DNA of 64,000 bases from Evansella clarkii. GTDB taxonomy: Bacteria > Bacillota > Bacilli > Bacillales > Salisediminibacteriaceae. The notes beneath the pieces are model-generated. The model was not told where the DNA came from, made no database searches, and worked only from the letters and a program-made list of their open reading frames with translations. The translations under genes and the position numbers were made by a program. Of this stretch, positions 1-64,000 are shown one piece after another; the first letter of the stretch is position 1, and each line of letters begins with the position of its first letter. The DNA is taken from positions 2,192,386 through 2,256,385 of the forward strand of contig NZ_KV917376.1 in the NCBI RefSeq assembly GCF_002019695.1. The letters run 5' to 3'.

Positions 1-1
1 G

Positions 2-319
2 ACAAAGCACCCTCATACAGCTACGTTGCAGGAATTAAGAGAAAGAATCGACGGTGATGAAAAGATCACTGTGCTTGATGTGCGGGAGCCGGCAGAATAT
101 GCTTTCAGCCATATACCAGGTGCTGTCAATATCCCTCTGGGCGAGCTTGAAAAACGGTTTGAAGAGCTTAAACAGGAAAAAGATATTCATGTAATCTGCC
201 GAACTGGAAGCAGAAGCGATCTTGCTTCACAGAAACTTACAGAAAAAGGATTCGAAAATGTAAAAAATGTCGTCCCCGGGATGAAGGAATGGGATGGGCC
301 TGTTAACAATCAACATTAA
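2..319 (+). CDS. yrkF: Rhodanese domain protein, 5'-truncated by the window edge (probably YrkF-type TusA-rhodanese)
   Basis: This is the C-terminal part of a sulfurtransferase. The reading frame is open to the window edge, so the TTG at 26 is probably internal. It has the DVREPAEY strand, the HIPGAVNIPLG segment and the active loop CRTGSRSD. The last 95 residues closely match the C-terminal half of the complete TusA-rhodanese fusion at 7908-8480, including the shared stretch [11 protein letters not shown], so the missing N-terminus was probably a TusA domain. Rhodaneses carry sulfane sulfur on the loop cysteine. It leads a block with a DsrE-type gene and a rhodanese-MBL gene, the same set as yrkE/F/H in Bacillus subtilis. 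The rhodanese call is firm; the fusion is inferred. Confidence 0.85.
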   Translation, partial: TKHPHTATLQELRERIDGDEKITVLDVREPAEYAFSHIPGAVNIPLGELEKRFEELKQEKDIHVICRTGSRSDLASQKLTEKGFENVKNVVPGMKEWDGPVNNQH

Positions 320-333
320 GGAGGAGTCATATA

Positions 334-723
334 ATGAAAGTTGCTATCATTGCTTCAAACGGAGGTTTATTTGACGCGTACAAGGTATTTAATATTGCCA
401 CTGTAGCGGCTTCTTCAGATGCAGAAGTAGGGATTTTCTTTACTTTCGAAGGACTGAACCTTGTGCACAAGGAAGGATATAAACAACTGCCGATGCCTGC
501 AGGAAAGGAACATTTCCAGGAAGGGTTCAAGAAGCAGAATGTGCCCTCTATAGAGGAGCTGGTAGGGATGGCTTCAGAAATGGGCGTTAAGATGATTGCC
601 TGCCAGATGACGATGGATGTAATGAGCCTCGAAAAAGAAGAATTTGTGGAAGGTATTGATGTAGGAGGTGCAGCTACGTTCATGCACTTTGCATCTGATG
701 CAAATATGACTCTTACATTTTAA
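334..723 (+). CDS. yrkE: DsrE/DsrF-like sulfur-carrier family protein (YrkE-like)
   Basis: A 129-residue protein of the DsrE/DrsH-like family, small cytoplasmic proteins that pass persulfide sulfur between rhodanese and TusA partners. It opens with the family's beta strand (MKVAIIASNGG). The conserved cysteine is Cys90, in the segment IACQMTMDVM, which is shared with Cys120 of the second copy at 6701-7180. It lacks the central Met/Lys-rich insertion of that copy, so it is shorter. A GGAGG site lies 7 nt before the ATG. It follows the rhodanese gene by 14 nt and precedes the rhodanese-MBL gene by 15 nt, consistent with one operon. The carrier role is inferred from the family. Confidence 0.85.
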   Translation: MKVAIIASNGGLFDAYKVFNIATVAASSDAEVGIFFTFEGLNLVHKEGYKQLPMPAGKEHFQEGFKKQNVPSIEELVGMASEMGVKMIACQMTMDVMSLEKEEFVEGIDVGGAATFMHFASDANMTLTF

Positions 724-738
724 TGCGGAGGTGGAAGA

Positions 739-1866
739 ATGGGTCAAACAAAAGGAATTGCAGTTAAAGAATTAGCTAATAAGATCATCAGTGGTGATGA
801 TGTATTTATTCTTGATGTACGAAATACCGATGAATTTGATGACTGGAAAGTGGAAGGGCGGAACGTGGAAGTAATAAATAAGCCATACTTCGACCTGCTG
901 GACGGAGTTGATGAAATAATGGACAAGCTTCCTGAAGGGGAGCCTGTTTATGTTATCTGTGCTAAAGGCGGCTCCTCGGAATTCGTAGCGGATCAGATCG
1001 TCGAGCAAGGCTACGATGATGTTTATTCAGTTGAAGGCGGAATGAAAGCATGGAGTGAACACCTTGAACCAATTAAAGTCGGAGATCTGAATGGCGGTGG
1101 AGCAATTTATCAATTTGTCAGAATTGGCAAAGGCTGTTTATCTTATATCGTTGAATCTGACGGCCAAGGGGCTATTATCGATACAAACCGTATGATCGAC
1201 CAGTATGAGGAGTTCCTTATAGATAAAAATATAACTCTGAAGCATTTAATTGACACACATCTGCATGCCGACCATATATCCGGGGCAAGGGAGCTTGCGA
1301 AGAAAACGGGAGGGGAATACCATCTTCCTCCTAAAGACGCGGAAGAGGTTACTTTTGATTACACTCCTCTTGAAGATGATGACGAAATGAAAGTGGGCCA
1401 GACGACTATAAAAGCCATTTATTCGCCTGGCCATACAATCGGGAGTACTTCTCTGATTATTGATGAGAAATATTTATTAACAGGTGATATTCTTTTCATT
1501 GATTCTATCGGGCGCCCTGATCTTGCCGGTAAGGCGGAGGATTGGGTTGCCGACCTGAGGCAGACGCTATACAGCCGTTACAAAGAGCTTACAGATGAGC
1601 TGATCGTACTGCCAGCACACTATATGGGCATTAGTGAAATGAATGATGATGGAAGTGTTTCTGAAAAGCTTGGTGTTTTATATGAGCAAAACCACGGACT
1701 GAATATTAACGATGAGGAAGAGTTCAGAAAAACAGTAAGTGAAAATTTACCTCCACAGCCAAATTCCCACCATGATATCAGACAGACAAATATGGGGAAA
1801 AAGGAGCCGGATCTTGAGGAACAAAGAGAAATGGAAATTGGGCCAAATCGCTGTGCTGTACGGTAA
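739..1866 (+). CDS. yrkH: Rhodanese-metallo-beta-lactamase fusion, persulfide dioxygenase-like (YrkH-like), copy 1
   Basis: A 375-residue fusion. An N-terminal rhodanese domain (about 5-110) has the loop CAKGGSS with Cys74. An MBL domain (about 118-330) has THLHADH with His174, His176, Asp178 and His179, then His232 (SPGHTIGS), Asp250 (LLTGDILF) and His294 (LPAH). This is the ETHE1/persulfide dioxygenase pattern, whose mononuclear iron centre oxidises glutathione or other low-molecular-weight persulfides to sulfite. The protein ends in a conserved tail, [12 protein letters not shown], with a further cysteine. The domain order is the reverse of staphylococcal CstB. It closes the first sulfur block and is followed by a strong terminator. 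A same-length paralog lies at 8597-9724. Activity is inferred. Confidence 0.9.
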
Positions 1867-1870
1867 AGTA

Positions 1871-1898
1871 ACAGGGTGCCTCGGCACCCTGTTTTTTT
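1871..1898 (+). terminator. Rho-independent terminator after rhodanese-MBL copy 1
   Basis: A perfect 10-bp stem (ACAGGGTGCC with GGCACCCTGT, 2-nt loop) runs directly into a T tract, 4 nt after the stop codon. It ends the first sulfur block and insulates it from the SulP operon. Confidence 0.93.
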
Positions 1899-1928
1899 CA
1901 AAACAAAAAAGCGCACACTACATACTGG

Positions 1929-1973
1929 TTGACATAATCATTAATAATCACTAATATAGGTATAGGGGTATAT
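1929..1973 (+). promoter_or_regulatory. SulP-operon promoter with CstR-type operator
   Basis: TTGACA at 1929-1934 and TAATAT at 1952-1957 are 17 nt apart, a good SigA promoter. Immediately downstream, at about 1956-1973, lies AGGTATAGGGGTATAT, which carries the GGGGTAT half-site found at the other operators of this island. A repressor bound here would cover the start site. The assignment to the CstR encoded at 6193-6453 is inferred. Confidence 0.7.
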
Positions 1974-2008
1974 GTATATAAAATTTTATCTGAAGGGGGT
2001 AGCCCTCA

Positions 2009-3685
2009 TTGTTAAAGAAATTTATGCCAATATTTGAATGGTTGCCTAACTATAAAAAATCGGATTTAAGCGGAGATATGTCCGCTGGCCTGATTGTTGC
2101 AATCATGCTTATTCCACAGGGGATGGCTTATGCGATGCTTGCCGGCCTGCCGCCGGTGATCGGTCTTTATGCATCCACGGTCCCACTGCTTATTTACGCA
2201 TTGTTCGGCACATCAAAGCAGCTGGCGGTTGGTCCTGTGGCTATGGTATCTCTGCTGGTGCTTACGGGTGTTTCCACGATAGCAGAGCCAGGGACTGACG
2301 AATATATTTCGCTAGTGCTCCTGCTTATGTTTATGATCGGAGTGATTCAGCTCCTGATGGGTGTGCTGAAACTGGGGTTTTTAGTCAACTTTATGTCTCA
2401 TGCAGTAATCAGCGGTTTTACTGCTGCTGCTGCGATCATAATCGGGCTCAGCCAGCTGAAGCATCTCATCGGTGTCAGTCTGGAAGCTGATAAGGATGTA
2501 TTTCTGATTCTGTGGGAGACGGCTAACAGAATTCCTGAAATCAATCCCATTACGCTTGCTATAGGTTTAATAAGCATAATTTTATTGATTGTACTTAAAA
2601 AAGTGATTCCAAAAATACCTGCTCCTTTAATCGTGGTTGTTTTAAGTATTTTAACCGTTTATTATCTGCAGTTGCATGAGACCGGAGTAAAAATAGTAGG
2701 AGAGGTTCCCAGTGGACTGCCATCCCTGAGTGTTCCTGCTTTGAATATGGAAGGGTTTATCGCATTGCTGCCAATTGCTCTCACAATTTCTTTTGTCGGT
2801 TTTATGGAATCTATAGCCATGGCAAAAGCGATTGCGGTAAAGGAGAAATACAAGGTAGTGCCGAATAAAGAACTTACAGGGCTCGGGCTGGCAAATATCG
2901 GAGGTTCATTTTTCTCAGGCTATCCAGTAACAGGTGGTTTTTCCCGTTCTGCCGTAAACTATCAGTCCGGTGCGAAAACGCCTCTTGCCACAATCATCAC
3001 TGCTGGGCTTATCGTCATAACTTTAATGTTCTTTACTGGATTGTTCTATTACCTGCCGAACGCGGTGCTGGCTGCGATTATTATGGTCGCTGTTTACAGT
3101 CTGATTGATGTGAAGGAAGTGAAATACCTTCTTAGAATTAAGAAGATAGACGGCTCTGTCTGGATTGTTACTTTCCTCGCAACGTTAGTTTTCGGTATAG
3201 TAGAGGGAATTTTAATCGGTGTGGCATATTCCCTCCTTGTTTTTGTTGGTAAAAGGGCTTATCCGCATATAGCTGAACTGGGATATTTAGAAGAGGAACG
3301 GGTATACAGAAACGTACAGCGTTACCCGAATGCAGAAACAGAAGAGGATTTGATTATCTACCGTTTTGACTCTTCCTTATTTTTCGCAAATATCGCCGCT
3401 TTTGAAGACAGACTGAATGAACGGCTTATCGAAAAGCCAGCCACAAAATGGGTGATCCTTGATTTTACGGGAGTTAACATGATTGACGCGGTTGCTATTC
3501 ATTCCCTTGAAGAAATAATGGTAACCCAGTCAAATGACCATGGAGTAAAATTCCTTTTTTCCGGAGTAAAAGGTCCGGTGAGGGATTTGTTTGAAAAAGC
3601 TGGATGGGAAAAGAAGTATGGAGAGGCGTATAAATTCCTGTCTATTAACCATGCGCGTCAGGCAATACGAGAGGAGAGAGGATAG
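2009..3685 (+). CDS. SulP-family anion transporter with STAS domain
   Basis: A 558-residue SLC26/SulP carrier. The family signature PQGMAYAMLAGLPPVIGLY lies near residues 37-55, about a dozen hydrophobic segments follow, and a cytoplasmic STAS domain occupies roughly 440-550 (DFTGVNMIDAVAIHSLEE). The start is TTG with GAAGGGGG upstream. SulP proteins carry sulfate, bicarbonate or other anions. The beta-carbonic anhydrase gene starts at the very next base after the stop codon, which favours bicarbonate. The sulfur context and CstR-type operator would instead fit sulfate or sulfite produced by persulfide oxidation. The substrate cannot be decided from sequence. Confidence 0.92.
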   Translation: MLKKFMPIFEWLPNYKKSDLSGDMSAGLIVAIMLIPQGMAYAMLAGLPPVIGLYASTVPLLIYALFGTSKQLAVGPVAMVSLLVLTGVSTIAEPGTDEYISLVLLLMFMIGVIQLLMGVLKLGFLVNFMSHAVISGFTAAAAIIIGLSQLKHLIGVSLEADKDVFLILWETANRIPEINPITLAIGLISIILLIVLKKVIPKIPAPLIVVVLSILTVYYLQLHETGVKIVGEVPSGLPSLSVPALNMEGFIALLPIALTISFVGFMESIAMAKAIAVKEKYKVVPNKELTGLGLANIGGSFFSGYPVTGGFSRSAVNYQSGAKTPLATIITAGLIVITLMFFTGLFYYLPNAVLAAIIMVAVYSLIDVKEVKYLLRIKKIDGSVWIVTFLATLVFGIVEGILIGVAYSLLVFVGKRAYPHIAELGYLEEERVYRNVQRYPNAETEEDLIIYRFDSSLFFANIAAFEDRLNERLIEKPATKWVILDFTGVNMIDAVAIHSLEEIMVTQSNDHGVKFLFSGVKGPVRDLFEKAGWEKKYGEAYKFLSINHARQAIREERG

Positions 3686-4258
3686 TTGCGTGAAGAGGTA
3701 CTTGATAAAAGCAATAAAAACTTCATGCGGAGAATTAAAGAAAAAAATCCAACTTACTTTGATGAACTGAGAAAAGGGCAGCACCCGGATTATTTTGTTC
3801 TTTCATGCAGTGATTCCAGAGTTAGTCCCACGGCTATTACAGATATGCCTCTGGGCAGGATGTTTGTCCATAGAAATATCGCAAACCAGGTAAGAAGGGA
3901 TGACGATAGTTTTACTGCAGGCCTTTACTATGGTTTAAAGCATCTCGAAGTAAAAAAAATCATTATAGAAGGCCATACATTCTGTGGTGGAGTGATAGCC
4001 GCATGGCACGGTAATGAAGAGGAGCATTTAAAGCCGTGGCTTAACCATATTAGGGACAGCCTCCCTGAAAAAGAAGAGGGAAACTGCCTGTCCGAGGAGG
4101 AATTGGCCAGAATTAATGTGATCAGGCAGGTGGAAAACCTGAAGACACACCCGGTTTTTAAACAGTACGGGGAAGGCGTGGATGTAATTGGATGTCTTTT
4201 CCATGTGGAGTCAGGAGAGATTGAATGGCTTGAAACAGATGATGAAAGGCGCCTTTGA
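3686..4258 (+). CDS. Beta-class carbonic anhydrase
   Basis: A 190-residue beta-carbonic anhydrase, interconverting CO2 and bicarbonate. The zinc ligands are visible: Cys41 in SCSDSR, followed by the Asp43/Arg45 dyad, then His97 and Cys100 in GHTFCGG (most members have an acidic or other residue where Phe99 sits). The TTG start is the base immediately after the SulP stop at 3683-3685, and its ribosome site (GAGGAGAGAGG) lies inside the SulP gene, so translation is probably coupled. SulP-carbonic anhydrase pairs are a known arrangement for bicarbonate handling. The job here, in a persulfide-responsive operon, is not obvious. Confidence 0.9.
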   Translation: MREEVLDKSNKNFMRRIKEKNPTYFDELRKGQHPDYFVLSCSDSRVSPTAITDMPLGRMFVHRNIANQVRRDDDSFTAGLYYGLKHLEVKKIIIEGHTFCGGVIAAWHGNEEEHLKPWLNHIRDSLPEKEEGNCLSEEELARINVIRQVENLKTHPVFKQYGEGVDVIGCLFHVESGEIEWLETDDERRL

Positions 4259-4286
4259 TAATTATAATGGATGAGGAGAAATCAAA

Positions 4287-4859
4287 ATGGCTGGTGAACG
4301 TTTTAACCCTGAAAAAGCGGATAAGCTACTTAGCGAAAAGCGATACAAGGTTCTTGACCCTCAGAAGGTTTTAGATTATTTTGAAGTGGAACAAGGCAAT
4401 CAGGTGGCTGATCTCGGGGCAGGTAACGGCTTTTTTACCATTCCTGTTGCAAGAAGAACGGGAGCACCCGTTTATGCGGTGGATATTGAACCAAAAATGC
4501 TTGAGCTTCTTGATGAACGGGCAAAAGGTGAAGGTCTCACGAATATCGCTTATGTAGTCAGCAATCTGGAAAATATTCAGCTCGATGATAATACTGCTGA
4601 TAAAGCGATTATCAGTCTCGTGCTGCACGAGGTGCCGGACTTGACAAAAGCGCTTCAGGAAGTGAAGAGAATACTGAAGCCTGGAGGCCAGGTATTAGTG
4701 ATTGAATGGGAAGCGAAAGAGTCGGAGATGGGACCTCCCTTACATGAAAGAATAGGTTCGCAGGATATGGTGAATATTCTTTCTGAAAACGGCTATAAAA
4801 CAGAAGTAACACATTTTGATGAAGCAATTTACGGGCTGAAAGGAACTGTTTCCGAGTAA
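4287..4859 (+). CDS. Class I SAM-dependent methyltransferase
   Basis: A 190-residue Rossmann-fold methyltransferase. Motif I, VADLGAGNGFFTIP, sits near residues 40-53, the acidic ribose-binding residue follows in VDIEP, and LKPGGQVLVIEW is the usual motif after the catalytic domain core. The N-terminal segment FNPEKADKLLSEKR is typical of a family of small bacterial methyltransferases that includes arsenite- and thiol-acting members. The substrate cannot be read from the sequence. A thiol or chalcogen substrate would suit the operon, but that is speculation. It sits 28 nt after the carbonic anhydrase and in the same operon. Confidence 0.85.
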   Translation: MAGERFNPEKADKLLSEKRYKVLDPQKVLDYFEVEQGNQVADLGAGNGFFTIPVARRTGAPVYAVDIEPKMLELLDERAKGEGLTNIAYVVSNLENIQLDDNTADKAIISLVLHEVPDLTKALQEVKRILKPGGQVLVIEWEAKESEMGPPLHERIGSQDMVNILSENGYKTEVTHFDEAIYGLKGTVSE

Positions 4860-4916
4860 GTAGTGGATGTACCCACCTGAACAGCTGAATAAAACTCTTG
4901 AAAGGGGCGCGACAGG

Positions 4917-5300
4917 ATGTTTCACTATACGAAAGATTCTTCAATGGAAATGCAGCAAACAATTGAAAAGCTTCAGGAGAACTTACAGGAAGAAAAGTTT
5001 GGTGTTTTATGGGAGTTTGATGTTAAAGGAAAGCTGAATGAAAAAGGGCTGGATTTTGAAGATCCTTTTGTTGTGCTGGAGGTCTGTAACCCGCATGAAG
5101 CGAAGCGCGTGCTGGACGTTAATAAGCTTGTTGGTTATTTCCTTCCATGTAAGATTGTTGTATATAAAGAAGAAGGTCAGGTTAAGATCGGCATGCCTAA
5201 ACCGACGGAATTAATTAAAGCGGTAGAAGACAGCCAGCTTACTGAAATAGCGGAGGATATTGAGAAAAGACTTATAGCTGCTATCGATAAAAGCGTATAA
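4917..5300 (+). CDS. DUF302 family protein
   Basis: A 127-residue cytoplasmic protein of the DUF302 fold. The diagnostic segment FVVLEVCNPHEAKRVLD lies in the centre and LPCKIVVYKEEGQVKIGMPKP near the C-terminal half. DUF302 proteins are common near sulfur-oxidation and redox genes, but their biochemical role is unknown. The start ATG follows GAAAGGGGCG by about 10 nt; an in-frame ATG 30 nt further down is possible but worse placed. It is the last gene of the SulP operon, 57 nt after the methyltransferase. No clear terminator follows before the next promoter. Confidence 0.85.
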   Translation: MFHYTKDSSMEMQQTIEKLQENLQEEKFGVLWEFDVKGKLNEKGLDFEDPFVVLEVCNPHEAKRVLDVNKLVGYFLPCKIVVYKEEGQVKIGMPKPTELIKAVEDSQLTEIAEDIEKRLIAAIDKSV

Positions 5301-5318
5301 TCAATAGAGCTTTGTAAT

Positions 5319-5379
5319 ATACCCTCTGCTGTATTATCGAGCAAAACAGCTTGAAAAAATACAGTAGGGGGTATATAAT
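5319..5379 (+). promoter_or_regulatory. Promoter and CstR-type operators before the membrane rhodanese
   Basis: TTGAAA at 5351-5356 and a perfect TATAAT at 5374-5379 are separated by 17 nt. The spacer contains GTAGGGGGTAT (5364-5374), a half-site like those elsewhere in the island. A second, weaker match (ATACCC at 5319-5324 with GTAT at 5331-5334) lies upstream of the -35. The TTG at 5351, which opens the longest frame, is therefore the -35 box and not a start codon. Confidence 0.72.
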
Positions 5380-5410
5380 CTATGTAGGTACTTCAAAAGG
5401 GGGGAGCAAT

Positions 5411-5800
5411 TTGCTGAAAAAATACTGGCATATTTTGATTATCGCAATATTTTTGCTGGGAGCAGGAGCTTATAAAGCTTCTATGGCAAGTGGAATAGAA
5501 CAGATAAACACTGATGAACTGGCAGTTCTCCTGAAGGAAGACAGAAATGAGACGTTTTTTGTTGATGTAAGAGAAGTTCAAGAATTTAAGGAAGGGCATA
5601 TACCAGAAATGACAAATGTCCCGCTAAGTTCATTAAATGAAAACTACACTGACATTCCTCAGGATAAAGAGGTTGTAATAATCTGCCGCTCCGGGAACAG
5701 AAGCCTGCAGGCAGCTAATATACTGAAAGACCTCGGATACAGTAATATTACGAATGTAACCGGAGGAATGCAGAAGTGGTCCGGAGAAGTAACCAGATAA
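5411..5800 (+). CDS. Membrane-anchored rhodanese
   Basis: A 129-residue single-domain rhodanese with an N-terminal membrane anchor (HILIIAIFLLGAGAY, about 7-21), so the sulfurtransferase domain probably lies outside the cytoplasmic membrane. The catalytic loop is CRSGNRS with Cys92, and the DVREVQEF and GHIPEMTNVPL segments are intact. I chose the TTG at 5411, which has AAGGGGGGAGC upstream. The longer frame from 5351 would place the start on the promoter. It is followed by a degenerate rhodanese and then cstR, probably co-transcribed. Its likely job is to receive or scavenge sulfane sulfur at the membrane; partners are not known. Confidence 0.88.
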   Translation: MLKKYWHILIIAIFLLGAGAYKASMASGIEQINTDELAVLLKEDRNETFFVDVREVQEFKEGHIPEMTNVPLSSLNENYTDIPQDKEVVIICRSGNRSLQAANILKDLGYSNITNVTGGMQKWSGEVTR

Positions 5801-5818
5801 TATTAAGGCGTGGTGAAA

Positions 5819-6196
5819 ATGAGTACAGCTTTATTTTTGATAATGGGGCTGATTATTAGTACAATGTACAGAAGGTACTGGCCTGTCAGAGGCGTTAAAT
5901 TCATGTCATATAGCAACGCTGTTCTGCAGGATAACGAGGCTGTGCTTGATATTAGAGATTTTAACGCAGTTTCGGATACTGGTCTGAGCAGAGTAATTAA
6001 TATCCCGGTTCCTTATTTAAAAAGACATTATAAAGATATAGATAAGAGATACATTTATATTCTTGGCTCAGATAAAGCAGGCTGTAACCTAACAGCCCGT
6101 TTTTTAAAGAAAAAGGGCTTTAAAATTAAAGGTTCACTTATTATAAACCAAGATAATAAAAGAAACGTTTCTCATAAATGGAGGGAAGCTTTATGA
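5819..6196 (+). CDS. Degenerate membrane-anchored rhodanese-like protein
   Basis: A 125-residue protein with an N-terminal hydrophobic segment (ALFLIMGLIISTMY) and a recognisable rhodanese outline: AVLDIRDFNAV matches the first strand and VINIPVPYLKRHY the middle region. Where the active loop should read CxxGxRS it has LGSDKAGCN, so the catalytic cysteine is missing and only a displaced cysteine remains. It is probably inactive as a sulfurtransferase and could bind or sense instead. The ATG at 5819 is preferred over the GTG at 5810, which is too close to AAGG. Its TGA overlaps the cstR ATG (ATGA at 6193-6196), so the two are translationally coupled. Confidence 0.72.
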   Translation: MSTALFLIMGLIISTMYRRYWPVRGVKFMSYSNAVLQDNEAVLDIRDFNAVSDTGLSRVINIPVPYLKRHYKDIDKRYIYILGSDKAGCNLTARFLKKKGFKIKGSLIINQDNKRNVSHKWREAL

Positions 6197-6453
6197 AATA
6201 CAATGATCAGATGAAGAACAGAGTAAAGAGAATTGAAGGACAAGTCAGGGCTATACTAAGAATGATGGAAGAGGAGAAAGATTGTAAAGATCTTGTAGGC
6301 CAAATGTCAGCTGCCAGGAATGCTATGGACCGTGCAATAGGGTTGGTTGTCAGCTCTAACCTGGAACAATGTATACGCGACCAGATCGATAAAGGGGAAG
6401 ATACAGAAGAGCTGATTCAGGAAGCAGTAAACCTGCTGGTTAAAAGCAGATAA
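6193..6453 (+). CDS. cstR: CstR-type persulfide-sensing repressor (CsoR family)
   Basis: An 86-residue CsoR/RcnR-family repressor, an all-helical DNA-binding protein without a helix-turn-helix. Counted from the ATG at 6193, the two cysteines fall at 31 and 60, the positions used by staphylococcal CstR to form di- and trisulfide links with persulfides. The histidine that copper-sensing CsoR needs four residues before the second cysteine is Asn56 here, so copper sensing is unlikely. Arg14, Glu16 and Gln18 lie in the conserved KRIEGQVRAI helix. It probably represses the sulfur genes through the ATACCCC/GGGGTAT sites found here until persulfides rise. Operator pairing is inferred. Confidence 0.9.
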   Translation: MKYNDQMKNRVKRIEGQVRAILRMMEEEKDCKDLVGQMSAARNAMDRAIGLVVSSNLEQCIRDQIDKGEDTEELIQEAVNLLVKSR

Positions 6454-6486
6454 TTTAATCAGCAGGTTCAAAAAAAGGTTACAGTA

Positions 6487-6530
6487 TTGACACATTTTTG
6501 TATGCTTGATATAATACCGGTGTGGGTATA
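6487..6530 (+). promoter_or_regulatory. Consensus promoter P1 for the second sulfur operon, with operator
   Basis: TTGACA (6487-6492), a 17-nt spacer and TATAAT (6510-6515) form an exact SigA consensus. ATACCGGTGTGGGTAT at 6514-6529 overlaps the end of the -10 and the start site and has the ATACC/GGGTAT outline of the island's operators. Such a strong promoter would need tight repression. Confidence 0.75.
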
Positions 6531-6582
6531 TAAGGGTTATAAGAAAGCCCCACAGGTTTAAAAAGACCTTAATAACAAAGTA

Positions 6583-6672
6583 TTGACATTTATTTTTTTG
6601 TTTGGTAGTATACCCCTAGAGGTAATTGTATTTCATATATTTTTTTGAATCTAAATATACCCCTGGTGGTAT
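6583..6672 (+). promoter_or_regulatory. Second promoter P2 with two CstR-type operators
   Basis: TTGACA at 6583-6588 and TAGTAT at 6606-6611 are 17 nt apart. The best operator in the window, TATACCCCTAGAGGTA (6609-6624), overlaps the -10 and start site. A further site, ATATACCCCTGGTGGTAT (6655-6672), lies in the leader. Both have the CsoR/CstR form of C- and G-rich halves flanked by A/T. P1 lies about 95 nt upstream, so the operon has tandem, doubly guarded promoters. Confidence 0.78.
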
Positions 6673-6700
6673 TATAAAAATAATGAGGAGTGAAGACAGA

Positions 6701-7180
6701 ATGTCAGAAAAGAAAAAAACAACGATTGTACTATTCAGCGGTGATTACGATAAAGCAATGGCAGCTTACATTATTGCGAACGGAGCAGCTGCCTACGATC
6801 ATGAAGTAACGATCTTCCACACATTCTGGGGATTGAATGCCCTGCGTAAAGAAAACCAGGTGCCTGTTAAAAAGAATTTTATGGAAAAAATGTTTGGGAA
6901 AATGATGCCTCGCGGAGCAGACAAAATGGGTCTTTCAAAGATGAACTATCTTGGCATGGGGCCTAAAATGATTAAACAAGTTATGAAAAAGCATAATGCT
7001 ATGCCTTTGCCTGACCTCATTGAAATGGCACAGGAACAGGATGTAAAACTAGTGGCTTGCACAATGACGATGGACCTGCTTGGACTCCAAAAAGAAGAGC
7101 TTCTTGAGGAAATTGAATTAGCAGGTGTCGCTGCATACCTTGGAGACGCATCAGATGGTAATGTTAACCTGTTTATCTAA
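6701..7180 (+). CDS. yrkE: DsrE/DsrF-like sulfur-carrier family protein (YrkE), copy 2
   Basis: A 159-residue DsrE-like protein, the same size as B. subtilis YrkE. The conserved cysteine is Cys120 in LVACTMTMDLL. Unlike the copy at 334-723 it carries a Met/Lys-rich insertion of about 30 residues (about 60-95, with MEKMFGKMMPRG), as in YrkE-type members. The ATG at 6701 has ATGAGGAGTG upstream; the longer frame from 6626 would run through the operator at 6655 and is rejected. It is the first gene of an operon that continues to the rhodanese-MBL and TusA genes. A role in relaying persulfide between rhodanese and TusA is inferred from the family. Confidence 0.88.
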   Translation: MSEKKKTTIVLFSGDYDKAMAAYIIANGAAAYDHEVTIFHTFWGLNALRKENQVPVKKNFMEKMFGKMMPRGADKMGLSKMNYLGMGPKMIKQVMKKHNAMPLPDLIEMAQEQDVKLVACTMTMDLLGLQKEELLEEIELAGVAAYLGDASDGNVNLFI

Positions 7181-7201
7181 ATAAAAGAGGTGGAGAACAG
7201 T

Positions 7202-7567
7202 ATGGAATGGATCATAAACGGACTGATTGTTATTTTACTCGTCTGGTTTCTGGCAGGAAGGATACTCCCTGCAAAAGGAGTTAAACAGATGACCACCGGA
7301 GAATTAAAAAAAATCACAAGTGACAAGAAACGCCAGTTCATAGATGTGAGAACTCCCGGCGAGTATTCAGGAAACCACATTAAAGGCTTTAAGAATATTC
7401 CTGTGCATGAACTTTCAGGAAGACTTAATGAACTATCAAAAGACAAGGAAGTTATAGTTATCTGCCAAAGCGGCATGCGCAGCAATAAGGCAAGCAAAAT
7501 CCTTGCCAAAAAGGGCTTTGCTGAAGTGACAAATGTCCAGGGAGGCATGTCCTCCTGGAGAGGATAA
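7202..7567 (+). CDS. Membrane-anchored rhodanese
   Basis: A 121-residue single-domain rhodanese with an N-terminal membrane helix (WIINGLIVILLVWFLAG, about 3-19). The active loop is CQSGMRS with Cys88, preceded by IDVRTPGEYSGNHI. The ATG at 7202 is 6 nt after AAAGAGGTGGAG; the in-frame GTG at 7190 lies inside that site and is not used. It is similar in layout to the protein at 5411-5800 but distinct in sequence. It sits between dsrE and a soluble rhodanese in the second sulfur operon, suggesting stepwise transfer of sulfur from membrane to cytoplasm, which is inference. Confidence 0.88.
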   Translation: MEWIINGLIVILLVWFLAGRILPAKGVKQMTTGELKKITSDKKRQFIDVRTPGEYSGNHIKGFKNIPVHELSGRLNELSKDKEVIVICQSGMRSNKASKILAKKGFAEVTNVQGGMSSWRG

Positions 7568-7587
7568 TCAAAGGAGGATAAACTCTG

Positions 7588-7887
7588 ATGAAAGAATATT
7601 CACCAAAGGAAGTAAATGAACTTATTAAAAGTAATGATGAAAATATTGTTGTAATTGATGTGCGGGAAAATGAGGAAGTTGCAGCAGGGAAAATTCCAGA
7701 AGCAGTGCACATTCCACTTGGGGAGCTGCCTGCAGCGGTAAATAATCTGGATAAAGAAAAAGAGTATATCATGGTATGCCGCTCTGGAGCCCGCAGCGGC
7801 CAGGCAACTGAATTTATGGGAGCTTCAGGTTTGGTTGCTGTGAATATGGCTGGCGGAATGCTTCATTGGGAATACGCGGTTAATTAA
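7588..7887 (+). CDS. Single-domain cytoplasmic rhodanese
   Basis: A 99-residue soluble rhodanese with no signal or membrane segment. It shows VIDVRENEEVAAGKIPEAVHIPLGE and the active loop CRSGARS with Cys64. The C-terminal AGGMLHWEYAV matches the usual GGMxxW ending. It has an AAAGGAGG ribosome site and lies 20 nt after the membrane rhodanese. It is one of eight rhodanese domains within the first 10 kb. A sulfurtransferase role is well supported by the active loop; its donor and acceptor are unknown. Confidence 0.88.
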   Translation: MKEYSPKEVNELIKSNDENIVVIDVRENEEVAAGKIPEAVHIPLGELPAAVNNLDKEKEYIMVCRSGARSGQATEFMGASGLVAVNMAGGMLHWEYAVN

Positions 7888-7907
7888 AATACTCAGGAGG
7901 GTACAAG

Positions 7908-8480
7908 ATGATTAAAACAGATAAAGTACTTGATGCTAAAGGACTTGCATGTCCAATGCCGATTGTAAAAACAAAAAAAGCTGTTAATGAGATTGAGCCA
8001 GGGCAGGTTCTGGAGATCCAGGCAACGGATAAAGGCTCTACTGCTGACCTGAAAGCATGGGCAGACAGAGGCGGCCACCAGTATCTTGGTACTACAGAAG
8101 AAGAGGGTGTTCTGAAACATTACCTCAGAAAAGCAACGAGTGATGAAGAAAAAAAAGAAACAAGTTACCCTCAGGTAATCAATAATGAAGAGCTGCAGAG
8201 CAAACTGGATGCTAATGAAGATATTGTTTTACTTGATGTGCGGGAAGAAGCTGAGTATTCATTTAACCATATCCCGGGAGCTGTCTCTATCCCGCTTGGG
8301 GATCTGGAAAACCGTATGGGTGAACTGGATAAGAATGCAGAAATTTATGTTGTCTGCCGAACAGGAAGCAGAAGTGACCTTGCTTCTCAGAAGCTTACTG
8401 AAAAAGGTTTTGCCAATATCACAAATGTGGTGCCTGGCATGAGCGAGTGGACTGGGACAACTGAAAAGAATGTGAAGTAA
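7908..8480 (+). CDS. yrkF: TusA-rhodanese fusion (YrkF)
   Basis: A 190-residue fusion. The N-terminal TusA domain (about 1-75) carries the CPMP motif with Cys15 in [15 protein letters not shown] linker rich in Glu and Lys leads to a rhodanese domain (about 88-185) with CRTGSRSD and Cys150. This matches YrkF of B. subtilis in order and length. Having both domains in one chain would allow direct transfer of a persulfide from the rhodanese cysteine to the TusA cysteine. It shares the C-terminal half with the truncated gene at the window start, and its TusA part with the free TusA at 9830-10057. It lies 20 nt after the soluble rhodanese. Confidence 0.92.
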
Positions 8481-8498
8481 CTGGGAGATTATGGACAG

Positions 8499-8526
8499 GG
8501 ACCGGATTCGCTTTTATGTCCGGTCC
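8499..8526 (+). other. Hairpin in the yrkF-yrkH gap
   Basis: A perfect 8-bp stem, GGACCGGA with TCCGGTCC, 12-nt loop, within a larger weaker pairing (GGACAGG at 8493 with CCTGTC at 8539). No T tract follows, so it may be a processing or pausing element and not a terminator. Confidence 0.5.
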
Positions 8527-8572
8527 GGCATTATCAGCCTGTCTGAAGACAGAAAAAAATTTTAGTTTAAAA

Positions 8573-8590
8573 TATACTATAGGGGGTATA
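8573..8590 (+). promoter_or_regulatory. CstR-type operator before rhodanese-MBL copy 2
   Basis: TATACTATAGGGGGTATA contains the GGGGTAT half-site and a possible -10 (TATACT, 8573-8578). No good -35 was found. The AGGGGG stretch also serves as the ribosome site of the next gene, so a bound repressor would sit over the start of any transcript beginning here. Confidence 0.55.
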
Positions 8591-8596
8591 TGGAGT

Positions 8597-9724
8597 ATGG
8601 CGATTACAGAACTAACTGCAAAAGAAGTAACTAAAAAGGTAATTAATAAGGAAGATCTGTTTATACTCGATGTTCGTAATGAAGGGGACTTTAACGACTG
8701 GAAAATCGAAGGAGATAAAGTACAGCACCTGAACGTTCCGTACTTTGACCTGATCGACGGAGTGGAAGGGATACTTGATAAGCTTCCTGAGGATAAGGAA
8801 ATTCTTGTTGTCTGTGCAAAAGAGGGTTCTTCTGTTTTTGTCGCTGAGATGCTGGATGAAGCAGGCGTGGATGCTGCATACCTGAAGGGCGGCATGAAAT
8901 CATGGAGTGAACACCTGGAACCAGTAAAAGTCGGGGACCTGAAAGACGGCGGGGAAATGTACCAGTTTGTCCGTATCGGTAAAGGCTGCCTGTCTTACAT
9001 GGTAGTTTCCAACGGCGAAGCAGCAATTGTTGACGCGACAAGAATGACTGATGTGTATACTGGGTTTGCAGATGAGCTGGGGGTTAAAATCACCCATGTA
9101 TTCGATACTCACCTCCATGCTGACCATATTTCAGGTGGAAGAATAATTGCTGAGGAAACAGGTGCTAAGTACTGGCTGCCACCGAAAGATGCAGGAGAAG
9201 TGACATTTGAATACAATGCGCTTGAGGACGCCAATGATGTTAAAATCGGCAACACTACAATTAATATTCACCCGCTGTACTCACCAGGCCACACAATCGG
9301 ATCTACGTCCTTTGTAATCGATGAAAAGTATCTTCTTTCCGGAGATATTCTGTTCATTGATTCTATCGGACGGCCTGACCTTGCAGGGCTTGCTGAGGAC
9401 TGGGTCGGCGACCTGAGAGAAACATTATACAATCGTTACAGAGAGCTTTCCGACGAACTGGTTGTCCTTCCGGCACACTTCATGATTATGGATGAACTTA
9501 ATGATGATGGAACGGTTGCAGCTAAACTTGGAGATCTGTTCGCTGAAAACCATGGCCTCAATATCGAGGATGAAGAAGAGTTCAGAAAAATGGTTACTGA
9601 AAACCTGCCGCCGCAGCCACATGCGTATCAGGAGATTCGTGAAACAAACATGGGTAAAATCAACCCCGATGAAGAAAAACAGCGCGAAATGGAGATTGGC
9701 CCAAACCGCTGTGCGGTGAGGTAA
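8597..9724 (+). CDS. yrkH: Rhodanese-metallo-beta-lactamase fusion, persulfide dioxygenase-like (YrkH), copy 2
   Basis: A 375-residue paralog of the gene at 739-1866, identical in length and architecture. The rhodanese domain has CAKEGSS with Cys74. The MBL domain has [36 protein letters not shown] and LPAHFM, i.e. all iron ligands of ETHE1-type persulfide dioxygenases. It ends in the same [12 protein letters not shown] tail. The start at 8597 has AGGGGG 9 nt upstream; the longer frame from 8516 has no ribosome site and crosses the hairpin and operator. It may be transcribed both from the operon promoters and from its own operator-linked promoter. Confidence 0.92.
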
Positions 9725-9727
9725 GGG

Positions 9728-9756
9728 ATTATTTCCGTGTGAAATGTGGAAATAAT
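9728..9756 (+). other. Inverted repeat between yrkH and tusA
   Basis: ATTATTTCC and GGAAATAAT form a perfect 9-bp stem with an 11-nt loop, 4 nt after the yrkH stop. It is A/T-rich and lacks a clean T tract, so a weak terminator or mRNA-processing site between yrkH and the TusA gene is likely. Confidence 0.45.
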
Positions 9757-9829
9757 AATTGCAGAGTTGTATGAGTGTATTAGTGAAATACAAATATAGA
9801 TAAAACAAACTATTCAGGAGTGATTTATA

Positions 9830-10057
9830 ATGAACGCAGACAAAGTACTAGACGCAAAAGGACTGGCATGTCCAATGCCAATCGTGAAAACAAAGAAAGA
9901 AATTGAAAAAATGGAATCGGGCCAGGTTATTGAAATTCATGCAACAGATAAAGGTGCTAAAAGCGACCTTTCAGCATGGGCGAAATCCGGTGGTCACGAA
10001 CTTCTTCAGGACACAGAAGAAGACGGCGTATTCAAGTTCTGGATTAAAAAAGCATAA
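9830..10057 (+). CDS. yrkI: TusA-family sulfur carrier (YrkI)
   Basis: A 75-residue TusA protein. Cys14 lies in [14 protein letters not shown], the CPxP motif that carries sulfur as a persulfide. The length equals that of B. subtilis YrkI. The first half is nearly the same as the TusA domain of the fusion at 7908-8480, pointing to duplication. AGGAGTG lies 7 nt before the ATG. The 105-nt gap before it holds the inverted repeat at 9728-9756, so its expression may differ from the upstream genes. It closes the sulfur island. Acceptor enzymes are not visible nearby. Confidence 0.93.
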   Translation: MNADKVLDAKGLACPMPIVKTKKEIEKMESGQVIEIHATDKGAKSDLSAWAKSGGHELLQDTEEDGVFKFWIKKA

Positions 10058-10090
10058 GGCAGGTACAATCGATAAGAAAAGTTTACTAAT

Positions 10091-10127
10091 AAACAGGCCA
10101 AATCTTGAAATTTGGCCTGTTTATTTT
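10091..10127. terminator. Terminator closing the sulfur island
   Basis: A perfect 13-bp stem (AAACAGGCCAAAT with ATTTGGCCTGTTT, 6-nt loop) followed by ATTTTC and preceded by A-rich sequence, so it could act in both directions. Confidence 0.88.
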
Positions 10128-10130
10128 CTA

Positions 10131-10580
10131 TAACGGAATGAGGAACCTCAATAACTGTGCTGATCGGATCCTCGTTCCGTTAAATCGCAAAAAAAGGTGG
10201 TTTAGAGAGGTGTTGCGGATCCTCGTTCCGTTATTAGCATAAAATGTGATGATTTCAGAGATGAAACAGGAGAATAACGGAACCAGGAACCGAAAATCTG
10301 TTCAAAACAGGAAATTTAAAGGAATAACGGAATGAGGAACCTCAATCACTGTGCTGATCGGTTCCTCGTTCCGTTAAATCGCAAAAAAAGGTGGTTTAGA
10401 GAGGTGTTGCGGATCCTCGTTCCGTTATTAGCATAAAATAGGATGATTTCAGAGATGAAACAGGAGAATAACGGAACCAGGAACCGAAAATTTGTTCAAA
10501 ACAGGAAATTTAAAGGAATAACGGAATGAGGAACCTCATTCGCTGTGCTAATCGGTTCCTCATTCCGCTAAACCACAAAA
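10131..10580. repeat. 194-bp palindromic tandem repeat, 2.3 copies
   Basis: Units start at 10131, 10325 and 10519, exactly 194 bp apart, and each begins TAACGGAATGAGGAACCTCA. Units 1 and 2 differ at only a few bases; unit 3 stops after about 60 bp. Each unit contains inverted segments (AACGGAATGAGGA against TCCTCGTTCCGTT), so the RNA or single strand could fold extensively. No protein is encoded. A diverged copy in the opposite orientation lies at 31322-31466. The array fills the gap between the sulfur island and the convergent mau-like genes. Confidence 0.92.
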
Positions 10581-10589
10581 AAGGGTATT

Positions 10590-11252
10590 TTACATTTTAC
10601 TTATCGCAAGCAATATCAGTGCCCCGGTTCCTGACAGATGCAGGACACGGTACCAGCCGCTGTTCCATATCTTCTGAAAGGAAGATTTCTTTTTGCCTGG
10701 ATTAACGAGAAAAGAAGCGGCAGCTACAGAAGTTAAGGATCTTGCCAGACCGAAAGTAAGCCCGATTAAAATTCCGCTTACCGGAGAGAGGAATATTCCG
10801 GCATACAAATACATTAAAAGAAATAAAGGAAATGGATTATACGTAAACACGCCGGCACCAAGGATCAGTCCCCAAACTGCCATGTTTGCCGGCTGTGAAA
10901 AGCTCACCCAGCCGGGGGGTATTTGCCATTTCCACTGAAAAACTGGAAACGGAAAGTTAATCAGGTCTCTGGCGAAATAGACAATTGCCAGGATAAGAAA
11001 CAGAGAAGACATTACAGAAAAATTTACGATGGCTGCCACAAAGCTGAATAATGAATAGAGAATAAAGCCAGTTAAGGCTCCTGAAAGTGCAGAAGCGAAC
11101 ACATACACTGACCCGTTTTTCAGAAAACTGCCTGTATTTTCTCCTTCCCCGAAGGAGTTTACCGCGAGGGTAACGTTAATCCCTCAGGCTGTCCTGCGCA
11201 ACAGTATACCTGATAAAACCGCTGCGGATAAGATTACAATAAGGTCTGTCAT
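10590..11252 (-). pseudogene. Polytopic membrane protein gene interrupted by an in-frame TGA; last gene of the mau-like set
   Basis: Translation should start at the ATG at 11252, which has AGGAGG 8 nt upstream and lies 13 nt after the MauA-like gene. The frame reads MTDLIVILSAAVLSGILLRRTA and then meets TGA at 11184-11186. Beyond it the same frame continues without a break for 197 more codons, giving about six hydrophobic segments and ending GALILLAISKM. A single nonsense change would explain this; a GTG at 11108 could give a shorter product but has no good ribosome site. The family is not recognised. By position it could be the counterpart of MauF, a CcdA-like membrane protein, but that is a guess. 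Confidence 0.65.
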
Positions 11253-11264
11253 GATTGCCTCCTG

Positions 11265-11687
11265 TTATTCTAAAAAGTGCATGCACCCACAGTCAGCGGC
11301 TGTCGGGTTATATGGATGGTTCGATACAGGGGTACAGTCACAACAGACGATGGATCTTCCTTGAAACGTATCGCACCAGCAGCCAGTAAACCGGTACCCC
11401 CAGGCATGGGAAGGCTGAAATCCTTCCGGGCATTTGCTTGACAAGCCGCTTCCTTGCATACATTCGCTGGAGCAAAATCGTCCATTTGGAAGGCTGCAAA
11501 TCCCTTTATAATGTTGAATTTCGCACCATCTTCTTCCAGGGCCTCTTTCGAATAAAGGAAATCTGAAAAACTTTAAGACTGAGTAAAACCAGTCATTTAA
11601 AAGGGAGTCGGCGTAAGCCCAGCGGCTGAAAAGACGGGCTGTATTTTCAAAGAAAGGTTTTGTTTTAGCGTTAATTATTCCAATCAT
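11265..11687 (-). CDS. Cysteine-rich MauA-like (methylamine dehydrogenase light-chain-like) protein
   Basis: A 140-residue protein with 12 cysteines, all after residue 54 (55, 64, 72, 76, 86, 103, 105, 115, 116, 118, 133, 135). Their spacing, including KCPEGF, HAWGYRFTGC and IVCCDC, follows that of the methylamine dehydrogenase small subunit, a six-disulfide protein that carries tryptophan tryptophylquinone. Trp96 aligns with the first quinone tryptophan. The chain stops early, so the segment holding the second tryptophan appears to be missing. The first 50 residues form a long basic/hydrophobic leader, as expected for export. Its ATG overlaps the previous stop by 4 nt. A cysteine-rich exported protein is certain; the MauA link is moderate. 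Confidence 0.6.
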   Translation of the reverse strand: MIGIINAKTKPFFENTARLFSRWAYADSLLNDWFYSVLKFFRFPLFERGPGRRWCEIQHYKGICSLPNGRFCSSECMQGSGLSSKCPEGFQPSHAWGYRFTGCWCDTFQGRSIVCCDCTPVSNHPYNPTAADCGCMHFLE

Positions 11688-12247
11688 TTAAATTCATCTC
11701 CTTTCGTTATACTTTCGGCCAGTAAATAAAGCTGCTCTTTTGTCCCGCAAAGACCTTTATCTTTAACAATCAATTCTTTTTCCACTGCAAAAGCAAAGGG
11801 AGTAACCCGGACTTTAAAATGATGAAAAGACTGTTCTTTACTATCTAATATTATTTCTCCCTGAAGCTGAAACTCCTGAATGATCTTTCTGACCTTTCTG
11901 TCTTCCCCTGTAAAAACAAGGATGAACTGTACCTTCTCTGATAATTGTTTCTGAACGGTATTCCAATGACTCAGCATCTCCCTGCAAGGTTTACAGTCGG
12001 GAGATACAAAGGCAATGATCGCCGGCTTCTCTATAATGGACGACCATGTTACTTCCTCACTTTTTGTATAAGAAAAACAGATATGATCCAGGGCTTTTTC
12101 TCCCATTGCCACACCATCCCTGCTAATACTATCAGATGTGCTTAAGTACACTTCGCCGAACTGCCTGAAAAGCAATATGAGCAGAAATCCATTAAAAATC
12201 TGGAGAAACCAGAGGATGATAACAGAGTAAAAAAGAAAATCCTCCAT
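11684..12247 (-). CDS. MauD-like membrane-anchored thioredoxin-fold protein
   Basis: A 187-residue protein with an N-terminal membrane helix (FYSVIILWFLQIFNGFLLILLF) and a thioredoxin/redoxin domain facing outward. The active motif is CKPC in VSPDCKPCREM. It resembles MauD, the disulfide-handling accessory protein for methylamine dehydrogenase maturation. The ATG at 12247 has AAAGGAG upstream and lies 17 nt after the MauE stop; the longer frame from 12328 overlaps mauE and is not preferred. It overlaps the MauA-like gene by 4 nt, so it is probably the disulfide-forming partner of that 12-cysteine protein. Confidence 0.75.
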   Translation of the reverse strand: MEDFLFYSVIILWFLQIFNGFLLILLFRQFGEVYLSTSDSISRDGVAMGEKALDHICFSYTKSEEVTWSSIIEKPAIIAFVSPDCKPCREMLSHWNTVQKQLSEKVQFILVFTGEDRKVRKIIQEFQLQGEIILDSKEQSFHHFKVRVTPFAFAVEKELIVKDKGLCGTKEQLYLLAESITKGDEFK

Positions 12248-12263
12248 AACAATTTTTGCTCCT

Positions 12264-12794
12264 TTATCGTTTATTCTGCAGCTGTTGTTTGTTTTGCTGA
12301 TAAAGCTGCCACATTTTTTGCGCCGCAATTACAAGCAGGGTTAATAGAAAACCAGTAACGATAGCTGGGATGCTCAGGTGAATGCCTGTACTGGGAACAG
12401 AAGCACTGACTAAGAGCAGCAGAAAGAAAAAATAAATGGCTTTTCCTAAGCTGAAAATGTCTGCCTCTGCGGCAAGCCATTTTCCATAACAGCCGCATCT
12501 GATTTTTCTGCCGGAATTGATTATTTTTAAAAGGCTGAAGCCGAACAAGGTCAGTAAAACTAATAAGATTGCTGCCCCCATATTCCACCAGCCGTAATTT
12601 AATAGTAAAAATCCGCCACCAATTTCAAGGATAGGAATGAGGGAGCCGGCAGCATAGGATAAAGGCCGGGGCAAAATCTGAAAGTCTGCAGTGTACAGCA
12701 GAAATTGTTTCAAGGAGAAAAGCTTTGCTGTTCCAGTGAGAATGAAAAAACTTGCGGTATGGATAATTAAAATATTTATAAAATGTTCCCCCAT
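12264..12794 (-). CDS. MauE/DoxX-family redox-associated membrane protein
   Basis: A 176-residue integral membrane protein with four hydrophobic segments. Between the second and third is IRCGCYGKW, the cysteine pair motif of MauE-type proteins (CGCFG-like), which work with a thioredoxin-like partner in disulfide formation outside the membrane. GGAGGGGAGAG lies just before the ATG. It is the first gene of the minus-strand set mauE, mauD-like, mauA-like, membrane gene. The family call is good; the substrate is inferred from the neighbours. Confidence 0.78.
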   Translation of the reverse strand: MGEHFINILIIHTASFFILTGTAKLFSLKQFLLYTADFQILPRPLSYAAGSLIPILEIGGGFLLLNYGWWNMGAAILLVLLTLFGFSLLKIINSGRKIRCGCYGKWLAAEADIFSLGKAIYFFFLLLLVSASVPSTGIHLSIPAIVTGFLLTLLVIAAQKMWQLYQQNKQQLQNKR

Positions 12795-13100
12795 CTCTCT
12801 CCCCTCCTGGCTTTGTTTTAATAAAATATGTCCTGTTAATGAATACTGTGATTTTTTTCAGACAACCAGAAAAATAATTAACTGGTCCCCCAGACCTGCT
12901 TTACTGCAGGACTTTACTGCTTTTCAGACAAAAAGCTCTGGAAACTGTTTCGAAAAAAATAGAAAGGGGTAAAAGATTGTATAATTTTCATTTTTTATGT
13001 AATATTTTCTATTTTCTTAATAAGGGAGAGGAGGATGGTTAACTCATCTGCTTTCTTTGACAGCATGATATTCTAAATACATAGAAAAGGTGATGGACAA
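12795..13100. other. Divergent intergenic region, mau-like set versus sugar ABC operon
   Basis: This 306-bp A/T-rich stretch separates two divergent operons, so both promoters should lie here. A TATAAT occurs at 12980-12985 (plus strand) without a convincing -35, and a TTGACA at 13057-13062 without a matching -10. I see no clear operator or riboswitch and no coding sequence. Confidence 0.4.
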
Positions 13101-14435
13101 ATGAAAAGAAGCTTTAAACCGGCCTTGTTATCTCTTTTAATTGGTACAGGAGCTGTTTTATCTGCCTGCGGCGGACAGGGCGGAGTCGCCGAAAACAGCG
13201 GGGCGGGCGTTCCGGATGAAGCTGTTGAAATTGAATTCTGGACTTTCTGGGGTTCGGAGCAGCGGCGCCCTGTGATTGAGGAAATTATTGCTGATTTCAA
13301 TAATATGCAGGATGAAATCCATGTAAGGCATGTATATCAGCCATGGGGAGACATCTGGACGAAATCGCTTGCTGCTGTGGCTGCGGGAAACCCGCCGGAT
13401 GTGGTCATTCAGGACATCAACACGGTCCGCCAGAGAGCAGATGCGAACCAGGCGATGAACTTGCAGGAGTTTATTGACCAAGAGGAGGAAGAAGTGCAGG
13501 AACGTTTCTATCCTCATTTATGGGAAGCTGTAGTTCATGAGGAGGATGCTTATGCACTTCCGTTCAATACAGACACCCAGGTCTTGTTTTACAATAAAGA
13601 TTTATATGAAGAAGCAGGGTTAGATCCCAACAGCCCTCCGTCTACCTGGGATGAGCTGGAGGAATACGCGAAGGCACTTGATGAGCGGGATGGGGACCAC
13701 TGGGAAACAATCGGGTTTTACCCGTTATGGAACCTCGGTCCGGATATCTGGGCGCTAAACGCGGACAACGGGAACACCTGGTTTGATGAAGATGGAAATG
13801 TCACCATCCACACTCCGGAAAAAGTGGAAGCCCTCGAATGGGTGGTTGAGTGGCAGGAGCGTATCGGAAGGGACACAATTAACAGGTATGAAGCTGAATT
13901 CGGCGATGGGATGGCAGATCCATTTATCTCCGGGCTTGTTGCTATGAGAGGACAGAATATCAACTATTATTCAAGCCTGAAGGATAATGCCGGGGAACTG
14001 AACTTCGGAGTTGCTCCACTGCCTGAAAAAGAGTCTGGCTCAGGCCACTACTCATGGGGCGGAGGTTTTGTTGCCGAAATACCCTACGGAGCGGAAAATC
14101 CCGAAGCATCCTGGGAATTTATTAATTATCTGACTGATCAGGCACCACAGGAATATTGGGGTTTGAATGGATTTGATGTGATGGCAAATATGGAAGCAAA
14201 CGAAGCGCTTGCCGAGCATCCTGATCTTTCTGATGAGGGAAGGATGGTTTACGACCTTGCTCACATGAACCTGGATGTGACTGTACTTGCCCCTGTACCT
14301 CTGGATGCCCCTGACTACCATTCCCTGCTGAACCCAAACATAGATGAGATTATGCTTGGAAAAGTAAGTCCTGAAGAAGGACTTTCGCAGGCACAGGAAG
14401 CAGTGGAAGATCTCGTTGAACAGAATCAGCAATAA
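13101..14435 (+). CDS. ABC transporter sugar-binding lipoprotein
   Basis: A 444-residue extracellular solute-binding protein (family 1, MalE-like). The signal peptide ends in the lipobox LSAC (Cys22), so the mature protein is lipid-anchored. FWTFWGSEQR and NPPDVVIQDIN are typical for the family, as is the conserved AWEFINYLT-type segment (here SWEFINYLTDQ) in the C-terminal half. The mature protein is acidic. AAAAGGTG precedes the ATG. It leads an importer with two permeases and a YesL protein. The sugar is not identifiable, but the YesL link is often seen with plant-polysaccharide oligomers. Confidence 0.92.
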   Translation: MKRSFKPALLSLLIGTGAVLSACGGQGGVAENSGAGVPDEAVEIEFWTFWGSEQRRPVIEEIIADFNNMQDEIHVRHVYQPWGDIWTKSLAAVAAGNPPDVVIQDINTVRQRADANQAMNLQEFIDQEEEEVQERFYPHLWEAVVHEEDAYALPFNTDTQVLFYNKDLYEEAGLDPNSPPSTWDELEEYAKALDERDGDHWETIGFYPLWNLGPDIWALNADNGNTWFDEDGNVTIHTPEKVEALEWVVEWQERIGRDTINRYEAEFGDGMADPFISGLVAMRGQNINYYSSLKDNAGELNFGVAPLPEKESGSGHYSWGGGFVAEIPYGAENPEASWEFINYLTDQAPQEYWGLNGFDVMANMEANEALAEHPDLSDEGRMVYDLAHMNLDVTVLAPVPLDAPDYHSLLNPNIDEIMLGKVSPEEGLSQAQEAVEDLVEQNQQ

Positions 14436-14451
14436 AGTTTGTTAGAAACAG

Positions 14452-14484
14452 AGAGATGAAGCACTGACAAGCTGCTTCATCTCT
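14452..14484 (+). other. Stable intercistronic hairpin between binding protein and permease genes
   Basis: AGAGATGAAGCA pairs perfectly with TGCTTCATCTCT (12 bp, 9-nt loop). No T tract follows, so it is better explained as a 3'-stabilising or processing element that keeps the binding-protein mRNA in excess than as a full terminator. Confidence 0.6.
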
Positions 14485-14516
14485 TCCTTACTACATATGA
14501 GAAAAGCGGTGTAAAC

Positions 14517-15449
14517 ATGGGTGGGAAAATAAAGGTTAAAAAGAAAACAACGATGAGTATGCGCAGACGGGAGAGCTTATGGGGCCTTTTATTTATTTCG
14601 CCGTTTATTATCGGTTTTACTGTATTCTTGCTGGGCCCGATGCTTTTTTCACTAATAGGTAGTTTCACAAATTACAATATTACATCAAGAATGGATTTTA
14701 TCGGGTTCCGGAACTATGAGCAGATGTTTACAGCGGACCGTCTTTTCTGGACGTCTCTCTATAACACGCTTTATTATGTTGCTTTCATCGTCCCTTTAAC
14801 AGCTGTCGGGGCAATATTGATGGCTGTGCTGCTGAACCAGAAAATAAAAGGGATAAAAGCTTTCCGGACAATTTTTTATTTACCGGCGGTATTGTCAGGA
14901 GTGGCAGTTTACATATTGTGGATGCAGTTGTTGTCTCCATCGACTGGTTTAATAAATACAGTATTAAGCTGGTTTCAGATTCAGGGGCCGGCCTGGCTGT
15001 TTGATCCTGACTGGACAAAACCGGCCTTAGTTATTATGAGGCTCTGGAGCATAGGGGGAACAATGCTGCTTTATCTGGCAACTTTACAGAATGTCCCTGG
15101 ACAGCTCTACGAATCTGCTGAATTAGATGGTGCGAATGCCTTCCAGCGCTTCTGGCATATCACATTGCCGATGATTACGCCCATTGTATTTTTTGATGTT
15201 GTAACAACAACTATAGGAGCTTTTCAGATTTTCCAGGAAGCATATGTAATGACTGAGAGTGGAACAGGCGGACCGGCAAATTCTCTGCTCTTCTACAACC
15301 TGCATATGTGGAATAAAGCCTTTGTTGCGTTTGACATGGGTTATGCGATGGCGATGTCATGGATTCTCTTTATTATCATTCTCATACTTACTATTATTAA
15401 CCTGAAGCTGGCCCCAAGATGGGTGCACTATGAAGGAGGTCAGCGCTGA
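14517..15449 (+). CDS. Sugar ABC transporter permease (MalF/UgpA type)
   Basis: A 310-residue inner-membrane permease with six hydrophobic segments. The EAA loop that docks the ATPase reads ESAELDGANAFQRFWHITLPMITP, near residues 200-223. The N-terminus is short and basic (KIKVKKKTTMSMRRRE), as in the UgpA group. The start codon is ATG at 14517, though its ribosome site is weak, and an in-frame ATG about 33 nt further is possible. It overlaps the next permease by TGATG at 15447-15451. Confidence 0.92.
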   Translation: MGGKIKVKKKTTMSMRRRESLWGLLFISPFIIGFTVFLLGPMLFSLIGSFTNYNITSRMDFIGFRNYEQMFTADRLFWTSLYNTLYYVAFIVPLTAVGAILMAVLLNQKIKGIKAFRTIFYLPAVLSGVAVYILWMQLLSPSTGLINTVLSWFQIQGPAWLFDPDWTKPALVIMRLWSIGGTMLLYLATLQNVPGQLYESAELDGANAFQRFWHITLPMITPIVFFDVVTTTIGAFQIFQEAYVMTESGTGGPANSLLFYNLHMWNKAFVAFDMGYAMAMSWILFIIILILTIINLKLAPRWVHYEGGQR

Positions 15450-16414
15450 TGGAAGCGAAAGAACTGGAACCACAAAAAACTCCTGTAAAGGAAAATGAGG
15501 GATTTCGGAAAAAGACTAATAATCCAGATAAGAAAAGCAGTGGGAAAGGACCTGAGTTAAAGCCTGGATATTTTAAAAGCAGGAAGGTAAAAAAGCGGAT
15601 TGCCAATATATTTACTACATTAATTCTCGTAGCCGTCAGTATTGTCTTGCTGACGCCAATATACTGGATGGTCATTACCTCGCTTAAGCCAATGTCTGAA
15701 ATAGTCCAGTTTCCGCCTACACTTTTCCCAGATGAAATTGTGTGGTCGAATTACGCAGAGACGATACAGGCATTTCCTTTTTTCAGATACGCCTTTAATA
15801 CGCTGATTATTACAGTTTGCGTCGTTGTGGGCAGCGTCCTTTCCAATTCATTTATCGCATACGGGTTTGCGAAAATTTCCTTTCCCGGGCGTAATTTAAT
15901 TTTCGCTCTCGTACTGGCGACGATGATGATCCCTGGATTTGTCACAATGATACCTCAGTATATACTTTTCACCCAGCTTGGCTGGGTTGGGACCTATCTG
16001 CCGCTCATTGTGCCTGCCTTTTTCGGAAACGCGTTTTTCATATTTTTAATGAGGCAGTTTTATATGTCGATTAATAATGAACTGATTGAAGCGGCTAAAA
16101 TTGACGGGGCCAGCCATTTCTATATCTGGAGCAGAATCATGCTGCCGCTGACGAAGCCAGCACTGATCACAATCGCAATTTTTTCCTTTAACGGGGCATG
16201 GAACGACTTTCTCGGACCGCTTCTTTACATCCATGACGAATCGATGTACACCCTGCAAATAGGTCTGCAGACTTTCCAGAGCCAGACAACGACTCAGTGG
16301 AATTACTTAATGGCAGGCTCCACCATGGTCCTTATCCCGGTTGTAATTCTTTTCTTTGTCTGCCAGAAATACTTCATTGAAGGAATGGATTTAACCGGGG
16401 GAACAAAGGGATAG
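15449..16414 (+). CDS. Sugar ABC transporter permease (MalG/UgpE type) with a long polar N-terminus
   Basis: A 321-residue permease with six membrane segments from about residue 55 onward and the EAA loop EAAKIDGASHFYIWSRIMLPLTKP. It has an unusual hydrophilic, Lys/Glu/Pro-rich extension of about 50 residues before the first helix; most members have 10-20 residues there. AAGGAGG at 15433-15439 supports the ATG at 15449, so the extension looks genuine. No ATPase gene follows; such importers usually share one such as MsmX encoded elsewhere. Confidence 0.92.
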   Translation: MEAKELEPQKTPVKENEGFRKKTNNPDKKSSGKGPELKPGYFKSRKVKKRIANIFTTLILVAVSIVLLTPIYWMVITSLKPMSEIVQFPPTLFPDEIVWSNYAETIQAFPFFRYAFNTLIITVCVVVGSVLSNSFIAYGFAKISFPGRNLIFALVLATMMIPGFVTMIPQYILFTQLGWVGTYLPLIVPAFFGNAFFIFLMRQFYMSINNELIEAAKIDGASHFYIWSRIMLPLTKPALITIAIFSFNGAWNDFLGPLLYIHDESMYTLQIGLQTFQSQTTTQWNYLMAGSTMVLIPVVILFFVCQKYFIEGMDLTGGTKG

Positions 16415-16430
16415 GGCCAAAAATTATATT

Positions 16431-17090
16431 ATGGAAAGGAAATTGGTCATGGACGGAAAAGGTTTATCAGGAATCGTATTTTGGGGAATGGAACAGCTCT
16501 CCAGGCTCGCTGTGCTTAACTTACTCTGGCTGCTTTTCTCCCTTCCGGTCGTTACACTGATACCTGCTACTGCAGCCTTATTTGCTGTCATGAAAAAGCT
16601 GGAGGAACAGGAGGAAGACGAAGAAAAGGGGTTGTTCCAGAAGTTCCTGTCCAGCTTCCGGGATAATTTTAAAAAGAGTTATAAAACAGGACTGCCCCTG
16701 GCAGGTATTGGGCTTATACTGGCAATTGACCTGCAGCTGTTGTATTTTCCGGATACGGGGTGGCTGTTAACCTTAAAATATATGATGTATACTTTGCTGC
16801 TGCTTTATGTCATTATGGCTATTTTCACGTTTCCTGTTATGGCGTATTTTGACTTGCCATGGTATAAAACATTATTTTTCGCTTTGATGACTGGATTGAT
16901 GCGTCCCCATTATTCCGTAGCTGTTATCGGAACAGCGGCTGCTCTGTCTGCTGTTTTTCTCATCTGGCCAGGATTATTCTTCTTTTTTTCTCTCAGTACA
17001 GTAGCCTTTCTTGCAACGAAACTTGCAAAACGGTACTGGGATAAGATCATTCCGATAAGCGAAAAGCTGGAAAAACAAACTGAAGCATAA
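16431..17090 (+). CDS. yesL: YesL family (DUF624) membrane protein
   Basis: A 219-residue membrane protein with about five hydrophobic segments, of the YesL/DUF624 family. The start of the family is visible in the N-terminal LAVLNLLWLLFSLPVVTLIPATAALFAVM. A Glu-rich loop (EEQEEDEEKG) follows. YesL proteins occur almost always beside sugar ABC importers of the YtcQ/YesO group; the biochemical role is unknown, and a part in assembly or sensing is assumed. It lies 16 nt after the second permease and is followed by a terminator. Confidence 0.82.
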   Translation: MERKLVMDGKGLSGIVFWGMEQLSRLAVLNLLWLLFSLPVVTLIPATAALFAVMKKLEEQEEDEEKGLFQKFLSSFRDNFKKSYKTGLPLAGIGLILAIDLQLLYFPDTGWLLTLKYMMYTLLLLYVIMAIFTFPVMAYFDLPWYKTLFFALMTGLMRPHYSVAVIGTAAALSAVFLIWPGLFFFFSLSTVAFLATKLAKRYWDKIIPISEKLEKQTEA

Positions 17091-17101
17091 TAGAAAATGC
17101 C

Positions 17102-17133
17102 AGAAAGCTTCTCCGCTATGGGGAGGCTTTTTG
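17102..17133 (+). terminator. Terminator after the sugar ABC operon
   Basis: AAAGCTTCTCC and GGGGAGGCTTT form an imperfect stem around GCTAT, followed by TTTTTG. Confidence 0.75.
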
Positions 17134-17288
17134 TATGGATTCTTTAGTAACGCTAAAGTACAGAGCAGATTTTGTGAATTAAAAACATTGAAAGGGCAAG
17201 TGGAATCAGGTATAATATATCTTGTTTTGTAAAATTTATTAGTATATAATTAACTGTTAGTTTTTAATATAGAAGGTGGTTTATTACA

Positions 17289-18248
17289 ATGGATAATCAA
17301 TACAGAGTATTGCTTTATTATAAATATGTTAACCTTCCTGAGGCGGAGGAGTATGCAAAGGAACATTTAGCTTTTTGTAAAGAGCTTGGTTTAAAAGGAA
17401 GAATCCTTATTGCTGACGAAGGTATTAACGGAACTGTTTCCGGTACATGGGAACAGACTGAAAAATATATGGAAGCAATGAAAAAGGATCCCCAATTTTC
17501 TGACATGGTCTTCAAAATAGACGAATCGGACAAGCATGCTTTTAAAAAAATGCATGTAAGATACCGTCCTGAACTGGTAACACTCCGTTTGGAGGACGAT
17601 ATTAATCCACTTGAACAGACTGGTAAGTATCTGAGCCCGAAAGAATTTTATGAGCAAATGCAGGATCCCGACACTGTGGTTATCGATGCCCGTAATGATT
17701 ACGAGTATGATATTGGTCACTTTCGGGGAGCTGTGAGGCCCGACATACATTCATTCCGGGAGCTTCCGCAATGGATCAAGGAAAACAAAGAGAAATTTGA
17801 AGATAAGAAAATCCTCACTTACTGTACAGGAGGCATTCGGTGCGAAAAGTTTTCCGGCTGGCTGAAAGAGGAAGGCTTTGAGGAAGTTTCACAGCTTCAT
17901 GGGGGAATTGTTACGTACGGAAAAGACCCTGAAGTACAGGGGGAACTCTGGGATGGAAAATGCTATGTTTTTGACGAGAGAATCAGCGTGCCTGTAAACC
18001 AGAAGGAACATGTTGTTGTAGGCAGGGATTACTTCTCCGGTGAACCTTGTGAGCGATATGTAAACTGTGCTAACCCTGAGTGCAACAAACAAATCATATG
18101 CACAGAGGAGTCTGAGCATAAGCATCTGAGAGGATGTTCTCATGAATGCCGTGTACACCCAAGGAACCGTTATATAAAGGAACATGACCTGAGTGAAGCG
18201 GAAGTAGCAGAAAGACTTGAAAAATTAAATGAATCAAGCGCAGTCTGA
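17289..18248 (+). CDS. trhO: Oxygen-dependent tRNA uridine(34) hydroxylase TrhO
   Basis: A 319-residue rhodanese-containing tRNA hydroxylase that makes 5-hydroxyuridine at the wobble position using O2. The N-terminal domain contains [17 protein letters not shown], the central rhodanese domain has [14 protein letters not shown] with Cys179 and Cys185, and the C-terminal region is Cys-rich ([18 protein letters not shown]), like a metal-binding knuckle. This matches the TrhO/YbfQ family in order and length. A GAAGGTGG ribosome site precedes the ATG. It stands alone and is followed by a terminator. It is unrelated to the sulfur island despite the rhodanese fold. Confidence 0.93.
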
Positions 18249-18264
18249 GTAAAGCTGTGGAAAA

Positions 18265-18298
18265 GGCCGTATGGAAATGTCCATATGGTCTTTTTGTG
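18265..18298 (+). terminator. Terminator after trhO
   Basis: GGCCGTATGGA and TCCATATGGTC pair with two G-U wobbles around a 4-nt loop and are followed by TTTTTG. Confidence 0.8.
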
Positions 18299-18409
18299 TG
18301 AATTGTTTTCACAACTAATATATTTTTGAAAAATAAAATATATGGTTTGACTTAAAATCATATATTGTGAGAAAATAAAAAATATTCTTTGTAATAGTGA
18401 GGGATGTTT

Positions 18410-19789
18410 ATGGCTTCTAAAACAGCAGGTTATATAGAAGAACTTAAAAGTATAATCTCCGGGGACCAGATCTCTGTTAACGAAACTATTCTTGAGCAGC
18501 ATAGCAGAGATGAAGGATACAGTCCTCCGTCACTTCCGGATGCAGTGGTGTTTCCCCACTCAGCTGAGGAAGTGAGCAGGATTACAGCCTTCGCTAACCA
18601 GAATAAAATTCCAATCGTGCCCTTTGGCCTTGGGACAAGCCTTGAAGGACACGCAATTCCATACCATGGCGGCATTTCTCTGGATTTGTCCCGTATGAAC
18701 AAAGTTCTTGAAGTGATGGATAAAGATTTTCTCGTTAAAGTACAGCCTGGAGTCACAAGAAGCCAGTTGAATAAAGAACTGAAAAAGTACGGTTTGTTTT
18801 TTTCGGTAGATCCAGGAGCTGATGCCACCCTTGGCGGTATGGCAGCTACAAATGCCAGTGGGACAACTTCCGTGAAATACGGAATTATGCGTGATCAGGT
18901 AAGGGATCTGGAAGTGGTTTTAGCCAACGGGGAAGTGATACATACAGGAAGCCTGGCGGCAAAGTCCTCCTCCGGATACAGCCTGAACGGACTCATAACG
19001 GGTTCAGAGGGTACTCTCGGTGTTATAACTGAACTGACCCTGAAGGTTTATGGAATACCTGAAACGATAGTTGCTGGAAGAGCAACTTTTCCTTCCGTAG
19101 AAAATGCTGTGGATGCAGTTGGAAAAATCATGTCGGCCGGTGTCCCAATGGCCAGAATTGAGTTTGTGGATGCCCGCTCGATCCGCCAGGTCAATAAGTA
19201 CAGCGAAGTGGAGTATGAAGAGCTGCCGACTCTGTTTCTTGAATTTCACGGGAATGAAGCCGGGCTGGCGCAGGACGTTGAATTTACAAAAGAGATAGTC
19301 GCAGAGCTTGGCTGTAAAGATATTCAGTTTGAAACAGATACGAAAGGGAGGAACAAGCTCTGGGAAGCCCGGCATAATCTTGCTTATTCCTTTATTCATG
19401 GATTTCCAGGAAAAAAACTGATGGGTACCGACGTTTGCCTGCCCATTTCTGAACTTACCGGTGCTATCCTCGATGCGAGAATAGGAGCCAATGAGCTTGA
19501 CCTTGACGGGGCGATTCAGGGGCATGTTGGTGATGGAAACTTTCACGTACTGCTGATGGTAGATATGAAGGATAAAGATTCTATTAAAAAAGCAGAAGTT
19601 TTTAATGAGAGAATTGTTAATTACGCCCTGGAAAGAGGTGGCACTTGTACAGGGGAACACGGAGTAGGCAGTGGGAAAATAAAGTACCAGCTGAAGGAGC
19701 ATGGCAGTGCTTATGAGGTTATGAAGGCAATAAAGCAGGCTCTTGATCCTAACGGAATCATGAATCCAGGCAAGATTTTTCCTGGATAG
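18410..19789 (+). CDS. FAD-linked D-lactate/glycolate dehydrogenase (GlcD type)
   Basis: A 459-residue flavoprotein of the vanillyl-alcohol-oxidase fold. The FAD-binding domain includes PFGLGTSLEGHAIPYHGG and GGMAATNASGTTSVKYG. The C-terminal substrate domain has GHVGDGNFH and GTCTGEHGVGSGK, typical of D-lactate dehydrogenases and glycolate oxidase subunit D. It oxidises a 2-hydroxy acid and probably passes electrons to the quinone pool or an Fe-S partner, but no GlcF-like partner is adjacent. The ATG at 18410 is better spaced from AGTGAGGG than the one at 18404. It precedes a TRAP transporter that could import its substrate. Confidence 0.88.
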   Translation: MASKTAGYIEELKSIISGDQISVNETILEQHSRDEGYSPPSLPDAVVFPHSAEEVSRITAFANQNKIPIVPFGLGTSLEGHAIPYHGGISLDLSRMNKVLEVMDKDFLVKVQPGVTRSQLNKELKKYGLFFSVDPGADATLGGMAATNASGTTSVKYGIMRDQVRDLEVVLANGEVIHTGSLAAKSSSGYSLNGLITGSEGTLGVITELTLKVYGIPETIVAGRATFPSVENAVDAVGKIMSAGVPMARIEFVDARSIRQVNKYSEVEYEELPTLFLEFHGNEAGLAQDVEFTKEIVAELGCKDIQFETDTKGRNKLWEARHNLAYSFIHGFPGKKLMGTDVCLPISELTGAILDARIGANELDLDGAIQGHVGDGNFHVLLMVDMKDKDSIKKAEVFNERIVNYALERGGTCTGEHGVGSGKIKYQLKEHGSAYEVMKAIKQALDPNGIMNPGKIFPG

Positions 19790-19804
19790 GAAGTAATTTA
19801 ATTT

Positions 19805-19818
19805 TGTAAGCGTTTCCT
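19805..19818 (+). promoter_or_regulatory. Possible cre (CcpA) site before the TRAP operon
   Basis: TGTAAGCGTTTCCT fits the catabolite-response element consensus TGWAANCGNTNWCA at 12 of 14 positions and lies about 80 nt before the TRAP binding-protein gene. Catabolite repression of carboxylate import would be expected. Confidence 0.5.
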
Positions 19819-19900
19819 TAATTTCGGGTTTCTCTGCCCAACGGTAACATTCAGGGCTGAAAAATAAAAAGATATTCATATGAAAAAGGGAGGAAAGATG

Positions 19901-21007
19901 ATGAAAAAGCATTTACTTAAAGTTCTTGGCACAGTGCTGATAAGCACAGCTGTGTTAACAGCCTGTGGAGGAGGGGAGGATCCTGCAGATGCTGAGGCCT
20001 CTGATGCTTCTGGTTCTGATAATGAAGCAAATGCTGATGAAGGGAATGATTCCGGAGAAGCAGAAAATAATTCTGCAGCGGATTCAGGAGATGTAATAAA
20101 TATTAAGGTAGGGCATATCGGCCCGCCGACACATTCCTTTACCTTGGGCATAGAAGAACTGACAGCCGCTATTGAAGAAGAAACAGATGGACAGGTTAAG
20201 TTTGAAATTTTCCCAGGGGGACAGCTCGGCGGGGAAAGGGATATGGTCGAGCAGGTTCAGTTAGGCACTTTGGATATGGGAATTTATACATCAGCACCGG
20301 TGACTAACTTTGTACCGGAATTAGCAGTGCTGGATTTGCCGTTAATTTTCCGGGACCATCAGCATGCTTATGATACACTCGACGGTGAAGTTGGGGAAGA
20401 GCTCCTTAGTCTGATTGACGCGCAGGGCTTCAAAGGGTTAGGCCTCTGGGAAAACGGTATGCGGCATATGTTAAGTAATGGCAAGCCGATCCTTTCTGCT
20501 GATGATCTGAACGGAATGAAGGTAAGGGCAATTGGAAACGATCTGGTGCTTGATACTTATCGTGCCCTCGGCGCAGACCCTACACCAATTGAGTGGCCGG
20601 AAGTGCACACTTCCCTTCAGCAGGGGATCGTGGAAGCCCACGACAACGCTTACGGTGTAACTCATTCTACGGGTATATACGAAGTTCAGGAGTACTTGAG
20701 TGAGGTTGGCCTTTATTATGCTGCAGCAGTACTGCTCATGAACGGGGATCTCTTCGAGTCACTTCCGGAAGATGTGCAGGAAGTATTTGAACGTTTAGGA
20801 AAAGAGTACGCTCATGTACAGCGTGAAATGACAACAGATATTGAAGCAGAACAAAAGCAGGAACTGATGGAGTTTGATAACGGTCTGGAAATTTACGATG
20901 CTGCTGAGGTGGATATTGACAGTTTCCGAGAAGCCGTACAGCCAGTGTATGAAAAATACGCAGATGAATTTGGGAATTTAGTGGAAAGAATTCAGGCAGT
21001 AAAATAA
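19901..21007 (+). CDS. dctP: TRAP transporter substrate-binding lipoprotein (DctP family)
   Basis: A 368-residue extracytoplasmic TRAP binding protein. The signal peptide ends in LTAC, a lipobox, so it is lipid-anchored, followed by an acidic linker of about 45 residues rich in Asp, Glu, Ser and Ala. GQLGGERDMVEQVQLGTLDM and the arginine-containing KVRAIGN segment are the family's ligand-binding features for carboxylates. The ATG at 19901 has AGGGAGG 7 nt upstream; a longer frame from 19880 is not preferred. It leads dctP-dctQ-dctM, with a terminator-like hairpin after it. Confidence 0.9.
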   Translation: MKKHLLKVLGTVLISTAVLTACGGGEDPADAEASDASGSDNEANADEGNDSGEAENNSAADSGDVINIKVGHIGPPTHSFTLGIEELTAAIEEETDGQVKFEIFPGGQLGGERDMVEQVQLGTLDMGIYTSAPVTNFVPELAVLDLPLIFRDHQHAYDTLDGEVGEELLSLIDAQGFKGLGLWENGMRHMLSNGKPILSADDLNGMKVRAIGNDLVLDTYRALGADPTPIEWPEVHTSLQQGIVEAHDNAYGVTHSTGIYEVQEYLSEVGLYYAAAVLLMNGDLFESLPEDVQEVFERLGKEYAHVQREMTTDIEAEQKQELMEFDNGLEIYDAAEVDIDSFREAVQPVYEKYADEFGNLVERIQAVK

Positions 21008-21017
21008 ATAAGTTTAC

Positions 21018-21092
21018 AGGCTGACTCAAGGTGTGCCCCTCATTTTCCACTGACAGGGTGAGTAATCACCGATGAGTCAGCCTTTATTTTTT
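21018..21092 (+). terminator. Intra-operon terminator between dctP and dctQ
   Basis: AGGCTGACTCA (21018-21028) pairs perfectly with TGAGTCAGCCT (21073-21083) around a 44-nt loop, followed by TTATTTTTT. Partial termination here would make binding protein in excess over the membrane subunits. Confidence 0.75.
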
Positions 21093-21108
21093 CAAACAGG
21101 AGGGCCAC

Positions 21109-21600
21109 ATGTGGAATAAAGGACTTCATCTATTAAACCGCAGCGTTGAAAATATCACAGCAGTCATGCTGGCGGTAATGGTAATACTTATATTTCTACA
21201 AATTGTGTCCAGGGAGGTTGTTGGAAGTTCCTTCGCATGGACAGAGGAAGTAGCAAGATTTTTGATGATCTGGGTTACCTTTTTAGGGGCGAGCTTTGCT
21301 TTTCAGCATGGAGCTCATATTGGCATTGAGTTTTTCAAAATGAAGCTGCCGGTGATGTTCCGCAAAATCTTTAATATCCTCGCATTTCTGAGCAGTACTG
21401 TATTTTTCATGTATATGATTGTTCAGGGGTCTCTGCTGGTTGACAGGGCGATGACCCAGACATCAACAGCGCTGAATCTGCCTATGGGCTACGCTTATCT
21501 CGTAATCCCAATCAGTGGAGTCCTAATGTTTATTAATTTACTGGACGTTACAATAAAGACTCTTTCGCAGGGCGGGGAACTAAACAATGGAGATACTTAG
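21109..21600 (+). CDS. dctQ: TRAP transporter small permease (DctQ family)
   Basis: A 163-residue membrane protein with four hydrophobic segments, the small subunit of a TRAP carrier. FAWTEEVARFLMIWVTFLGASFAF is the conserved family segment between helices. AGGAGGGCC precedes the ATG. It lies 15 nt before dctM and after the intra-operon terminator, so the two permease genes probably share reduced transcription relative to dctP. Confidence 0.9.
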   Translation: MWNKGLHLLNRSVENITAVMLAVMVILIFLQIVSREVVGSSFAWTEEVARFLMIWVTFLGASFAFQHGAHIGIEFFKMKLPVMFRKIFNILAFLSSTVFFMYMIVQGSLLVDRAMTQTSTALNLPMGYAYLVIPISGVLMFINLLDVTIKTLSQGGELNNGDT

Positions 21601-21615
21601 GAAAGGAAAATTTTT

Positions 21616-22887
21616 ATGAGCTCTTTACTTTTATTCGGAATCTTAATTATTTTATTTGTTCTCAGTGTACCTATAGCTATTGCTCTTGGGCTGGCGTCCG
21701 TGTTGTTTCTTGCCTTTACAGCGGATATTCCGTTAATCTCCCTGCCGCAGCGCCTGTTTGCTTCTCTCGATTCCTTTCCTTTGATGGCTGCGCCTTTTTT
21801 TATACTGGCAGGCAAGCTCATGGAGCACGGGGGAATTTCTGAACGTCTGGTGGATTTTGCGAAAAGTCTTGTAGGCCAGATGAAAGGAGGGCTTGCGCAT
21901 GTAGCAATCATATCCTGCATGTTTTTTGCAGCCTTATCTGGATCTGCAGCCGCCACAACAGCTGCAATAGGAAGCCTGTTGATACCTGCTATGGTAAAAG
22001 CAGGATATGACAGGAATTTTGCTACTGCACTTCACTCTGCAGCCGGAACAACGGGGATCGTAATCCCTCCAAGTGTTCCGTTAGTATTGTATGGAGTTTC
22101 CGCAGGTGTTTCAGTCAGTGGATTATTTATAGCAGGAATCCTCCCTGGTATTATGATCGGCCTTTCCCTGATGGTTGTTGCTTTCATTATATCTGCTGTA
22201 AAAGGATATGGAAGCGACCTGGAACGCACGAATTTTAAAAAAATATGGGCCTCATTTAAACGGGCTTCCCTGGCACTCATCATGCCCATCATTATTCTCG
22301 GCGGGATTTACGGAGGCATTTTTACTCCTACCGAGGCCTCTGTCGTCGCAGTAGTATATGGATTTGTTGTAGGTGTATTTGTCTATAAAAAGATTAAATT
22401 TAAAGAAATGCGGGAGATCTTAGTTTCCTCTGTAATTACAACTTCTGTTGTATTATTTATCATTTCTACGGCAGGCTTTTTCGGAATGGTGCTCACCCGG
22501 GAGCAGGTTCCCCATAATGTAGCCCAGTTTATTACAGAACTGGATGTATCACCGATTATCGTGCTGCTGATTATAAATCTTGTTCTCCTTGCTGTTGGTA
22601 CCTTTATGGAGACGATTGCTTCAATTATTATTCTGACACCGATATTGCTGCCGGTAGCTCTTTCTTTAGGGATGGACCCGATACATTTCGGAATAATCAT
22701 GATCGTAAATCTCTCAATCGGATTGATCACTCCGCCTGTTGGAGTCTCCTTGTTTATAGGGGCAAGAGTGGGAAATACCACGTATGAAAAACTCGTTAAG
22801 GCGATCATACCGTTTCTTATTGTTTTAATTATAAACGTTTTGATTATTTCATTCGTACCTGTATTAAGCACGGGTCTTTTAAGATAA
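21616..22887 (+). CDS. dctM: TRAP transporter large permease (DctM family)
   Basis: A 423-residue permease with about 12 hydrophobic segments, the Na+-coupled translocation subunit. LSGSAAATTAAIGSLLIPAM, GIVIPPSVPLVLYG and LITPPVGVSLFIGA are the conserved hairpin and helix motifs of the DctM family. A GGAAAGGAAAA ribosome site precedes the ATG. Substrate is probably a small organic acid; the neighbouring 2-hydroxyacid dehydrogenase gene makes lactate or glycolate a reasonable guess. Confidence 0.93.
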   Translation: MSSLLLFGILIILFVLSVPIAIALGLASVLFLAFTADIPLISLPQRLFASLDSFPLMAAPFFILAGKLMEHGGISERLVDFAKSLVGQMKGGLAHVAIISCMFFAALSGSAAATTAAIGSLLIPAMVKAGYDRNFATALHSAAGTTGIVIPPSVPLVLYGVSAGVSVSGLFIAGILPGIMIGLSLMVVAFIISAVKGYGSDLERTNFKKIWASFKRASLALIMPIIILGGIYGGIFTPTEASVVAVVYGFVVGVFVYKKIKFKEMREILVSSVITTSVVLFIISTAGFFGMVLTREQVPHNVAQFITELDVSPIIVLLIINLVLLAVGTFMETIASIIILTPILLPVALSLGMDPIHFGIIMIVNLSIGLITPPVGVSLFIGARVGNTTYEKLVKAIIPFLIVLIINVLIISFVPVLSTGLLR

Positions 22888-22912
22888 TTATTTTGTTGGG
22901 AATGGTTTGAAT

Positions 22913-22951
22913 AACACAGGAATCTGTGGTTGGGATTCCTGTGTTTTTTTT
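22913..22951 (+). terminator. Terminator after the TRAP operon
   Basis: AACACAGGAATC and GATTCCTGTGTT form a perfect 12-bp stem with a 9-nt loop, followed by eight T residues. Confidence 0.93.
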
Positions 22952-22965
22952 GCTGGGAGTGGATT

Positions 22966-23315
22966 TTAGTCGAGGAATGGGCATGTGAAACGTTCTTGCG
23001 TCCCAGCTTGGTCAGTATTTTTGCTGAAGCAGTCATGCGAGAAGCTCTCGCGTTCCCGCTTGGGTAGAATTTTTGCTGAAGCGGGTATGCAAGAAGCCCT
23101 CGCGTACCCGCTAGGCGTGTGATTTTACTGAAGCGGGCATGTGAGAAGCTCTCGCGTCCCCGCTAGGCGTGTGATTTTACTGAAGCGGTCATTCGAGAAG
23201 CTCTCGCATCCCCGCTAGGGCTGAAATTTGCTGAAGCGGGCATGTGAGAAGCTCTCGCGTCCCCGCTTGCCCAATAATTTCACTGAAGGGGGCATCCAGA
23301 AACCTCTGGCTATCA
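22966..23315. repeat. 52-bp hairpin tandem array B (about 7 units)
   Basis: Unit landmarks (GCTGAAGC or ACTGAAGC) fall at 23023, 23075, 23127, 23179, 23230 and 23282, i.e. steps of 52, 52, 52, 51 and 52 bp, with a diverged unit before them. Each unit has AGCGGG arms closing on CCCGCT and a core like GTGAGAAGCTCTCGC, so it folds into a long hairpin with an A/T-rich linker. The array lies between the TRAP operon and a nitroreductase gene. About 190 bp after it, up to 23505, hold no feature that I recognise. Confidence 0.9.
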
Positions 23316-23505
23316 CATACTTTCTAATTTTTCAGGGCTCATGCATACATGACTGTGTGCTCATTCTCTATTACTCCAATCCTAAAGTTTGAAGGCGAAT
23401 GAATTGGCCATTAAAATGAAGTTAGTCAACATACTGTTTTGAATAAGCATGAGTGCTTAATGAGAAGCCAGTGGATTAAACAGAAATCAAAAGGGGGAAG
23501 CGTAT

Positions 23506-24096
23506 ATGGATGTACTCGAAGCAATAAAGACGCGCCGGAGTGTGGGTGTGGTGTCAGAAAAGGAAGTCCCGAAAGAGATGGTGGAAAAAATCCTGGAGGC
23601 AGGCATATGGGCTCCCACCCATTTTTATACAGAACCGTGGAGATTTTTCGTGATTACAGAAGATGGCAGAAAACCATTAGGCGACCTTCTTGCAGAGATA
23701 GCAAAGGAAGGAATGGATGAGCCGGAATCTGAATCTAATCAGATTAAACTGGAGAAAGTAAAGAGAAAGCCTTTCAGGGCACCAGTAATTATCGTGGCAG
23801 CTGTGGAGCCTTCCGACAACCCGAAAGCCATTTTGACGGAGGAATATGCTTCAGTAAGTGCTGCTGTCCAGAATATGCTGCTTGCGGCTCACGCCCTCGG
23901 ATTAGGGGCTATCTGGCGTACCGGGAAAGTTTGTTACGATACGAGAATGAGGGATTTCTTCGGTTTATCGAAAAAAGGGGAAGTTCTTGGTTTTATTTAT
24001 CTCGGGTATCCTGAAAACGAACAAAGAGAAGGAAAAAGAGAGCCTTTCACTTCGAAAACGAAATGGCTTTCAGATGAATCTGATTTTAAAAAATAA
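23506..24096 (+). CDS. Nitroreductase family protein
   Basis: A 196-residue FMN-binding nitroreductase. The N-terminal AIKTRRSVGVVSEKEVP and the FMN-contacting APTHFYTEPWRFFV are characteristic, and LLAAHALGLGAIWRTG is the conserved helix-strand segment. AAAGGGGGAAG precedes the ATG. Members reduce nitro compounds, quinones or flavins with NAD(P)H; the substrate cannot be told. It stands 33 nt before a flavin reductase-like gene and a pirin gene, suggesting a redox or detoxification unit. Confidence 0.9.
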   Translation: MDVLEAIKTRRSVGVVSEKEVPKEMVEKILEAGIWAPTHFYTEPWRFFVITEDGRKPLGDLLAEIAKEGMDEPESESNQIKLEKVKRKPFRAPVIIVAAVEPSDNPKAILTEEYASVSAAVQNMLLAAHALGLGAIWRTGKVCYDTRMRDFFGLSKKGEVLGFIYLGYPENEQREGKREPFTSKTKWLSDESDFKK

Positions 24097-24129
24097 AAAG
24101 CAATAATTAATGATAGGAGTGGATTGTTT

Positions 24130-24657
24130 ATGAAGCTGTTAGGAATTTCTGGAACAATTCTTGGAGCCAAGACAAGTGCGTCTGTTAATCAGCTGATGGA
24201 AATGGTGAAGGAAAAACATCCGTCAACGGAAACTGAGCTTCTTGACCTGAAGGATTATAAATTGGAATTTATGGATGGAAGACCGCTGGAGGAATATAAC
24301 GAGGGCACCAGGAAGCTGATCACGAAGATAAAGGAAGCGGATGCTTTTATTATCGGCAGCCCTGTCTATCAGGCTTCAATTCCCGGGCCTTTAAAAAACT
24401 TATTTGATATGCTCCATCCTGATACATTCAGAGGGAAGGTTACGGGGCTGGTTGTAAATGGTGGTTCACAAAAGCATCACCTTGTAATGGAATATCACCT
24501 GCGGCCAATATTGAGTTATTTCAGGGCATACATTCCACCGAATAATGTTTTCCTGCACACAAGTGAATTTAATGAAGAGAACAAAGTGACAGACAGAGAA
24601 ATGGTCAAGAGAATGGAGAAGCTCGCTGAAGAAATAGGCAACATGGCAAAGCTTTAA
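24130..24657 (+). CDS. NADPH-dependent FMN reductase family protein
   Basis: A 175-residue flavodoxin-fold reductase. LLGISGTILGAKTSASVN is the phosphate-binding loop, and GSPVYQASIPGPLKNLFDM the second FMN-binding segment. It is close in layout to SsuE/ArsH/YhdA-type NAD(P)H:FMN reductases and azoreductases. The ATG at 24130 lies 9 nt after AGGAGTGG; the TTG at 24124 is too near. It sits between a nitroreductase and a pirin gene on the same strand. Confidence 0.88.
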   Translation: MKLLGISGTILGAKTSASVNQLMEMVKEKHPSTETELLDLKDYKLEFMDGRPLEEYNEGTRKLITKIKEADAFIIGSPVYQASIPGPLKNLFDMLHPDTFRGKVTGLVVNGGSQKHHLVMEYHLRPILSYFRAYIPPNNVFLHTSEFNEENKVTDREMVKRMEKLAEEIGNMAKL

Positions 24658-24722
24658 AGTTCCTGGCTGACAAAAAGGTGTACGGAGAAGAGAAGCTGCT
24701 GGTGCAATGGAGGGAAAAGCTG

Positions 24723-25583
24723 ATGGGAAATGATTTTAAGAGAAGCGTAAAAAAGAAGTGGTACGTTGGTTATCAGGAAATGTCCTTTCCCGCTGTACAG
24801 AAGGGATGGGTGCTGCCTCCGGACAGCTGGAGGGAATTTGACCCTTTCATCCTTATGGCAGAGGATTGGTTTAAGCGAGGAGCCTTTTCAGATCATCCCC
24901 ACCGTGGTTTTCAGACGATTACGTATGTGATTGATGGTCGTCTGGAGCACACGGACAACAAAGGCGGGCATGGGATTCTCGAAACAGGGGATGTCCAGTA
25001 CATGAATGCAGGAAGCGGAGCGAGGCATGCGGAAGAAGCTGTGGATGATGATATTGCCCACACACTGCAGCTGTGGCTCAATCTTCCGGCTAAATTGAAA
25101 GGAACGGAAGCCATTTATCAGGATGTGTATTCAGAGGATTGCCCTGCCGTTCCATTTGAGGGCGGCGGACTGAAAGTATACGCAGGGAATCTGCACGGGG
25201 TGACCGGCCCGATGAACCCTCTAGTATCTATTACTTTGTCAGAAATCAGCTTAACCGAAGGGGCAGAATTTACATTGAAGCTCCCTGAGAACCATAATGC
25301 CTTTTTATATGTATTGTCAGGGGATGTAAATTTAGGGACGGAACAGGACAATCTTAAGAAAACAGGCGCTGCCCACCTCACGTATAATGAGGAAGGTTCT
25401 GAGGATATGGAAAGCGAACTGCTGATAAAGGCGGAGAGCCGTTCGAAGATTTTAGTATACTCCGGTCTGCCTATCCGCGAGGAAATCGTCGCACATGGCC
25501 CATTTGTAATGAACACTATGGAAGAAATCCAGCAGGCAGTGAGAGATTTTAATGCCGGAAAATTTGGTCCATCCTCTCAATAA
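24723..25583 (+). CDS. Pirin family bicupin protein
   Basis: A 286-residue pirin. The metal-binding set lies in the N-terminal cupin: FSDHPHRGFQT gives two histidines and MNAGSGARHAEE gives a histidine and a glutamate. The second cupin follows from about residue 165. Pirins bind iron and some act as quercetin dioxygenases or redox-linked regulators; the function here is unknown. The ATG at 24723 has GGAGGG 7 nt upstream, while the longer frame from GTG at 24678 lacks a good ribosome site. Third gene of the nitroreductase set, closed by a terminator. Confidence 0.9.
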   Translation: MGNDFKRSVKKKWYVGYQEMSFPAVQKGWVLPPDSWREFDPFILMAEDWFKRGAFSDHPHRGFQTITYVIDGRLEHTDNKGGHGILETGDVQYMNAGSGARHAEEAVDDDIAHTLQLWLNLPAKLKGTEAIYQDVYSEDCPAVPFEGGGLKVYAGNLHGVTGPMNPLVSITLSEISLTEGAEFTLKLPENHNAFLYVLSGDVNLGTEQDNLKKTGAAHLTYNEEGSEDMESELLIKAESRSKILVYSGLPIREEIVAHGPFVMNTMEEIQQAVRDFNAGKFGPSSQ

Positions 25584-25628
25584 AAAGTAAGGGCGGCAAA
25601 TATATAAGTGTGTTCACAAAACGTTCAC

Positions 25629-25667
25629 AAAATGTTCAAGGGTCTGGCCCCTGAACATTTTTTTCTT
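25629..25667 (+). terminator. Terminator after the pirin gene
   Basis: AAAATGTTCAAGGG pairs with CCCCTGAACATTTT with one mismatch and is followed by TTTTCTTTT. Confidence 0.88.
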
Positions 25668-25695
25668 TTGAGGGGAAGAATTTGCACGGTGTTTT

Positions 25696-25743
25696 TTGAC
25701 CTGAAAGGAGAAAACTTGTAAACTATTGTAGAAAAGTTTTCTC
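25696..25743 (+). promoter_or_regulatory. Promoter overlapped by an inverted repeat, before the alpha/beta hydrolase
   Basis: TTGACC (25696-25701) and TAAACT (25719-25724) are 17 nt apart. GAGAAAACTT (25708-25717) and AAGTTTTCTC (25734-25743) form a perfect 10-bp inverted repeat whose 16-nt centre holds the -10, a typical place for a repressor. The leader to the gene at 25908 is about 170 nt and contains a small CCGG/CCGG hairpin near 25850 but no recognised riboswitch. Confidence 0.6.
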
Positions 25744-25907
25744 TGTGAGGCTTTTAAACTGTCAGACCAATTTACCAGCTAGTAAAATATTTATGATATA
25801 AACCTATGAATCCAGGAACAGACCTATTACTTTCTGCCGTCAGCATCACCGGGAATAACAGCTCCGGTAAAACCTAAGGACAGAAAAAAATACTATAAAG
25901 TGAGGTT

Positions 25908-26708
25908 ATGCTGTTGCTTCATTATCGAGAATACACCTTAGATCCTTCTAGTCCATGGGTAACTTTTATACATGGTGCCGGCGGTAACTCCAGCACCTGG
26001 TTTAAGCAAATAAAAGAATTTAAGAAAAATTTTAATGTACTGCTTATAGATCTCCGGGGTCATGGGAAATCCCCCAGAACAAAATGGAAGAAAGGCGACA
26101 GCTTTGTAGAAGTCGCAGATGAAGTTATTAAAGTTCTGGATCATCTGAAAATACAAACATCCCACTTCGTCGGCATTTCCCTGGGTACAATCGTTATTCA
26201 GACAATTGCTCAAAAGCACACCACGCGTATGAGCTCCATGATTTTAGGAGGCGCGGTTATCAGACTCAATATAAGGACTAAATTCCTTTTTACACTAGGG
26301 AACCTTGGCAAGTATTTTATTCCCTATATGTGGCTGTACAAGTTTCTCGCATGGGTTCTGATGCCGAAGAGCAATCATCTTGAATCCAGGCACGCTTTTG
26401 TACGACAGGCGAAAAAAATGTGCCAGAAGGAATTTATCCGCTGGTTTACTCTTACGAAAGCTATTAACCCGTACCTTGGAAGACTTCAGAAAAACTTCTT
26501 CAATATCCCTACATTGTTTGTAATGGGTGAAGAAGATTACTTGTTCCTTCCTTCTGTCCAGGAACTTGTAAAACACAATGATCAGCTGGAGTTTGAGTGC
26601 ATAAAAAATTCGGGGCATGTATGCAATATTGACCAGCCTCAGGCATTCAACAAGGTGACGATTGATTTCATTAAACAATTTAATAAAGCTGAGCCAACAG
26701 CGGGCTGA
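25908..26708 (+). CDS. Alpha/beta hydrolase
   Basis: A 266-residue alpha/beta hydrolase. The oxyanion segment reads FIHGAGGNSSTWF, the nucleophile elbow is GISLGT (serine), the acid is probably the aspartate in GEEDYLF, and the histidine is in NSGHVCNIDQP. The fold includes a cap of about 80 residues. No signal peptide is present, so it is cytoplasmic. The substrate is unknown; the family covers esterases, lipases and C-C hydrolases. It stands alone behind the inverted-repeat promoter and before a strong terminator. Confidence 0.87.
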   Translation: MLLLHYREYTLDPSSPWVTFIHGAGGNSSTWFKQIKEFKKNFNVLLIDLRGHGKSPRTKWKKGDSFVEVADEVIKVLDHLKIQTSHFVGISLGTIVIQTIAQKHTTRMSSMILGGAVIRLNIRTKFLFTLGNLGKYFIPYMWLYKFLAWVLMPKSNHLESRHAFVRQAKKMCQKEFIRWFTLTKAINPYLGRLQKNFFNIPTLFVMGEEDYLFLPSVQELVKHNDQLEFECIKNSGHVCNIDQPQAFNKVTIDFIKQFNKAEPTAG

Positions 26709-26760
26709 TTGATAAAAAAACTCAGTCGGGACTTCAGAAAACTGCTGCGCCGGCTGCCGA

Positions 26761-26799
26761 AGATCTGTTTCTGATTAAATTCAGAAACAGGTCTTTTTA
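26761..26799 (+). terminator. Terminator after the alpha/beta hydrolase
   Basis: AGATCTGTTTCTGA pairs with TCAGAAACAGGTCT (14 bp with one G-U) around a 6-nt loop, followed by TTTTT. Confidence 0.9.
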
Positions 26800-26876
26800 A
26801 TTTTATCTATACTTGAATCCTTATGACATTTCAGCTAGATTAAATTAAAGGACAGCTTTTAGAGGGGGAATGTGAT

Positions 26877-27374
26877 ATGGAAACTGCTGAAGTGAGAATT
26901 GTTAAGAAACCATCTTTCCAGGTTACCTGCCTGAAATGGGAGGGAGGTTTCAGGCAGGCGGCAAAGGGGAGGATACGAGACACCATAAAGGAGTTTATAG
27001 ACAGGGGAGAAGAAGTGAAAAATCCGAAAGATACAAGCAGGATGTGGGGATTGAGTTATCATACAATGCCTGACGGGTTCACCCATTATACAGGGTATGA
27101 AGTAGAAGGAGAAGCTGAATTGCCTGATGGGATGGAAGCGGTAATCGTGCCAGAATATACATACGCTGTTTACCCTCACCGGAAAGGGCAGGATATAGGT
27201 TCTTCTTATGCACGCCTAAGCCATTGGATAGAGGAAAACGGTTATGAGCCTTATAAAGAAGAGGATCTTCCTGACTATGACCCTCTGCCAATGAAATTTG
27301 AGCTTTACAACTATGAAAATATATTAAGCCAGGTGCCGGAATTCGATATTTATATACCAGTAACAAAAAAATAA
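26877..27374 (+). CDS. GyrI-like / AraC effector-binding domain protein
   Basis: A 165-residue stand-alone effector-binding (GyrI-like, SHS2-fold) protein. It opens with AEVRIVKKPSFQVTCLKWEG and has the duplicated-fold ending FELYNYENILSQVPEFDIYIPV, typical of the AraC-type ligand-binding domain. Without a DNA-binding domain it may bind or hydrolyse small hydrophobic or cationic molecules. AGAGGGGGAATG lies before the ATG. No partner gene is adjacent. The family is confident; the ligand is unknown. Confidence 0.82.
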   Translation: METAEVRIVKKPSFQVTCLKWEGGFRQAAKGRIRDTIKEFIDRGEEVKNPKDTSRMWGLSYHTMPDGFTHYTGYEVEGEAELPDGMEAVIVPEYTYAVYPHRKGQDIGSSYARLSHWIEENGYEPYKEEDLPDYDPLPMKFELYNYENILSQVPEFDIYIPVTKK

Positions 27375-27470
27375 ACTGTGTATGTCATTAGCTCAGAATG
27401 ACTATAAAATTCATTTATAAAAGAGAGGTTGATGAGGTCAGAGCAATGGGGATACTCATAGAAATAAAAT

Positions 27471-27508
27471 AAAAACTCCTCCCGAGTAAGGCTCAGGAGG
27501 AGTTTTTC
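27471..27508. terminator. Bidirectional terminator between the GyrI-like gene and pssA
   Basis: AAAAACTCCTCC and GGAGGAGTTTTT flank a small stem-loop, giving T tracts on both strands; it serves the convergent genes on either side. Confidence 0.9.
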
Positions 27509-28203
27509 TTCAGCTTATTTTTCTTAAGAATAAAATGTACTGACATAAAAACAATATAAAGCGGAATCGACACTATAAAAAGAGTGCTGTATTCATACAT
27601 AGTATTCGTTTCAATGACAATTATCATAGAAATAAAAAACACAGTAATAATTGTGCCGTACTTCGGTATTGGAACTTCTTTAAGGCTCGGTATTTTGAGT
27701 CGGCTGATCATTAGTACAGATAAGAGAGTGTACACAATAGAAATAGGTACATCAGGGACCCAGGCGTCAAATAGTGTGAGCAGGGCGATGATCCCGCCGG
27801 CGGCCGTTATGGGAACACCTGTGAAATACGATGAACTGCCGGATGTATCAACATTAAACCGGGCGAGGCGGATTGCTCCGCACACAGGAAACATGCTTGC
27901 TATGAGCAGGCCGAGGATTCCAAGATCCGCAAAAGTAGTGGTAAAAATAAGTATTGCAGGGGCTACCCCGAAAGTCACTATATCAGCAAGAGAATCAAGC
28001 TCTTTTCCGAACTCAGTTTCCGCATTCAGTTTTCTCGCAAGCCTTCCGTCCATGCTGTCCAGCATCATGCCAATTAATATTGTCACAGCAGCATTTTGAT
28101 ATTCTCCCATGATAGAAAAACCAATGGATAAAAAACCAAACAGCAGGTTACTTAAAGTAAATATATTAGGTATGTTTCGCTTAATCAAATTATCACTTCC
28201 CAT
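27493..28203 (-). CDS. pssA: CDP-diacylglycerol--serine O-phosphatidyltransferase
   Basis: About 236 residues, an integral membrane phospholipid-synthesis enzyme. The CDP-alcohol phosphotransferase motif is complete: DSMDGRLARKLNAETEFG followed by KELDSLADIVTFG, i.e. DGxxAR...G...D...D. NIFTLSNLLFGFLS is typical of the N-terminal helix. It makes phosphatidylserine from CDP-diacylglycerol and serine, which decarboxylation turns into phosphatidylethanolamine; no psd gene follows. The start is uncertain: ATG at 28203 is chosen, TTG at 28233 or 28188 are alternatives. Confidence 0.88.
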   Translation of the reverse strand: MGSDNLIKRNIPNIFTLSNLLFGFLSIGFSIMGEYQNAAVTILIGMMLDSMDGRLARKLNAETEFGKELDSLADIVTFGVAPAILIFTTTFADLGILGLLIASMFPVCGAIRLARFNVDTSGSSSYFTGVPITAAGGIIALLTLFDAWVPDVPISIVYTLLSVLMISRLKIPSLKEVPIPKYGTIITVFFISMIIVIETNTMYEYSTLFIVSIPLYIVFMSVHFILKKNKLKKNSS

Positions 28204-28356
28204 TCCTAAAGTATACACTATTTTTTTGCCCAAAGGAAAACAGAATCAACATTTCCTGGGAAAAATATCTGTATTAATTATTACTGAAAATCGAAAAAAT
28301 ACTCTGTAAATAAGGAGGGGAAACTTGCCGTTACTGGAGAAGGCGTATAGATGGCG

Positions 28357-28435
28357 TCAAGGTACACAAAAAGGCCTTGCGTACCTGAGAATAAGTAAAT
28401 CCATCACTCAGGGTACGCAAGAAAGGGTCATTCAA
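28357..28435. repeat. Degenerate 1.5-unit copy of the 52-bp hairpin repeat
   Basis: TCAAGGTACACAAAAAGGCC, continuing TTGCGTACC, folds like the units of the tandem arrays, and a second half-unit (CTCAGGGTACGCAAGAAAGG) starts 51 bp later. It is the only non-arrayed copy seen, between pssA and the transporter gene. Confidence 0.7.
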
Positions 28436-28440
28436 ACATA

Positions 28441-28470
28441 AAAAACGGCTTTCCAGAGAAAGCCGTTTTT
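28441..28470. terminator. Terminator of the sodium-dependent transporter gene
   Basis: AAAAACGGCTTTC and GAAAGCCGTTTTT form a near-perfect stem with a 4-nt loop and T tracts on both strands. Confidence 0.92.
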
Positions 28471-28479
28471 CCTATTTTC

Positions 28480-29829
28480 TTAGAACAAGCCGATGGAGCT
28501 TAAGAAGATGATGAAGATTGCAACAGGTGCGAAGTATCTTAAAACAAAGACCCACGCGTTTCCAACAGTTGTGTCTCCGAAGTCGGAATCCTGAAGAGCA
28601 TCCGCTTTCTTCCAGCCCCAACCTAAGAAGAGGGCAATTACAAGTCCGCCAAGCGGAAGAAAGATGTTGGAAGCAAGGAAGTCGGCACTATCAAGAATAT
28701 CTCTTCCACCAATGATAGTGACGTTGGAAAGAACGCCCATACCAAGAGATGAAGGAATACCTAGAAGGAAGATGATTCCCCCGATAAGAAGTGCTGTCTT
28801 CTGCCTGGTCCACTCAAACTTCCTCATGAAGTATGCAACAGCAACTTCAAGAAGTGATACAGCTGAAGAAAGAGCTGCAGCAGCTAACAGGAAGAAGAAC
28901 AGTAGTCCGAAAAGCTGTCCGCCGGCAATGTTATCAAAGATTCCAGGTAGTGTGATAAATACAAGTCCAGGGCCTGCGCTTGGATCGATTCCAAAAGCGA
29001 ACACCGCTGGGAAAATCATTAAACCTGCAAGGATTGCGAATAGGGTATCAAGACCAGCTACACTTACAGCAGCGCCAGGAAGTCTGTGCTCTTTAGAAAG
29101 ATAACTTCCGTATGTGATAAGGGCACCCATACCTAAACTTAAGGAGAAGAATGCCTGCCCGAGAGCTGCAAGATAAACACTAGGGTTTGCTAATGCGCTC
29201 CAGTCAGGAGTAAAAAGGAAGCTTAACGCTTCAGATGCTCCTCCTAAAGTCATGCTGTACCCTGCAAGAATAATTACGAGAACAGCAAGGAGTGGCATAA
29301 GGATCTTGTTTGACTTTTCAATACCTTTTTTAACTCCACCGTATACGATAGCTATCGTAAGGGCCATAAACAGGAACTGCCAGAATAACGGGTGGAAGGT
29401 GCTTGTTATAAATCCTCCGAAGTAATCTCCGTAACCGCCGGCTGGTTCAGAAGCAAGCCCCCCGGTGATATATTGTGTGAAATAATGAAGCGTCCATCCT
29501 GCGATAACACCATAAAAAGATAAAATTATAAATGCTGAAGCTACTCCTAAAATACCTGCAATTACCCAAGGCTTACCTGGTGCAAGCTTCCGGAAGGAAC
29601 CTACTGCGTCACTCTGTGCTTTTCTTCCAATTGTGAATTCCGCCATTAAAATCGGGATCCCAATAGCAACAATACAGAGCAGATAAACTAAAAGAAACGC
29701 TGCCCCTCCATTTTCACCGGTAACATAAGAAAATCGCCAGATGTTACCTAAACCTACTGCGGAACCCATTGCAGCCAGGATAAATCCCAGTCGCGTATTC
29801 CACTGCTCACGTGGCTGTAAATCGCTCAA
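28480..29829 (-). CDS. Sodium-dependent transporter, NSS/SNF family
   Basis: A 449-residue Na+-coupled symporter with about 11-12 membrane segments. The N-terminus has RLGFILAAMGSAVGLGNIWR, the LeuT-type Na+ and substrate site of helix 1. GMGALITYGSYL and the helix-8 segment FFFLLAAAALSSAVSLLEV also match the family. Bacterial members import amino acids such as tyrosine, methionine, alanine or tryptophan; the substrate cannot be told. Start is ATG with AAGGGGGTAG upstream. It stands alone between a repeat and a 260-bp A/T-rich gap that must hold its promoter and that of the next gene. Confidence 0.92.
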   Translation of the reverse strand: MSDLQPREQWNTRLGFILAAMGSAVGLGNIWRFSYVTGENGGAAFLLVYLLCIVAIGIPILMAEFTIGRKAQSDAVGSFRKLAPGKPWVIAGILGVASAFIILSFYGVIAGWTLHYFTQYITGGLASEPAGGYGDYFGGFITSTFHPLFWQFLFMALTIAIVYGGVKKGIEKSNKILMPLLAVLVIILAGYSMTLGGASEALSFLFTPDWSALANPSVYLAALGQAFFSLSLGMGALITYGSYLSKEHRLPGAAVSVAGLDTLFAILAGLMIFPAVFAFGIDPSAGPGLVFITLPGIFDNIAGGQLFGLLFFFLLAAAALSSAVSLLEVAVAYFMRKFEWTRQKTALLIGGIIFLLGIPSSLGMGVLSNVTIIGGRDILDSADFLASNIFLPLGGLVIALFLGWGWKKADALQDSDFGDTTVGNAWVFVLRYFAPVAIFIIFLSSIGLF

Positions 29830-30089
29830 CTAAACTACCCCCTTAAAATGTTTTTATAAATATACTAAAAATATAAAATTACTATACCATATATTATCTG
29901 ATTTTTCTCATTATTTTTAAAAAATTTTTTTAGACATTTTATTCCTTGTTTCGACAATATTAATATTTAGATGAAATTAATAGACTTTTTAAAAGCTGCT
30001 GCTAGAGATATATTGCTTCAGATGAAGAAAAAAAGGCTAATATGTTAAAGTAAGGAGTACGATGAGAACGGAGGAAGGAAGGACATACA

Positions 30090-31283
30090 ATGCGTAAAGA
30101 TGTAACGGTCAGAATAAAGAACAAGTTCGGGAAAAAATACAGGCAGGGCTATCCTCTTATTTTTAAAGAAGCGATTATTAATTTAGACGACCTGAAGGAA
30201 GAAGGATCCCTTGTTACTCTTACAGATGAATCAGGCAGTTATCTGGGGACCGGCTACTACGGTTTGCAGAACAAAGGCTTCGGCTGGGTGCTTTCCAGAA
30301 AAGAAAAAGAGAAAATTGATAAGACCTTTTTTGAGAAAAAGATCCAGTCTGCACTGAGAGTACGGAGCAAATTTTTTGAGGATCGGGCCACGACTGCATT
30401 CCGTGTCTTTAATGGAGAAGGTGACGGGATCGGTGGATTCACGATCGATTTTTATGATGGGTATTACCTGATCAACTGGTACAGTGAAGGAATCTATACA
30501 TTCAAAAATGAAGTAGTTAATTCTCTGGAAAAGCTTGTCGACTTTAAAGGCATTTATGAGAAAAAAAGATTCAATACAGAAGGAAAATATATTGAAGATG
30601 ATGATTTTGTAACTGGAGAGCGGGGGGAGTTTCCGTTACTCGTTCAGGAAAACGGGATAAACTTCGCCACAGATTTGAATGAAGGAGCGATGACAGGAGT
30701 TTTCCTTGATCAGAGAGATGTTCGCAGGACGATCAGAGACAAATATGCCCAGGGAAAAACGGTGCTTAATACGTTTTCTTACACAGGAGCTTTTTCTGTG
30801 GCAGCGGCTATAGGGGGCGCTGCTAAAACGACAAGTGTCGACGTGGCAAACAGGAGCCTGCAGAAAACAATTGAGCAGTTCAGTGTGAACGGTATTGATT
30901 ATGAAGCACAGGAAATTATTGTAGAAGATGCATTTCATTACTTTAAGTACGCAAAGAAGAAAGAGAAAAAGTTTGATCTGGTAATCCTTGATCCTCCAAG
31001 CTTTGCACGGACGAAAAAAGTAAAGTTCAGTGCTGCTAAAGACTATAAGAAGCTGCTTAAGGAAGCGGCAGAGATTACAGAAAAAGGCGGCGTAATTGTA
31101 GCTTCCACGAACTTCAGCGGATTTGGAATGGGGAAGTTTAAACAGTTTGCTGAGGAGGCATTTAAGGAGCTTGGGGAAAAATACAAAATTGCCGAGGAAT
31201 TCAGCCTGCCGGAGGATTTCCGCACTGTAAAGGAATACCCGGAAGGAAATTACTTAAAAGTTCTTTTTCTGCAAAAGCTTTAA
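30090..31283 (+). CDS. Class I SAM-dependent rRNA methyltransferase (RlmI/YwbD family)
   Basis: A 397-residue 23S rRNA cytosine-C5 methyltransferase-type protein. An N-terminal PUA domain (about 1-85) is followed by an EEHD-like region and a Rossmann methyltransferase domain (about 180-397). TVLNTFSYTGAFSVAAAIGG is motif I and VILDPPSFARTKK holds the catalytic DPPSF motif. Layout and length match RlmI of E. coli and YwbD of B. subtilis. GGAGGAAGGA lies before the ATG. The exact target base is inferred from the family. Confidence 0.9.
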   Translation: MRKDVTVRIKNKFGKKYRQGYPLIFKEAIINLDDLKEEGSLVTLTDESGSYLGTGYYGLQNKGFGWVLSRKEKEKIDKTFFEKKIQSALRVRSKFFEDRATTAFRVFNGEGDGIGGFTIDFYDGYYLINWYSEGIYTFKNEVVNSLEKLVDFKGIYEKKRFNTEGKYIEDDDFVTGERGEFPLLVQENGINFATDLNEGAMTGVFLDQRDVRRTIRDKYAQGKTVLNTFSYTGAFSVAAAIGGAAKTTSVDVANRSLQKTIEQFSVNGIDYEAQEIIVEDAFHYFKYAKKKEKKFDLVILDPPSFARTKKVKFSAAKDYKKLLKEAAEITEKGGVIVASTNFSGFGMGKFKQFAEEAFKELGEKYKIAEEFSLPEDFRTVKEYPEGNYLKVLFLQKL

Positions 31284-31321
31284 TACGTTAACAAGAAGTT
31301 TTTTGTGTAGCGAATGTGTTT

Positions 31322-31466
31322 AAATGCAGGTTCGGATCCCCATTCCATTATTCCGTTAATTTCCTTGTTTTTTAACATGCTCTAAGATTCTGGTACCGTT
31401 ATTCTCTTGTTTCACCACTGAAATCACCAGATTTAATGCAAATAAAGGAACGAGGATCCGTTTGCG
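31322..31466 (-). repeat. Diverged inverted copy of the 194-bp repeat
   Basis: Read on the minus strand, this stretch aligns over most of its length with the unit at 10131-10518: both have GGATCCTCGTTCC, then GATTTCAG, GAAACA, GAGAATAACGG, ACCAG, GGAAAT and TAACGGAATAATGG-like segments in the same order. Identity is clearly lower than between the tandem copies. It fills the gap after the rRNA methyltransferase; the remaining ~115 bp to 31582 contain nothing else I recognise. Confidence 0.75.
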
Positions 31467-31582
31467 GGTTTAGCACACCAACTAACATTAAATAGCAAAA
31501 TAATGACACCGATATTGTCATTGTGTTATTTCCGTAGCTGTATTGTATACAAATACTAGCACAACTACGCCTATGCTTTCTC

Positions 31583-32173
31583 TTAAGGCTTGCCGATCGG
31601 CGAGTTTTCTTTAGTTTGTTTCTGCATCCAGGCGAACAACTTAGTCAGGAAGTATGCGGCCAGGAACAGGACGATATAAATCAGAAAAATATGGAAGTAG
31701 TTTACCCACTGAAATCTTTCGAATAATCCGTTGATTACGAGGATCGGCTTAAATCCAAAACCAAATATAAGTGCTGTAATGAAGGCGTAGAGATAGAAGC
31801 TTTTATTATTGTTTATTGTCCATTGGTAAACGAGCATCACAGCAACTGGAATCAAAGCAGCATCCAGGGAAACACTCGGAATAAATGGCAGAACCTGATA
31901 CGGATAGCCCCACAGGCCAAGACGAATACCGATTTGGTCTGTATACGCAAAAAGAACATGTACCGCGAAACCGTAAAAACTAATTAAATAAATTTTTTCT
32001 CTGTCGATCGTAAAATAAACGACAATCAGTGGTCCGAGAAGTATTAGCAGACATACCCAGAACTGCCATGAGCTGAAATCAGAGTACAGCTGCCAGTATG
32101 CTATTCCTTCTTCAGTCAGTTTTTTCTGCATGGAAACGAGCTCGTTGAAATACTTCCCGCGGTCTTCTCTCAT
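31583..32173 (-). CDS. CBO0543-like membrane protein
   Basis: A 196-residue membrane protein with about five hydrophobic segments after an amphipathic N-terminus (REDRGKYFNELVSMQKKLTE). It looks like the CBO0543 family of Firmicutes membrane proteins of unknown function, which often occur as paralogs in spore formers. FIPSVSLDAALIPVAVMLVYQW is the most conserved-looking part. The ATG at 32173 has AGGGGGTGA upstream; the longer frame from 32230 is not supported. No partner genes suggest a role. Confidence 0.65.
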   Translation of the reverse strand: MREDRGKYFNELVSMQKKLTEEGIAYWQLYSDFSSWQFWVCLLILLGPLIVVYFTIDREKIYLISFYGFAVHVLFAYTDQIGIRLGLWGYPYQVLPFIPSVSLDAALIPVAVMLVYQWTINNNKSFYLYAFITALIFGFGFKPILVINGLFERFQWVNYFHIFLIYIVLFLAAYFLTKLFAWMQKQTKENSPIGKP

Positions 32174-32261
32174 GTAATTCACCCCCTGGCTCTTAATGCA
32201 TAAGGGTAGTATTTTCCTGCCGTGTATCAACTATATATGTTTAACGGGAATTTGGTAAAAG

Positions 32262-32310
32262 AAAAAACGCTCTCCCTGGAGCCTGATACAGACAAAAGGA
32301 GAACGTTTTT
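32262..32310 (-). terminator. Terminator of the 5'-3' exonuclease gene
   Basis: On the minus strand AAAAACGTTCTCC pairs with GGGAGAGCGTTTTTT around a 22-nt loop, ending in a T tract. Confidence 0.85.
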
Positions 32311-32315
32311 AACAG

Positions 32316-33191
32316 TTATTTTATTAAACTGTGCAGATTTTTAAATTCCAGTTCTTTGAATTTCTCGTTCATTCTAGTTTCGTTAATTTGATAGACGGCA
32401 CTGTCGAGCTCACATACTACATCTACTTCACAGTGGATTTTAGCAAGCTTTCTTGACAGGTGAAGCATATCAAGATCCTGTTCAATTTTTGCCCGCTGCG
32501 CCTTTGTAAGGGCTGGGAGGTTATCAAGTATGCCTTCTATCGTTTCATACTTCTTAAGAAGATTAAGAGCTGTTTTTTCGCCAATCCCTTTAACTCCAGG
32601 GTAATTGTCACTGCTGTCTCCCATGAGTGCTTTCAGGTCTACCATCTGTTTAGGGGTGATCCCTTTCTCCTCAATGAAGCTGTCTTCTTTATACATGGCA
32701 TAGTTACCATACCCTTTTTTCAGAAGCACTACATGGACGTTTTCTTCAATGAGCTGAAGTATATCCTGGTCTCCTGTGAGAATGAGCACTTCGGAATCTT
32801 CTTTATAAAGGTTTGCTAACGTGCCAATGCAGTCGTCAGCTTCATAGCCAGCTAGGCCTACATTAGGAATATCAAGAGCTGCTGCCACATCTTTTACAAG
32901 ATCGAACTGGGGAATAAGTTCAACAGGCGGCTCGCCTCTGTTTGCTTTATATCCGTCGAAAAGCTCTGTACGGAAAGTTTTACTGCCCATATCCCAGCAG
33001 GCAACGACATGGCTCGGTTTATACGTATTTACCGCTGTGAAAAGATGTTTTACAAAGCCGTATACGCCGTTAGTAGGGACTCCTTTACTGTTTACCATAA
33101 AATAACCGCTCATAGCTGTCGCATAGAATGCACGGAAAAGAAGCGCCATTCCATCTACAAGCAATACTCTGTTTTTTGTTGTATTCATCAT
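32316..33191 (-). CDS. ypcP: 5'-3' exonuclease (YpcP type)
   Basis: A 291-residue stand-alone flap/5'-3' exonuclease related to the N-terminal domain of DNA polymerase I. The metal-binding acidic clusters are present: LVDGMALLFRAFYA, GYEADDCIGTLA, LTGDQDILQL and LMGDSSDNYPGVKGIGEKTA, the last leading into the helix-3-turn-helix. It removes RNA primers and flaps in replication and repair. Two ATG codons lie at the start (33191 and 33188); AGGTG precedes them. It stands alone with its own terminator. Confidence 0.92.
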   Translation of the reverse strand: MMNTTKNRVLLVDGMALLFRAFYATAMSGYFMVNSKGVPTNGVYGFVKHLFTAVNTYKPSHVVACWDMGSKTFRTELFDGYKANRGEPPVELIPQFDLVKDVAAALDIPNVGLAGYEADDCIGTLANLYKEDSEVLILTGDQDILQLIEENVHVVLLKKGYGNYAMYKEDSFIEEKGITPKQMVDLKALMGDSSDNYPGVKGIGEKTALNLLKKYETIEGILDNLPALTKAQRAKIEQDLDMLHLSRKLAKIHCEVDVVCELDSAVYQINETRMNEKFKELEFKNLHSLIK

Positions 33192-33356
33192 TTACACCTC
33201 ATTTATTCTGAGGCTGAGCGGAAAAGATCCAGTATAAAAACAATCGGCCGGGTACCTGTAATGCGCAGGATCCCGGCTGATTTACTATCTGTTCCGGCTG
33301 AACAGCCTTAAGTTTTTATTTCACTCATTCTATTATACCAAATTTCTGCCCTCCAG

Positions 33357-34760
33357 TTAACCTTTTTTGCCGAAATAAAGCAGGCCGAGAAGAAGCCAGC
33401 CAGTGGTTATGACAGAAGCGGCAATTAATGTGATAACTGGTCCGAAAGCAAGTATCAATGGTACAGAGGCGGCAGTCACTATGCCTCCGCCGACAATGAG
33501 ATCCAGCATTAACTGTTTGTAGCTGAACCCTTGTTTTGCAGGACTCTTATCTTCCGGGTCTGCTAATTTAATAAGCAGTAGTCCGGCAGCGCTCATTCCC
33601 ATTGCCTGCCCAAGGTCGCCGATGGCTCGTTCCAGCCAGTAGTCCGGCATCATTTTTGGTGCAAGGACAAGAAAGGCAAAGAGATTCCATCCGATGGCTG
33701 CCAGCGCCATCAGGATAAATGGCACCAGATAGTCCGCGATAACTGCAAGGGACAAAGTGGCAATTGCCGAAACGATTAAAATATCAAGAGCGAGCCCCTG
33801 GATCCTGTTTACCATGCCACGGTCAAGCATCTCGTGTTTGACCGCTTTGCTCATGAACACCTGGACAATGACCGCACCCACCATTGCCAGAGGGAATAAT
33901 GGGAGATGGGTAAAAAGCTCAATATTATCGATCCAGAATATCTCTTCAATGATAATAAGCCCTTCGAGAAGTAAAAATCCGATTAAAATAGCCAGGCCTA
34001 TATATCCGAGGTGGACTGTGAGTGTTTCAATAAATTCAGATTTCGTTGTCTGGTGGCCAGCTGGTTCTTCCTGCTGGTCTTCTTTAGCAATGAGTCCACG
34101 TTTCTGTTCTTGTGAAATGTCTTCAGGTTTTTTCAGAATTTCCGTCTTTCCTCTTCTGGCACCCCAGTTTATCAGTGCCATTCCAACTAAAACACATGAT
34201 AGTACCCCAACGGTGGCGAGTCCTATAGCAAGATCAGTTCCTTCCTCAAATCCCACACTTTCAAACGTTCCGGAAAGTCCCGCTGCTGTCCCGTGGCCGC
34301 CGACAAAACTAATTTCCAGGAGAGCTCCTGCAGCAGGGCTCATATTGAAAAAAGGAGTGAGAACGAGAAGCGCCAGCCCTATCCCCACAACGTAAAGGCC
34401 CCAGGAGATAAAGTGTGCAAAAGTGATTTGAGGACCGGAAATTTTCCAGATCTCCTTGATATTAGGGATTGACTGTCCAAGGAATAAGGAAGCAAAAATC
34501 ACACTGATCAGCAAATCAGGAAGCACTGACCATACTTCAAGCATTGCGGCTGGAAAAGCGCCGCCTTCATCAAATAAATTTACACCTAAAGCCCCTAGTA
34601 TTTCAGGTCCAAGCAAAAGGGCAATAATTCCTGCAATCATAGAGCTTGGAATAAAAAAATCCTGTAAAAAGGGAGTAAATATTCTGATCCACTTTCCTAT
34701 TAAAAGAAGAATCCCGATAATTATGAAACTAAATCCGACCAGGTCTGGCGACATTTCCAT
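33357..34760 (-). CDS. Sodium/glutamate symporter-like protein (GltS/ESS family)
   Basis: A 467-residue membrane protein with about 10-12 hydrophobic segments in two inverted halves. FVGGHGTAAGLSGTFESVGF is the conserved re-entrant loop of the GltS family, and the mirrored segment in the second half is AIGDLGQAMGMSAAGLLLI. A long charged cytoplasmic loop (about 210-245) separates the halves. The ATG at 34760 has GGGAGGG upstream. It probably imports glutamate or a related anion with Na+. It is not in an operon. Confidence 0.87.
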   Translation of the reverse strand: MEMSPDLVGFSFIIIGILLLIGKWIRIFTPFLQDFFIPSSMIAGIIALLLGPEILGALGVNLFDEGGAFPAAMLEVWSVLPDLLISVIFASLFLGQSIPNIKEIWKISGPQITFAHFISWGLYVVGIGLALLVLTPFFNMSPAAGALLEISFVGGHGTAAGLSGTFESVGFEEGTDLAIGLATVGVLSCVLVGMALINWGARRGKTEILKKPEDISQEQKRGLIAKEDQQEEPAGHQTTKSEFIETLTVHLGYIGLAILIGFLLLEGLIIIEEIFWIDNIELFTHLPLFPLAMVGAVIVQVFMSKAVKHEMLDRGMVNRIQGLALDILIVSAIATLSLAVIADYLVPFILMALAAIGWNLFAFLVLAPKMMPDYWLERAIGDLGQAMGMSAAGLLLIKLADPEDKSPAKQGFSYKQLMLDLIVGGGIVTAASVPLILAFGPVITLIAASVITTGWLLLGLLYFGKKG

Positions 34761-34953
34761 GTAAATCCCTCCCAAAATATGTAACATAGTAACTATTACA
34801 CAGGTTTGAGAGTTCGAAACATTTAATAGCTGGGAAATCTATGGTTCTGGGCGGTGTTTAGTCAGGAAGGGAAAGGGTACCTTTGCTGCGGGTTAGGTGG
34901 TGGGGAAAGCATAATGGGAAGATGGAAAAGGTAACCAACCCCATGTTAACAGC

Positions 34954-34990
34954 CAAAAAAAATGGCCCAGCCTGAAAGACAGGCTGAGCC
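34954..34990 (-). terminator. Terminator of the DegV gene
   Basis: On the minus strand GGCTCAGCCTG pairs with CAGGCTGGGCC (5-nt loop) followed by ATTTTTTTT. The rest of the 34761-35035 gap has no recognised feature beyond the promoter region of the symporter. Confidence 0.9.
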
Positions 34991-35035
34991 TCTATATAAA
35001 CTAAGGGGTAACCAGTTACAAGAAAACAAAGTTTA

Positions 35036-35896
35036 CTAACGCTTTTTATTATTCCAGATCATTGCAAGCGTTCCTTCTCCTGCATGGACAGCGATCGTGG
35101 AGCTGATCTCGCCGATTACAATATCCAGCTCGGGAATTTCAGCCAGTACTTTTTCTTTGAGTTCGTTTGCTTTATGCTCCAGGTTGCCATGCATAATCTG
35201 AACCTGGCTGATGATATTTTTTTCGTATGAATTTTTCAGAAGCCCGATCATTCTTTTTACTGCTTTTTTCTCAGAACGCACACGTTCAAACAGCTCAAAT
35301 TCACCTGTGGAAGTGTCGATACGGATAATTGGCTTAATCTGCAGCATACTTCCGAGTAAATACTGGGTGCCTGACATCCTGCCGCCTTTATAGAACTGCT
35401 CCAGGCTTCCGAGCAGAATATAGTTTTCGTTATTGGATGCTTCCTGTCTAAGCTCGTCCGCGATTTCTTTGTAATCAGTCCCTGCTTCCGCCATTTCCAT
35501 CCCTTTTTTAATTAAAGTTGTGATAGCATAGGACATACATTTGGAATCAACTACTTCTGCATCGAATTCAGCCATGTTTTTGCCGTTGACTGAGCTTTCA
35601 TATGTGCCGCTCAGCTTGCTGGAGATATGGACAGCAACAGCATGATCATATTCATTTTTTAGTTTTTCATAGAGTTCGGCGAATTTTCCTACAGAAGGCT
35701 GGGAAGTTTTTGGGACTACTTTTTGTTGACGGATCTTGTTATATAGTATATCTGTGGTAAGATCTACTCCGTCTTCAAACGTCTCATCTTCAAACATTAT
35801 ATTTAAAGGAAGTATATAAACATCCGGGTGTTCAGCCAATTCCTGAGTAATGTAGGCGGTGCTGTCTGTTACCCAGGCGATTTTCTTTTTTGCCAT
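35036..35896 (-). CDS. DegV family fatty-acid-binding protein
   Basis: A 286-residue DegV protein, the fatty-acid carrier (FakB-like) that presents exogenous fatty acids to the kinase FakA. WVTDSTAYITQELAE is the N-terminal family motif, TSQPSVGKFAELYEKL follows, and the ligand region includes IHISSKLSGTY-like AVHISSKLSGTYES. The ATG at 35896 lies 8 nt after GAGGAA; the ATG at 35908 abuts AAGGAG without spacing. The gene is alone and has its own terminator. FakB function is inferred from family membership. Confidence 0.88.
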   Translation of the reverse strand: MAKKKIAWVTDSTAYITQELAEHPDVYILPLNIMFEDETFEDGVDLTTDILYNKIRQQKVVPKTSQPSVGKFAELYEKLKNEYDHAVAVHISSKLSGTYESSVNGKNMAEFDAEVVDSKCMSYAITTLIKKGMEMAEAGTDYKEIADELRQEASNNENYILLGSLEQFYKGGRMSGTQYLLGSMLQIKPIIRIDTSTGEFELFERVRSEKKAVKRMIGLLKNSYEKNIISQVQIMHGNLEHKANELKEKVLAEIPELDIVIGEISSTIAVHAGEGTLAMIWNNKKR

Positions 35897-36154
35897 TAAG
35901 TTCCTCATCTCCTTAAAAAATAGTCGATAGTTTTATTATACAAGCTAATAGCATTATTACCAAGTGCTAATTTCAGGTACTAACTAAATTAAGTCGGAAA
36001 TCGGGAACGTTTACAAAAGTGATACGTACAGGAAAGAAGGGGTAATTAAATATTAACAAAAACTTTGAAAACGTGAAGTTAAACAGGAATAAAATTATGT
36101 GTTAAGCTGGCAGAATATATACTGTCTGTTATGGATTCAAGCTGGAGGGATTTA

Positions 36155-36454
36155 ATGAGCTGTATAAAAACACAAAGTTATGTAAAGGTAGAGCGCTTTG
36201 TCAACAGTATTGAACAGACGAACGTGGAAAAGGAAAAAACGATGGAATTATATGAGGACAAAATTGTGACAGCTCTGGATGAATTTAAGCTGAAAACAGT
36301 TTTCGATATTTCCTACAGAACGATAAAAGGAGAAGAAGGCTGGTTGTATCTCCATACGACAAAAGGAGTCTTCCCTTATATAGTAAAAACGGATCCTTAT
36401 CCGTTTATTGAAGCTTTTAGGGAAGTACAGAAAACAGCAGCAGAAGAAGAATGA
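36155..36454 (+). CDS. Uncharacterised small protein
   Basis: A 99-residue cytoplasmic protein that I do not recognise. It has no membrane segment. An N-terminal helical part (VKVERFVNSIEQTNVEKEKTMELYEDKI) leads to a beta-rich part (VFDISYRTIKGEEGWLYLHTTKGVFPYIV) that resembles PH-like folds used for membrane or protein binding, then a final helix. The ATG at 36155 has TGGAGGGA at proper spacing; the frame from 36131 has none. A strong convergent terminator follows immediately. Confidence 0.65.
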   Translation: MSCIKTQSYVKVERFVNSIEQTNVEKEKTMELYEDKIVTALDEFKLKTVFDISYRTIKGEEGWLYLHTTKGVFPYIVKTDPYPFIEAFREVQKTAAEEE

Positions 36455-36513
36455 GACACTAAAAGAGCCTTGCTATCCGTGGATAAAGCAAGACTCTTTT
36501 AGTGTCTTTATTT
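36454..36513. terminator. Bidirectional terminator between the small protein and M42 peptidase genes
   Basis: GACACTAAAAGAG pairs with CTCTTTTAGTGTC, extended by CTTGCT with AGCAAG, one of the longest stems in the window, followed by TTATTTTTT. It begins at the stop codon of the upstream gene and reaches the end of the convergent peptidase gene. Confidence 0.92.
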
Positions 36514-37590
36514 TTTCACAAATCTCATGTCGCCCCAGCTGCCGTTATCTTTTATTAAAGATACAAGCAGTGCCAGCCCCTGTGCGAAATCGTCAAGGTG
36601 AGCTGTTTCTACTGGAGAGTGGGAATAACGCCGGGCGAAAGTAATCGCTCCTGAAAGAATGCCGTTTCTTTCCAAATGCACTGCAGCTACGTCTGTTGTA
36701 GCACCTGTCATAACTGCAAGCTGGTATGGAACCCCTGTTTTTTCAGCATAGTTTATAAAAAGCTCCTTCATTTGCGGCGCCATGATATTTCCTCTTACTG
36801 AACCACCGGCGAGTGCCGGGATTACGGGGCCGCGGCCGATGCCAACTGGATAGCCGCTGCCAATGCTGTCAGGTGTGTCAGCACATGGAATCGTGTCGAG
36901 CACAACAGCGTAGTCAGGATTTATTCTATGAGCCGCCACTTTTGCACCTCTGAGGCCTACTTCTTCCTGTACCGCTACTACTCCGACTAATGTACCGGCA
37001 AAGTCCGCTGATTCAAGATTTTTGAAAAGTTCAAGCAGAAGAACACAGCAGCTTCGGTTATCGATTGCTTTTCCGCAAATAAGGTCTTCGTTTGTGAAAC
37101 GCTCCAGATCACTTATGTATGTTATCGGGTCACCTATCTTTATTCCTAATCCTTCCGCCTCTGCTTTGGAAGATACCCCCACGTCAACGTATAAATCATA
37201 GATGGAAGGCGTAGTTCTCCGCTCTTCCGGAGTCTGGAGGTGTCCTGCCTTTACCCCCATAACTCCAAACCTGCCGTTTACATTTACTTTCCGGCCGACC
37301 ATTAACGCTTCTATCATCCCGCCTGTCCGTTCAACCCGGATAAAGCCGTTGCTGTCAATATCCCGGACAACACAGCCGATCTCGTCAGAGTGGGCTGAAA
37401 CCATAACTGTTGGGCCGGGCTTGTGGCCTTCTTTAAATATGTAAATATTCCCCATATGGTCTGTCTCCACGTTGTCCGCGACAGGTTCAAACAGCTCAAT
37501 CAATCTTTCGACCACGGCCATTTCATTACCTGGCCCGCCTGGAATAGCGGCAAGCTCTTTAAGCTGGCTGAAGAAATTCTCTTTATTCAT
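36508..37590 (-). CDS. M42 family metallopeptidase
   Basis: A 360-residue cytoplasmic aminopeptidase of family M42 (glutamyl aminopeptidase/deblocking type, forms large tetrahedral complexes). The two-metal site is visible: VSAHSDEIG (histidine), KAIDNRSCC (aspartate), AVQEEVGLRGA (catalytic and ligand glutamates), VLDTIPCAD (aspartate) and RYSHSPVETAH (histidine). GGAGGGGATTAAG precedes the ATG. It trims peptides from the N-terminus. The gene is not in an operon. Confidence 0.93.
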   Translation of the reverse strand: MNKENFFSQLKELAAIPGGPGNEMAVVERLIELFEPVADNVETDHMGNIYIFKEGHKPGPTVMVSAHSDEIGCVVRDIDSNGFIRVERTGGMIEALMVGRKVNVNGRFGVMGVKAGHLQTPEERRTTPSIYDLYVDVGVSSKAEAEGLGIKIGDPITYISDLERFTNEDLICGKAIDNRSCCVLLLELFKNLESADFAGTLVGVVAVQEEVGLRGAKVAAHRINPDYAVVLDTIPCADTPDSIGSGYPVGIGRGPVIPALAGGSVRGNIMAPQMKELFINYAEKTGVPYQLAVMTGATTDVAAVHLERNGILSGAITFARRYSHSPVETAHLDDFAQGLALLVSLIKDNGSWGDMRFVKK

Positions 37591-37719
37591 GCTTAATCCC
37601 CTCCAATTTGTAATTTTTCAGAAAAGTATAGCTCTATTTTTTCACAAATAGGCTTCCTTCGCAAACCGAAATATTTTAAAATAAAGAATGTATGAATACA
37701 TAAACAGGGAGAGATTACT

Positions 37720-38706
37720 ATGGGCGTCTCGGCAATAAAGGTAGGAGTCATCGGATTAGGTGCGGTAGGAGAACGGCTGATAAAAATAATGCAGGAGCGG
37801 GACGATATTGTGCTCGCCGCTTTTTGCGATACATCGGAGGACCGCCTGGCGCATATGGCGGAAGCATATGAAGTTACTGAAACCTACACAGACTACGAGG
37901 AACTGCTCGTAAAGCCTGAAATTGATGCAGTTTACGTTGCAGTACCTCCTAAATATCATGAAAAAATCGTGTTGCGGGCAGTGGAGACTGGAAAGCATAT
38001 TTTATGTGAAAAACCACTGGCAAATTCTGTGACGGAAGCAAAACGTATGGCAGATGCGGTTAATAATTCAGAGCTCGTGCACGCTATGCATTTTCCTCTT
38101 AATTATCAGGGTGGAATTAACCGTTTCGAACAATTGGTCCAGGAAGGAGGATATGGGGAAATATGCCGTCTTAACCTGAAAATGCATTTTCCTCACTGGC
38201 CGCGCCTCTGGCAGCAAAATGACTGGGTAGGCAAGCGGGAACAAGGCGGTTTCGTTCTTGAAGTGGGTGTCCACTGGATTCAGCTCATGCAGCGGGTGTT
38301 TGGTGAAATTACTGAGGTGAAATCGAAACTGCAGTTTCCCGAAGATCCGGAAGCTTGCGAAACAGGAATTATCGCTGAGATGAAATTTGCAGATGGTGCT
38401 GAAGTGCTCATTGACGGTCTGAGCAATATTGCAGGAGAAGAGCAGCTGGAGTTTGGGGTCTACGGCACGGAAGGAACTTTAATGATCCGCAACTGGCGGG
38501 AGTTATCTGCCGGAAAAAATGGAGGAGCTTTAAAGCCTGTTAATGGCGAAGACACGGAAAATAAAGATTTGATTGGTGAATTTGTCAAAGCAGTACAAGG
38601 GGAACCGGCGCAGATATACGATTTTGCAGCTGGTTATAAAGCTCAAGTCGTGCTGGAGGCACTGAGGGACCCTGCACATGATGGCTGGCAAAAACTTGAA
38701 TACTAA
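37720..38706 (+). CDS. Gfo/Idh/MocA-family oxidoreductase
   Basis: A 328-residue NAD(P)-dependent oxidoreductase. The dinucleotide fold starts at VGVIGLGAVGERLI, the family's EKP motif is in ILCEKPLANSVTEAK, and the substrate domain has EVGVHWIQLMQRVFG with the catalytic-type histidine. Members act on sugars, inositols or related polyols. No neighbouring sugar genes indicate the substrate. GGGAGAG precedes the ATG. The gene is followed by the repeat array C. Confidence 0.9.
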   Translation: MGVSAIKVGVIGLGAVGERLIKIMQERDDIVLAAFCDTSEDRLAHMAEAYEVTETYTDYEELLVKPEIDAVYVAVPPKYHEKIVLRAVETGKHILCEKPLANSVTEAKRMADAVNNSELVHAMHFPLNYQGGINRFEQLVQEGGYGEICRLNLKMHFPHWPRLWQQNDWVGKREQGGFVLEVGVHWIQLMQRVFGEITEVKSKLQFPEDPEACETGIIAEMKFADGAEVLIDGLSNIAGEEQLEFGVYGTEGTLMIRNWRELSAGKNGGALKPVNGEDTENKDLIGEFVKAVQGEPAQIYDFAAGYKAQVVLEALRDPAHDGWQKLEY

Positions 38707-38827
38707 TTGCTGATTGAGCAGGGGCGGGCGCTTTTCCTTAATGGGGAAAGCGTCTTTTTTAAACAGATAGGTGGAAAGTATAACCTCCCACAGCAAATTG
38801 TCCGGATCCCGGGGTCCGCCGAATTAC

Positions 38828-39243
38828 TCAAGGGATGCAAGAAGCTCTTGCGGTACTTGAGAAGGGGAAAGGTTGCTGTTCAAGGGATGCAAGAAGCTCT
38901 TGCGGTACTTGAGGAGGGGAAAGGTTGCTGTTCAAGGGATGCAAGAGGCTCTTGCGGGAATTGAGAATGGGAAAGGTTACTGCTCAAGGGATGCAAGAAG
39001 CTCTTGCGGTACTTGAGAAGGGGAAAGGTTGCTGTTCAAGGGATGCAAGAGGCTCTTGCGGGAATTGAGAAGGGGAAAGGTTACTGCTCAAGGGATGCAA
39101 GAGGCTCTTGCGGGAATTGAGAATGGGAAAGGTTGCTGTTCAAGGGATGCAAGAAGCTCTTGCGGGAATTGAGAATGGGAAAGGTTGCTGTTCAAGGGAT
39201 GCAAGAAGCTCTTGCGGTACATGAGAAGGAGAGAGGCGCTGCT
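38828..39243. repeat. 52-bp hairpin tandem array C (8 units)
   Basis: TCAAGGG starts at 38828, 38880, 38932, 38984, 39036, 39088, 39140 and 39192: eight units exactly 52 bp apart. Each has the core GCAAGAAGCTCTTGC (or GCAAGAGGCTCTTGC) between TCAAG and CTTGA or similar arms, and a linker GGGAAAGGTTGCTG. Units differ in coordinated blocks (CGGTACTTGAGAAG versus CGGGAATTGAGAATG), as expected from unequal exchange. It lies between convergent genes. Confidence 0.95.
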
Positions 39244-39539
39244 AAACGTACGAATATGGTGGATTCAGGAATTGAATCGGTAAAACAACATTACAGGCGA
39301 ACGTGCAGAAGGCAGCAAGTGGCCACAACAGCCCCGATACAACCCCAAATATCCGCTCGCAGAGGAAGAGGTAGTTCCCCCTAGATCTGCGGTTACTTGG
39401 ATATAGAGTGCCGTTAGTGTCCAAAGCGCTTGCACTTTTCTGTATTACTTCGCATCTGGAGTGCCCGATTTCGCGGATAGAGTGGACAATATCGCAAATA
39501 GGATGCCCCATTGCGCAAATGAACAGATTGCCCAAATAT
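39244..39539. other. Intergenic stretch with degenerate 21-24 bp repeats
   Basis: After array C, from about 39395 to 39530, segments of the type TCGCGGATAGAGTGGACAA, TCGCAAATAGGATGCCCCA and GCGCAAATGAACAG recur every 21-24 bp with drift. No protein or terminator is convincing here. The stretch ends at the DUF421 gene. Confidence 0.5.
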
Positions 39540-40169
39540 TTAACTGCCGGAGTTTTCGTCCTTCCGCTGATCAACCATAAAATCTTGTCTGCTTTTACTC
39601 TCCTGACCAGAATTTCTGCCGTTTTCCCCGCTATACAAAGCCCGAGCTCTAGTGCCTGCCTCTGAGCCATCCCCCTGGAAATACCCGTCCATCAGCTTCT
39701 TGAATTCTCCTACCGTAAGAAATCTGTCGTCCTCGAAAAGTTCATAGCCAAGTCTTCCGTTAGCTTCAATCCATCCATGTTTCACTTTATGGAGGCCGAG
39801 GATCCCTTGCTGGCGGAGATACATTTCAAGTGTGTCTGTCGTAAGGCGTACTTTTCGCAGATTATCCTCGATAACCTGCCCTTCCTCGATTACTTTGAGC
39901 GGGGAGCCGATAATAAATTTTTCCATCGCTTTGAATTTCATCTGAAGTTTTTCAATCATAAAAAGAACAGATACAAATACGGCGACAGTAATGATTGTCT
40001 TTAAAACACTTGTTTCGATAATCGGCTGGACAATAATGGCACCGATTGAAATGAGCACTACGGTGGATGGGATGGTCAGCTGGGAGATAGATTTTCTCCC
40101 GGCGACTCTCAGCAGGATGAATCCGGATAAAACAAGGACGACAGATTCAAGGACAAAGCGTAACGGCAT
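39540..40169 (-). CDS. DUF421 membrane protein (YetF/YcaP-like)
   Basis: A 209-residue protein of the DUF421 family: three N-terminal hydrophobic segments (FVLESVVLVLSGFILLR, STVVLISIGAIIVQPII, TIITVAVFVSVLFMI) and a soluble C-terminal domain with LRKVRLTTDTLEMYLRQQGI. Related spore-formers carry several such proteins, some linked to spore membranes or germination. The last 35 residues are unusually charged. The ATG at 40169 has AAAGGAGG 7 nt upstream. It lies 43 nt after the CLC gene and is probably co-transcribed with it. Confidence 0.85.
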   Translation of the reverse strand: MPLRFVLESVVLVLSGFILLRVAGRKSISQLTIPSTVVLISIGAIIVQPIIETSVLKTIITVAVFVSVLFMIEKLQMKFKAMEKFIIGSPLKVIEEGQVIEDNLRKVRLTTDTLEMYLRQQGILGLHKVKHGWIEANGRLGYELFEDDRFLTVGEFKKLMDGYFQGDGSEAGTRARALYSGENGRNSGQESKSRQDFMVDQRKDENSGS

Positions 40170-40211
40170 TTTCATACCTCCTTTCAGGCTGAACTTCTGA
40201 TTGCTTAAAAA

Positions 40212-41495
40212 TCAGATTCGGTTCTGGCCGGGGGATTGCTCCCGTTCTTCCTTCGTAATCGTTTTTCCTTCCTGCACCGACCACAGCCTGCTTTTAGGTT
40301 CGTAAATTGTTTGTGCCGGCCAGACACCGTTCCGGCCGGAGAAAATATAGGTGATGACACAGACGAGTAAAATATATTCAATTCCTTTTCCATGGAACAT
40401 TTCAATACCGAGAAGTAATGCCGCCAGCGGGGTGTTGGCTCCTCCGCAGAATACTCCAATAAGCCCAAGTGCTGCTAAAAATGAGACTGGAAGCTGAAGC
40501 AGCTCTGCAAGTGTGTTCCCTAAGGTGGATCCCATAAAGAACAGAGGGATCGCTTCTCCTCCTACGAAACCAGACCCAAGTGTAACAGCCGTAAACAGCA
40601 TTTTTCCTAAGAATGCGAAGGGAGGCACACTGCCGTCGAAAGCTGCTTCAATCGTTTCGAGGCCACGTCCGAGGTAAATTCTTGAATCAATCAGATATAC
40701 AAGAATAATGATGGCTGTACCGCCGATAAACCCTCTCAGCATTGGATGTTTGAAGTGTTTTTCCGAAAACCGCTGCGTCCCATGCCGTAGTTTACTGTAC
40801 ATCACACTTACGAGACTGAAGAGCAGCGCTGCTGCAATGACCTTTCCGGCTGTTGGAAAAGTGAGCTCGGGGACATGCTTAATGATGAGTAGTTCATGTT
40901 CAACGCCCCATCCGGCTGTTGTAAAATGGCCGATAAAACTGGCAGTGAAACATGGAAGGAGAGCTTCATATTTGAGCTTACCAAGCGATGATACTTCCAT
41001 CCCAAAGACAGCTCCGGCAGCTGGAGCTCCAAAGGCTGCGCCAAACCCGCCGCTGATCCCGCTCATCAGGAGAATTCTCCTGTCAACAGGGCTTAACAGG
41101 AAAAGCCTGTTGAGTGCTTCCGCGATACTTCCTCCCATCTGAACAGCGGCCCCTTCTCTTCCGGTCGAGCCACCGAATAAAACAGTGATGAACGTGCCAA
41201 TGTATACGAGAAGCCCCATTCTCAGATGGATCTTTCCCTTCCCGTTTATATCGTCAAAAATCAAGTTGTTACCTTTAGCAGAATTTTTGCCCGCATATTT
41301 ATAAAGGGCTCCAATGAGCACACCGCCAGCGGGAAGAAGAAACAGAAGCCAGTCGTGTGCTTCTCTTGTTTCGCCGAGAAGATCGTTCGCAGTTATTAAT
41401 AACGCAGTGGTTGAGCCTGCTGCCACTCCTATTACTGCACCGCAAGCGACCCAGCGAAGGAGAAGGGGGACAAATACTGAATATTGATTTTTCAT
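40212..41495 (-). CDS. CLC-type anion channel/antiporter, possibly of the fluoride-exporting subclass
   Basis: A 427-residue CLC protein with about ten membrane helices. The gating-glutamate segment is GGSTGREGAAVQMGGSIAEAL, near residue 115. Where chloride-type CLCs have GSGIP, this protein has NSAKGNNLIFDDING, as in the CLC-F group of F-/H+ antiporters, which lack that serine. LGSGFVGGEAIPLFFMGSTLGN is another conserved segment. A fluoride-exporting role is therefore plausible but needs the tree. No fluoride riboswitch was found upstream. It is followed by a DUF421 gene. Confidence 0.82.
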   Translation of the reverse strand: MKNQYSVFVPLLLRWVACGAVIGVAAGSTTALLITANDLLGETREAHDWLLFLLPAGGVLIGALYKYAGKNSAKGNNLIFDDINGKGKIHLRMGLLVYIGTFITVLFGGSTGREGAAVQMGGSIAEALNRLFLLSPVDRRILLMSGISGGFGAAFGAPAAGAVFGMEVSSLGKLKYEALLPCFTASFIGHFTTAGWGVEHELLIIKHVPELTFPTAGKVIAAALLFSLVSVMYSKLRHGTQRFSEKHFKHPMLRGFIGGTAIIILVYLIDSRIYLGRGLETIEAAFDGSVPPFAFLGKMLFTAVTLGSGFVGGEAIPLFFMGSTLGNTLAELLQLPVSFLAALGLIGVFCGGANTPLAALLLGIEMFHGKGIEYILLVCVITYIFSGRNGVWPAQTIYEPKSRLWSVQEGKTITKEEREQSPGQNRI

Positions 41496-41666
41496 ACCGC
41501 TGGAAATCCCCCTGTCATCAAAAAATCAACATGACTTAGGTTTTCCTTATTTTCTCATTTTAACCAGAAGGAAAGAGCAGCCGGAGTTTAAAAAAGACTG
41601 AGGAGTTAAGGAGGGCATAAAAAAAGCACGTGAGCTCCCCCACGCGCATTGCCAGTACATATACCT

Positions 41667-42869
41667 TCAAATATCCTCTTCATCACAGGAAAAAGCAATT
41701 TCCTCTTCCACTGCGCTGAAATTTCCACAATGTTTTTTAAACCAATCGTCCGGCTGGTTTGCTAAAAACATGGAAAAGGAGATTGGGTTATAAAATGCCT
41801 TTTTATAGGTTTGATGGTCATGGGCTTTCATTAATGAAACTTTTGCCGTTTTTGCGTTCGGTTCAATAAACCATATTTTTCCTTCTTTATCAAGTCCAAA
41901 GTCAATGCCGATTTCACCGAAGTAGCCATATACTTTTTCCAGAGCATGGTAGATCAGATGTAAAAAATTTATGATTTCAACTCTTTTCAGTTCCATCTCT
42001 TCTTTAGGGTAGTGAAGATAGTCGGCCAGGAATGTGTCCAGTTTAACAGCTGAAGAATGAATGGTGATCGGTGAGTTCTTAATCGCTATTCTTGCTGAAA
42101 TCCCTACAATATCAAGGTTTCCTTCTCCATCCCGCTGTACTTCTGCCCGGAAGTCTACATTATTTCCTCCGTAGTTTATTAAGTCGATCCCTTTTTGGAG
42201 GATAAAACGACTATCCGTCTTTTGATTATAAAAGCTGTTTATATCGTCCATCATTGCGGCAAATGAATCGGCTTCCTTTACGGTCAGCATGCCTTTAAAG
42301 TGGCTGTAAATATACTTGTTATCCACTTTTTTAATTTGCATAACTCCCTTACCTTTACCGCTTTTTACACCTTTCAGATAGACTACTTTGTTTTCGTCGA
42401 TAAATTCTTCCAGAGAATCTTCATCTGTAAATAACTTTGTTTCCGGTAAAAACGGCTTCACATTTTCTATACGTGATAAATCTTCATAAACGGCCCATTT
42501 ATTAAAATAAAACATGGAATTAAGCTTTTTCACGCCTTCAGTTTCCATAGTTTTTCTAAGTTTAAGTACTTTTTCGTTCCTTGAACCGAGCCGGTCATAC
42601 AGGACATGCGGGAAAGGGAATCGTTTCTTCAGCCATCTCTGTTTTTTGAAATCAAGATATATACCGTTTATATACTTCTTTTTAAAGTCAACATTTCTGC
42701 TTGCGAAGAAAAACAAGTGTACATTGGCTGCCCGAGCCTCTTTTGCAAGTTCGAGAACCCGGCTGTAACTTGGGAAATTAACACTTGTCTTCTTCAGTTT
42801 ATTTATTAGCCCATTTGTAAGAAGCACACCTACGTAAGGCCGTATATCTGTAGAAGAAGCTTTTGTCAC
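41667..42869 (-). CDS. YheC/YheD-family ATP-grasp protein
   Basis: A 400-residue protein of the YheC/YheD family, ATP-grasp proteins linked to the spore coat in Bacillus. The N-terminal domain (about 1-130) has RPYVGVLLTNGLIN and PHVLYDRLGSRN. The ATP-grasp part includes VVYLKGVKSGKGKGVMQIKK (glycine-rich loop with lysine) and GEIGIDFGLDKEGKIWFIEPN (metal-binding Glu/Asn). Such folds ligate an amine to an acyl phosphate. It is divergent from the phosphonate operon, sharing a 190-bp regulatory gap. The substrate is unknown. Confidence 0.85.
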   Translation of the reverse strand: MTKASSTDIRPYVGVLLTNGLINKLKKTSVNFPSYSRVLELAKEARAANVHLFFFASRNVDFKKKYINGIYLDFKKQRWLKKRFPFPHVLYDRLGSRNEKVLKLRKTMETEGVKKLNSMFYFNKWAVYEDLSRIENVKPFLPETKLFTDEDSLEEFIDENKVVYLKGVKSGKGKGVMQIKKVDNKYIYSHFKGMLTVKEADSFAAMMDDINSFYNQKTDSRFILQKGIDLINYGGNNVDFRAEVQRDGEGNLDIVGISARIAIKNSPITIHSSAVKLDTFLADYLHYPKEEMELKRVEIINFLHLIYHALEKVYGYFGEIGIDFGLDKEGKIWFIEPNAKTAKVSLMKAHDHQTYKKAFYNPISFSMFLANQPDDWFKKHCGNFSAVEEEIAFSCDEEDI

Positions 42870-42922
42870 ATTAAGAGCCCCTCTCTCTGCTTTTACATCA
42901 ATTTATGTAAGGAGAAGGGAAG

Positions 42923-42984
42923 TTGTAACTGTTTTACAAAAAAAGACATGACAGCGGCACTATTTTCTGTGAAAAATAAGTGCC
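42923..42984. promoter_or_regulatory. Inverted repeats in the divergent gap of the phosphonate cluster
   Basis: TTGTAA (42923) and TTACAA (42934) form a short operator-like dyad, and GGCACTATTTT (42956-42966) pairs with AAAAATAAGTGCC (42972-42984). They lie between the minus-strand ATP-grasp gene and the PEP mutase gene and could coordinate both. No regulator gene is nearby. Confidence 0.4.
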
Positions 42985-43058
42985 CTGCTGCGAACCAAAT
43001 TTCTCTTCGGTAATAAGTTATTAAAGAACACCCAAATTTTTAACGGAAGGAAGCGCCA

Positions 43059-43955
43059 ATGAAGAAAACTGCACAGCTCAGAAAAATGTTTTACTCAGAC
43101 AGCCTTGAATATTTAATGGAAGCCCATAACGGACTTTCGGCAAAGGTAGTAGAAGAAACAGGGTTCAAAGGAATATGGGCCAGCGGATTATCCATTTCAG
43201 CCAGCCTTGGAGTGAGGGATAATAATGAGCTGTCATGGACCCAGGTACTGGACAGTATTGAATATATGAATGACGCTGTTTCTCTGCCAATCCTCCTTGA
43301 CGGGGACACAGGTTACGGGAATTTTAATAATGCCCGTCGCCTCGTGCAAAAGCTGGAACAAAGAGGCATTGCCGGTGTTTGTATCGAGGATAAGCTTTTC
43401 CCGAAAACAAATTCATTTATTAACGGAAGTTTACAGCCACTTGCAGAAAAGGATGAATTTTGCGGGAAAATTAAAGCGATGAAAGACATTCAGAAAGACC
43501 GGGATTTCATGGTTGTTTCCAGGCTGGAAGGGTTTATCGCCGGACGGACAAAAGAAGAGGTGCTGGAAAGAGCGGATGCTTATACAGAAGCGGGGGTCGA
43601 TGCTCTGCTAGTACACAGTAAGAAATCAGATGCCTCGGAAATAGAGGCCTTTATGAAAGAGTGGAAAGGGAAAATCCCTATAGTTATCGTTCCTACAAAG
43701 TATTATGACACTCCGGTTTCCAGGTTTGCAGACCTTGGAGTCAGTATGGTGATTTGGGCGAATCACAATCTCAGGTCATCTCTTTCCGCTATGCAGCAAA
43801 TTTGCAGGAAAATCTTTGAGGAACAATCTATTAAAGGTGCTGAAGGGGAGGTAGCATCAGTAGATGAGATTTTCAGAATTCAGAATATGAAAGAGCTTAA
43901 GGAAGCCGAAAGGATTTACTTGCCCAGGGAGAAAATAAACGCCACTTTGCCATAG
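43059..43955 (+). CDS. pepM: Phosphoenolpyruvate mutase
   Basis: A 298-residue PEP mutase, which makes the C-P bond by converting phosphoenolpyruvate to phosphonopyruvate. The diagnostic motif EDKxxxxxNS appears as [10 protein letters not shown], preceded by the metal-binding [14 protein letters not shown]. These features distinguish it from isocitrate-lyase-like relatives such as methylisocitrate lyase. GGAAGG precedes the ATG. It is the first gene of pepM, decarboxylase, transaminase, ATP-grasp, with gaps of 10, 6 and 16 nt. This establishes phosphonate biosynthesis in the organism. Confidence 0.95.
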
Positions 43956-43965
43956 GAGGGATAGC

Positions 43966-45108
43966 ATGCTTGATACCGAAACATTCGGGAAAGAGCTAAA
44001 GCACCACGGATATTCGTTTTTTTCCGGTGTTCCTTGTTCATTCCTCAAGGATTTCATTAATTATGCAATTACTAATTGCAATTATATTGGTGCAGCAAAT
44101 GAGGGAGACGCTGTTGCAGCTGCTGCCGGTGCTATGGCTGGTGGTGCTAAATCCGTAGTTCTTATGCAAAACTCTGGTCTGGCAAATGCAGTGTCTCCGC
44201 TTATGTCATTAAACTTTCCTTTTCAGATCCCCGTCCTTGGCTTTGTCAGCCTTCGGGGGGAAGAGGGGCTTAATGATGAGCCTCAGCATGAGCTTACTGG
44301 AAAAAGGACGACGGAGCTTCTCGATCTGATGAATATCCAGTGGGAGTTTTTATCAGCAGAAGAGTCAGAAGCGTGTTCCCAGCTTAAAAATGCTAATTGG
44401 TATATTGAAAAAAATAAACCTTTTTTCTTTGTAGTAAAAAAAGGAACCTTCGGTAAATTCTCATTAACTGAAAGTCAGCAGCAGAAGTCAGGAAATATAT
44501 CAGACTGGCTCATCCGCAGTTGCGGGGAATGCTATGGACATTTGCCCACAAGATATGCAGCGCTGGAAACGATCAGCAAATTAAAGGATACATCCACCGT
44601 TCAACTCGCTACTACTGGAAAAACAGGGAGAGAACTGTATGAGATAGAGGATGCCCCGAATAATTTCTATATGGTCGGTTCTATGGGATGTATAAGTTCT
44701 TTCGCTTTAGGACTCGCAACTGTTCAACAGGAGAAAGATATTTTTGTAATTGATGGTGATGGCTCCCTTCTCATGAGGATGGGAAATCTTGCTGTTAACG
44801 GGTACTATCAGCCGGCAAATATGCTTCATATATTGCTGGATAATGAGGTGCACGATTCAACAGGCGGCCAGACAACAGTGTCCTCCGGAGTAGACTTTGC
44901 CGCTGTCGCTTCAGCCTGCGGTTACAGAACAGCAAAGCGGATTTTCGGCCTGACTGAGCTTGAAGCCGCAATAAAGGAATGGAAAGGGGTAAAAGGGCTT
45001 ACTTTTCTCCATTTAAAAATAGATACCGGTTCTAAGAAAAATTTAGGCAGACCGAAAATAAAACCTCATGAAGTGAAAGAAAGACTGGCAGCTTTTCTGG
45101 AACATTAG
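43966..45108 (+). CDS. ppd: Phosphonopyruvate decarboxylase
   Basis: A 380-residue thiamine-diphosphate enzyme that drives the pathway by decarboxylating phosphonopyruvate to phosphonoacetaldehyde. The N-terminal domain has FFSGVPCSFLKDF and the cofactor-activating glutamate in AANEGDAVAAAAGAMAGG. The C-terminal domain has VIDGDGSLLMRMGNLAV, the GDG...N diphosphate-binding motif, and LLDNEVHDSTGGQ. The length equals that of characterised members. AGGAGGGAT precedes the ATG, 10 nt after pepM. Confidence 0.95.
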   Translation: MLDTETFGKELKHHGYSFFSGVPCSFLKDFINYAITNCNYIGAANEGDAVAAAAGAMAGGAKSVVLMQNSGLANAVSPLMSLNFPFQIPVLGFVSLRGEEGLNDEPQHELTGKRTTELLDLMNIQWEFLSAEESEACSQLKNANWYIEKNKPFFFVVKKGTFGKFSLTESQQQKSGNISDWLIRSCGECYGHLPTRYAALETISKLKDTSTVQLATTGKTGRELYEIEDAPNNFYMVGSMGCISSFALGLATVQQEKDIFVIDGDGSLLMRMGNLAVNGYYQPANMLHILLDNEVHDSTGGQTTVSSGVDFAAVASACGYRTAKRIFGLTELEAAIKEWKGVKGLTFLHLKIDTGSKKNLGRPKIKPHEVKERLAAFLEH

Positions 45109-45114
45109 GAAGGG

Positions 45115-46245
45115 GTGATCACTATACAGCCTGTAAAGAGAAAGATACTCCTTAATCCTGGGCCGGCAACGACAACAGACAGCGTGAAACTTGCACAGAT
45201 TGTCCCGGATATTTGTCCCCGCGAAGAAGAGTTTGGAGAAGTAATGAAGGATGTTACTGAACGAATTACTAAATTCGCTGGTGACCCTGAACAGTATACA
45301 ACAGTTTTATTTGGAGGATCGGGAACTGCCGCAGTAGAGGCAATTATAAGCTCTGCAGTCGGCATCGGGGGAATATTTATTATTAACAATGGAGCATACG
45401 GTAACAGGATGTGTGAAATTGCTGAGACATACGGATTGAAAATGACAGAGTTTAAGAGCCCGTCAGATCAACCGGTTAATATAGAGAAACTGGAGGAAGA
45501 ACTTGACAGGAGAAACGGGAAAATAACTCATCTGGCTGTTGTGCATTGTGAAACATCCACAGGACTCTTAAATGATATTAAGTTGATCGGGCAAGTCTGC
45601 AGGCAGCGGGGGATAAAGCTCATCGTTGATGCAATGAGCTCTTTCGGCGCAGTCCCTGTGAATATGAAAGAGATGAATATTAGTTTCCTTGCTGCAAGTT
45701 CAAATAAAAATCTTCAGGGAATGGCTGGTGCTGCTTTTGTCATTGCGGAAAACACCGAGCTTGAGGATTTGAATTATATAAAACCGAGAAGCTACTACCT
45801 CAGTTTATTTGATCAATATTCTTTTTTTAAGAAGTACGGGCAAATGAGGTTTACTCCTCCTGTTCAGACAATTTATGCTCTGGAACAGGCGGTCACAGAA
45901 CTGGAGGATGAGGGTATCAGCAACAGATATAAACGCTACTCAGGAATGTGGCAGAAGCTGGTTTTGGGGCTGAAGGAAATGGGGCTCACTCACCAGGTGA
46001 AAAAAGAAAATCATTCCAGGATCGTCACTTCGATTATGGAACCTGACTGCCCTGCATACAGCTTTCCGGAGATGCATGATTTTTTCAAGGAGAAGGATAT
46101 TACTGTATATCCCGGTAAAACGGGAGAAGAAAATACTTTCCGGATAGCCAATATAGGGGATTTACACGAGAGAGATATAGATGAATTTTTATTTTTGCTG
46201 AAAAGTTACCTCAGGATCATCGGCTATCAATCTAAAACGCTATGA
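45115..46245 (+). CDS. phnW: 2-aminoethylphosphonate transaminase
   Basis: A 376-residue PLP-dependent class V transaminase that interconverts phosphonoacetaldehyde and 2-aminoethylphosphonate. KILLNPGPATTTDSVK and VPDICPREEEFG match PhnW; the cofactor lysine is in AASSNKNLQGMAG. In a pepM-ppd operon it should work in the biosynthetic direction. The start is doubtful. The GTG at 45115 is only 1 nt from GGAAGG, yet AAGGGGTGAT at 45110-45119 is close to an ideal ribosome site for an ATA at 45124, and homologs begin near the following VKRKILLN. A non-AUG start is possible. Confidence 0.92.
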   Translation: MITIQPVKRKILLNPGPATTTDSVKLAQIVPDICPREEEFGEVMKDVTERITKFAGDPEQYTTVLFGGSGTAAVEAIISSAVGIGGIFIINNGAYGNRMCEIAETYGLKMTEFKSPSDQPVNIEKLEEELDRRNGKITHLAVVHCETSTGLLNDIKLIGQVCRQRGIKLIVDAMSSFGAVPVNMKEMNISFLAASSNKNLQGMAGAAFVIAENTELEDLNYIKPRSYYLSLFDQYSFFKKYGQMRFTPPVQTIYALEQAVTELEDEGISNRYKRYSGMWQKLVLGLKEMGLTHQVKKENHSRIVTSIMEPDCPAYSFPEMHDFFKEKDITVYPGKTGEENTFRIANIGDLHERDIDEFLFLLKSYLRIIGYQSKTL

Positions 46246-46261
46246 GAAAAAGGTGGTTTTA

Positions 46262-47014
46262 ATGGATAAGGTGTTTAATAAAAAGTGGAAAAGATATAAC
46301 TTAATGATAGAATCGCCAAAGGTAAAGCCTCATGTGCTAAAAACACAGATTTTCACGTATGGAAACTATCTCGATTTTTTAAGTGATTTCGGAGCGGTTT
46401 TTCTAAAGCCTAATGATGGCCGGAGAGGACGAGGAATTATTAAAGTCGTTTCCACTGGGATGAATTACTATGATATATACCATGAAGAGAAAAAGGTCAG
46501 GAATCTGGGAATTGTCAGGACATATAATTATGTGAAAGAGCTAATAGGAGATGAATTTTATCTTGTCCAGCAGCCAGTGGAGCTGCCTCTGATAGGAAAC
46601 AGAATAATGGAATTTCGTGTAATTACTCAGAGAAAATCTTATGTTCTTCCATGGGAAGTAACCGGAATGGCAGTTAAAGTAGGAGGAGAAGGATATATCG
46701 TTTCTAACACTGCGAGGAGCGGTGGAGATATTTTAACTGTTGAGGAAGGGGTAGCAGCATCAAACTTAACAATCCCAGATTTAGAAAAACTAAAAGAAAA
46801 TATCGAAGAGGTAGCAGTTAATGCAGCCGTGAAACTGACACAGGAATATGAATATAAACGTATTTATGGTTTTGACATCGCTGTGGATAAAAACGGGAAA
46901 ATTTGGATTATCGAAGCGAACATGAATCCAATGCTGTCCCATTTTAAGATGCTGAAAGATAAGTCCCTGTATAAAAAGATAAAGAGAATCAAAAAGAAAA
47001 AGGTGGCACTTTAA
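46262..47014 (+). CDS. YheC/YheD-type ATP-grasp ligase of the phosphonate operon
   Basis: A 250-residue ATP-grasp protein, shorter than the 400-residue relative at 41667 because it lacks that N-terminal domain. AVFLKPNDGRRGRGIIKVV is the nucleotide loop, VQQPVELPLIGNRIMEFRVI lies in the central part, and GFDIAVDKNGKIWIIEANMNP carries the metal-binding Glu and Asn. The C-terminus is Lys-rich. The ATG at 46262 has AAAGGTGG upstream, 16 nt after phnW. ATP-grasp enzymes join a carboxylate to an amine, so attaching 2-aminoethylphosphonate through its amino group is an attractive but untested role. Confidence 0.85.
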   Translation: MDKVFNKKWKRYNLMIESPKVKPHVLKTQIFTYGNYLDFLSDFGAVFLKPNDGRRGRGIIKVVSTGMNYYDIYHEEKKVRNLGIVRTYNYVKELIGDEFYLVQQPVELPLIGNRIMEFRVITQRKSYVLPWEVTGMAVKVGGEGYIVSNTARSGGDILTVEEGVAASNLTIPDLEKLKENIEEVAVNAAVKLTQEYEYKRIYGFDIAVDKNGKIWIIEANMNPMLSHFKMLKDKSLYKKIKRIKKKKVAL

Positions 47015-47071
47015 AAGGGGGGACTGGATAAGAATAAAAATACAGGGATCTTACAGGGAATATCTTCAGAT

Positions 47072-47107
47072 AACACTTTTGATGAATCACCATCAAGAGT
47101 GTTTTTT
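47072..47107 (+). terminator. Terminator of the phosphonate operon
   Basis: AACACTTTTGATG and CATCAAGAGTGTT pair around a short loop and are followed by TTTTTT, 58 nt after the ATP-grasp stop. Confidence 0.9.
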
Positions 47108-47352
47108 CATGGAGAAAACTCTTAGTTAAACAGACGCTGTCATTAGAGTCAGCAGGCTTCTGCTGAAGGATTTGTATATTGTATCAGAAGACATATGCAA
47201 GGGAAAAGGTGGATTAACACAGGGAATAAAAGGGAATCTTTTTTGTGATAAAGCAGAATACATAGTACTTATTTGGACGAAGCATCAAGAGCTAAGTCCA
47301 GCATGGACATAAAAAAACGTTAATAAAAATAATTCCAAAAGGGGCGGTTGCG
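47108..47352 (+). other. Gap before the sugar dehydrogenase gene
   Basis: This 245-bp stretch should hold the promoter for the following lipoprotein gene. I see no convincing -35/-10 pair, repeat or small gene in it. Confidence 0.35.
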
Positions 47353-48576
47353 ATGAGAAAATCACCAGTTTCTTTCGCTGCTTTTGCATTATTGCTGGGA
47401 GCGTGCGGAAATGATGGGAATAATACAGAAAATGAATCTGAGTTGGAACAGGATGGAGCCAATCTAGAAGAGAATGATGAAAACGAAGTGATAGCGCCAA
47501 CGGATGAAAATAACGCTGAAGAATTGCCGGATGGAAACAACAATACAGCAGAAAACAATAATAATCTTCCGGAAAGAGAAAGTAATTATTCAAATCTTAC
47601 TTCGGAAGACTGGCAGACAGAAGTTCTGGCAGAAAATCTGCAGGTACCATGGGATATTAACTTTTATGAAGATACAATTTTTCTGACGGAACGTGAAGGA
47701 ACTATTACTGCGGTTGAGGACGGTTCCAGTGACAGGCAGGAAATAAACACCTCCGATCCAATCGTTCATGAAGGGGAGGGCGGTCTTTTAGGCATGGCCG
47801 TTTCCGAAGACTTTGGCGATACAGGAGAGATTTTTCTGTATTATACTTATGAAGGAAGCAGCGGATTAGAAAATAAGGTGGTAAAAGCTGTGCAGGAAGA
47901 TGACAGCTGGGAGGAAACAGAAGTCCTCCTTGACGAAATACCAGGTGATGGCATTCATAATGGAGGGCGGATTGCCATTGGCCCAGACGGTTATCTGTAT
48001 GTGACAACTGGTGATGCGAATGAGCCGGCTCTTTCGCAGGATCCTGATAATCTTGCAGGGAGCATTCTCCGCCTGACGGTAGAAGGTGAGGTTCCTGACG
48101 ACAATCCATTTGAAGACTCATTTGTATTTTCGTACGGACACCGAAATCCACAGGGGCTGGCATGGAACAGCAATAATGAATTGTACAGTGCTGAGCACGG
48201 ACCTACCGGACATGACGAAATTAATTTAATCGAAGCTGGAAACAATTACGGATGGCCGGAAATAATCGGCGATGAAGAAATGGAAGAGATGGAACAGCCA
48301 CTTGTTCATTCAGGTGAAAATACATGGGCACCCTCAGGGACAGCTATGCTTGACGGTCAACTATTAGTAACCGGGCTTCGAGGACAGAATCTTTACGTCC
48401 TTAGTGAAGAAAATTCTGAGCTTAAAGAGGTTTTCAGCGGTGAAGGCAGACTTAGGGATGTTAAAGTACATGAAGGAAATTTATATGTAATTACTAATAA
48501 TACAGACGGAAGAGGCAACCCAGACAAAAATGATGACCGGCTTTTACGCCTCACTATTAAGGGCCGCGAAGATTAA
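47353..48576 (+). CDS. PQQ-dependent sugar dehydrogenase-like lipoprotein
   Basis: A 407-residue exported beta-propeller protein of the glucose/sorbosone dehydrogenase family. The signal peptide ends in LLGAC (lipobox, Cys18), then an Asn/Glu-rich linker of about 70 residues. LQVPWDINFYEDTIFLTERE starts the propeller; HNGGRIAIGPDGYLYVTTGDAN and YGHRNPQGLAWN are the family's catalytic and cofactor segments. It would oxidise aldose sugars outside the cell with PQQ and pass electrons to the chain. No PQQ synthesis genes are seen here. AAAAGGGGCGG precedes the ATG. Confidence 0.88.
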   Translation: MRKSPVSFAAFALLLGACGNDGNNTENESELEQDGANLEENDENEVIAPTDENNAEELPDGNNNTAENNNNLPERESNYSNLTSEDWQTEVLAENLQVPWDINFYEDTIFLTEREGTITAVEDGSSDRQEINTSDPIVHEGEGGLLGMAVSEDFGDTGEIFLYYTYEGSSGLENKVVKAVQEDDSWEETEVLLDEIPGDGIHNGGRIAIGPDGYLYVTTGDANEPALSQDPDNLAGSILRLTVEGEVPDDNPFEDSFVFSYGHRNPQGLAWNSNNELYSAEHGPTGHDEINLIEAGNNYGWPEIIGDEEMEEMEQPLVHSGENTWAPSGTAMLDGQLLVTGLRGQNLYVLSEENSELKEVFSGEGRLRDVKVHEGNLYVITNNTDGRGNPDKNDDRLLRLTIKGRED

Positions 48577-48582
48577 ATCAAT

Positions 48583-48624
48583 AAAAAAGCTCACTTTGTT
48601 GTGATGACAGCAAGTGAGCTTTCA
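48583..48624. terminator. Bidirectional terminator between the dehydrogenase and lactate permease genes
   Basis: AAAGCTCACTT (48586-48596) pairs with AAGTGAGCTTT (48612-48622) around a 15-nt loop, with A and T tracts outside, serving the convergent genes. Confidence 0.85.
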
Positions 48625-48632
48625 TTTGTTTT

Positions 48633-50246
48633 TTAAGATCCAAGCAGGTGGAACAGTACTGAAGCTCCAGAAACCGCAATTCCCGAAAGGAGTACAAATA
48701 TAAGGGTAGGTTTAAATACTTCTGCATCCTTTCCTTTTATGCCTGCAGTACTTGTACCAAGGACTACGTTAGATGGAGAAATGGAGTTCCCGATTGCTCC
48801 TCCGGCAGACTGAGCCGCAATAACGCCTGCCTGAGATAGTCCATCCATGGACTGTGCCACGGAATCATGTAGTGGGGCAAACAGCACGTTCGAGGACGTA
48901 TTGGAAGAAGTCATAAACGACCCCACAATCCCTATTACATTTGCCAGAGCGATATAAGCCACGGGAGGGGACACATCAGCAATTCCCAAAGCAACTACAG
49001 TAGTCTGTCCTGAGCTTCCCATTATTTCTGTCATTGTCAGAAATCCGGCAATGGCAAGGGAAGCCCCGACAGCATTTTCTTTCATACCTGCACGTATATC
49101 TTTCGGACTGTCTTTATCGTACATATTCAATCTTTTGTACCAGAAGTAAGCGAAGACAGCTGAAATAAATAAATATAATCCGGGGTGAGTCAACGGTTCG
49201 ATCGGTGAATAAGACTCCTCGCTTTCAACTTCAAAGCCGTATCCTGTTTCTGCTGCAGGAAACGGCGGGCCGTATTCAACCTGCTCGAGAACGTTTGACA
49301 CCCATGGAATACCAAGGGCGACAATTGACAGTACCGTAAGTACATAATACGGCATAAACGCCTTGTGCATGCTGATTTTAGGCTGTTCATCCACATCGCT
49401 TGAATGGTCTTCCTCCAGTATTTCTGTTTCGTTTTCAAGCTCTGTTTTTTCACTGTAGCGTTTCCATTTTGAGATCAGGAATAACGCTCCTAAAGCAATA
49501 ACAGTCGGTACGAAGGTGCTTAATGTAGGGTTAACTTGTGTAAGGAAAAGCTGGCCTCCTCCATGGATCACTGAAATAATTATGACAGCGATGAAGCCTT
49601 CTTTTATCCCTTTCCATCTTGCAAAAAGCCAGCAGATCATCAGCCCGGCTATGATATTCGGCAGCCAGAGCAGGACGCCAGTATAAAACAAGGTAACTGC
49701 CTGATTTTCAATTTGAACGACATTCGTGGTAGCAATCCAGGCAACCGCGAGAGTACCGAAAACATTAGCCCATGCATGTCCCACTAAAGGGATTACAACG
49801 GCCATCACTGGTTTTACCCCTATTCCCACCAGTAATGGTGCCACTACTGCGATAGGGGCGCCGAACCCGGCAATGCCCTGTAAGAAAGAGGCAAAGACCC
49901 AGCCGAAAGCGAGGATCAGGAGAAGGTAATTTTTCGTATGTTCCTGAATTCCCTCGCGAATGGCTGTAAAAGCTCCTGACTCCTTTGTTACCTGGTACAG
50001 CAATAGTGCCGGCCATACGACCAGGAGGATAAAAAGTGCTTCCCAGAGACCTTTCCCGAAACCGACAAGGAGGTTATCAAGGGGGGCCTGGAAAAGGGTA
50101 AAAGCAATGACTGTTGCTATACCCATTCCAATCCATCCGGAAACAGGCGCGGACCATTTCAGCAGTACAAGCATGACCAGGAGCAGAATCAATGGCAGTA
50201 TTGCCATTGACCAGTGAAGAAAATCTACCGGTAACGAGTTTTCCAT
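48633..50246 (-). CDS. lctP: L-lactate permease (LctP family), copy 1
   Basis: A 537-residue membrane carrier of the LctP family, importing lactate or glycolate with protons. It has about 13 hydrophobic segments; GIAGFGAPIAVVAPLLVGIG and SSGQTTVVALGIADVSPP are the conserved parts, and the C-terminal half has VIAAQSAGGAIGNSISPSNVVLGTS. A charged loop with EILEEDHSSDVDEQ divides the protein. The ATG at 50246 has AAGGAGGTC 6 nt upstream. It is the downstream member of a tandem pair; the copy at 50391-52016 is colinear and similar over most of its length. Confidence 0.92.
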   Translation of the reverse strand: MENSLPVDFLHWSMAILPLILLLVMLVLLKWSAPVSGWIGMGIATVIAFTLFQAPLDNLLVGFGKGLWEALFILLVVWPALLLYQVTKESGAFTAIREGIQEHTKNYLLLILAFGWVFASFLQGIAGFGAPIAVVAPLLVGIGVKPVMAVVIPLVGHAWANVFGTLAVAWIATTNVVQIENQAVTLFYTGVLLWLPNIIAGLMICWLFARWKGIKEGFIAVIIISVIHGGGQLFLTQVNPTLSTFVPTVIALGALFLISKWKRYSEKTELENETEILEEDHSSDVDEQPKISMHKAFMPYYVLTVLSIVALGIPWVSNVLEQVEYGPPFPAAETGYGFEVESEESYSPIEPLTHPGLYLFISAVFAYFWYKRLNMYDKDSPKDIRAGMKENAVGASLAIAGFLTMTEIMGSSGQTTVVALGIADVSPPVAYIALANVIGIVGSFMTSSNTSSNVLFAPLHDSVAQSMDGLSQAGVIAAQSAGGAIGNSISPSNVVLGTSTAGIKGKDAEVFKPTLIFVLLSGIAVSGASVLFHLLGS

Positions 50247-50390
50247 ATAAGACCTCCTTGCCTGTTCAATATTTGTCGGCACTGTTAAACTCTGATGTTG
50301 ATTTTCGATTCATGACGATCACTGCAATCAACAGGGATCTTTAACATGGCCGTTTTGTTTGATGTCTCTATTCCATTTCACTTTGAGCAA

Positions 50391-52016
50391 TTATCCAAGC
50401 ATCAGGAACATTACAACCGCAACGGCTGATACAAGAACACCGGAAATGAGAGTAAATACGAGTGTCGGTTTAAATACCTCAGCATCCTTACCTTTAATTC
50501 CTGCAGTACTTGTTCCTAATATGACGTTTGCTGGTGCAATGGAGTTACCAATAGCACCACCGACTGACTGTGCGGCAATGACATGTGGCACACTGAGTCC
50601 TTCCATGGAGCCTGCCACAGAATGGTGCAGCGGTGCGAACAGTACGTTAGACGCGGTGTTTGAGGAGGTCATAAATGCACCGATAATCCCGATTACGTTT
50701 GCTAAGGCTACGTAAACGACAGGCGGTGATACTTCCCCAATTCCAAGAGCAAGCACAGTAGTCTGCCCGGAGCTTCCCATAATTTCTGTCATTGTCAGGA
50801 AACCGGAAATTGCTAAAGAAGCACCGACAGCATTGTCTTTTACACCGGACCAGATATTACTTTTCACTTCATTGTCATCTTTATACAGTCCAACTTTTTT
50901 AAACCAGAAATAAGCGAATATTGATGAAATGAGCAGGTAAAGTCCTGGATGTGTGAGCGGTTCAATCGGCGAATAAGCCTCTTCCGCTTCCACTTCATGA
51001 CCGTAGCCTGTTTCTACAGCAGGGAACGGTGGTCCCCATTCAACCTGCTCAAGCATATTCGTAATCCCAGGTATACCAAGAGCAATAATCGAAATTACAG
51101 TGAGCACATAGTAAGGCATGAAGGCTTTATGGATGGAGGTCTTAACTTCTCCTTCCTCAGCAGCCTCATCCGGATCGTCTTCTTCAAGAATATCCGTATC
51201 TTTCTGTAGCTCTGTTTTTTCTTTATATTTATCCATTCTTGCAAGGAGAAACAGAGCACCGATAGCGAGTGTTGCAGGGATAAAGTTACTTAACGTAGGG
51301 TTTATCTGCAACAATGCAAGCTGCCCGCCACCGTGAATAACCGAAATGACAATTACAGCAATAAATCCTTCCTTAACACCTTTCCACTTAGCGAAAAGCC
51401 AGCAAATCATTAAACCGGCAACTATGTTCGGAATCCATAACATAATCCCTGTGAGGGTAAGGGTTAATGCCTGGTTTTCAATCTCAATGATATTAATAGT
51501 AGCTATCCATCCCACTGCAAGAGTACCAAACATGTTTGCCCAGGCATGCCCGATCAGCGGAATAACAACAGCAGTGACTGGTTTTACGCCGATTCCGATC
51601 AGCAGCGGAGCTACTACTGCGATTGGAGCACCAAATCCTGCGATACCTTGTAAAAAGGAAGCGAAAACCCAGCCAAATGCCAGGACAAGAAATAAGTAGT
51701 TTTTCGTATGTTCCTGCAGTCCTTCACGGATTGCTGTGAAAGCGCCAGCCTCTTTTGTTACCTGATAAAGAAGCAAGGCCGGCCAGACAACGAGCAGAAT
51801 AAAAAATGCTTCCCAAAGTCCTTTTCCAAATCCGACTGCCACGTTATCTAGTGGTGCCTGGTACATAGTAAATGCGATTAAAGCAGCAACACCCATGGCA
51901 ATCCAGCCGGAAACAGGACCGGACCATTTTAAAACAACGAGCATTATAAGCAGTAATGCTAAAGGTAAAAGTGCCAGGGACCAATGAAGGAGATCCACAG
52001 GTAAATTATTATCCAT
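50391..52016 (-). CDS. lctP: L-lactate permease (LctP family), copy 2
   Basis: A 541-residue paralog of the adjacent permease, with identical key segments (GIAGFGAPIAVVAPLLIGIG, SSGQTTVLALGIGEVSPP, AIGNSIAPANVILGTSTAGI). The two diverge mainly in the charged central loop, here ILEEDDPDEAAEEGE, and in parts of the last helices. AGAGAGGGAT precedes the ATG. The 140-bp gap between the copies includes no clear terminator. It lies 48 nt after the gamma-glutamyltransferase gene and may be co-transcribed with it. Confidence 0.93.
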   Translation of the reverse strand: MDNNLPVDLLHWSLALLPLALLLIMLVVLKWSGPVSGWIAMGVAALIAFTMYQAPLDNVAVGFGKGLWEAFFILLVVWPALLLYQVTKEAGAFTAIREGLQEHTKNYLFLVLAFGWVFASFLQGIAGFGAPIAVVAPLLIGIGVKPVTAVVIPLIGHAWANMFGTLAVGWIATINIIEIENQALTLTLTGIMLWIPNIVAGLMICWLFAKWKGVKEGFIAVIVISVIHGGGQLALLQINPTLSNFIPATLAIGALFLLARMDKYKEKTELQKDTDILEEDDPDEAAEEGEVKTSIHKAFMPYYVLTVISIIALGIPGITNMLEQVEWGPPFPAVETGYGHEVEAEEAYSPIEPLTHPGLYLLISSIFAYFWFKKVGLYKDDNEVKSNIWSGVKDNAVGASLAISGFLTMTEIMGSSGQTTVLALGIGEVSPPVVYVALANVIGIIGAFMTSSNTASNVLFAPLHHSVAGSMEGLSVPHVIAAQSVGGAIGNSIAPANVILGTSTAGIKGKDAEVFKPTLVFTLISGVLVSAVAVVMFLMLG

Positions 52017-52064
52017 ACTATCCCTCTCTTTCAGTCAGTAAGTAAGGGCGGGGCCCCGAGCTGT

Positions 52065-53714
52065 TTACCAGCTCAGGGCAATCCCGTCACCGCGGGGGTC
52101 AGCTCCGGCATTGTAAACGCCAGTTTTCTGGTCGATGACAATACCTTGCGCATGCCCCATCTGCTGTGAGTAATTCTCTGTCTTTTCTATTTCATGTCCA
52201 CGATCAGATAATTCCAGGGCGATTCTGTCTGAAATTCTTCCTTCCAGTTTAAGTGAAGAGCTGTCTTCGCCCCATGTTTTACCGTATAGCCAGCGAGGTG
52301 CCTCGATAGCCTGCTGGATGTTGTAGCCGAAGTCTACGATTCTTGTAAACAGTGCGCATTGTGTCTGCGGCTGGCCTTCCCCGCCCATGGAACCAAACAG
52401 CATAAACGGCTTTCCGTTTCTCGTTGCCATTGCAGGTATAATTGTGTGGAAAGTGCGCTTATTTGGCTCCAGTGTATTTGGATGTTCCGGATCAAGGCTG
52501 AAGTAAGATCCTCTGTTTTGCAGTAAAAATCCTGTTCCTTCAGGGATAAATCCGGAACCAAACTCATGGAAAATACTCTGGATAAGAGAGATGCTGTTCC
52601 CTTCGCTGTCAGTCACACAGCTGTAGGTGGTGTCTCTGTTTCCTTTAATATCCGGAAGATCATCCAGGTCATCGAGTGAATAAACAGAATCCCAGGAAAA
52701 ATGTTCGTTCATTTTTTCTCCGTGCTCTTTGGAAATAATCTTATCGAGCGGGATATCTTTGAAATCCATATCTGTTACCCATTTGTCCCTGTACCGGAAA
52801 GTGATTTTTGCAGCCTCGGCCATAAGGTGGTAATAATCAGGCGTCTCATCGCCAATTTCCCGTAAATCATGTTTTTCAAGCATATTAAGCATCATTAAAG
52901 TGGCAATACCCTGTGTATTCGGTTTTAATTCATGCACTTCATACCCTTTATAGGTTGTGGTAGCAGGAGATTCCCATGTTGACTGGTGGTTTTTCAGATC
53001 TTCTTTCGTAAGGAGTCCTTCGTGCTGTTCAAGGGAACTTATGAGCTTTTCGGCGATTTCTCCCTCGTAAAAAGCTTCACGTCCTGCTTTGGCAATCTGG
53101 CGGAAGGACCATGCAAGATCCGGTTGAACTAAAAGCTCACCAGTTTTTACAGGGCGTCCTTCAATAAAAAATGCTTTTTTTGTTTCAGGATACTGTTTAA
53201 TCAGATCCTGTTTTTCGTGAACGAATCTGCTGAATTTTTCACTTACAGGAAAACCCTCTTCCGCATAGTGAATAGCATCCTGGAATAATGTTTCCCATTC
53301 CAATTTTCCGTACTGCTGGTGCATTTCCCACCAGGCATCTACAGTACCAGGTACCGTGTTTGCCGCAAGCGGTCCTCTTGGTGGAATACTGTCCATATTT
53401 TTATCTGAAAAGAAATCTCTCGTCGCTTTTTCCCCTGAGCGGCCACTTCCGTTCACGGCCTTCACTTCTTTTTCTGACTTGTCCCATACTAAAGCGAATA
53501 GATCACCGCCAAGTCCTGCCATATGAGGATAGGCTACACACAGAACGGAATTCAATGCTATAGCAGCTTCTACTGCATGACCGCCTTTTTGCAGGATGTC
53601 TTTTCCTGCCTGTGTCGCTAAATAATGGGGGGAAGTAACGGCTCCGTTTTTACCCTGGACAACCGGCCTTCCAGTTTCTCCGTAATGGTGAAATCCGCCT
53701 TTTTTCATGGACAC
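52065..53714 (-). CDS. Gamma-glutamyltransferase family protein
   Basis: A 549-residue Ntn-hydrolase. It would self-cleave before the nucleophile threonine in GNRDTTYSCVTDSEGNSISL (about 365-370), giving large and small subunits. The gamma-glutamyl-binding arginine is probably in NGSGRSGEKATRD, and GGEGQPQTQCALF is typical of the small subunit. No signal peptide is seen, so it resembles the cytoplasmic YwrD group and not secreted Ggt. The GTG at 53714 is 7 nt after GGGAGGT. The gene is followed on the same strand by the two lactate permeases. Confidence 0.9.
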   Translation of the reverse strand: MSMKKGGFHHYGETGRPVVQGKNGAVTSPHYLATQAGKDILQKGGHAVEAAIALNSVLCVAYPHMAGLGGDLFALVWDKSEKEVKAVNGSGRSGEKATRDFFSDKNMDSIPPRGPLAANTVPGTVDAWWEMHQQYGKLEWETLFQDAIHYAEEGFPVSEKFSRFVHEKQDLIKQYPETKKAFFIEGRPVKTGELLVQPDLAWSFRQIAKAGREAFYEGEIAEKLISSLEQHEGLLTKEDLKNHQSTWESPATTTYKGYEVHELKPNTQGIATLMMLNMLEKHDLREIGDETPDYYHLMAEAAKITFRYRDKWVTDMDFKDIPLDKIISKEHGEKMNEHFSWDSVYSLDDLDDLPDIKGNRDTTYSCVTDSEGNSISLIQSIFHEFGSGFIPEGTGFLLQNRGSYFSLDPEHPNTLEPNKRTFHTIIPAMATRNGKPFMLFGSMGGEGQPQTQCALFTRIVDFGYNIQQAIEAPRWLYGKTWGEDSSSLKLEGRISDRIALELSDRGHEIEKTENYSQQMGHAQGIVIDQKTGVYNAGADPRGDGIALSW

Positions 53715-53904
53715 ATAAATACCTCCCTTTCAAAATAAATGAAGTCGTTCCCCTAATACCACTGACTGTTTATTTCAAACATATGACCCGGGTAAAAACA
53801 CACAGTTGTCAAAAATCTGTCACACGTTTGAAAGCTTGTCATGCATTTCAGAATGAATTCATAGAATAAAAGAACGAGAGAAGAGCTTGGATATAGAATG
53901 GCGA

Positions 53905-54195
53905 GGTAACGTAAGTGGGGGCTTGCGTACCCGCTCGTGGAAAAAAACAAAGCAAGTGGTAACGCAAGAGTGTCTCGCATGCCCGCTCGGAGAAAAAACA
54001 AAGCAAGCGGTAACGTAAGAGCATCTCGCGTACCCGCTTGGGGAAAAAAACAAAGTAAGCGGTAACGCTGGAGCGTCCATCATACCCGAACTCCATGAAA
54101 AAGTGAGAGAAAGGTAACGCTGGAGCGTCCATCATGCCTGAGCTTAGTAAAATCAGTTGAGACGGTAACGTAAGAGCATCTCGCGTACCCTTCCA
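53905..54195. repeat. 52-bp hairpin tandem array D (6 units, diverged)
   Basis: GGTAACG landmarks occur at 53905, 53958, 54009, 54061, 54113 and 54164, steps of 51-53 bp. Each unit has AGCGGTAACGTAAGA arms meeting TCTCGCGTACCCGCT and an A-rich linker (GAAAAAACAAAG). Units 4 and 5 have a changed core (TGGAGCGTCCATCAT). It lies in the gap between two divergent genes, so it shares that 560-bp region with their promoters; no other feature is seen there. Confidence 0.88.
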
Positions 54196-54278
54196 ATAAT
54201 TCATAAAAAATGATGTGTCTTTCGTCACCTTTCATTTAAAATAATAAGCAGAGACATAATAGAAAGTGGGGACAGCGT

Positions 54279-55226
54279 ATGAGAGTTTCAGTAGTGACCG
54301 TTACTAACAGATCAAAAAAACAGCGTTTACTTCGCTGGGCAGGCATCTTATTTCTGGCGATGCTTACAGGATGGGTGACGATTTTACTATTTCCTGTGAG
54401 TGAACGACCAGTAAAACCTTTTTTTGCAGATTTAGAGAATCGTCCACTGGTAATTGCCCACCAGGGTGGGGAGCATCTTGCGCCTTCAAATACGATGGAA
54501 GCATTCAGGATGGCAGACGAAATGGGAGTCGATGTTATTGAATTTGATGTACATATGACCAGTGATGGGTATCTCGTGGCAATTCATGATAATACGGTGG
54601 ACAGAACAACTGACGGGACAGGCAGAGTTAATGACATGACACTTGCTGAACTTAGGGAACTTGATGCAGCTGATTATTTTCAGGACCTTCATGGGGAGTT
54701 CAGCTTCCGGGGGCAGGGGATTATGATACCGACAGTGGAAGAAATCTTTTCGGAGTTTCCTGACATGGCATTTAACATCGAATTAAAGGCAACAAATGAT
54801 GAGGAGCTGCACCGGCCTATGGCTGAAAGGCTTTGGGAGCTTATGGTAGAATATAATATGGAAGACCAGGTGCTGGCCGCTTCTTTTAATCAGAGAATTA
54901 ATGATATGATGACTGAAATCTCAGACGGCAGGGCTGCAGTGAGCGGGGGAGTCGACGAAATTACAAGGTTTGTAGTTTTCCATAAATTTTTCCTCAACGG
55001 TCTTTATCGTCCGAAAGTTGACGCCGTGCAAATACCAACCGAGGAAAGCATTTTCAATCTGAAGGACGATAAAATTATAAGAGGGGCGCACCGCCGTGGG
55101 ATGGAAGTTTATTACTGGACTATTAATGATGAGGAAAAAATGAGAGAACTTATTGAGCTCGGGGCTGATGGAATTGTTACCGACCGTCCCGATTTGATGC
55201 TGAAAATTCTCGAAGAATACGAATAA
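54279..55226 (+). CDS. Membrane-anchored glycerophosphodiester phosphodiesterase
   Basis: A 315-residue phosphodiesterase that splits glycerophosphodiesters to glycerol 3-phosphate and an alcohol. A membrane helix (WAGILFLAMLTGWVTILLF, about 20-38) places the catalytic domain outside. The active site is clear: IAHQGGEHLAPSNTMEAF (histidine), VIEFDVHMTSDG (metal ligands), AIHDNTVDRTTDG (second histidine) and FNIELKA. A GAAAGTGGGG site precedes the start. It stands alone and is followed by a terminator. Confidence 0.92.
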   Translation: MRVSVVTVTNRSKKQRLLRWAGILFLAMLTGWVTILLFPVSERPVKPFFADLENRPLVIAHQGGEHLAPSNTMEAFRMADEMGVDVIEFDVHMTSDGYLVAIHDNTVDRTTDGTGRVNDMTLAELRELDAADYFQDLHGEFSFRGQGIMIPTVEEIFSEFPDMAFNIELKATNDEELHRPMAERLWELMVEYNMEDQVLAASFNQRINDMMTEISDGRAAVSGGVDEITRFVVFHKFFLNGLYRPKVDAVQIPTEESIFNLKDDKIIRGAHRRGMEVYYWTINDEEKMRELIELGADGIVTDRPDLMLKILEEYE

Positions 55227-55238
55227 TAAGTTATTGAG

Positions 55239-55276
55239 AGCCTTATCTGCTGATTAAAGCTGGTAAGGCTTTTTTG
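55239..55276 (+). terminator. Terminator after the phosphodiesterase gene
   Basis: AGCCTTATC pairs with GGTAAGGCT around CTGCTGATTAAAGCT-like loop sequence and is followed by TTTTTT. Confidence 0.8.
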
Positions 55277-55464
55277 CTGCTTTTTCTGCGTCTCCACTTG
55301 CATAAGATGGCCATATTCCACAAAATCGTTCCTGGAATATTTTACAATTTAATAAAAGAGGTTAAAGAAGGCTGGCAGAGGGAATCGAAGATAAAGCAAA
55401 TTACCGGGGGCCGGCTGCTGGTAATAGTAAACAGAAAACAACAAGATGACAGGGGTAAAAAAAG

Positions 55465-56070
55465 ATGCTCGAATTAATTTTTGAAGTGCTTAAGGCATTG
55501 GGATGGTTCGGCTTAATTCTTGGGGTGGCAATCGAAGCGGCTTCAATCCCATTTCCAGCCGCTTTGTTTGTTCTTGCTTACGGATATCTTCTGAATCCAG
55601 GCTGGTGGGAAATTCTTTTATTTTCAATTTTTACAACACTAACATATATGGCAGTCAGTTTAATTCCCTTCTGGATCAGCATTAAGTATGAAGACAAATT
55701 AAGAGAAAAGCTGCCGAAAAGAAAAGTGAAATTTGCCCAGGAGAAAATTGAAAAATACGGGGACTGGATGATAGCTGTGGGCCGTCTTATCGGTATGGGC
55801 TATATTTCGTATATTGCTGGTTTTTGCCAGATCTCAGTAAAGAAATTTTTGATGTTAACTTTTATTGGCTTTTATCCATTATCGGTCTTAATGTTCTACC
55901 TTGGAACGCTTGGTAATGTAGAGGCTATGGCAGAGTGGTTCCAAAACACTCAGGGATTTATATTTGCTGCTTTGGTTCTCGGCGGTTTTTCCTATATTTT
56001 ATTCAGAATATACCGCAGAAAAAAATACGATGCTGCTAAGGAAGCAAACGAGTCATGCAAATCTTCATAA
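55465..56070 (+). CDS. DedA/VTT-domain membrane protein
   Basis: A 201-residue membrane protein with the VTT (DedA/SNARE-associated) arrangement: GWFGLILGVAIEAASIPFPA is the conserved first re-entrant region with acidic and proline residues, and VGRLIGMGYISYIAGFCQIS the second (normally GRFxPxxR...AG). Family members move lipids such as undecaprenyl phosphate or phosphatidylethanolamine across the membrane. The substrate is not known here. Start ATG has GGGGTAAAAAA upstream. It is 15 nt before another membrane protein gene. Confidence 0.78.
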   Translation: MLELIFEVLKALGWFGLILGVAIEAASIPFPAALFVLAYGYLLNPGWWEILLFSIFTTLTYMAVSLIPFWISIKYEDKLREKLPKRKVKFAQEKIEKYGDWMIAVGRLIGMGYISYIAGFCQISVKKFLMLTFIGFYPLSVLMFYLGTLGNVEAMAEWFQNTQGFIFAALVLGGFSYILFRIYRRKKYDAAKEANESCKSS

Positions 56071-56085
56071 AGTAAGGTGAAACGA

Positions 56086-57111
56086 ATGCCTATTATTAGA
56101 GTGTTATTAACAGGGTTAGCTAAGTTGCTAAGTAAAGTGTTCAGTATGGCAACTCTAACATTTTTCGGACGCGTGCCTTCAAAGGACGACTCGAAAATAA
56201 GTTTTATGGGCCTCTTGTCCTTATACTGGATTTATATTAGTTTATCGGTTATCTTTCCGGATCTGGCGGAATATTTTATCCCGTTCCTCCCGGATGATGA
56301 TATGATTATAAGAATAATTGCTGTCCTTATCTGGGTTCTCATCCCACTGGTTATTGGTTATACTTCAACAAAACTGGAGAACAGGCATCCGGATCACTCC
56401 CGGGTAAAGCAAACATTAATGGGGTTCCCTTATGCTCTCGTTCTCGGTTTGCTGTCCATGGCACTGATCATTGTGATCCCGATTCTTAAGATGCCAAATT
56501 ATATGAAAAGGCACGTCCAGGAGCAGTTTGCCATCATGATAAGGGAAGGTAAATATGAGGATGTGCTCGATGAAATAGTGGATATACTGGAGAGTCATGA
56601 CCTGAAGGCAGAAGTGAAGGATACAGAAAAAGTGGCACGCTGGACATTTGTGGTTCTTACTCATATCATGGAAAGAATTTTTAACAATAAATTTGATAAA
56701 AAAATGAAGTATATAAAAGTAGAGGGATATGACGACGGAGCCACGATAACTCTCCATGCAACAGATTTATCCATTGTCGGCCCGAAAAAAGCAGTCTATT
56801 TTTTAAAGCATGTTTTATCGGAAGAGATTGAACCGGAAAATCTTTATTTTACATGGGACGATCCTATTCGGGAAAAAGAAGAAGAAATCAGGAATATTAA
56901 AAACAGAATTAAAGAAAAGGAAGAGACTGAGGATGATCTTGATAGAATGCATGCAATAACGAGAGAGCTCAGGGAGACGCCAATGTCGAATGAGGACTGG
57001 AATTCTGTCAGGAGACAGCTGTACAAACTCGAGATAGATTATTATAAAAACAGGGCAGAGGAACAGGAATCGAGCAGTAATAAAAGAGATAATTATCAGT
57101 CAGCGGACTAA
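56086..57111 (+). CDS. Uncharacterised membrane protein with a long cytoplasmic, coiled-coil tail
   Basis: A 341-residue protein that I do not recognise. The N-terminal half has three hydrophobic segments (LYWIYISLSVIFPDL, IIRIIAVLIWVLIPLVIGY, FPYALVLGLLSMALIIVIPI). After residue 145 it is soluble, with a region rich in charged residues and a predicted coiled coil (IREKEEEIRNIKNRIKEKEE, about 260-290). The ATG at 56086 has AAGGTGA upstream. It follows the VTT gene directly and probably forms an operon with it. The soluble part could bind a partner protein; nothing more can be said. Confidence 0.7.
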   Translation: MPIIRVLLTGLAKLLSKVFSMATLTFFGRVPSKDDSKISFMGLLSLYWIYISLSVIFPDLAEYFIPFLPDDDMIIRIIAVLIWVLIPLVIGYTSTKLENRHPDHSRVKQTLMGFPYALVLGLLSMALIIVIPILKMPNYMKRHVQEQFAIMIREGKYEDVLDEIVDILESHDLKAEVKDTEKVARWTFVVLTHIMERIFNNKFDKKMKYIKVEGYDDGATITLHATDLSIVGPKKAVYFLKHVLSEEIEPENLYFTWDDPIREKEEEIRNIKNRIKEKEETEDDLDRMHAITRELRETPMSNEDWNSVRRQLYKLEIDYYKNRAEEQESSSNKRDNYQSAD

Positions 57112-57146
57112 AAAACGAGGAGGTTATTAAACCCTCCTCGTTTTTC
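57111..57146. terminator. Bidirectional terminator before yitT-like gene
   Basis: AAAAACGAGGAGG pairs perfectly with CCTCCTCGTTTTT around a 9-nt loop; both strands have T tracts, serving convergent genes. Confidence 0.93.
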
Positions 57147-57151
57147 CTATA

Positions 57152-58036
57152 CTACGATATTTTCAGCGGCCGTTTCTCCTGGTCGAATGTAAAACCTTCC
57201 CCTGAGACTTCCTTCACATCATTGATGGAAAAGAAAGCATACGGGTCAATTTCATTAATGATTTTTTTCAGCTGAATCAGTTCATTGCGGTTAACAACAC
57301 AGTAAAGAACCTGGCGTTCGTCAGAAGTGAAGCTGCCTTTTCCTGTCAGTACTGTTGATCCCCGGGACATGCGTTCAATGATCGCTCTGGATACTTCCTC
57401 TGTTTTCGAAGTGATGATCATTGTTGATTTAGCAGCGCTGGCGCCCTCAATGATAAAATCAATCACTCTCGTTCCAACGAACACTGTGACAAGTGTATAC
57501 ATTGCCTGGGTTGGTGTAAGGTGAATCAATGATACGGTAATTACTACAGCATCAAAGCCGAACATAAATTTTCCAAGGCTGATACCGAAAAATTTATCAG
57601 CAAGACGGGCAAGGATGTCTGCTCCGCCTGTAGTCCCGCCTGCCCGGAATATAATTCCCAGGCCTGCCCCTGTGAAGACACCTGCAAATATAGAAACTAG
57701 AATCATGTCATTTTGCAGCGGAATTTCCGTAACAGGGTTTAGTTCAAAGAAACGTAAAGTCAGTGAGAGAAATAATGTCCCGATAACACTGTAAATAAGC
57801 ATAACCCGGCCTAACAGCTTATAGCCGATGATGAATAAAGGTATATTTATCAAAAGGTTTGATAAGGAAGGCTCGATGCCAGCCACATAGTATAGCAGTA
57901 AAGTAATTCCGGTTACTCCACCGTGAGCTAATCCATTCTGCATGTTAAAATGAATAATTCCAAAAGAGAAGATTAATGTACCGAAAAATATTATAATGAT
58001 TGGAGTTATGCGAACTCCTTCAAATAATTTAGACAT
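57152..58036 (-). CDS. YitT-family membrane protein (DUF2179)
   Basis: A 294-residue protein with five to six hydrophobic segments and a C-terminal DUF2179 domain. LAHGGVTGITLLLYYVAGIEPS and FRAGGTTGGADILARL are the duplicated YitT motifs, and KGSFTSDERQVLYCVVNRNELIQLKK is the DUF2179 part. Function is unknown; a role in small-molecule transport is assumed. The ATG at 58036 has AAGGGGGTTGG upstream; the frame extends to 58117 but has no ribosome site there. Confidence 0.87.
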   Translation of the reverse strand: MSKLFEGVRITPIIIIFFGTLIFSFGIIHFNMQNGLAHGGVTGITLLLYYVAGIEPSLSNLLINIPLFIIGYKLLGRVMLIYSVIGTLFLSLTLRFFELNPVTEIPLQNDMILVSIFAGVFTGAGLGIIFRAGGTTGGADILARLADKFFGISLGKFMFGFDAVVITVSLIHLTPTQAMYTLVTVFVGTRVIDFIIEGASAAKSTMIITSKTEEVSRAIIERMSRGSTVLTGKGSFTSDERQVLYCVVNRNELIQLKKIINEIDPYAFFSINDVKEVSGEGFTFDQEKRPLKIS

Positions 58037-58246
58037 ATAAGCCAACCCCCTTGTTTTAAAGTCAACGAGACGAAGTATAACATATGCCCCGTACCTTCCC
58101 AACAGGTTTTCTCTCAAAAAAATAAAGTTTATATTTTTTGAAAAAGGAAATCGTTTTCACTTAGCTCCTACTTTTACAGCAAATACTGTTACCTACTCCC
58201 CGAAGCTTGCTGAAAATTGTATAATGTAGCTGAAGGAAGTGAGTAT

Positions 58247-58867
58247 ATGGTGAAAAAAATGCTGATCAGTATGACGGCTATGGGGGTAATAGCTGCAGCT
58301 GTTATGTTCTTGCTCATTAGTCTGACTTCTGGTGAGACATCAGGCAGCCCTGATGAAAAGTCTTCACTTTCCAGGACTTTTAGCGATGATACATATTTTT
58401 ATTATTTAACAGAACAAGAGATTGATAAAATAATTGAGAAGGGGATAACCTCCTCCTTCTTTTCTCTGGAAAAATATATTCTTCCAGCTGGTGCCGATTC
58501 TGGAGATGTTGCCTTTGCTTATATAGAACCTCCAGCATTAACTGTTGCAAGAAAGGCATCAGAAACATATCAGCTCTATGGACGAAAAGTAAAAAGACAG
58601 GAAATTATAAAAGAGTTAATGGACGGTTACCTGCCATTTAGTATTCGATTTGAGGAAAATAAAGGCTTTCTTTACGATGCGGTTATAGAACAGGATGGAG
58701 AGATCATTTCTGCTGACAGAGAGGAAATCCTTGGCGGCGGGGCGATAAAACGGGCATATTTTAATGTTTCTGCTATCGATTTTAAAAAAGAAGCAAAATT
58801 GGTATTAATAGATACAGTGACTGAAGAGAAAGTTATATTTACTGTAGTTTTTTCTGAGTATAACTGA
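58247..58867 (+). CDS. Uncharacterised anchored extracytoplasmic protein
   Basis: A 206-residue protein with an N-terminal membrane anchor (MLISMTAMGVIAAAVMFLLISLTSG) and a soluble outer domain. Its sequence suggests beta strands (FDYAFAYIEPPAL-like VAFAYIEPPAL, LLVLIDTVTEEKVIFTVVF-like end). I recognise no family or motif. The ATG at 58247 has AAGGAAGTGAG upstream, while a longer frame from 58217 lacks one; TATAAT occurs at 58220-58225. It is followed by a convergent hairpin. No neighbour indicates a job. Confidence 0.65.
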   Translation: MVKKMLISMTAMGVIAAAVMFLLISLTSGETSGSPDEKSSLSRTFSDDTYFYYLTEQEIDKIIEKGITSSFFSLEKYILPAGADSGDVAFAYIEPPALTVARKASETYQLYGRKVKRQEIIKELMDGYLPFSIRFEENKGFLYDAVIEQDGEIISADREEILGGGAIKRAYFNVSAIDFKKEAKLVLIDTVTEEKVIFTVVFSEYN

Positions 58868-58908
58868 AAATTGTATGCACCTGGACAAAAGTCCTTTTAA
58901 TGACGTAA

Positions 58909-58950
58909 AACAGCCACCAGACATTTGGTGGCTGTTAGTGTTATTTATTA
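58909..58950. terminator. Terminator between two convergent anchored-protein genes
   Basis: AACAGCCACCA pairs perfectly with TGGTGGCTGTT around a 6-nt loop; T-rich sequence follows on the plus strand and A-rich precedes. Confidence 0.82.
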
Positions 58951-58952
58951 AT

Positions 58953-59723
58953 TTACTGCATAAGTTCAGGGTGATTTTCGTCAAGATAAGCGGATATTGC
59001 TTCTCCATATACTAAATAAAGCCTGTATTCATAGTCTTCATCTGCCTCGCCGGATTCCTGCTCATATTCCTCCTCTAAAGCAGGTTTCACGGATTGCCAG
59101 ATAAACGGCCGCATATACAGATATTCCAGCTGCCTTAGATAGAGGTTGTCATCTTCTTCTAAAAGTACATCCAGTAATATTTTTGTTTCCTGGTCATCTT
59201 CCGCGATATATTGTTCTTCATTCACAAACTCCATAAACTTTTCTTCAGAATAGGAAAATCCTGTTTCTTCTTCAGCCACGGCCATCCAGGCATTGAGTTC
59301 CTTAGCTGACCATTCAGCTTCATTTTCCATCTCCCCTTCTTCAGATAAATTCTGTCCCATAAGGCTAAGAAAATTCTGCTGTAAAAGAGCATGTTCTCTG
59401 AAAGATTCGATTCGGGGACCATCGATAGAGCTTGTCAGTCCTGTTTTACTTACAGCTTCTTCAGCGTAATCAATTATTTCCTCTGAATTAAATTGATCCG
59501 TTTCCAATATGTTTTCTTCCCCGGCTGGTTCGTCAGTAATATTAGTATTGCTGTCGGACCCGCTGCTTTCTGTTTCTTCAGGCTCGCTTCCCGAATCCTG
59601 TGAGACCTGAGGCTGTGAGGCTCCGTTCTGGGGCTCATTCATTGTCATAACTATCATTAGCAGTGATAAAGCCAGAAGAATAACAGCCCCTGCCCCAAAA
59701 TAAATTTTCTTGTTCGTTGACAT
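58953..59723 (-). CDS. Uncharacterised acidic anchored extracytoplasmic protein
   Basis: A 256-residue protein with one N-terminal membrane anchor (IYFGAGAVILLALSLLMIVM) and an outer part that is very acidic: Glu and Asp make up roughly a third of the residues, with few Lys or Arg. After a Ser/Glu/Gln-rich linker the domain appears helical, with repeated acidic helices (EEEYEQESGEADEDYEY). No family is recognised. The ATG at 59723 has CGAGGTGA upstream. The acidity fits surface proteins of salt- or alkali-adapted bacteria. Confidence 0.68.
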   Translation of the reverse strand: MSTNKKIYFGAGAVILLALSLLMIVMTMNEPQNGASQPQVSQDSGSEPEETESSGSDSNTNITDEPAGEENILETDQFNSEEIIDYAEEAVSKTGLTSSIDGPRIESFREHALLQQNFLSLMGQNLSEEGEMENEAEWSAKELNAWMAVAEEETGFSYSEEKFMEFVNEEQYIAEDDQETKILLDVLLEEDDNLYLRQLEYLYMRPFIWQSVKPALEEEYEQESGEADEDYEYRLYLVYGEAISAYLDENHPELMQ

Positions 59724-60027
59724 TTTTTCACCTCGGCTAGTGGACATACTATGTTGTTAGTATAAAGATGACTTAATTATAATAGATAAAGAGAGGAAAC
59801 GAAATAGGAATGAATAACGAAAGATTAAAGGCTGGCTGAAAAGCACCCTCTGTAAAGGTAATAAAAGTACTTCTTCCTGCCTGATAAACTAACCTTGTCT
59901 CATGTCACCACGAAAGTATCAGGGCATATACTGTGACTGGCAGGAGTATAAAAATCGTTCCTGCTGAACATTGTGCACCCTATTTTTAGAATGGCTGGCA
60001 GAGCTGCTAGGTTCAGGAGGAATGTAT

Positions 60028-60258
60028 ATGGCTGAGAACAGGAATGGGCAGGGGAATGTACAGTATGTTTCTCTTTATGAGCCATTTTTAAACGAGACGC
60101 TGCGGTCCATCATTGGCAGACATACAGTTATAGAAACTGGAAGAGGGACTGTGCAGGGGCAGTTAATGGAAGTAAAACCTGACCATATAACCGTGCAGAG
60201 CAAAGATACGACTTTTTTTATAAGAATTCAGGAAATAATCTGGGTCATGCCAGACTGA
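60028..60258 (+). CDS. DUF2642 small protein (YuzF-like)
   Basis: A 76-residue protein of the DUF2642 family common in spore-forming Bacillaceae. SLYEPFLNETLRSIIGRHTVIET and VQGQLMEVKPDHITVQSKDTTFFIRIQEIIWVMP form a small beta-barrel-like (Sm-like) domain. The ATG at 60028 is 7 nt after AGGAGG; the ATG at 60022 is too near. Function is unknown, with a role in spore formation often assumed. It is followed by a weak terminator at 60282-60309. The 280-bp gap before it holds only its promoter region. Confidence 0.78.
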   Translation: MAENRNGQGNVQYVSLYEPFLNETLRSIIGRHTVIETGRGTVQGQLMEVKPDHITVQSKDTTFFIRIQEIIWVMPD

Positions 60259-60281
60259 ATTTATGCTTAGAAACTGCAAAC

Positions 60282-60309
60282 AGGATGCACAGAGGCTGCG
60301 TCCTTTTTT
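60282..60309 (+). terminator. Terminator after the DUF2642 gene
   Basis: AGGATGC pairs with GCGTCCT with one G-U wobble around CACAGAGGCT-like loop sequence and is followed by TTTTT. Confidence 0.7.
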
Positions 60310-60337
60310 GTTGTGTTTTTAAGATTTTTTTACATAA

Positions 60338-61326
<989 letters not shown>

Positions 61327-61540
61327 GATGTCTGTTTACTGAAAATAAAATTAATTCAGGAGTTACTAAACAGAGCTGAACAAATTACTTTTCAGAATAA
61401 ACAATTTTTCTCTGGAAAAGTGCCATGAGGTGTCTGCGGGCGCATAGAGAATCTAACGTTTGACACATCTTTACCCCTTCTATATGGTTAGTATATGAAT
61501 TGAAACGGCACTTCTAATTTTTTATTAAAGGGGTTTTTGA

Positions 61541-61846
61541 ATGTACATTGTTACGTCCACCGTAATTGTGCCTGAACAGAAGACGGAAGAAGTGATTAAT
61601 ATATACCGTAACCGGACGAGGGGTGTTGATAAAGCTGAAGGATTCCTTTCTTTTCAGCTTCTTCAGAATGATAAAAAGCCCCAGGAACTAACCGTCCATC
61701 TTGAATGGGAAACAAAAGATAATTACCTCGCCTGGGTTACCAGTGATGAATATAAAAAAATTCATGAACTTGAAAAAAAGTATCCGGATAAAGAACTGGC
61801 TTCTATCGTTCCAAAGGTCTCCCGCTATAAGGTAGTGGCCCGATGA
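61541..61846 (+). CDS. Antibiotic-biosynthesis-monooxygenase-fold (ABM) protein
   Basis: A 101-residue ferredoxin-like ABM-domain protein (IsdG/HmoB/YgiN superfamily). IVTSTVIVPEQKTEEVINIYRNRTRGVDKAEGFLSFQLL and LTVHLEWETKDNYLAWVTSDEYKKIH fit the fold; the last includes a W and H placed as in heme-degrading IsdG proteins, but heme binding is not certain. It leads the four-gene light-sensor-like operon and its stop overlaps the next start (ATGA at 61843). AAAGGGG precedes the ATG. Its partner role in the operon is unclear. Confidence 0.85.
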   Translation: MYIVTSTVIVPEQKTEEVINIYRNRTRGVDKAEGFLSFQLLQNDKKPQELTVHLEWETKDNYLAWVTSDEYKKIHELEKKYPDKELASIVPKVSRYKVVAR

Positions 61847-62199
61847 AACAGGAAGTTAAAAGAGAAATAGTTAACGAGGCTGTAAAGCAAATTTACGATG
61901 CTTATCCAGCGTTACGGGAAAAGTTTGGCGAAAACGGGTTGAAGCGGACAGAAGAAGATAACCACCACCATCTTGACCATCTGGAAACCGCCTGTTTACT
62001 GGACGATAATAAGTACTTTACTGATTATACGGAGTGGCTTGAACGAGTTTTGACTAGCAGACAGGTAGGGACAGAGCTTATTATAGATAATTTTCAAAGA
62101 TTAAAAGAAATCATACCCGGTAAGACAGACCCTGGTGAGGAACAGGCATTTTTACGTATGCTGGATGAAGCGATTGCCATACTCAAGTCTGGCCGGTAA
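61843..62199 (+). CDS. Small helical protein of the B12-sensor operon
   Basis: A 118-residue, all-helical protein. NHHHLDHLETACLLDDNKYFTDYTEWLERVL gives three adjacent histidines and a further one, and the whole resembles a helical domain that precedes B12-binding domains in some larger sensor proteins. Here it is a separate gene directly before the B12-binding protein. Its start overlaps the previous stop by 4 nt. It could bind a metal or cofactor, or form the docking part of the sensor complex; this is inference. Confidence 0.65.
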   Translation: MKQEVKREIVNEAVKQIYDAYPALREKFGENGLKRTEEDNHHHLDHLETACLLDDNKYFTDYTEWLERVLTSRQVGTELIIDNFQRLKEIIPGKTDPGEEQAFLRMLDEAIAILKSGR

Positions 62200-62218
62200 A
62201 GCCAAGGTGGGATAACAG

Positions 62219-62881
62219 ATGATAATGGAACCGAAGCAGCTGGCTGGCCTTTTGCTTGAAGGGCGGGAGAACGAAGTAACAGAACAGTTTGTGAAAATTG
62301 AAAATAAATATTCCCGGCTAAGTTTGTATGAAGATTTCATTACCCCTGCCATGTACTATATAGGTGAACTTTGGGAAGAAAACGAAATTACTGTAGCTGA
62401 CGAGCACCTTGCTACAGCAGTATGCGATTACGCTCTTTCCAGGACGACGGATCACAGGCAGATGAATGAAGCAGAAACTGCTGTGAAAAAGAAGGCGATG
62501 CTCTTTGGTGTAGAAGGGGAGCAGCACTATATAGGAATGAAAATGGCAGCAGCGCTTTTCAGAGATAAAGGGTGGAATGTAAGATACCACGGTCCAGACC
62601 TTCCGCTGGAGCATGCACTGGCAGCAATAAAACAGTGGAAACCGGACGTCGTTTCTCTGTCTGCAGCTTTGTCGTACAGACTCCCCTCGGTGAAGGAATA
62701 TATTTCAAAAATCACCAATGGCGAATATAAACCATTAATTCTTATTGGCGGGCGGATGGCAAAAATGTACGGACTTGCCCCATTTCAAAGTGATAATGTG
62801 ATTATTATAAGGGATTTACACTCCCTTCAATACTGGCTGGATGACTGTAAGGGAGGCAGAAATAATGCAAACAGCTCTTAA
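62219..62881 (+). CDS. Stand-alone cobalamin-binding photoreceptor-like protein
   Basis: A 220-residue protein with a helical cap (about 1-85) and a B12-binding Rossmann domain (about 90-215). The cap holds W-x9-EH: Trp52, then nine residues, Glu62 and His63, the motif that surrounds adenosylcobalamin in CarH/LitR light sensors. The Rossmann part has E101-x-H103-xx-G106 (GEQHYIG), the lower-ligand motif in the form used by CarH, followed by VVSLSAALSYRLPSVKEYI and LILIGGRMAK. No MerR DNA-binding domain is present. Its stop overlaps the PAS-STAS start, so the two are probably partners. AdoCbl and light are inferred from the motif. Confidence 0.85.
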   Translation: MIMEPKQLAGLLLEGRENEVTEQFVKIENKYSRLSLYEDFITPAMYYIGELWEENEITVADEHLATAVCDYALSRTTDHRQMNEAETAVKKKAMLFGVEGEQHYIGMKMAAALFRDKGWNVRYHGPDLPLEHALAAIKQWKPDVVSLSAALSYRLPSVKEYISKITNGEYKPLILIGGRMAKMYGLAPFQSDNVIIIRDLHSLQYWLDDCKGGRNNANSS

Positions 62882-63620
62882 TCATCTGCCGGTCTCTGCG
62901 GTTGTAATAGACAGAAACTTTAAGATTCTTCATGCTACTTCAGAGGCGGCAGCACTGCTCGGTAAAGTGGATACCTTTCTTTCTGCCGTGGAGGAAGGAA
63001 GCCATGCTAAAGTAAAAAAATGGGTTAAACCTGAACAGGAAAAAATAACCCTGGAAGCAAACCTGGTTACAGAGCAAGGTGAAGTCATAGCTGCTGAACT
63101 TGCCGTCGGCTGGGGAAATGAACTTTACGGAGAGATAGTGATCTTTGAGAAGCAAAGCTCCATTAACGAAGTTACAGGGCAGCTGGCGAATCTGCGAGAG
63201 CGGCTCAGTGAAACTAATTTTGAACTTCTCAGTGAAAAAGAAAAACTGGAGGAAGCGCTGCAGGAGAATAACCGTCTGTCTGCTCCGTACATACAAATTA
63301 CGGATGATGTGGCTCTTATTCCTTTATATGGGGATCTAAACGAAAGCAAGATGAACGTTATACAAGCCAATGTACTGGCGTCTTCAAATGAACAAAGTTC
63401 AGAAACTTTGCTGTTTGACTTTACTGCAGTTGGCAGTATTGAAGCCTCTGGTGTGAAAATGCTGAAAAAAATGTTCGCCTCCCTTTGTTATATGGGAAAT
63501 GAGGTTCTTATAACCGGTGTAAAACCAGACCAGGCAAAAAGGCTGCATGAACTGGATATAAAATTACATATCGAATTTATTCATTCACTGAAATCAGCAG
63601 TAAGGAAGTTTTATGAATAA
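62865..63620 (+). CDS. PAS-coiled coil-STAS protein (RsbR-like)
   Basis: A 251-residue regulator. A PAS-like domain (about 3-105: PVSAVVIDRNFKILHATSEAAALLGK) is followed by a coiled coil (QLANLRERLSETNFELLSEKEKLEEALQ, about 108-145) and a STAS domain (about 150-245: IPLYGDLNESKM, LLFDFTAVGSIEASGVKMLKK). RsbR-type proteins with a C-terminal STAS form stressosomes that release SigB. The usual phosphorylation sites appear replaced: the segment reads VGSIEASGV. The ATG at 62865 has GGGAGGC upstream and overlaps the end of the B12 gene. It probably passes the B12 signal on; the output partner is not in this window. Confidence 0.85.
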   Translation: MQTALNHLPVSAVVIDRNFKILHATSEAAALLGKVDTFLSAVEEGSHAKVKKWVKPEQEKITLEANLVTEQGEVIAAELAVGWGNELYGEIVIFEKQSSINEVTGQLANLRERLSETNFELLSEKEKLEEALQENNRLSAPYIQITDDVALIPLYGDLNESKMNVIQANVLASSNEQSSETLLFDFTAVGSIEASGVKMLKKMFASLCYMGNEVLITGVKPDQAKRLHELDIKLHIEFIHSLKSAVRKFYE

Positions 63621-63622
63621 GT

Positions 63623-63657
63623 ACAAGGATGCATATCACTGCATCCTTGTTTTTTTT
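63623..63657 (+). terminator. Terminator of the B12-sensor operon
   Basis: ACAAGGATGCA pairs perfectly with TGCATCCTTGT around a 6-nt loop and is followed by TTTTTTT. Confidence 0.93.
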
Positions 63658-63678
63658 GAGCGTGAGCAATCCTATATC

Positions 63679-64000
63679 TCAAAGGACGCAAGAAGGCCTT
63701 GCATCCCTTGAGCAGGGGCAATCCTACAATTCAAGGGACGCAAGAAGGCCTTGCATCCCATGAGCAGGGGCGATCCTACAATTCAAGGGACGCAAGAAGG
63801 CCTTGCATCCCATGAGCAGGGGCGATCCTACAATTCAAGGGACGCAAGAAGGCCTTGCATCCCATGAGCAGGGGCGATCCTACAATTCAAGGGACGCAAG
63901 AAGGCCTTGCATCCCATGAGCAGGGGCGATCCTACAATTCAAGGGACGCAAGAAGGCCTTGCATCCCATGAGCAGGGGCGATCCTACAATTCAAGGGACG
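63679..64000. repeat. 52-bp hairpin tandem array E (more than 6 units, continues past the window)
   Basis: TCAAGGG (TCAAAGG in the first) starts at 63679, 63731, 63783, 63835, 63887, 63939 and 63991, exactly 52 bp apart. Units 3 onward are essentially identical. Each has GCAAGAAGGCCTTGC between GGGAC and ATCCC arms and a linker GAGCAGGGGCGATCCTACAA. The array runs over the window edge. Confidence 0.95.

Follow-up and report, generated by a model that had tools for sequence, protein, structure and literature searches.

The four overlapping genes at positions 61541 to 63620 of the window, the 64,000-nucleotide stretch of Evansella clarkii DNA analyzed here (assembly GCF_002019695.1, contig NZ_KV917376.1), are arranged like an operon, and taken as a whole they fairly probably encode a photocobilin in split form whose output is of the stress type. 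The original prediction had read the locus as a B12-based sensor passing its signal to a STAS protein. The adenosylcobalamin (AdoCbl) module and its STAS neighbor were recovered, but that reading was too small, as a bilin-type globin and an IsdG-like protein had been missed. Since the globin matches the photocobilin SasPcob and phycocyanin, and the B12 module adjoins it, the operon looks like a photocobilin split in two.

All four genes lie on the forward strand. They encode, in order, an ABM-fold protein of 101 aa, a putative heme-degrading oxygenase of the IsdG/HmuQ type (61541–61846); a stand-alone bilin-type globin of 118 aa, similar to photoglobin and phycobiliproteins (61843–62199); a stand-alone AdoCbl-binding photoreceptor-type protein of 220 aa, with a four-helix cap and a Rossmann domain (62219–62881); and a protein with a PAS-like domain, a long helix and a STAS output domain (62865–63620, in a frame open from 62841). 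The globin gene begins within the ABM stop codon (ATGA). The ATG at 62865, and not 62841, is the likely start of the STAS gene because it is preceded by a strong ribosome-binding site (AGGGAGG, 62850–62856) and because of the N-termini of its relatives; the predicted overlap with the B12 gene is real, and its extent is accordingly corrected to 17 bases. A SigA-type promoter-like site (TTGACA-17-TATGGT, 61460–61488, forward strand, 10/12 matches) was found 5′ of the operon by consensus scan, and an intrinsic terminator-like hairpin with an 11-pair stem and a T-run (63623–63650, forward strand) directly 3′ of the STAS gene. Six promoter-like sites were counted in the region versus 4.8 expected from shuffles, so the site at 61460–61488 is weak when taken alone, and three terminator-like sites versus 2.0 expected. 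Loose matches to a SigB-type promoter were detected in 3 of 125 cassette upstream regions, with no excess over the 2.48 expected, and the PHROGs search gave no match.

The B12 protein carries the CarH-type motifs attributed to it (Trp52-x9-Glu62-His63 and Glu101-x-His103-xx-Gly), which in full read G49-x-x-W52-x9-E62-H63, G100-E101-Q102-H103-x-x-G106 and G125-x-x-x-P129. All four elements of the signature of light-responsive cobalamin domains, given in the relevant passage of PMC11796333 as GxxW, EH, GxxH and GxxxP, are present. Pfam matches to B12-binding (E 1.1e-14) and B12-binding_2 (E 3e-12) rule out a chance assignment of the domain. As predicted, no DNA-binding domain or HTH was found by Pfam in this 220-aa protein; MerR_1 was seen in a CarH-like protein (L029) from the same family of genomes. 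Conservation was analyzed in an alignment of 81 rows, corresponding to 80 genes including that of the window, two rows coming from the two pieces of a broken gene (L098). Wherever a gene covers the position, G49, W52, E62, H63 and H103 are conserved without exception, the 81/81 count for His103 including one forced alignment, that of half of the broken gene. G125 is kept in 66/81 rows and P129 in 71/81, and the G of GxxH in just 19/81, E, N or K taking its place in most relatives.

Compared with the PDB, the B12 profile gave its best match to the photocobilin SasPcob (8j2w, 106.5 bits, E 1.3e-29), followed by CtMerR and CarH, the latter with 58.9 bits. The original prediction had raised the question of a grouping with methyltransferase corrinoid proteins; in the tree, the B12 protein was placed with CarH/MerR and the fused photocobilins (100/100), apart from the methyltransferase corrinoid proteins and MetH, all 19 rows of which lie outside the photoreceptor clade. 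GxxW-x9-EH is also absent from the six corrinoid and MetH rows listed, and the identity as a methyltransferase corrinoid protein was ruled out by motif and tree. These results support a CarH/photocobilin-type module adjoining an RsbR/YtvA-like STAS protein, and to judge from its sequence the B12 protein would bind AdoCbl.

The protein at 61843–62199 had been described only as helical. This was correct as far as it went, but incomplete, since profile, model and fold all identify a bilin-binding-type globin. The best profile matches in the PDB were the SasPcob globin (photocobilin 8j2x, 9.3e-5) and phycocyanin alpha (3.9e-4). The predicted model (pLDDT 96.3) was compared by VIA-align, in which the 50 matches listed were phycobiliproteins, photocobilin, smURFP and one “bacterial fluorescent protein” (Z 13.4–14.9), and by Foldseek, in which the 50 listed gave query TM values of 0.67–0.82 to bilin proteins versus 0.45–0.57 to hemoglobins, with a best E-value of 0.013 and none below 0.001. 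The Pfam phycobilisome score of the window globin alone was 20.9 bits versus a cut-off of 22.2. The two biliverdin contacts named for SasPcob, Asp270 and Trp296, correspond to globin Asp39 (kept in 82/83) and Trp65 (kept in 83/83). An identity as heme globin or truncated hemoglobin was rejected, the fold being closer to bilin proteins, as was covalent attachment of a bilin through Cys51, which is not conserved. At the phycobiliprotein Cys position (column 36), Cys occurs in 41/83 and Thr in 38/83, the window globin having Thr. The globin is thus a predicted bilin-binding protein, the ligand probably being biliverdin.

The ABM fold predicted for the first protein was borne out by Pfam (E 7.6e-16), but the description was again partial, as the protein is a relative of the IsdG-like heme oxygenases. 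The NCBIfam HmuQ model matched with E 3.4e-11 and 43 bits, under its cut-off of 130, and the PDB profile matches were heme-degrading monooxygenases. The catalytic triad of IsdG-type heme oxygenases consists of Asn, Trp and His. In the cassette ABM proteins, Trp65 is kept in 73/77 and His75 in 77/77, which we take to be the ruffling Trp and the heme ligand, respectively. The triad is incomplete, the Asn position being occupied by Ser6 (Ser in 75/77), and for this reason the cassette protein may not degrade heme. The genome also encodes a second ABM protein of 101 aa (L156), in which Asn, Trp and His were all recognized by eye. Both facts favor a reading in which the cassette protein is a non-catalytic carrier of heme or bilin while an ordinary HmoA-like oxygenase elsewhere makes the biliverdin; against it stand the retention of the presumed ligand His and ruffling Trp, and the observation that the ABM gene stays with the globin gene even where both lie apart from the B12 gene. 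We regard this carrier role as possible, at somewhat below an even chance. In the favored reading, the bilin is probably formed or passed on by the IsdG-like protein.

The fourth protein was confirmed as a PAS-helix-STAS protein like RsbR, with the sensor domain, helical linker and STAS domain of the RsbR/YtvA type. The STAS domain was matched by Pfam with E 1.6e-8; the N-terminal PAS domain is weak in Pfam (E 0.06–0.09) and clear in the predicted structure, for which the top fold match was YtvA, followed by a Listeria stressosome chain. The NCBIfam YtvA family matched with 67 bits, under its cut-off of 250. The RsbR phosphosites are not kept, Ala202 and Arg234 being found at the aligned positions, which we presume to be Thr171 and Thr205 of RsbR in that order. 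YtvA likewise lacks Thr at the T171 position, where the alignment shows Glu.

The same PAS domain is kept in relatives of this protein, whereas the output varies between STAS, histidine kinase and GGDEF. Output types were sorted by Pfam and by separate PAS and STAS profiles, which showed that not every “370-aa STAS” protein has a STAS output, some being PAS-kinase or PAS-GGDEF proteins. At stricter cut-offs, the PAS protein gave no match to STAS, kinase or GGDEF in nine genomes; eight of these nine proteins are short (178–223 aa) with another C-terminus, and the one tested had no Pfam match. The short PAS protein of one genome (G408) gave a weak kinase match at a looser cut-off, and in another (G246) just an 89-aa PAS ORF was seen.

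With the window globin as query, the globin was detected in 162 of 397 Bacillales genomes. Pfam PF00502 detected 7/397, two of the seven matches covering another part of the profile at loci without the cassette, which makes it a poor detector by comparison. Gene co-occurrence, proposed as a check with the original prediction, was found to be widespread: of 78 named loci, 59 have the four genes side by side, with STAS in 56 of these 59. These 78 are the 80 most similar of 200 relatives, minus two without a globin ORF in the ORF filter. Within the family of the window's genome, the B12-STAS pair usually lies apart from the globin, which was not found in some genomes (G001, G016, G032, G033) among the matches listed. 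B12 protein and globin are two genes, not one polypeptide, in the window and in the Bacillales cassettes read; fused globin-B12 proteins were seen at six loci elsewhere in the phylum, and only outside the order Bacillales.

Because the “helical” protein is a bilin-type globin and the ABM protein is IsdG-like, the closest known system is a photocobilin split in two and not CarH. CarH/LitR proteins share the AdoCbl domain and its motifs, whereas the window protein lacks their MerR DNA-binding domain. In the window protein the motif Trp is followed by Glu, where SasPcob has Gln; in TtCarH this residue is, we assume, the His of the bis-His light state. The photocobilins SasPcob and AbDPcob (Zhang et al., 2024, PMC10979010) have the same AdoCbl-domain signature and the same two globin biliverdin contacts, but in one polypeptide, whereas here the parts are two separate proteins, whose operon also includes genes for the IsdG-like protein and for a dedicated PAS-STAS protein. 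That paper describes, in the passage concerned, a stand-alone photocobilin regulating another protein in trans, and notes a network link to STAS/SpoIIE proteins for Saccharothrix; the strings “bacill,” “Firmicutes” and “operon” are absent from its main text. Photoglobin (Schneider et al., 2022), as described in passages of PMC10151467 and PMC10979010, likewise belongs to the globin-B12 fusion family. The BBAG-2 globins (Rockwell et al., 2023, PMC10151467), two of which bind biliverdin, resemble the window cassette in having a separate B12-binding protein and an associated heme oxygenase. They differ in clusters with a bilin reductase (pre-2) or in Myxococcales, with no STAS output described in the passages on them, and in the motif, RGMC there versus mostly [C/T]-x-E-D in the cassette globins. 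YtvA and RsbL, the LOV-STAS blue-light stressosome proteins, share a PAS-superfamily domain, a helical linker and STAS; YtvA brings light input to SigB with its own flavin, whereas the prediction for the window protein is a PAS domain that reads a separate B12/bilin complex.

In the split photocobilin proposed here, the B12 protein with AdoCbl and the globin with a heme-derived bilin, probably supplied by the IsdG-like protein, would assemble like the two domains of the fused photocobilins. Green light would act on the cobalamin directly and red light through the bilin, either one breaking the Co–C bond; the PAS domain encoded downstream would detect the resulting change in shape or contacts of the complex, and the YtvA-like STAS domain of the same protein would join or touch the RsbR/RsbS stressosome and shift SigB activity. 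The genome encodes a PduO-type adenosyltransferase and has an rsbRSTUVW-sigB-rsbX-like operon in which RsbW and SigB score over the NCBIfam cut-offs.

Alternatively, the B12 protein and globin could sense cobalamin and bilin or heme status, as cofactor or redox/oxygen signals, with the PAS-STAS protein reporting metabolic state and light playing no part. Cobalamin and heme products are metabolites, an O2-sensing stressosome is known (PMC4976288), and the operon contains the IsdG-like gene. The O2-sensing system reportedly works through a heme globin. Set against this, the kept residues are those of light-responsive cobalamin domains (the Trp near the adenosyl group, Glu-His and GxxxP), GxxW-x9-EH and the photoreceptor clade separate the protein from its corrinoid and MetH counterparts, and the fold match of the globin is bilin-type, not heme-type. 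A purely metabolic sensor is accordingly judged quite improbable.

A light sensor as described might also have a STAS protein whose target is not the stressosome but a different partner-switching pair, or an enzyme on which it acts directly. The lost RsbR phosphosites would agree with this, as would the distance of 1.9 Mb between cassette and rsb genes in the window's own genome and the histidine kinase or GGDEF outputs of relatives, by which the sensor is not bound to SigB. On the other hand, RsbS or RsbT is present in 71/71 STAS-output genomes, and the nearest STAS relatives are YtvA, with its own T171 position lacking Thr, and RsbR. RsbS is missing from three of five kinase-only genomes, which count as one event since all three belong to one family; one of them (G208) gave a distant RsbT-like match (41%). 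The question of whether rsb genes follow the cassette was answered positively in two family-level groups, where it lies 7–9 kb upstream of rsbRSTUVW-sigB on the same strand, but not in the window's own genome. This distance to rsbS was found in 23/25 globin-positive genomes of the two families (f21 and f46) among the matches listed, and six loci were read through sigB. In 18 other hand-tabulated genomes, that of the window included, cassette and rsbS are 77 kb to 3.5 Mb apart, and for the 80 named loci no rsb genes were found at a distance of up to 10 kb among the matches listed (tblastn, E 1e-15, >40% identity), some of these loci ending at contig ends. An output outside the stressosome is on balance rather unlikely, and the split photocobilin with a stress-type output is retained.

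In both Bacillus subtilis and Listeria, SigB is responsive to red light in addition to blue. For the red-light effect in B. subtilis, RsbP/RsbQ were reported to be necessary and RsbP was proposed to be the sensor (PMC3019169), so red light can reach SigB by another way; in that 2011 account no receptor had been unambiguously identified for B. subtilis, and the Listeria mechanism was unknown at the time. In species carrying the cassette, the proposed two-pigment receptor beside a STAS protein is a concrete candidate for a red-light input to SigB, and the four genes could explain green and red light sensing in relatives of Bacillus. More broadly, and tentatively, the cassette may serve the Bacillales as a plug-in light module, in which a photocobilin that is split and supplies its own chromophore passes a green/red signal between proteins to a conserved PAS adaptor on STAS, histidine kinase or GGDEF. 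The STAS form of this module would be an unrecognized B12/bilin light receptor for SigB, and the product of its Ser-type IsdG enzyme may be a bilin of an unusual kind. Such a module would extend the photocobilins beyond fused proteins, adding a split form from a large group that is easy to grow. It would also show how a single photosensor is coupled in nature, from protein to protein, to several outputs, which would be of use in designing green/red optogenetic parts.

Four genes lie head-to-tail on the + strand at 61541-63620, as read from the ORFs of the window. They encode an ABM-fold protein of 101 aa, a helical protein of 118 aa, a B12 protein of 220 aa and a PAS-STAS protein, the last with an assumed start at ATG 62865, a choice favoured by a good ribosome-binding site and by the N-termini of relatives. 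An ATGA overlap at 61843-61846 joins the first two genes, 19 bases separate the second from the B12 gene, and with the assumed start the B12 and STAS genes overlap by 17 bases. This cassette is bracketed by a SigA-like promoter (61460) and a terminator hairpin (63623-63650), both consensus matches only. Just upstream, an L-lactate dehydrogenase gene (by eye, 60377-61326) is split by a frameshift into two overlapping ORFs and is either a pseudogene or a sequencing error; in the same-genus relative L039 it is a single 315-aa ORF. Tandem-repeat arrays of ~52 bp were observed at four places in the window (22979-23295, 38828-39236, 53928-54088 and 63679-64000), the repeats of the last being 98% alike.

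Judged from sequence profiles and a structure model, the helical protein is a bilin-type globin. On its own, the protein matched Pfam Phycobilisome just below the cut-off (E 3.8e-4), and 13 of 77 members of its family matched at E up to 0.01. The profile of these 77 members first retrieved the globin of SasPcob, a photocobilin carrying B12 and bilin in one polypeptide (9.3e-5), followed by phycocyanin alpha (3.9e-4) and the photocobilin AbPcob (0.0041). The model (pLDDT 96.3) placed bilin proteins on top in Foldseek, with query TM 0.67-0.82 among the 50 matches listed and a best E-value of 0.013; hemoglobins among the matches listed reached TM 0.45-0.57. The 50 matches listed by VIA-align (Z 13.4-14.9, rmsd 2.0-2.6 across 111-118 residues) comprised phycobiliproteins along with SasPcob, smURFP and a single "bacterial fluorescent protein".

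Biliverdin is contacted in SasPcob by Asp270 and Trp296, the former replaced by His in AbPcob, according to PMC10979010. After a numbering offset of 6, checked by alignment at Trp61, Glu71-His72 and His108, these residues corresponded in the profile alignment to the window globin's Asp39 and Trp65; AbPcob has His in the Asp39 column there, as the paper states. Asp39 is conserved in 82 and Trp65 in all of 83 Bacillales globin sequences, and His43 and Tyr62 are likewise invariant (83/83). The phycobiliprotein Cys position corresponds to column 36 (T36 in the window), which is Cys in 41/83 and Thr in 38/83 of these globins, so that about half of them may hold the bilin covalently.

Both B12 domains were detected by Pfam in the B12 protein, which contains all of GxxW, EH, GxxH and GxxxP, the light signature of cobalamin domains given in PMC11796333. 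The alignment of relatives had 81 rows from 80 genes, one broken gene giving two half rows; G49, W52, E62, H63 and H103 are conserved in every gene, and the Gly of GxxH is not conserved (19/81 rows). The B12 profile (46 sequences) best matched SasPcob (106.5 bits), then CtMerR (86.7), the predicted cobalamin protein 1y80 (77.6) and AbPcob (76.8), with CarH, the photoreceptor with a MerR DNA-binding domain, at 58.9 bits. A tree built from 58 B12 domains placed the window protein, 26 other cassette-family proteins, 6 fused photocobilins and 6 CarH-like MerR proteins on one side of a 100/100 branch, with 14 corrinoid and 5 MetH proteins on the other. Two cassette members with GGDEF output (L121 and L130) were closer to the fused photocobilins and the CarH-like proteins than to the remaining 25 of the cassette family; branches were long for L121 and for one of the CarH-like rows. 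In TtCarH the position after the motif Trp is the His used in the bis-His light state, whereas the cassette proteins mostly have Glu there (64/81 rows). SasPcob has Gln, as PMC11796333 describes, and the same residue occurs in 14/81 rows. Because of this Glu or Gln, the light state of the B12 protein should be more photocobilin-like than CarH-like.

The ABM protein is similar to the IsdG/HmuQ heme oxygenases. Its relatives keep the Trp (73/77) and the His (77/77), and the Asn position is Ser in 75/77, because of which the protein is not classed by sequence as an IsdG oxygenase; its likely role is still the making or carrying of the bilin. Two further ABM proteins are encoded in the same genome, one of which (L156) has Asn, Trp and His (by eye).

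The globin was present in 162 of 397 Bacillales genomes and 53 of 135 genera. Gene order was read in the best 80 of 200 relatives, 78 with a globin ORF, from genera including Sporosarcina, Halobacillus, Pontibacillus, Thalassobacillus, Virgibacillus, Planococcus, Metabacillus and Sutcliffiella. All four genes were together in 59 of these 78 loci (56 with STAS, 3 with kinase), the ABM gene adjoined the globin in 71, and the B12 gene lay within 4 kb of the globin in 65. The orders B12-output-ABM-globin, output-B12-ABM-globin and B12-ABM-globin-output were also found. A 268-aa gene, assigned in the one case tested to baeRF family 5 (release-factor-like), directly precedes the cassette in 31 of the 80 loci, for example L070:161-967 and same-cluster loci, and L170 and L171 of Pontibacillus. 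Among 25 genomes chosen for a lone globin or odd output, 21 encoded the B12 protein somewhere (E 1e-15).

In the 35 genomes searched of the window's own family, 19 B12 loci were read; a STAS gene stood beside the B12 gene in 18, and ABM and globin genes were there as well in only 2, one from the window's genome and the other from a genome of the same genus. In five other genomes of the family (G002, G005, G009, G010 and G022) the ABM-globin pair occupied a separate second locus. The genomes G001, G016, G032 and G033 carried B12-STAS, and no globin was found in them by genome search, which argues that the B12 part may work alone. At L040-L055, the globin-less pair of this family often has the same neighbours: genes that by eye are DJ-1-like and HD-like, and one that Pfam assigned, in the single case tested, to the alpha/beta hydrolases.

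In a wider search, 9 of 299 genomes of the phylum encoded the globin; two of the 9 belong to the window's order. Six loci encoded a fused protein of 358-363 aa in which the globin precedes the B12 domain; at another, the globin protein has 202 aa and lacks B12. The fusion of the same parts elsewhere supports a predicted contact between globin and B12 protein in the cassette. Downstream of the fused forms, the two genes tested encode a histidine kinase and a GGDEF protein.

The model of the output protein (mean pLDDT 86.8, pTM 0.49) shows a PAS-like domain followed by a helix of 43 residues and then a STAS domain. Foldseek retrieved full-length YtvA first (1.7e-13), with an overall TM of 0.41 lowered by domain placement, and then a Listeria stressosome chain. 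The RsbR phosphosites were not found by alignment in the window STAS protein; at the first of these positions YtvA likewise lacks a Thr. Proteins with differing outputs have the N-terminal PAS domain in common: 155 output ORFs, those of overlapping loci entering more than once, comprised 134 PAS-STAS, 9 PAS-kinase, 2 PAS-GGDEF, whose PAS scores were lower (20-21 bits), and 10 STAS ORFs without the cassette PAS. By genome, STAS output was found in 71 of 88 (one also with kinase) and kinase only in 5; the remainder had a kinase plus a broken PAS ORF (1), GGDEF (2) or a PAS protein with no STAS, kinase or GGDEF match (9). At L309-L318 the gene after the B12 gene encodes a short PAS protein of 178-223 aa whose C-terminus is unassigned, and in G150, G039, G260 and G408 a histidine-kinase-matching ORF of 1195-1204 aa adjoins the short PAS gene on the opposite strand.

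All 71 STAS-output genomes encode RsbS (67) or RsbT (4, searched for in those outside the RsbS search). RsbS was not found in 3 of the 5 kinase-only genomes, all of one family and thus one event. It was present in the other 2, in the 2 GGDEF genomes and in the 9 with other PAS proteins; therefore, having a stressosome does not dictate that the output be STAS. RsbS occurred in 158/162 globin-positive and 152/235 globin-negative genomes, counts that ignore relatedness. In two family-level groups (f21 and f46) the globin and rsbS shared a strand and lay 7-9 kb apart in 23 of 25 globin-positive genomes, the exceptions being G234 (different contigs) and G378 (marginal globin match). Each of the six f21/f46 loci read continues from the cassette through to sigB and rsbX; at L240, RsbS and RsbT were hidden by the ORF filter. 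Between cassette and rsb genes, L239, the one locus annotated, carries rhomboid (other strand), ACPS, YjeF-type, unassigned (lipoprotein by eye) and alanine racemase genes, as well as a MazF-like toxin gene accompanied by a small unassigned one. The window's genome has an rsbRSTUVW-sigB-rsbX-like operon 1.9 Mb from the cassette, RsbW and SigB being above NCBIfam cut-offs and the other members named by order and resemblance. It also encodes a PduO-type adenosyltransferase and therefore can probably make AdoCbl from cobalamin.

The cassette was not described in the titles and abstract openings of the literature searched, which was covered in part. In photocobilins, according to PMC10979010, AdoCbl is the target of green light and the bilin that of red light, and proteins of the stand-alone type control another protein in trans. 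By analogy, the globin-B12 complex would act as a light switch read by the PAS domain, and the STAS form would hand the signal to the stressosome in the manner of YtvA.
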